In this document: piece after piece, positions 1 to 11,869 of the stretch | Position numbering within the stretch: position 1 is the first letter of the stretch | Layout: every line of letters starts with the position of its first letter | Origin: an archaeon | Lineage (GTDB): Archaea; Asgardarchaeota; Hermodarchaeia; Hermodarchaeales; Hermodarchaeaceae | Length of the DNA stretch: 11,869 nt | Reading direction: 5' to 3' | Assembly (NCBI GenBank): GCA_016550415.1 | Contig: JABXGU010000767.1 | Span: forward strand, 1 to 11,869 | The notes under the pieces: generated by a model | Told to the model about the DNA's origin: nothing | Databases searched by the model: none | Seen by the model: the letters and a program-made list of their open reading frames with translations, nothing else | Position numbers and translations under genes: made by a program

Positions 1-125
1 AATACCAATATTATCGGAATTTCTTTGATGATGTACATCTATTTGAAAATCAAGGCTTCATGTTAATCGAGGCAAGTGGACTAAGAAACACTCATTGGAA
101 GATTTTTGTATTTAAGCGAGCCTAA
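1..125 (+). CDS. 3' end of an unidentified protein gene (5' end outside window)
   Basis: Reading from base 3 gives 40 sense codons and then TAA at 123-125. The start lies upstream of the window. The residues read as a real protein C-terminus: a charged/aromatic stretch (FFDDVHLFENQGF), then LIEASGLRNTHW, then a beta-strand-like KIFVFKRA end. A 'GF..ie...lrn..wki.v.k' ending resembles the last strands of class I SAM-dependent methyltransferases, but 40 residues cannot prove this. It is on the opposite strand to yhbY and converges on it across about 400 bases. Product unknown. Confidence 0.6.
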   Translation, partial: YQYYRNFFDDVHLFENQGFMLIEASGLRNTHWKIFVFKRA

Positions 126-528
126 ACAACAAATAAGGTGCTAGTGACAATATTAAGTGAGTTTTCTCACAAATTCAACTGTCTAATCATAATTTTCAGT
201 AATAGTACCTTTGACACTAATGCTTGTTTCCATCGAGTTAGTTCTACCAACATTAAAAGTCATTAATGAATGTTAGAAGGGCTATCGAAAAGCAGCCTTC
301 CGTTTTTGGGAATAGAGTGGTTATTATTGTGATTGGATTGTTCTGAATTGTGCTCATTCCAGTCATTTTTGGTTCTAGTGTGCAGATGATGATATTGATT
401 CTCCTCCCATTCGGATTGTCTCTTCTGTTTAGGAGATTTGATGTAAAAAATGTAACATCGGAAAGAACAACCAAAATAGCCATAATAGACTTATTCAGAG
501 CAATTAATTTCATGTTTTCTTTACAAAA
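126..528. other. Gene-poor gap of about 400 bases
   Basis: No convincing intact gene lies between the partial gene ending at 125 and the yhbY stop at 529. A small perfect hairpin (GTGAG, TTTT loop, CTCAC) sits at 157-170, 31 bases after the first stop, but no T-tract follows, so I do not call it a terminator. A + strand reading from ATG 266 looks like a small membrane protein interrupted by TGA at 344-346 and is listed separately. In many archaea rps19e follows yhbY; it is absent here. Confidence 0.6.
266..500 (+). pseudogene. Possible small membrane protein ORF with an in-frame TGA
   Basis: From ATG 266 one frame reads a charged N-terminus (MNVRRAIEKQPS), then a hydrophobic run (VVIIVIGLF), TGA at 344-346, and in the same frame IVLIPVIFG followed by a second hydrophobic segment (MMILILLPFGLSLLF) and a basic stretch. 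This is the profile of a two-helix membrane protein with one internal stop. A GTG at 350 could start a shorter version. The frame then stays open into the antisense of yhbY up to 829, so the true 3' end is unclear and the end given here is arbitrary. No ribosome binding site is visible. TGA ends several genes here, so recoding is unlikely. A decayed gene, a sequencing error or chance are all possible. Confidence 0.25.
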
Positions 529-807
529 TCATATCCCTTTACGAGCTAGCACAGCTACTGAGCCACGACGACCACAAATCTCGCATGAGGTTCGAGTAGC
601 CAACTCAGCGATAAGAACATCCATAGCGCCAGCAGATAATGCAGATGGCAAAACACGAACCTTAACAATTCGCTTCTGCTTCAACAAACGCTTCATCTCA
701 GCAACTAACCCATCATCAATACCGCCCTTACCAATCCGGATACTAGCCTTTTCCTCAGCCCAAACACGAGCCAATTCCCGCTTATCTTTCACCATCATCC
801 CATCCAT
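529..807 (-). CDS. YhbY/CRM-domain RNA-binding protein
   Basis: About 92 residues, the usual size of a stand-alone archaeal YhbY (CRS1/YhbY, CRM) protein. The single domain fills the protein: KRELARVWAEE helix, the GxxG-type RNA-binding loop seen as RIGKGG near residue 25, a second helix (VAEMKRLLKQKR) and the strand IVKVRVLPSA. The C-terminal CEICGRRGSVAVLARKG is the family's ending, with two Cys two residues apart. Family members bind structured RNA and associate with ribosome precursors. The stop of rnp4 lies 7 bases upstream, so the two genes are co-transcribed, a recurrent archaeal pairing. Start is uncertain: ATG codons at 807, 798 and 795 are all in frame and the domain needs only the last of them. 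Ends with TGA. Confidence 0.88.
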   Translation of the reverse strand: MDGMMVKDKRELARVWAEEKASIRIGKGGIDDGLVAEMKRLLKQKRIVKVRVLPSALSAGAMDVLIAELATRTSCEICGRRGSVAVLARKGI

Positions 808-814
808 CCGACAT

Positions 815-1165
815 TCATTGTTCCAATAATTGTTGCACCCGTTGCCTATCCCGTCGCCACATAATTTTCCGCTGAAAACCACACACCAAACACGTAACAA
901 CCAGTGAACTCGCCCGACCCCTACGACGAAGCCGCACACGAGAATTCACACCAGGCCTAAAAAAGACTCCACAACGATGACAACAACGAAACCGAAGCTC
1001 GCGAGGCAGCCGCACACGAGCTCGCATCACAATCCGACGAGCCATCAACACGTACCGACGCGACAGTTCCTCATCATCCCTAGCAACCTCCTCCGCCAAC
1101 CTAAACAGGTTCCGAATCTGATTAATTACAAAACCCCGCCATTTTCGGCCACCATTAAAACGCAC
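815..1165 (-). CDS. rnp4: Ribonuclease P protein component 4 (Rpp21/Rnp4)
   Basis: Zinc-ribbon subunit of archaeal RNase P, which removes 5' leaders from pre-tRNA; homologue of eukaryotic Rpp21/Rpr2. The N-terminal helices include RNLFRLAEEVARDDEELSRRY and LMARRIVMRARVRLPREL. The zinc ribbon follows, with a Cys pair in CCHRCG, the family signature RPGVNSRVRLR, and a second pair in TCLVCGFQRK. The longest reading would begin inside the tRNA-Gly gene, so I place the start at GTG 1165, giving 116 residues, the family's size; GGTGGTG lies 5 bases before it. The gene sits 32 bases after the encoded CCA of tRNA-Gly(GCC), on the same strand, with no separate TATA box evident, so tRNA, rnp4 and yhbY probably share a transcript. 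The tRNA is itself an RNase P substrate, so processing would release the mRNA. Confidence 0.9.
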   Translation of the reverse strand: MRFNGGRKWRGFVINQIRNLFRLAEEVARDDEELSRRYVLMARRIVMRARVRLPRELRFRCCHRCGVFFRPGVNSRVRLRRRGRASSLVVTCLVCGFQRKIMWRRDRQRVQQLLEQ

Positions 1166-1196
1166 AACACACCACCAAGCAAAAAGTGGAGTAAGA

Positions 1197-1300
1197 TGGT
1201 GCGCCGTCCGGGATTCGAACCCGGGCTCCCAGCGTGGCATTCTAGCGCGGCGCAGCTAGCGACCAGCGTGGCTAGGGTCCTACCACTAGACAAACGGCGC
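1197..1300 (-). tRNA. tRNA-Gly(GCC) with a 30-nt intron at 32/33
   Basis: Acceptor GCGCCGT pairs with ACGGCGC; discriminator A at 1200 and CCA encoded at 1199-1197. The D arm is GTCT-AGTGGTA-GGAC; the T arm is CCGGG-TTCGAAT-CCCGG. The anticodon stem is CTAGC (1275-1271) with GCTGG. The loop is completed only after removing 1269-1240, leaving CTGCCAC with anticodon GCC at 1238-1236. Bulge-helix-bulge evidence: exon CTAG pairs with intron CTAG, the 3-nt bulges are CCA and AAT, and cutting after the second base of each gives C32 joined to T33. A CGC/GCG helix continues inside the intron. A 10-nt direct repeat (1229-1238 and 1263-1272) spans the two junction regions. The gene leads the rnp4-yhbY transcript. 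Confidence 0.9.
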
Positions 1301-1326
1301 ATTGTTTCAGTAGAGTTTGGTAACCC

Positions 1327-1340
1327 CTTAAATTACTTTC
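1327..1340 (-). promoter_or_regulatory. TATA-like promoter for tRNA-Gly(GCC)/rnp4
   Basis: On the minus strand GAAAGTAATTTAAG is an A/T-rich TATA-like element with a purine-rich 5' flank. Its centre is about 32 bases before the tRNA 5' end, the same offset seen at tRNA-Gly(TCC) and tRNA-Phe. With the usual 26-bp spacing, transcription would start a few bases before the tRNA. Confidence 0.5.
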
Positions 1341-1399
1341 TGCCTTGTTGCTATGTTGCTTGATTGTTTTTTGAGGGGGTGGTTGGTTATTAGGGGTAT

Positions 1400-1717
1400 C
1401 TAATCCCTTTCTCTTCTTTGTCGGCTTCTTGCATCTCTTTCTGCTAGGGGTCCAAAGATTTCTTTGCTTGCATCTTTCCATGCTTTATTTCGGCGGTATG
1501 CTTCTTGCCATGTTACCATTCCGTCCCAAAGGGCATCTGCAACGATTTGCCATTCTCTTTCGACGGGATTTCGAGGATTGCGAAGTTTTCTGGTTTCAAT
1601 ATTTTTCTCTCTATGGACTCTCCATTTCTCATTATCGGGTCTAACGTTTCTATGAATCCACGCTATTTCTTCTGGAGTATACCATTGGACCGGTAGTTCC
1701 TTCTTTGCTGCCATCAT
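1400..1717 (-). CDS. Hypothetical soluble protein, about 105 residues
   Basis: I do not recognise a family. The protein is highly charged and unusually rich in tryptophan for its size (VQWYTPEEIAWIHRN, NEKWRVHREKN, EREWQIVADALWDGM, TWQEAYRRNKAWKD) and ends in an Arg-rich tail. No membrane segment, signal peptide or Cys/His metal site is visible. The regular helix-like pattern and a good ribosome binding site argue that it is real: GGAGGG at 1727-1732 lies 9 bases before ATG 1717. A second ATG follows directly, and an upstream in-frame ATG at 1792 lacks such a site. It ends with TAG about 100 bases before tRNA-Gly(GCC), same strand. Confidence 0.6.
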   Translation of the reverse strand: MMAAKKELPVQWYTPEEIAWIHRNVRPDNEKWRVHREKNIETRKLRNPRNPVEREWQIVADALWDGMVTWQEAYRRNKAWKDASKEIFGPLAERDARSRQRRERD

Positions 1718-1726
1718 GCATCCGTA

Positions 1727-1732
1727 CCCTCC
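1727..1732 (-). promoter_or_regulatory. Shine-Dalgarno site deciding a start
   Basis: GGAGGG on the minus strand, 9 bases before ATG 1717, selects that start over the in-frame ATG at 1792 for the hypothetical gene downstream. Confidence 0.6.
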
Positions 1733-1870
1733 ATTATTCTGGTTTTTGTCTTCCAATGCTCCTTTGCCAGAGATGCTGTCGCAACAAGGCATTGACCATT
1801 TCGCTCTATCCTATATCTGAAAAACAGGCTCTTCAATTTTTTCAGAAGATTCGGTTCTTGTGATCTTTAA

Positions 1871-2167
1871 CTATTTACTTCCTTGTTGCTCTAGCTTTTT
1901 GATTCGCTGTTCCAGTGTCCTCATCCTTGCTTCTTGACTGCCTAGTTCCTCAAATAGAATACCATCGTACAATTTCCACGCTACAATACCAAGTGCAATA
2001 GCTACAAAAATTCCCCAACCACTAATAAACCATTCAACCAAGACGTACATGGAAAGTTCAGGAAGAAGTTGAACAAGCAACATCCCATTCCATAATGTTG
2101 CTACTAATCCAGTTAGGGAAAAAATTACATTCAATCCAAGAATCATTTTGACAAACACCTCTTTCAT
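1871..2167 (-). CDS. Small membrane protein, two helices plus coiled-coil tail
   Basis: 98 residues, no recognised family. Two hydrophobic segments are clear: about residues 8-34 (MILGLNVIFSLTG..ATLWNGMLLVQLL) and about 43-68 (VLVEWFISGWGIFVAIALGIVAW). A charged C-terminal tail (about 72-97) follows, with the heptad-like run RMRTLEQRIKKLEQQ, suggesting a short coiled coil on the cytoplasmic side. The start is ATG 2167, preceded at 6 bases by GGGGGAT. A 16-bp palindrome lies 32-47 bases before the start and a TATA-like ATTAAACTAG just beyond it, so the gene appears to have its own, possibly repressible, promoter. It precedes the tryptophan-rich hypothetical gene on the same strand with a 150-base gap. 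Confidence 0.65.
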   Translation of the reverse strand: MKEVFVKMILGLNVIFSLTGLVATLWNGMLLVQLLPELSMYVLVEWFISGWGIFVAIALGIVAWKLYDGILFEELGSQEARMRTLEQRIKKLEQQGSK

Positions 2168-2198
2168 AGTTAATCCCCCATGTATGATTTTTCATTCT

Positions 2199-2214
2199 TA
2201 AGTTGCTCAACTTA
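2199..2214. promoter_or_regulatory. 16-bp palindrome, candidate operator
   Basis: TAAGTTGCTCAACTTA is a perfect inverted repeat with 7-bp arms and a 2-base centre. On the minus strand it lies just downstream of a TATA-like ATTAAACTAG (2215-2224) and upstream of the start at 2167, so it would cover the predicted transcription start. That placement is typical of archaeal repressor operators. The regulator is unknown. Confidence 0.4.
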
Positions 2215-2373
2215 CTAGTTTAATCTTCTGTAATTTGTTCACCATTTAGTAGTAGGTTGGCTAGTGCGATATTGTCTGTAATATTTGGGCGATTTGTTCT
2301 TAGAAAATCCTGTTATCCCTATTGTATGATTTGCGCTGTTGTTAAATCTGAAGCGGGGGATGAGTGTAAAGGA

Positions 2374-2383
2374 AAAATTTAAG
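2374..2383 (+). promoter_or_regulatory. TATA-like box for tRNA-Gly(TCC)
   Basis: AAAATTTAAG after GG-rich purines, centred about 33 bases before the tRNA 5' end at 2412. No coding signal is visible in the 160 bases upstream apart from an 11-codon ATG reading after GGGGG at 2355-2359, which I do not count as a gene. Confidence 0.45.
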
Positions 2384-2411
2384 CGATGTGATTAGCTCCT
2401 CTGTCTTTTGT

Positions 2412-2518
2412 GCGGTCGTAGTCTAGTGGCTATGATATTGGCCTTCCACGCCAATTGCCCGGGTTCGAATGCATGGTATGGGTTTCATGCTTTGCTGAAA
2501 GTCCCGGCGACCGCACCA
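2412..2518 (+). tRNA. tRNA-Gly(TCC) with a 32-nt T-loop intron at 59/60
   Basis: Acceptor GCGGTCG (2412-2418) pairs with CGACCGC (2508-2514); A73 is followed by encoded CCA (2516-2518). The anticodon stem-loop is intact: TTGGC-CTTCCAC-GCCAA, anticodon TCC at 2445-2447. The T stem CCGGG/CCCGG is closed only after removing 2470-2501. The splice motif is well formed: exon TTCG (54-57) pairs with intron TGAA, the 3-nt bulges are AAT and AGT, and cutting after the second base of each gives A59 joined to T60, restoring TTCGAAT. The T stem is the outer helix, and GCA/TGC begins the intron helix. Splicing is needed to form the T arm. Confidence 0.92.
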
Positions 2519-2599
2519 TTTCCATTATCTGTGTGATAGTTGAAAATAATTATAAGGTGTGGATTGAGACAAAGTTTGCCTGTGATGGCTTCCTTTGAT

Positions 2600-2708
2600 G
2601 GGCCGGTTGTCTAGTTGGTTATGATGCCGCCCTGACTGAATCTGTTCTGTTTGGACGGATTTTGGGATACGGCGGAGGTCGCGTGTTCGAATCACGCCCG
2701 GCCCACCA
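2600..2708 (+). tRNA. tRNA-Val(GAC) with a 32-nt anticodon-loop intron
   Basis: Acceptor GGGCCGG pairs with CCGGCCC (2698-2704); A73 at 2705 and CCA at 2706-2708 are encoded. The anticodon stem is CCGCC (2627-2631) with GGCGG (2671-2675), anticodon GAC at 2634-2636; the T arm is GCGTG-TTCGAAT-CACGC. The intron is either 2637-2668 (36/37) or 2638-2669 (37/38). I prefer 36/37: it leaves the expected purine A37 in loop CTGACAC, exon CCTG can pair with intron TGGG, bulges ACT and ATA fall correctly, and a 9-pair helix (GAATCTGTT with GACGGATTT, including wobbles) closes the intron. The 37/38 option would leave T37. A TATA-like AATTATAAGG sits at 2548-2557, farther upstream than at the neighbouring tRNAs. 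Confidence 0.9.
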
Positions 2709-2763
2709 CCATATATTTACTGTTTATCAAGTCTCTTGTAATGGCTCTTGTCGGGGTAACGGA

Positions 2764-2777
2764 AAACGCTTAAATGG
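2764..2777 (+). promoter_or_regulatory. BRE/TATA-like promoter for tRNA-Phe
   Basis: AAACGCTTAAATGG is centred about 30 bases before the tRNA 5' end at 2803, with a purine-rich stretch in the BRE position. This suggests that each tRNA in the cluster has its own promoter. Confidence 0.5.
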
Positions 2778-2802
2778 AGTTGTATCCTTCTGTCGTTTTG
2801 TA

Positions 2803-2914
2803 GCCGACGTAGCTTAGCTCGGGAGTATCTTGGTATATTGTTTGTTACCGGGTTCCTGAAAGCGCGGGACTGAAGATCCCGTTGTCGCCGGTTCAAATCC
2901 GGCCGTCGGCACCA
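2803..2914 (+). tRNA. tRNA-Phe(GAA) with a 35-nt D-arm intron at 22/23
   Basis: Acceptor GCCGACG pairs with CGTCGGC (2904-2910); A73 is followed by encoded CCA (2912-2914). The anticodon arm CGGGA-CTGAAGA-TCCCG is uninterrupted, anticodon GAA at 2872-2874, with G37, the substrate base of Trm5. The T arm is GCCGG-TTCAAAT-CCGGC. The D arm is split: removing 2826-2860 gives GCTT-AGCTCGGGA-GAGC, the usual archaeal tRNA-Phe D arm. The splice motif: exon CGGG pairs with intron CCTG, bulges AGT and AAA, cut after the second base of each, with an inner helix ATCTTGGTA/TACCGGGTT (one mismatch). A simpler reading that leaves AAGC in the D stem moves the boundary by one base and breaks this motif. Confidence 0.92.
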
Positions 2915-2990
2915 TCTCTTCTTATCATCTAATCTATGATTGCCTAGGTTGTCTTAGAAATGAAATAATTTGCTTTAATGTGAATGTCTG

Positions 2991-3449
2991 TTATCGTTTG
3001 AACAAATAGCCTACGAGTTCGGCGAAAATTAGGGAGATAATTGCACCAGCTGTGTTTCCGACTATGTATTTGACTAGGCTTACTTGTACAAAGGGAGTTA
3101 TCATGGTGATGGCAAAGACTGCTCCCCATATGACAAGGACAAAACCTGCTGCTAAAAGAATAATGGCAAAGCGTAGAAGATATTGGCGTACCGGCTTTGA
3201 AGGTGTTGCGTGAGGATGGCGACGTTGGGATATGAGTATTGAGTGGAGAGTATTTGCCAGGAGGGCGGATCCAGTTGCTTGTACTAGTACAACGCCGAGG
3301 GGTACAAAGGCGAGTATGAGAGGAGATACAATGTAGAGAGTGTATGCTGCCGAATAAGAGAGGAAGATTTGGATGACTCCTAAGAATCCTATTAGCAGCA
3401 CTAGAAGGGCAGCATCATCAGATGTTCTCCAATAATAGGCAACCGACAT
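2991..3449 (-). CDS. Hypothetical membrane protein, four predicted helices
   Basis: 152 residues, no recognised family. Hydrophobic segments lie at about residues 12-34 (DAALLVLLIGFLGVIQIF), 36-66 (TLYIVSPLILAFVPLGVVLVQA), 90-115 (LLRFAIILLAAGFVLVIWGAVF) and 127-148 (YIVGNTAGAIISLIFAELVGYLF). A polar, basic loop (about 72-88, SQRRHPHATPSKPVRQ) splits them into two hairpins, and the protein ends in KR. No catalytic motif is visible, so a transporter accessory or small integral protein are only guesses. The start is ATG 3449 with a weak AGGGAT 6 bases upstream. It stands alone, converging on the tRNA cluster and 88 bases after the tRNA-Ala 3' end on the same strand. Confidence 0.7.
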   Translation of the reverse strand: MSVAYYWRTSDDAALLVLLIGFLGVIQIFLSYSAAYTLYIVSPLILAFVPLGVVLVQATGSALLANTLHSILISQRRHPHATPSKPVRQYLLRFAIILLAAGFVLVIWGAVFAITMITPFVQVSLVKYIVGNTAGAIISLIFAELVGYLFKR

Positions 3450-3536
3450 AAGTGATCCCTATTGCATATCGATAGCAATCTCGCAAGGGCTAAGTCGTAA
3501 TAAATGTATTGTTGTGATGCAGCAAAAAATGATTGA

Positions 3537-3648
3537 TGGTGGACTGGCCGGGATTTGAACCCGGGACCTCCGCCAGTTTGGAATGTTCACCCTTCTGTTG
3601 ACAGGTGATGTTTGCCAAGACGGCGATCTACCGCTGATCTACCAGCCC
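3537..3648 (-). tRNA. tRNA-Ala(GGC) with a 37-nt canonical intron at 37/38
   Basis: Acceptor GGGCTGG pairs with CCAGTCC (one G-U pair); A73 at 3540 and CCA at 3539-3537 are encoded. The D arm is GATC-AGCGGTA-GATC, the anticodon stem CCGTC/GGCGG, the T arm CCGGG-TTCAAAT-CCCGG. The anticodon is GGC at 3616-3614. The intron is 3612-3576. The splice motif is textbook: exon TTGG (32-35) pairs with intron CCAA, bulges CAA and ACT, and cutting after the second base of each gives A37 joined to T38. TCACC/GGTGA forms the intron hairpin. The gene starts 20 bases after the L37e stop on the same strand, so it is probably the last gene of the LSm-L37e transcript. Confidence 0.93.
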
Positions 3649-3668
3649 ACGGAATATTGTGAGCACAT

Positions 3669-3854
3669 TTAGATGAGACGTGTTCGTGTGACGTCTTTAT
3701 TTTGCCAGCTGTATTTTCGTATTTTACTTGTCCGTCCGAAACCACAGGCGGCACAACGCTTTTTATTAACATGGTATGAGTGGCGTCCACAGCGACGGCA
3801 GCGGATGTGCGTTTTTAGATTGTGTTTGCCAAAGGAGGGTGTTCCTTTAGTCAT
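3669..3854 (-). CDS. rpl37e: 50S ribosomal protein L37e (eL37)
   Basis: 61 residues, the family's normal length. It begins [12 protein letters not shown], the invariant L37e N-terminus. A four-cysteine zinc site follows, CRRCG at residues 19-22 and CAACG at 34-37, enclosing [10 protein letters not shown]. The basic tail ([15 protein letters not shown]) is also typical. It is a zinc-binding protein of the large subunit that contacts 23S rRNA and occurs only in archaea and eukaryotes. ATG 3854 lies 6 bases after the LSm stop. The LSm-L37e pair is a conserved archaeal operon. Confidence 0.97.
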
Positions 3855-3860
3855 TTTCTA

Positions 3861-4124
3861 TCACTTTCCTTTCTCCGTTTTCTTGGGAGGATTCTTGATT
3901 GATGGAGAGAGGAGGATTACGTTGTCGCCTCGGACAATTACAGTTCCCAGCTCTCGAGGTTTACCATCGGTTAGATCTTCCGCTTCATCGAGAATGAGGT
4001 TTAGGTGTTGGTCGTATCCGCGTAGCCGTCCTCGTAGTTCTCGATCTCCTTTTAGTTTGACAAGTACTTGATGGGTTAATGATTTGCCAAGAAGGTCCAT
4101 TGGTCGTTGTCCACTTTCTGCCAC
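3861..4124 (-). CDS. Archaeal Sm-like RNA-binding protein (LSm)
   Basis: Sm-fold protein that assembles into a heptameric ring binding U-rich RNA. The Sm1 motif is VLVKLKGDRELRGRLRGYDQ followed by HLNLILDEAED; the Sm2 motif is LGTVIVRGDNVILLSPS. The YDQHLNL loop holds the Asp and Asn that line the uridine pocket. A Lys-rich tail (PPKKTEKGK) follows. I choose GTG 4124: AGGAG at 4133-4137 sits 8 bases upstream, and the resulting MAESGQRPMDLLGKSL is a normal LSm N-terminus, 87 residues in total. ATG 4100 gives a shorter protein with no ribosome site. Longer readings to ATG 4181 or beyond would overrun the divergent promoter. Operon: LSm, L37e, tRNA-Ala. Confidence 0.93.
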   Translation of the reverse strand: MAESGQRPMDLLGKSLTHQVLVKLKGDRELRGRLRGYDQHLNLILDEAEDLTDGKPRELGTVIVRGDNVILLSPSIKNPPKKTEKGK

Positions 4125-4203
4125 GTCAAGAACTCCTGTCAGAGGATGTTGGAAGGCTTGCTTAAGAGCCCTTAAAAACATTATGTAGCAGATAATTGGT
4201 TTG
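4125..4203. promoter_or_regulatory. Shared divergent promoter, LSm operon and PUA gene
   Basis: One A/T element at 4170-4180 can serve both strands: CCTTAAAAACA reads as a TATA-like box on +, about 27 bases before the PUA gene start, and TTTTTAAGG on - would start the LSm transcript near 4149, leaving a short leader with AGGAG at 4133-4137 before GTG 4124. The + transcript would be nearly leaderless, the - transcript led by a Shine-Dalgarno site. Confidence 0.45.
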
Positions 4204-4728
4204 GTGCCAATATTGCGTGTAAAACACAGGAAATTTCTTCGAGCAAAGGAGCAACGGACTCTCTTTGAACAGCTCAAAAAAACTCCCAATCTTATACATA
4301 TTGAATTTAGGTCTACAACTAGGAGCAAAGTTGGAATTGAGTTAATTGTTCTTGATGATAAGACTGAATTGTTATTTGTGGAGAATCAGCCATGGCTCAT
4401 TCGTGGACCTGAATTTCTATTTCCTGCCTTACAAGCACTGCTAAAACAGGTTGTGACATTGCCAGAAGTTGTTGTTGATATGGGAGCGGTTCCGCATATA
4501 GCTAATGGGGCTGATGTTATGGGGCCTGGCATTGTTGAGATGGAACCCAGTTTGGTGAAGGAGGATTTAGTTGTTATAATTGATAAGAAGAATCGGACTC
4601 CACTTGCTGTGGGGCAGATGCAAAAAGACGCAATTGAAGTTCAACGAGAGGCTAAAGGGCGCACAATAAGGACGCTGCATTATGTTGGCGATTCCCTGTG
4701 GAAACTGATGAAAAGCCTTTCTGAGTAA
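4204..4728 (+). CDS. PUA-domain RNA-binding protein, MCT-1/Tma20-like
   Basis: About 174 residues. The N-terminal half (KHRKFLRAKEQRTLFEQLKK..., then strands around VGIELIVLDDKTELLFVENQPWLI) matches the pre-PUA domain of archaeal MCT-1/Tma20-like proteins (DUF1947-type). The C-terminal half (about residues 85-165) is a PUA domain with the hallmark VVVDMGAVPHIANGADVMGPGI, followed by VKEDLVVIIDKK and PLAVGQM. Eukaryotic relatives act on 40S subunits in recycling and reinitiation; the archaeal role is not established, so I claim only RNA binding. GTG 4204 is chosen; TTG 4201 is one codon earlier. No ribosome site is present and a TATA-like box lies 27 bases upstream, consistent with a leaderless mRNA. 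Followed by sepF at 61 bases. Confidence 0.88.
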   Translation: MPILRVKHRKFLRAKEQRTLFEQLKKTPNLIHIEFRSTTRSKVGIELIVLDDKTELLFVENQPWLIRGPEFLFPALQALLKQVVTLPEVVVDMGAVPHIANGADVMGPGIVEMEPSLVKEDLVVIIDKKNRTPLAVGQMQKDAIEVQREAKGRTIRTLHYVGDSLWKLMKSLSE

Positions 4729-4757
4729 GAGGGCGAAGGTTTTTACGGTATTATTTG

Positions 4758-4785
4758 CCTCCTTGCTTACGCTATTGCATGGAGG
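4758..4785 (+). promoter_or_regulatory. Hairpin that could mask the sepF ribosome site
   Basis: CCTCC (4758-4762) is complementary to the GGAGG Shine-Dalgarno of sepF (4781-4785). A T/T mismatch and a TGC/GCA helix lie inside, with a 10-base loop, forming a compact stem that buries the ribosome site. It would act only on transcripts starting upstream of 4758, for example read-through from the PUA gene. Confidence 0.4.
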
Positions 4786-4789
4786 ATTT

Positions 4790-5182
4790 ATGACTTTGAC
4801 CCCTTTCAGAAGAAAAAGCAAGGAGAAAGATGAACGGGAAAAGGATTCTGCATCAAAGGGACGGTCAGCGGAGGGGGATTCCTATATGCAAGTGCGCTTC
4901 ATGGAATTAACTGGACTAATAGATGTGACAGTGATTTCAGAAGAAGTGCGCAATGGCAATTTTGTAGTACTCGATGTTGCGCCAATAGTAAAGCAAGGAA
5001 CTGAACAGAGATTACAATTGAAACGAGCAGTTGATCAGCTTCGTGCTGTTTGCTTTAGTGTTGATGGAGACATCGGACAACTGGGGAACCGTTATATTAT
5101 CCTTACACCTAAAAATGTCAAAATATACCGTGACTCATCTTCGGGAGAGGAGCTAGGCGAAGATAATTCGAGTACGACCTGA
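4790..5182 (+). CDS. sepF: Archaeal SepF-like cell division protein
   Basis: 130 residues. The N-terminus (MTLTPFRRKSKEK) is short, basic and followed by a charged linker to about residue 30; the SepF core fills about 32-114: YMQVRFMELTGLIDV, strand VVLDVAPIV, helix QRLQLKRAVDQLRAVCF and SVDGDIGQLGNRYIILTPKNVKIYR. SepF anchors FtsZ to the membrane and is the main FtsZ anchor in archaea; its presence predicts FtsZ elsewhere in the genome. ATG 4790 is chosen because GGAGG ends 4 bases upstream; TTG 4763 would add a more hydrophobic leader that could matter for membrane targeting. The usual amphipathic targeting helix is weak in the ATG 4790 version. trm5 follows after 14 bases. Confidence 0.88.
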   Translation: MTLTPFRRKSKEKDEREKDSASKGRSAEGDSYMQVRFMELTGLIDVTVISEEVRNGNFVVLDVAPIVKQGTEQRLQLKRAVDQLRAVCFSVDGDIGQLGNRYIILTPKNVKIYRDSSSGEELGEDNSSTT

Positions 5183-5196
5183 GCGGGACACAGCCA

Positions 5197-6279
5197 ATGA
5201 GAAAGGTTTGTATTCGAGTCAAGCGGCGTTTTGGGGAAGAATTAAGAAGACTATTGATAGAAATTGGATTTCTAGACTCGGAATTCCCCATTACCCAAGA
5301 AGATGAGCATCTTTTATTTCCATTGCGCAGGAAAATTGGCAAGACACAAATCGCTGAACTTGAGCAGAAGATTACTCAATTAACTCTAGTTGAAAGGGAT
5401 TTGAATCCAGTTGAACAGAAAATAAAGGACCTAACAACTGCGCTAAAAGACCATATTCCTTCCCGGTATCTAGAGTTGTTACCCCATTCCCTCGACATTA
5501 TTGGGAATATTGCTATTATCGAATTATCCGATGAACTTCAACCCTACTCACAAAAGCTTGGTGAAGCAATCATGATTGTTAATCACCATATCACAACGGT
5601 TTATGCCAAGGCAGGTAGTGTTGCTGGAGAATATCGCCTTCGCCCATTGAGTCTCATTGCTGGTGAACCAAGTACTAAAACATTACATACTGAATATGGA
5701 ATCAGAATTGCCATAGATGTTGCCAAGACCTATTTTAGCCCACGTCTTAGTACAGAACACAATCGGGTAGCCAACCTTGTCCAATCAGGAGAAGTAATAC
5801 TGGACATGTTCACTGGTGTGGGACCCTTTGCATTATTGGCTGCGAAGCACCGCAAAGTCTCAGTCTATGCAATTGACATCAATCCACATGCAATAAGATG
5901 CTTAAAGAGGAGTATGAAAATCAACCAATTGAAAGGAAAAATCATACCAATTATCGGTGATTGCCGCAAAGTTATCCAAGACCAGCTACATCAACGCGTG
6001 GATCGAATTATCATGAATCTTCCACATGAGGCTTTGACATACCTTGATGTCGCCGCAGCCTCCATTAAGCCAGAAGGAGGAATGATTCATTTCTACAGTA
6101 TTGTATCAAAGAGGAACCCATTAGACGATATCTGCAAACGTGTTGTGACTGAACTTGCCCAAAATGGACGACCTGCAAGCATTATACAGCATCGTTATGT
6201 TCGTCCTTCAGCTCCTCACGAATTTCAGGTAGTTCTAGACCTAAGAATTGCAGGTGCTGAGACTTCGATGACCACCTGA
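5197..6279 (+). CDS. trm5: tRNA (guanine-37-N1)-methyltransferase Trm5
   Basis: 360 residues. Trm5 uses SAM to methylate N1 of G37 next to the anticodon, preventing +1 frameshifting; in archaea m1G37 of tRNA-Phe also begins wyosine synthesis. After an N-terminal region (about 1-90), the core starts at HIPSRYLELLPHSLDIIGNIAII and continues through AGEYRLRPLSLIAGE and TEYGIRIAIDVAKTYFSPRLSTEHNRV (about 165-191), the Trm5 signature whose Glu (near 187) is the probable catalytic base. SAM motif I is LDMFTGVGPFALLAA (202-216), motif II AIDINPHA, and the NLP motif is NLPHEA (274-279). tRNA-Phe in this window has G37. The 3' end overlaps the DUF371 gene by 55 bases tail to tail. Start ATG 5197; no clear ribosome site. 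Confidence 0.95.
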   Translation: MRKVCIRVKRRFGEELRRLLIEIGFLDSEFPITQEDEHLLFPLRRKIGKTQIAELEQKITQLTLVERDLNPVEQKIKDLTTALKDHIPSRYLELLPHSLDIIGNIAIIELSDELQPYSQKLGEAIMIVNHHITTVYAKAGSVAGEYRLRPLSLIAGEPSTKTLHTEYGIRIAIDVAKTYFSPRLSTEHNRVANLVQSGEVILDMFTGVGPFALLAAKHRKVSVYAIDINPHAIRCLKRSMKINQLKGKIIPIIGDCRKVIQDQLHQRVDRIIMNLPHEALTYLDVAAASIKPEGGMIHFYSIVSKRNPLDDICKRVVTELAQNGRPASIIQHRYVRPSAPHEFQVVLDLRIAGAETSMTT

Positions 6280-6689
6280 AGGACAGAGTTAGGATCTTGG
6301 AGGAACTTGATTAATCCTCTATTCAAATCTCTTGCCGCTTTGTCGCACCGGATTGCAATGGTGCGAGAATCAACATACGAGCTTTTCCGCCAGACAAGCG
6401 ACTTGTCTGAAGAAAGATATATCTCTGATGACCCAAAACCCCTAACTTCGTCACTAAGTCCACCAGCTGAAAGGCGAGTAACCACCTGACTGTTTGGAAG
6501 TATCAGTGAATCAATAATTTTTTCACGGATAGTGCTCGCTGACTGATTTGCCCTGATGCCTATAATACAATCTCCACGAAGAGTCAAGTCAGGCTCCATA
6601 GTAATTTCTAGAGTTGATTTATGGGTTCCCAATACATTTGGATGCCCATGGGCAGTAAAGATAACTTTCCCCAAGAATTTTGAATGCAT
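6225..6689 (-). CDS. DUF371 family archaeal protein
   Basis: 154 residues from ATG 6689. The signature of DUF371, a conserved archaeal family of unknown function, is plain near the N-terminus: VIFTAHGHPNVLGTHKSTLEIT, then LRGDCIIGIRANQS. The conserved His, Asp and Cys (GH, TH, GDCI) look like functional residues but no activity is established. The remainder alternates strands and helices, ending VLQVVIEVSA. An upstream ATG at 6755 would add 22 poorly conserved residues and overrun the neighbouring gene further, so 6689 is preferred. No ribosome site is visible, so the mRNA is probably leaderless. The 5' end abuts or overlaps the divergent pcm gene; the 3' end overlaps trm5. Confidence 0.85.
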   Translation of the reverse strand: MHSKFLGKVIFTAHGHPNVLGTHKSTLEITMEPDLTLRGDCIIGIRANQSASTIREKIIDSLILPNSQVVTRLSAGGLSDEVRGFGSSEIYLSSDKSLVWRKSSYVDSRTIAIRCDKAARDLNRGLIKFLQDPNSVLQVVIEVSAPAILRSRTT

Positions 6690-7472
6690 GGAATCAATAT
6701 TAGTAATAAGGATACTAATAGTTTGAACGCTAGTGTAGAATTCAATGCGTATCAACTCGTCGAGTGTGATAATACGCCAACTGAATTGTCATCTAAACTG
6801 GAAAGGGAGAAGGAAGCGACACTGAAGTATCTTCTCGCCTCAAAAACAGTGTCAGACAAGGAAACAATTCGAGCCTATAGGGCAGTGCCCCGTGAAGAAT
6901 TTGTTCCGAATCATCTACGCAGGGATGCGTATATCGACACTCCACTCCCAATTGGTGAAGGGCAGACAATTTCTGCAATCCACATGTGCCTCATCTATCT
7001 TGAACTTCTCAATCTGAAAGAAGGGCTAAAGGTTTTGGAGGTTGGTGGAGGGTCAGGCTATCATGCAGCTTTGTGTGCAGAAATTGTATCACCAACGGGA
7101 AAGCCAAAAACAGGACATGTTTACACAATCGAACGGTTACCCAAACTTGTGGAATTTGCAAAGCACAACTTGGAAAGAGCAGGATACAGTGACAGAGTGA
7201 CCGTAATTCTCGGAGATGGAACACTGGGATATCCACCAAAAGCCCCCTTCGACCGAATAATGGTGGCGGCTGCATCACCAAAAACCCCCCAATCTCTGAT
7301 TGACCAAATGGTAGAAGGAGGTTCCATGCTCATTCCAATAGGTCATAATCACTATTGGCAAGATTTGATATTAGTAGAAAAAAAATCAAAGGACAAAGTG
7401 GAAACTCGAAAACTGATGGCTGTTGCATTCGTTCCACTCATCGGAGAAGAGGGTTGGAACCTACGAACCTGA
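6684..7472 (+). CDS. pcm: Protein-L-isoaspartate O-methyltransferase
   Basis: SAM-dependent repair enzyme that methylates L-isoaspartyl residues of aged proteins. Family order is complete: AYRAVPREEFVP, AYIDTPLPIGEGQTISAIHM (substrate-binding loop), SAM motif I VLEVGGGSGYHAAL, VYTIERLPKLVEFAKHNLERAG, VILGDGTLGYPPKAPFDRIMVAA, the LIDQMVEGGSMLIPIG strand and the C-terminal VAFVPLIGEEGW. The start is uncertain. ATG 6684 gives 262 residues and overlaps the divergent DUF371 start by 6 bases; the family is usually near 220. TTG 6786 gives 228 residues and leaves about 95 bases for promoters; TTG 6723 has AAGGAT 9 bases upstream. The 3' end overlaps the convergent NSUN6-like gene by 12 bases. Confidence 0.93.
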   Translation: MHGINISNKDTNSLNASVEFNAYQLVECDNTPTELSSKLEREKEATLKYLLASKTVSDKETIRAYRAVPREEFVPNHLRRDAYIDTPLPIGEGQTISAIHMCLIYLELLNLKEGLKVLEVGGGSGYHAALCAEIVSPTGKPKTGHVYTIERLPKLVEFAKHNLERAGYSDRVTVILGDGTLGYPPKAPFDRIMVAAASPKTPQSLIDQMVEGGSMLIPIGHNHYWQDLILVEKKSKDKVETRKLMAVAFVPLIGEEGWNLRT

Positions 7473-8663
7473 CTCAGGGGGCTTGCGTAGTTTGGCTATG
7501 AAGTAGCCGGGCAAATTGTGGCGGTCAGGATAGAAGCGTTGCACCCCTTGCATTATTGGTAAGACACCGCCAATTCCACCATCGCCAAGGTACGGAGTTT
7601 GAGGTTCAAGTTTGAAGTCCTTAGAATCAATGAGATACTGAATATTATGCTCATTTTCCTCAACGGTTAGCGTGCATGTGGAGTAAACAAGAATGCCTCC
7701 GGGTCGTAATGTCTCGATTGCTGAATCAAGTATCATTCTCTGGTAGGAAGCAGTGCTACGTATTCTAGAAAATGTTGTCAAATCAAAGAGCTTGGGACGG
7801 ACCCCCAAAGCTGTGCAAGGAGGGTCCACAATGATACGGTCAGCACTAATATCAGGATATTTTGCACAGAACTCATTTGCCCTTCCTGTAAAAGTTTCCA
7901 CACCGGTTACACCCAGCTGCTTTGCCTCTGCCTCCAACCTTGATAAACGACCTTGAGATCGATCAACGGCAAAAATCCTACATTGATTTTTTGTCAACTG
8001 CGCAACGTGTGTGGTTTTCCCACCAGGAGCAGCGCAGAAGTCAATAATCGTTTCACCAGGTTTAGGACCGAGAATGGGTGCTACTAACATTGCAGGTAAT
8101 GATTGTGAGTAGAAAAGACCTGCTTTGCTTGCGGCAAGATTGGCAAGGCTAGGTAGTGCATAGAAGGGGTGTGTCACTCTCACGAATATGCCTGTTTTCT
8201 GTGCCTGTAATTCTGCACTGTTCCCTGCTCCAATACCACTACCCACAATGTGACCACAGGGATTCACAATGGTAACTGGGTCACCTTCATTGAAATTAAC
8301 TGAGCGAACAACTCCAGGGCGATAGAGATGGCTACCAAGTAATACATTCTCGCTACTAGGCTTATCTGCTACAACGATTTTGTTGTGATGGGGTACAGGC
8401 GGACCTTGTTTTATGGGGATGGCAATAGCACCAAGGGTGGGTTCATAGATGTGAGCTTGCACTCCATCTTCTGCAAGCATTGTAATGAGTTCCTCGTTCG
8501 TAGTGCGGAGCGTGTTAGTTCGAAGGTAGAAATATGGTCCTGGCTGACGAAGTGCTGATAATAGAGATACGGTTCTTTTCTTGCCGAATAGAGTAACTAA
8601 GTATTCCTGTAACTCAGCACAAACCCTAGCCGAATCAGGTGGATAAGTGATTGAATCTAGCAC
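7461..8663 (-). CDS. NSUN6-like RNA m5C methyltransferase with PUA domain
   Basis: 400 residues. RsmB/NSUN superfamily with an inserted PUA domain (about 93-168: NKIVVADKP...GSHLYRPGVVR...GDPVTIVNPCGHIVGSGIGAGNS), the architecture of human NSUN6 and its archaeal orthologue, which methylate C72 of tRNA acceptor stems. All five tRNAs in this window have C72. The N-terminal part has the family's FYLRTNTLRTT strand. Catalytic motifs are intact: SAM motif I IIDFCAAPGGKTTH (206-219), motif IV DPPCTALG with Cys283, motif VI YSTCTLTVEENE with nucleophile Cys330, and the ending QRFYPDRH..GYFIAKL. GTG 8663 is the start, with no strong ribosome site. Exact tRNA specificity is inferred. Converges on pcm with a 12-base overlap. 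Confidence 0.92.
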   Translation of the reverse strand: MLDSITYPPDSARVCAELQEYLVTLFGKKRTVSLLSALRQPGPYFYLRTNTLRTTNEELITMLAEDGVQAHIYEPTLGAIAIPIKQGPPVPHHNKIVVADKPSSENVLLGSHLYRPGVVRSVNFNEGDPVTIVNPCGHIVGSGIGAGNSAELQAQKTGIFVRVTHPFYALPSLANLAASKAGLFYSQSLPAMLVAPILGPKPGETIIDFCAAPGGKTTHVAQLTKNQCRIFAVDRSQGRLSRLEAEAKQLGVTGVETFTGRANEFCAKYPDISADRIIVDPPCTALGVRPKLFDLTTFSRIRSTASYQRMILDSAIETLRPGGILVYSTCTLTVEENEHNIQYLIDSKDFKLEPQTPYLGDGGIGGVLPIMQGVQRFYPDRHNLPGYFIAKLRKPPESGS

Positions 8664-8713
8664 ACTATATCAGCTCAAAGGAGAGTTATGAATCCTGTTT
8701 GAATAATATTTCA

Positions 8714-9619
8714 TTATAGATAGAAAGTACCGTCAGCCACTAGCTTAACTTTACCTGACACAAGGACTCGTTCTATTTCCTCGTTCCAAATAACTTCAGC
8801 GACCAATTGGCTTGGTCTCTTTATCTCATAGCCCTGCTCGATGATAATGCGTGTTCCTCTAGTTTTCTTTTCCAAGACTTTGTAATATTCTAAGTACGCT
8901 GCTAAAGGACCTGCGGCACTTCCAGTGGCAGGGTCTTCTAAAACACCCACATCAGGAGCAAACATCCTTGCGTGAACATTCGATCCGTCATTCACGGTTT
9001 GAGTGCAGAAGATTAGTATTTTTCCTGATGGTTGACCCTGAAGCATTTGAAGAATCAGTGAAGAAACAGGGACAGCTGACTGCACAGCTTTAATCGAGTT
9101 CAATGGCACAATAAGAAAAGGAGTACCAGTTTGTACAAACTGCATTGGATAATTCATATTAATTTCAGTTTTAGATAGACCAATGGTTTTAGCGACAGCA
9201 CCTCCATCCTTCCACTCGTTGAGGAATCTTGGCTTTGGTTGCAACATTCTGATGATATCCTCTGAAACAAATTCAACGGGAATAGCTCCAACGCCAAGCT
9301 CCAATATAGCTGCTTTAGCTTTTGATTCAATCAAGCCTTTTTGTTTTAGAACATAGGTAGTTCCCAGGGTCGGATGACCAGCAAAGGGAATTTCGTTGAA
9401 AGGTGTAAAAATTCGAACCTTCGCAGTACAATCTTTCATTTTTGATGGATTAATGAAGGTTGTCTCCGAGAAGTTCATCTCACGGGCAACCCCTTGCATC
9501 TCAGCACCACTAAGCTTCGAGTTGGCTTCCACATTCCAAAATGTCGCCAGCTGGTTTCCTCCAAAGGTATATCGTGTATCAACGAATACACTTGTCTGAA
9601 CATATGGAAGACTTGTCAT
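8714..9619 (-). CDS. PhzF-family isomerase/epimerase-like protein
   Basis: 301 residues, typical for PhzF proteins, which have a two-domain diaminopimelate-epimerase fold. Signatures: VFVDTRYTFGGNQLATF at the start, NFSETTF with Glu52 in the position of the PhzF catalytic acid, the RIFTPFNEIPFAGHPTLG motif (69-86), and the C-terminal RMFAPDVGVLEDPATGSAAGPLA (218-240). EQGYEIKRPS near 261-270 is also conserved. Outside phenazine producers the substrate is generally unknown, and no phenazine genes are near, so I assign only the family. ATG 9619 is preceded at about 6 bases by GGGGT. Its promoter would lie after the T-tract that follows the upstream gene. Confidence 0.92.
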   Translation of the reverse strand: MTSLPYVQTSVFVDTRYTFGGNQLATFWNVEANSKLSGAEMQGVAREMNFSETTFINPSKMKDCTAKVRIFTPFNEIPFAGHPTLGTTYVLKQKGLIESKAKAAILELGVGAIPVEFVSEDIIRMLQPKPRFLNEWKDGGAVAKTIGLSKTEINMNYPMQFVQTGTPFLIVPLNSIKAVQSAVPVSSLILQMLQGQPSGKILIFCTQTVNDGSNVHARMFAPDVGVLEDPATGSAAGPLAAYLEYYKVLEKKTRGTRIIIEQGYEIKRPSQLVAEVIWNEEIERVLVSGKVKLVADGTFYL

Positions 9620-9654
9620 AATTTACCCCAAAGAATGAAAACCTCTAGTTATTG

Positions 9655-9661
9655 AAAAAAA
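9655..9661 (-). terminator. Oligo-T candidate terminator
   Basis: Seven consecutive T on the minus strand, 16 bases after the stop of the sugar-isomerase-like gene and 35 bases before the phzF-like start. Archaeal RNA polymerase terminates at such tracts. No strong hairpin precedes it. It would separate the two genes into different transcripts. Confidence 0.45.
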
Positions 9662-9677
9662 TACCTTATCAGCATCA

Positions 9678-11066
9678 TTAATGAGAAATATTCAACCACT
9701 TGATTCCCGCTTTTTTAGCCGCGTAGCCCACTTCTCTTAGCCAGTCACCATAAACTATCAACCAGTGAAAACCCTTCATTTCCTGTAAAAGTCTCTCCCA
9801 GTCACCTTCAATCGAAATGTCTACTTGTGAGCGACAGATTTGGAGTCTTGGATTACCAAGGACTCTTCCTCTGAATCCTATCCATTCCTTCCCACTAAAA
9901 GCAGGATCAATTACAGTGACTGCTTGACCCTTCTGCATCTGAACTTGAGGGGCAGCACCATAATCAGATTCATAGTGGGTTGTAATTTCTGTAGGTTCAG
10001 CATCAAAACCATTCATTCGTCGAGGTGCAGTACAGTGAGCAACTGTGACCTCACCCTTGTGAGGAAAAGTGGGGTCAGCCAAGAAAACTGGCTTTCCTGA
10101 AATATGGCGTAGAAGGATTCCAGCAGGTATCGCTACGAAATCTGACTCACAAAAAGCAATGTATCCGGAATCATTGAAGACACTTAGGGGTAGACATGCG
10201 GTTGTTTCAGATATTGGTATGATCGTGGACATACATTCGCCAATTGTTAGGATCTTGGCGTCAAATTCTTGCAGATACTCGTTTAGAACGCCCTTAAGTA
10301 GAAACGAATTAACCACAAAGTCCTTTTTTGTTGTGAGCTTGACTTTGACATCTTTAAGATATTTATCCGCCTCGTTCCTAGCTTTTTGCAAAGCAGTTTC
10401 ATTAGCCCTTACCTCTTTGATTCGCTTCTCCAAACTTCGATAAGTAACAACTTCCACTTTTAGGTTCCAGATGTCTGCTGCCCTCTGCACAGCTTTATTC
10501 CCGATGCCCCAGCCTCCTGGGGCGCCTATCGAAACAACCTTTGAACCCTTCGTTGACTTAATCGCAGATAGGGATCTTAATCGCCAAAGGAGCTCATCGT
10601 AATCGTCTATAACTACATCTTCAACGTCGACAGGTTGGACGATTTCATCATAAGTGTTTTTTCGCAAGAATCTGGGATGCAGTATTTCATACCAAAGATA
10701 GACTGGACCAGAGTTCTTCCTTAAAAAGAACAAGATGGGTTTTCCATGGGATAGTATTGCTTCTAGTGGTTCCTTCGTAGCTGGTTCTTGTGCACCTGCC
10801 GCAAAAGCTAGAATTGCATCTGCATCAACCTTGAGATTGCGAATTTCTTCAGCAGAACTTGTTTTGTATACTGATTGAAATGCAAGAGAGAAGTCAGCTC
10901 TTTTCTTTAACTTTTCAAGTTCCACTTCAATGGTTTTGGCTTCTCTATCGGCATCAGCTGCAGATTGGATTCCGCCCCAGGGTCTCCAGCTTATCTTTTC
11001 CTTTCGCTCATATTCTCCGTAAACAAGAACGGGCTTAACTTCAAAGGCAGCCAATCTCTTCACCAT
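9678..11066 (-). CDS. L-fucose/L-arabinose isomerase-like protein
   Basis: 462 residues. The layout resembles the sugar-isomerase (FucI/AraA) superfamily: an N-terminal Rossmann-like part with DADAILAFAAGA and GKPILFFLRKNSG (about 81-120), a middle domain opening with VVSIGAPGGWGIGNKAVQRAADIW (177-200), and a C-terminal domain with FCESDFVAIPAGILLRHISGKPVFLADPTF and VTVAHCTAPRRM. Glu307, Asp331 and His344 could form the metal site, by position only; GFHWLIVYGD near the end fits the family's terminal His segment. Many archaeal members are unassigned and no fucose or arabinose pathway genes are nearby, so the substrate is unknown. ATG 11066 has GGAG 4 bases upstream and a TATA box 26-31 bases upstream. 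Confidence 0.75.
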   Translation of the reverse strand: MVKRLAAFEVKPVLVYGEYERKEKISWRPWGGIQSAADADREAKTIEVELEKLKKRADFSLAFQSVYKTSSAEEIRNLKVDADAILAFAAGAQEPATKEPLEAILSHGKPILFFLRKNSGPVYLWYEILHPRFLRKNTYDEIVQPVDVEDVVIDDYDELLWRLRSLSAIKSTKGSKVVSIGAPGGWGIGNKAVQRAADIWNLKVEVVTYRSLEKRIKEVRANETALQKARNEADKYLKDVKVKLTTKKDFVVNSFLLKGVLNEYLQEFDAKILTIGECMSTIIPISETTACLPLSVFNDSGYIAFCESDFVAIPAGILLRHISGKPVFLADPTFPHKGEVTVAHCTAPRRMNGFDAEPTEITTHYESDYGAAPQVQMQKGQAVTVIDPAFSGKEWIGFRGRVLGNPRLQICRSQVDISIEGDWERLLQEMKGFHWLIVYGDWLREVGYAAKKAGIKWLNISH

Positions 11067-11167
11067 TCACTCCGTAAAATGATACCCGCCCTTTATACTC
11101 TACCTCACTACCTCGATATTATGATGTAGAGTAAAAATAATGAGCATTAAGACAATAATCATGCTCG
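11067..11167. promoter_or_regulatory. Divergent promoters with matching GTAGAGTA-TATA elements
   Basis: GTAGAGTATAAA on - (11103-11092) and GTAGAGTAAAAA on + (11126-11137) face apart, so their first 8 bases form an inverted repeat (11096-11103 and 11126-11133) with 22 bases between. Each is a plausible BRE-TATA unit: the - copy lies about 28 bases before ATG 11066, the + copy about 33 bases before ATG 11168. CTACCTC is also repeated at 11100-11106 and 11108-11114. Confidence 0.55.
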
Positions 11168-11869
11168 ATGAAGCCAGTAGCAAATAACACATCCAGCCAA
11201 ATCGACGATAGTAAATATGAAGGTCTCAGTTCTGAAGAAGCCCAACATAGGATTGCGCAATACGGCTATAATGAAGTCGTCGAAAAAAAGACAAGAGGAG
11301 TGATCCGCTTTGCACGAAAATTTTGGGGCATCACTCCATGCATGCTTGAAATAACAATTTTACTAGAGCTTATCCTTAGCAAAATATTGGAAGTTTATGT
11401 CATATTCGCCCTCCTTATTGCCAATGCGCTAATTGGCTTTTTCCAAGAGAATAGGGCAAACACTGCTTTGGAGCAGCTAAAAGAGAAGCTCCAAGTTAAT
11501 GCCCGCGTAAAACGTAACGGCCAGTGGTGCATCATTTCTGCCAAAGATTTAGTTCCAGAGGATATTGTACGAATTAGGATAGGTGACTTTGTACCTGCAG
11601 ACATAAGATTAGTTGCTGGCATACTGGAAGTTGACCAATCAGCCGTGACAGGAGAATCCCTTACAGTCGAAAAAGTAGCTGGGGATCAACTTTTTTCAGG
11701 ATCAATCATTCGAGGGGGAGAAGCAACGGGCATTATTTCGTTTACAGGAGCACAGACCTCTTTCGGACGAACCGTTGAACTCGTTCGAATCGCCCAACCA
11801 AAATTGCACATGAATAGTGTAGTATCTAAAATTGTAAGATGGTTACTTTTTCTTACAGGTATGATGATC
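11168..11869 (+). CDS. P-type H+-ATPase (P3A-like), N-terminal part
   Basis: The first 234 residues of a cation pump, cut by the window end. The cytoplasmic N-terminus has YEGLSSEEAQHRIAQYGYNEV, the cation-ATPase N motif. Transmembrane segments 1-2 follow (about 52-95: FWGITPCMLEITILLELIL and VYVIFALLIANALIGFFQEN), resembling plant and fungal plasma-membrane H+-ATPases. The actuator domain is intact: LVPEDIVRIRIGDFVPADIRL and LEVDQSAVTGESLTV, with the TGES loop at 161-164. The third membrane segment starts at the very end (WLLFLTGMMI). The phosphorylation and nucleotide domains lie beyond the window, so H+ specificity rests on overall resemblance. ATG 11168 is the first in-frame start after TAA 11156; an ATG at 11161 is in another frame. 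No ribosome site, and the leader is only a few bases. Confidence 0.92.
   Translation, partial: MKPVANNTSSQIDDSKYEGLSSEEAQHRIAQYGYNEVVEKKTRGVIRFARKFWGITPCMLEITILLELILSKILEVYVIFALLIANALIGFFQENRANTALEQLKEKLQVNARVKRNGQWCIISAKDLVPEDIVRIRIGDFVPADIRLVAGILEVDQSAVTGESLTVEKVAGDQLFSGSIIRGGEATGIISFTGAQTSFGRTVELVRIAQPKLHMNSVVSKIVRWLLFLTGMMI

Follow-up and report, generated by a model that had tools for sequence, protein, structure and literature searches.

Five clustered tRNA genes with introns at five different positions in a Hermodarchaeal archaeon: probable bulge-helix-bulge splicing and intron turnover

How can five neighbouring tRNA genes, each of them interrupted at a different position, give rise to mature tRNAs, and how does such a pattern come about? 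This question is raised by an 11,869-nt stretch of DNA (the window) that clusters with the Hermodarchaeota (Asgard) in a tree of Trm5 proteins. The Trm5 homologue used for this placement is encoded on the forward strand (positions 5197-6279) and is recognized by Pfam above cut-off as a Trm5b-like tRNA (guanine-37) methyltransferase, with Trm5b as the best NCBIfam model, albeit below its curated cut-off. Very probably, the five inserts are archaeal tRNA introns of the bulge-helix-bulge (BHB) type, which would be spliced by a dedicated endonuclease and would be subject to turnover within this lineage.

Gene structure and intron positions

The tRNA-Gly(GCC) gene on the reverse strand (1197-1300; exons 1300-1270 and 1239-1197) folds into a cloverleaf once a 30-nt intron at 32/33 (1240-1269) is removed, whose BHB core CTAG/CTAG is accompanied by a 3-bp inner helix. 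Three genes are found on the forward strand: tRNA-Gly(TCC) (2412-2518; exons 2412-2469 and 2502-2518) harbors a 32-nt intron in the T-loop at 59/60 (2470-2501), with a BHB core flanked by a 3-bp inner and a 5-bp outer helix; tRNA-Val(GAC) (2600-2708; exons 2600-2636 and 2669-2708) is interrupted at 36/37 by a 32-nt intron (2637-2668) with a relaxed BHB, i.e. the core pairs CG, CG, UG and GU and a 10-bp inner helix without outer helix; and tRNA-Phe(GAA) (2803-2914; exons 2803-2825 and 2861-2914) carries a 35-nt intron in the D-stem at 22/23 (2826-2860), with the core CGGG/CCTG and weak flanking helices. Finally, the reverse-strand tRNA-Ala(GGC) gene (3537-3648; exons 3648-3613 and 3575-3537) features a 37-nt intron at 37/38 (3576-3612) with a BHB core and a 5-bp outer helix; it neighbours the gene for ribosomal protein L37e (3669-3854, reverse strand; Pfam PF01907). 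All five genes encode the CCA end. The earlier note had described five out of five tRNA genes as interrupted, each at a different position, and the anticodons, lengths (30, 32, 32, 35 and 37 nt) and sites determined here all agree.

Intron removal affords a complete, correctly numbered cloverleaf in all five cases. All stems are fully paired except for the D-stems of tRNA-Gly(TCC) and tRNA-Val, in which three of four pairs form; one D-stem mismatch is also present in intron-free orthologues of these two tRNAs. For the 59/60 intron, a junction shifted by one base would yield the identical mature tRNA. No sixth tRNA was found in the window, as other GGTTCRA-like stretches, inspected by eye, had no T-stem.

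ARAGORN reported only the tRNA-Phe gene in truncated form, while the Rfam tRNA model reached its cut-off for tRNA-Ala, tRNA-Gly(GCC) and a truncated tRNA-Gly(TCC); tRNA-Phe scored below the tRNA cut-off, and tRNA-Val was matched solely by the tmRNA model, below the cut-off of that model. Since the Rfam tRNA model misses non-canonical introns, no intron fraction could be derived from Rfam match length for complete Thorarchaeal and Heimdall chromosomes. An intron-tolerant tRNA finder recovered four of the five genes, the fifth being invisible to it because an intact T-arm is required. As its threshold had been lowered after an initial recovery of none of the five, this finder was not blind to the window; at final settings, it produced no false hit in 237,380 shuffled bases, and a looser version produced none in 936,140. 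Structure alone leaves the junctions of some window genes ambiguous, most of all those of tRNA-Phe, whose 22/23 placement is missing from a strict list of BHB motifs because its flanking helices are short. This placement was settled by orthologue comparison together with the intron-tolerant finder.

Bulge-helix-bulge motifs

All five introns display a 4-bp core between two 3-nt bulges. When introns were mononucleotide-shuffled with exons fixed, a core of four pairs arose with P values of 0.023 for Gly(GCC), 0.061 for Gly(TCC), 0.032 for Val, 0.076 for Phe and 0.080 for Ala, the product of which gives a joint estimate of 2.7e-7. These values take the intron placements as given, four of which are backed by close orthologues and that of tRNA-Phe by more distant Thorarchaeal sequences. 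The suggestion in the earlier note that only the Val motif is relaxed is right for Val itself, with its two G-U core pairs and missing outer helix; the Phe motif is weak as well, with a single inner and a single outer pair flanking the core. Group I or group II self-splicing introns were dismissed, as the inserts merely span 30-37 nt and no such Rfam match was obtained in the window at E values up to 1.

Orthologous clusters and intron turnover

The same tRNA cluster occurs in the same order in seven Hermodarchaeal loci, and the mature window tRNAs are 85-97% identical to their same-order orthologues; syntenic tRNA-Gly(GCC) genes, for instance, were found in L001, L002, L003, L004, L006, L025 and L031. 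Introns occupy 23 of 37 orthologous slots in the relatives, a count in which L005 and L018 were entered for tRNA-Ala only; L005 and L006 stem from a single bin containing a mixture of two organisms. The non-Hermodarchaeal loci L007-L080 contributed no tRNAs to the comparison. Including the window, the five genes harbor 11 intron sites.

The distribution of these sites differs from gene to gene. Among the Hermodarchaeal cluster loci, the 32/33 intron of tRNA-Gly(GCC) and the 36/37 intron of tRNA-Val were found in the window only: the Gly(GCC) orthologues of L001, L002, L003 and L031 are intron-free and those of L004, L006 and L025 have an intron of 22 nt at 37/38, while tRNA-Val is intron-free in L001-L004, L025 and L031 and interrupted at 17/18 in L006. 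The 59/60 intron of tRNA-Gly(TCC) is shared with L003, L004, L006 and L025 and absent from L001, L002 and L031; it is perhaps ancestral to the clade. The Phe 22/23 intron is probably ancestral, with this site occupied in all seven cluster loci and tRNA-Phe intron-free in the Thorarchaeal loci L215 and L218. In addition, the Phe genes of L001, L031 and L025 contain two introns, the second of which is ambiguous between 36/37 and 37/38 in L001 and L031 (3 and 2 of 4 core pairs at best). The Ala 37/38 site is also used in L001, L003, L006 and L018, while the intron resides at 33/34 in L002, L005 and L031 and at 20/21 in L025, and is lacking in L004. Hence, precise intron absence is documented for all five genes, for four of them within the Hermodarchaeota and for tRNA-Phe in the Thorarchaeota, which lends independent support to the junctions.

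These comparisons bear on two other readings of the inserts. The genes could be decaying tRNA pseudogenes or assembly artefacts whose working copies reside elsewhere, and further copies might indeed lie outside the window. Yet, the stems are complete save for one D-stem pair in Gly(TCC) and Val, mature sequences and gene order are conserved, and all five inserts come with matching BHB cores. Moreover, an incomplete census of the related genome G005 found a single gene each for the anticodons GAC, GCC, TCC and GGC. We therefore consider decay or misassembly very improbable. Equally hard to credit is a permanently retained expansion, of the D-arm in tRNA-Phe or of the anticodon loop in tRNA-Val. 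It would be in line with the poorly flanked Phe core and with the G-U pairs and missing outer helix in Val, but the diverged Phe introns of the seven cluster relatives all maintain 4/4 pairing with the exon, and insert-free Val orthologues possess the identical anticodon loop CUGACAC. In addition, a 32-nt insert beside the anticodon should block decoding. BHB introns thus remain by far the most probable explanation for all five inserts.

As to how such introns move, transposition between different tRNAs found no support: among 65 Hermodarchaeal introns, the best cross-tRNA pair scored 20 compared with a shuffled maximum of 23. Given the short introns, this comparison has low power, and the set is non-random, with two Phe introns of L025 wrongly merged into one and some two-intron genes missing. 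Likewise, a search of eight genomes for the Ala 33/34 intron, allowing up to three mismatches, gave three matches, all at the Ala site and none in other tRNAs. This intron is identical at 30-31 of 32 nt among L031, L002 and L005, the Trm5 proteins of which share merely 63-67% identity. L001 is close to L031 (flanks 92% and 89% identical, Trm5 87%), and its Ala gene contains an intron at 37/38 that is unrelated to the 33/34 intron of L031. Conceivably, although we would wager against it, the tRNA introns of the Hermodarchaeota pass between orthologous genes as whole units, perhaps via tRNA-gene conversion or transfer. If so, a system would be at hand in which intron replacement can be watched, with a loop-bearing EndA in every sampled Asgard genome.

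A separate proposal concerns the retention of introns rather than their identity: introns may persist because they spoil tRNA genes as targets of integrating elements. This idea is put forward in the accessible text of PMC3293823, and Asgard elements that integrate at tRNA genes are described in that of PMC8813620. A scan of 15 distinct proteins encoded in the window revealed no integrase, and we regard such a guarding role as unlikely here.

Splicing enzymes in Asgard relatives

In the proposed pathway, the end of the 5' exon would pair with the end of the intron in the precursor to form the 4-bp helix between the two bulges, both of which would be cut by a two-subunit endonuclease with a Crenarchaea-type loop, before RtcB joins the exons. 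A loop-type EndA would accept motifs away from 37/38, so that introns could appear, disappear or change their site within the tRNA. The source genome presumably encodes such an enzyme itself; its relatives contain both components, with EndA and RtcB present in all eight genomes that make up the Hermodarchaeal sample. Two EndA paralogues above Pfam cut-off were found in seven of these relatives, while G007, the smallest assembly, has one. Across 18 Asgard genomes, a single PF01974 match was obtained in three (G007 as well as G012 and G018 from outside the Hermodarchaeota), two of which are apparently single chromosomes; hence, the two-subunit form is not evident in every genome of the sample.

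The closest solved structure is Aeropyrum pernix EndA (3p1z_B, 158 bits), with whose "Crenarchaea-specific loop" the catalytic paralogue shares an ungapped alignment. All 18 alpha subunits (one per genome) conserve the loop lysine along with Tyr, His and Lys in the catalytic motifs, while the catalytic His is kept in none of 11 aligned second subunits (15 found); one locus, L130, yielded no protein and was excluded. The equivalence of the loop lysine with A. pernix K44 was counted by hand on the 3p1z_B alignment. Judging from these sequences, the EndA of the relatives appears to be the loop-bearing type linked to broad specificity and may assemble into an (alpha-beta)2 tetramer. The earlier note had argued that a broad-specificity splicing endonuclease would be needed, and an enzyme of this type is supported in the relatives by the two paralogues and the A. 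pernix-type loop. It had also pointed to a SepF gene beside the introns; the gene is real, and no functional link between SepF and the introns was found.

tRNA census of a related genome, and tRNA-Tyr introns

About 45 tRNA genes are expected in a genome such as G005. Introns interrupt 17 of the 29 genes recognized there in the incomplete census (28 genes, 16 of them with a total of 19 introns, from the finder plus a two-intron Phe gene added by hand), which covered 73 of 88 B-box pattern hits in hand-picked regions, leaving out 15. The finder depends on an intact T-arm in this genome, too, and some of its two-intron solutions are insecure. A guide RNA inside conserved tRNA-Tyr introns was considered and rejected, as Rfam returned tRNA plus weak matches below cut-off only.

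Relation to known systems

Dense non-canonical BHB introns, (alpha-beta)2 EndA and rapid intron gain are known from the Thermoproteales (Sugahara 2008; Fujishima 2010, as described in PMC4033280 and PMC11291895), where similar introns in diverse tRNA species indicate transposition. In contrast, no cross-tRNA similarity exceeded the shuffled maximum in the low-power comparison of 65 Hermodarchaeal introns. Closer in host are the Atabeyarchaeia and Freyarchaeia, different Asgard classes for which introns, often non-canonical, were reported in 92-95% of tRNA genes in 2024 (PMC11291895); the term "splicing endonuclease" does not occur in the main text of that report as available. The lineage was thus rightly called poorly documented insofar as our literature search retrieved no tRNA-intron report for Hermodarchaeota, while Asgard abundance as such had been published. 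Hence, the window adds a lineage to a phenomenon already described and extends the heavy non-canonical load to a further Asgard group. Beyond this, the conserved five-gene cluster provides a clear natural experiment, in which intron gain, loss and site change can be read against intron-free orthologues. A comparable case is Caldiarchaeum tRNA-Thr(GGU), likewise one tRNA locus with differing intron states among close relatives, whose heterogeneity involves a putative mobile element (PMC3293823, accessible text).

With regard to the enzyme, A. pernix EndA (3p1z; PMC12397907, PMC6379350, in the text available) also consists of two subunits. In the ungapped alignment, the Asgard loops, known from genes of the relatives, show lysine in the place of K44, and position 46 is basic. 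Since the auxiliary loop of the eukaryotic TSEN complex has been likened to archaeal loops (PMC12397907, same portion), the loop-bearing EndA of the 18 sampled Asgard genomes bears on whether TSEN goes back to a broad-specificity enzyme.

Intron-bearing tRNA genes and their predicted splice junctions

The claim of an earlier note that the window carries five tRNA genes (1197..3648), each interrupted by a single intron, was confirmed in the sequence, with introns of 30 nt in Gly-GCC (32/33), 32 nt in Gly-TCC (59/60), 32 nt in Val-GAC (36/37), 35 nt in Phe-GAA (22/23) and 37 nt in Ala-GGC (37/38). CCA is encoded in all five. Standard tools mostly miss these genes: ARAGORN reported one, three were scored at or above the cut-off of the Rfam tRNA model (one as a truncated match), and for Val the Rfam tmRNA model alone gave a match, below that model's cut-off. 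A purpose-built intron-allowing finder initially gave none of the genes in the window and, with a relaxed threshold, recovered four; the fifth was missed because its intron sits inside the T-loop, where it is invisible to the finder. No false hits were obtained in 237,380 shuffled bases at the final setting, nor in 936,140 with a looser version. Separated from the remaining cluster by tRNA-Gly(GCC), a protein with a CRM (CRS1/YhbY) RNA-binding domain is encoded at 529-939 on the minus strand.

In each precursor, a 4-bp core forms between the exon bases ahead of the 5' bulge and the intron bases ahead of the 3' bulge. When introns were shuffled and exons kept fixed, such a core arose by chance with P between 0.023 and 0.080 for the individual genes (product 2.7e-7), and the inserts are well supported as bulge-helix-bulge (BHB) introns. 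The best motifs are those of Gly-TCC, Ala and Gly-GCC, while Val, with two G-U pairs and no outer helix, and Phe, with a single inner and a single outer pair, have weaker ones. The placement of the Phe intron, ambiguous from structure alone, is settled by comparison with relatives together with the BHB core. The mature sequence is fixed by intron-free orthologues for four genes and by the Thorarchaeal tRNA-Phe of loci L215 and L218 for Phe. One D-stem position is unpaired in Gly-TCC and in Val of the window, and their intron-free orthologues score one mismatch as well. By eye, another Thorarchaeal tRNA-Phe (L220) and that of a Lokiarchaeota-labelled genome (L221) appear to carry T-loop introns; the label of the latter genome may be wrong, since its Trm5 (L024) clusters with those of Thorarchaeota.

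Variation in introns among relatives

The most useful part of the finding is the syntenic cluster, because intron gain, loss and replacement can be traced in it against intron-free orthologues. Order and orientation of the five genes are kept in seven loci of relatives (L001, L002, L003, L004, L006, L025 and L031); L005 and L018 extend to Ala only and were counted for that gene. In total, 23 of the relatives' 37 orthologous genes bear introns, and 11 intron sites occur across the five genes, window included. Gly-GCC is interrupted in 3/7 relatives, always at 37/38, Gly-TCC in 4/7, always at 59/60, and Val in 1/7, at 17/18; the window's own Gly-GCC 32/33 and Val 36/37 sites are found in no other cluster locus compared. 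Phe carries the 22/23 intron in all seven, three of which have a second one; as it is also present in the relative G001 (read by eye), this intron is probably ancestral. Both branches of the deepest split contain the Gly-TCC 59/60 intron, a pattern that one gain with two losses and three gains explain equally well.

Ala is interrupted in 8/9 relatives: four have the intron at 37/38, three at 33/34 and one at 20/21. Despite their closeness (flank identity 92% and 89%, Trm5 87% identical in amino acids), L001 and L031 have unrelated Ala introns, at 37/38 (L001:2372-2476) and 33/34 (L031:8359-8462) respectively. The L031 intron differs from those of L002 (8365-8468) and L005 (323-426) at one or two of 32 bases, and at the level of Trm5 protein these two loci share 63-67% identity with L031. 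Since the entire Ala gene is 98% identical in both pairs, the likeness may stem from tRNA-gene conversion or transfer, from a mobile intron or from an intron under strong constraint. No sign of intron copying between different tRNAs was seen, in a test of little power at such short intron lengths; this differs from Thermoproteales as described in PMC4033280.

Hermodarchaeal relative G005 has introns in 17 of 29 recognized tRNA genes (73 of 88 candidate B-boxes covered; Phe gene added to the finder result). At this rate of interruption, about 60% of genes, finding introns in all five is unsurprising, with a probability of about 0.07-0.09 if genes are independent. That intron spread is poorly documented in this lineage, as the earlier note had it, holds for Hermodarchaeota, on whose tRNA introns no report was found in the literature searched, the other papers being judged mostly by listing entry. 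It fails for Asgard archaea at large, because in Atabeyarchaeia and Freyarchaeia introns are reported for 92-95% of tRNA genes (PMC11291895). The window thus adds Hermodarchaeota as a further lineage to a phenomenon already known.

Splicing machinery

Two matches to the splicing endonuclease EndA lay above the cut-off in 15 of 18 Asgard genomes, and one in Hermodarchaeal G007 and in G012 and G018 from outside this group. With E values up to 0.1 allowed, each of these last two chromosomes gave a single EndA-family match. Their alpha subunit nevertheless has the loop, and the search may have overlooked a diverged second subunit. The catalytic subunit was readable in 18/18 genomes, with Tyr, His and Lys motifs at what we take to be the catalytic positions (3p1z and 3ajv differ at that His) and an extra GIRKPK-type loop, whose lysine is kept throughout (GERKI in two Heimdall-labelled sequences). 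Of 15 second subunits, 11 were aligned, and the His is absent from all of these.

Among solved structures, 3p1z_B, the EndA of Aeropyrum pernix, is the closest (158 bits), with the loop aligned gap-free. Hermodarchaeal EndA has lysines at both A. pernix positions, K44 and the basic residue at 46, named as important in PMC12397907. The word 'Asgard' does not occur in PMC6379350 or PMC12397907. Outside Crenarchaeota, the loop was already known in Korarchaeota (PMC4033280). Because PMC12918454 classed, in a supplement, the EndA forms of its archaeal genomes, the EndA typing is not claimed here as new. RtcB, the proposed exon ligase, is present in 8/8 Hermodarchaeal genomes and split into two pieces in G001.

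Hermodarchaeal tRNA-Tyr genes have introns of about 55 nt at 37/38 (L135:473-601, L137:190-318, L138:2661-2789, L139:481-610). Their strongly conserved core, with CYGA opposite AATGA across a short hairpin, bears a slight likeness to a kink-turn and is possibly a built-in guide RNA; Rfam returned only tRNA and weak sub-cut-off matches. The gene of the non-catalytic EndA subunit adjoins tRNA-Tyr in five of six Hermodarchaeal loci scanned (L135, L137, L138, L139 and L140); in the sixth, L133, other tRNA genes lie about 1 kb away or less.

Lineage of the window

Placement is based on one gene, that of the tRNA (guanine-37) methyltransferase Trm5 (5197..6279, plus strand). The window falls inside a 30-row set containing all Hermodarchaeal loci (support 98/98), in a clade joined by four metagenome proteins of 71-90% identity. 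The fork nesting it within the set is weaker (84/89), so the window could alternatively branch as sister to all the others. Differing source labels are attached to two of the set's proteins (P0041 Hodarchaeota, P0047 Thorarchaeota). Elsewhere in the window, a 462-residue protein without a match in NCBIfam, the one collection scanned, is encoded at 9678-11066 on the minus strand, adjoining a PhzF-family isomerase. Among the relatives, L005 and L006 place two distinct Trm5 genes within one bin, H02S_Hermod_124, which suggests that this bin is a mix of two Hermodarchaeota.
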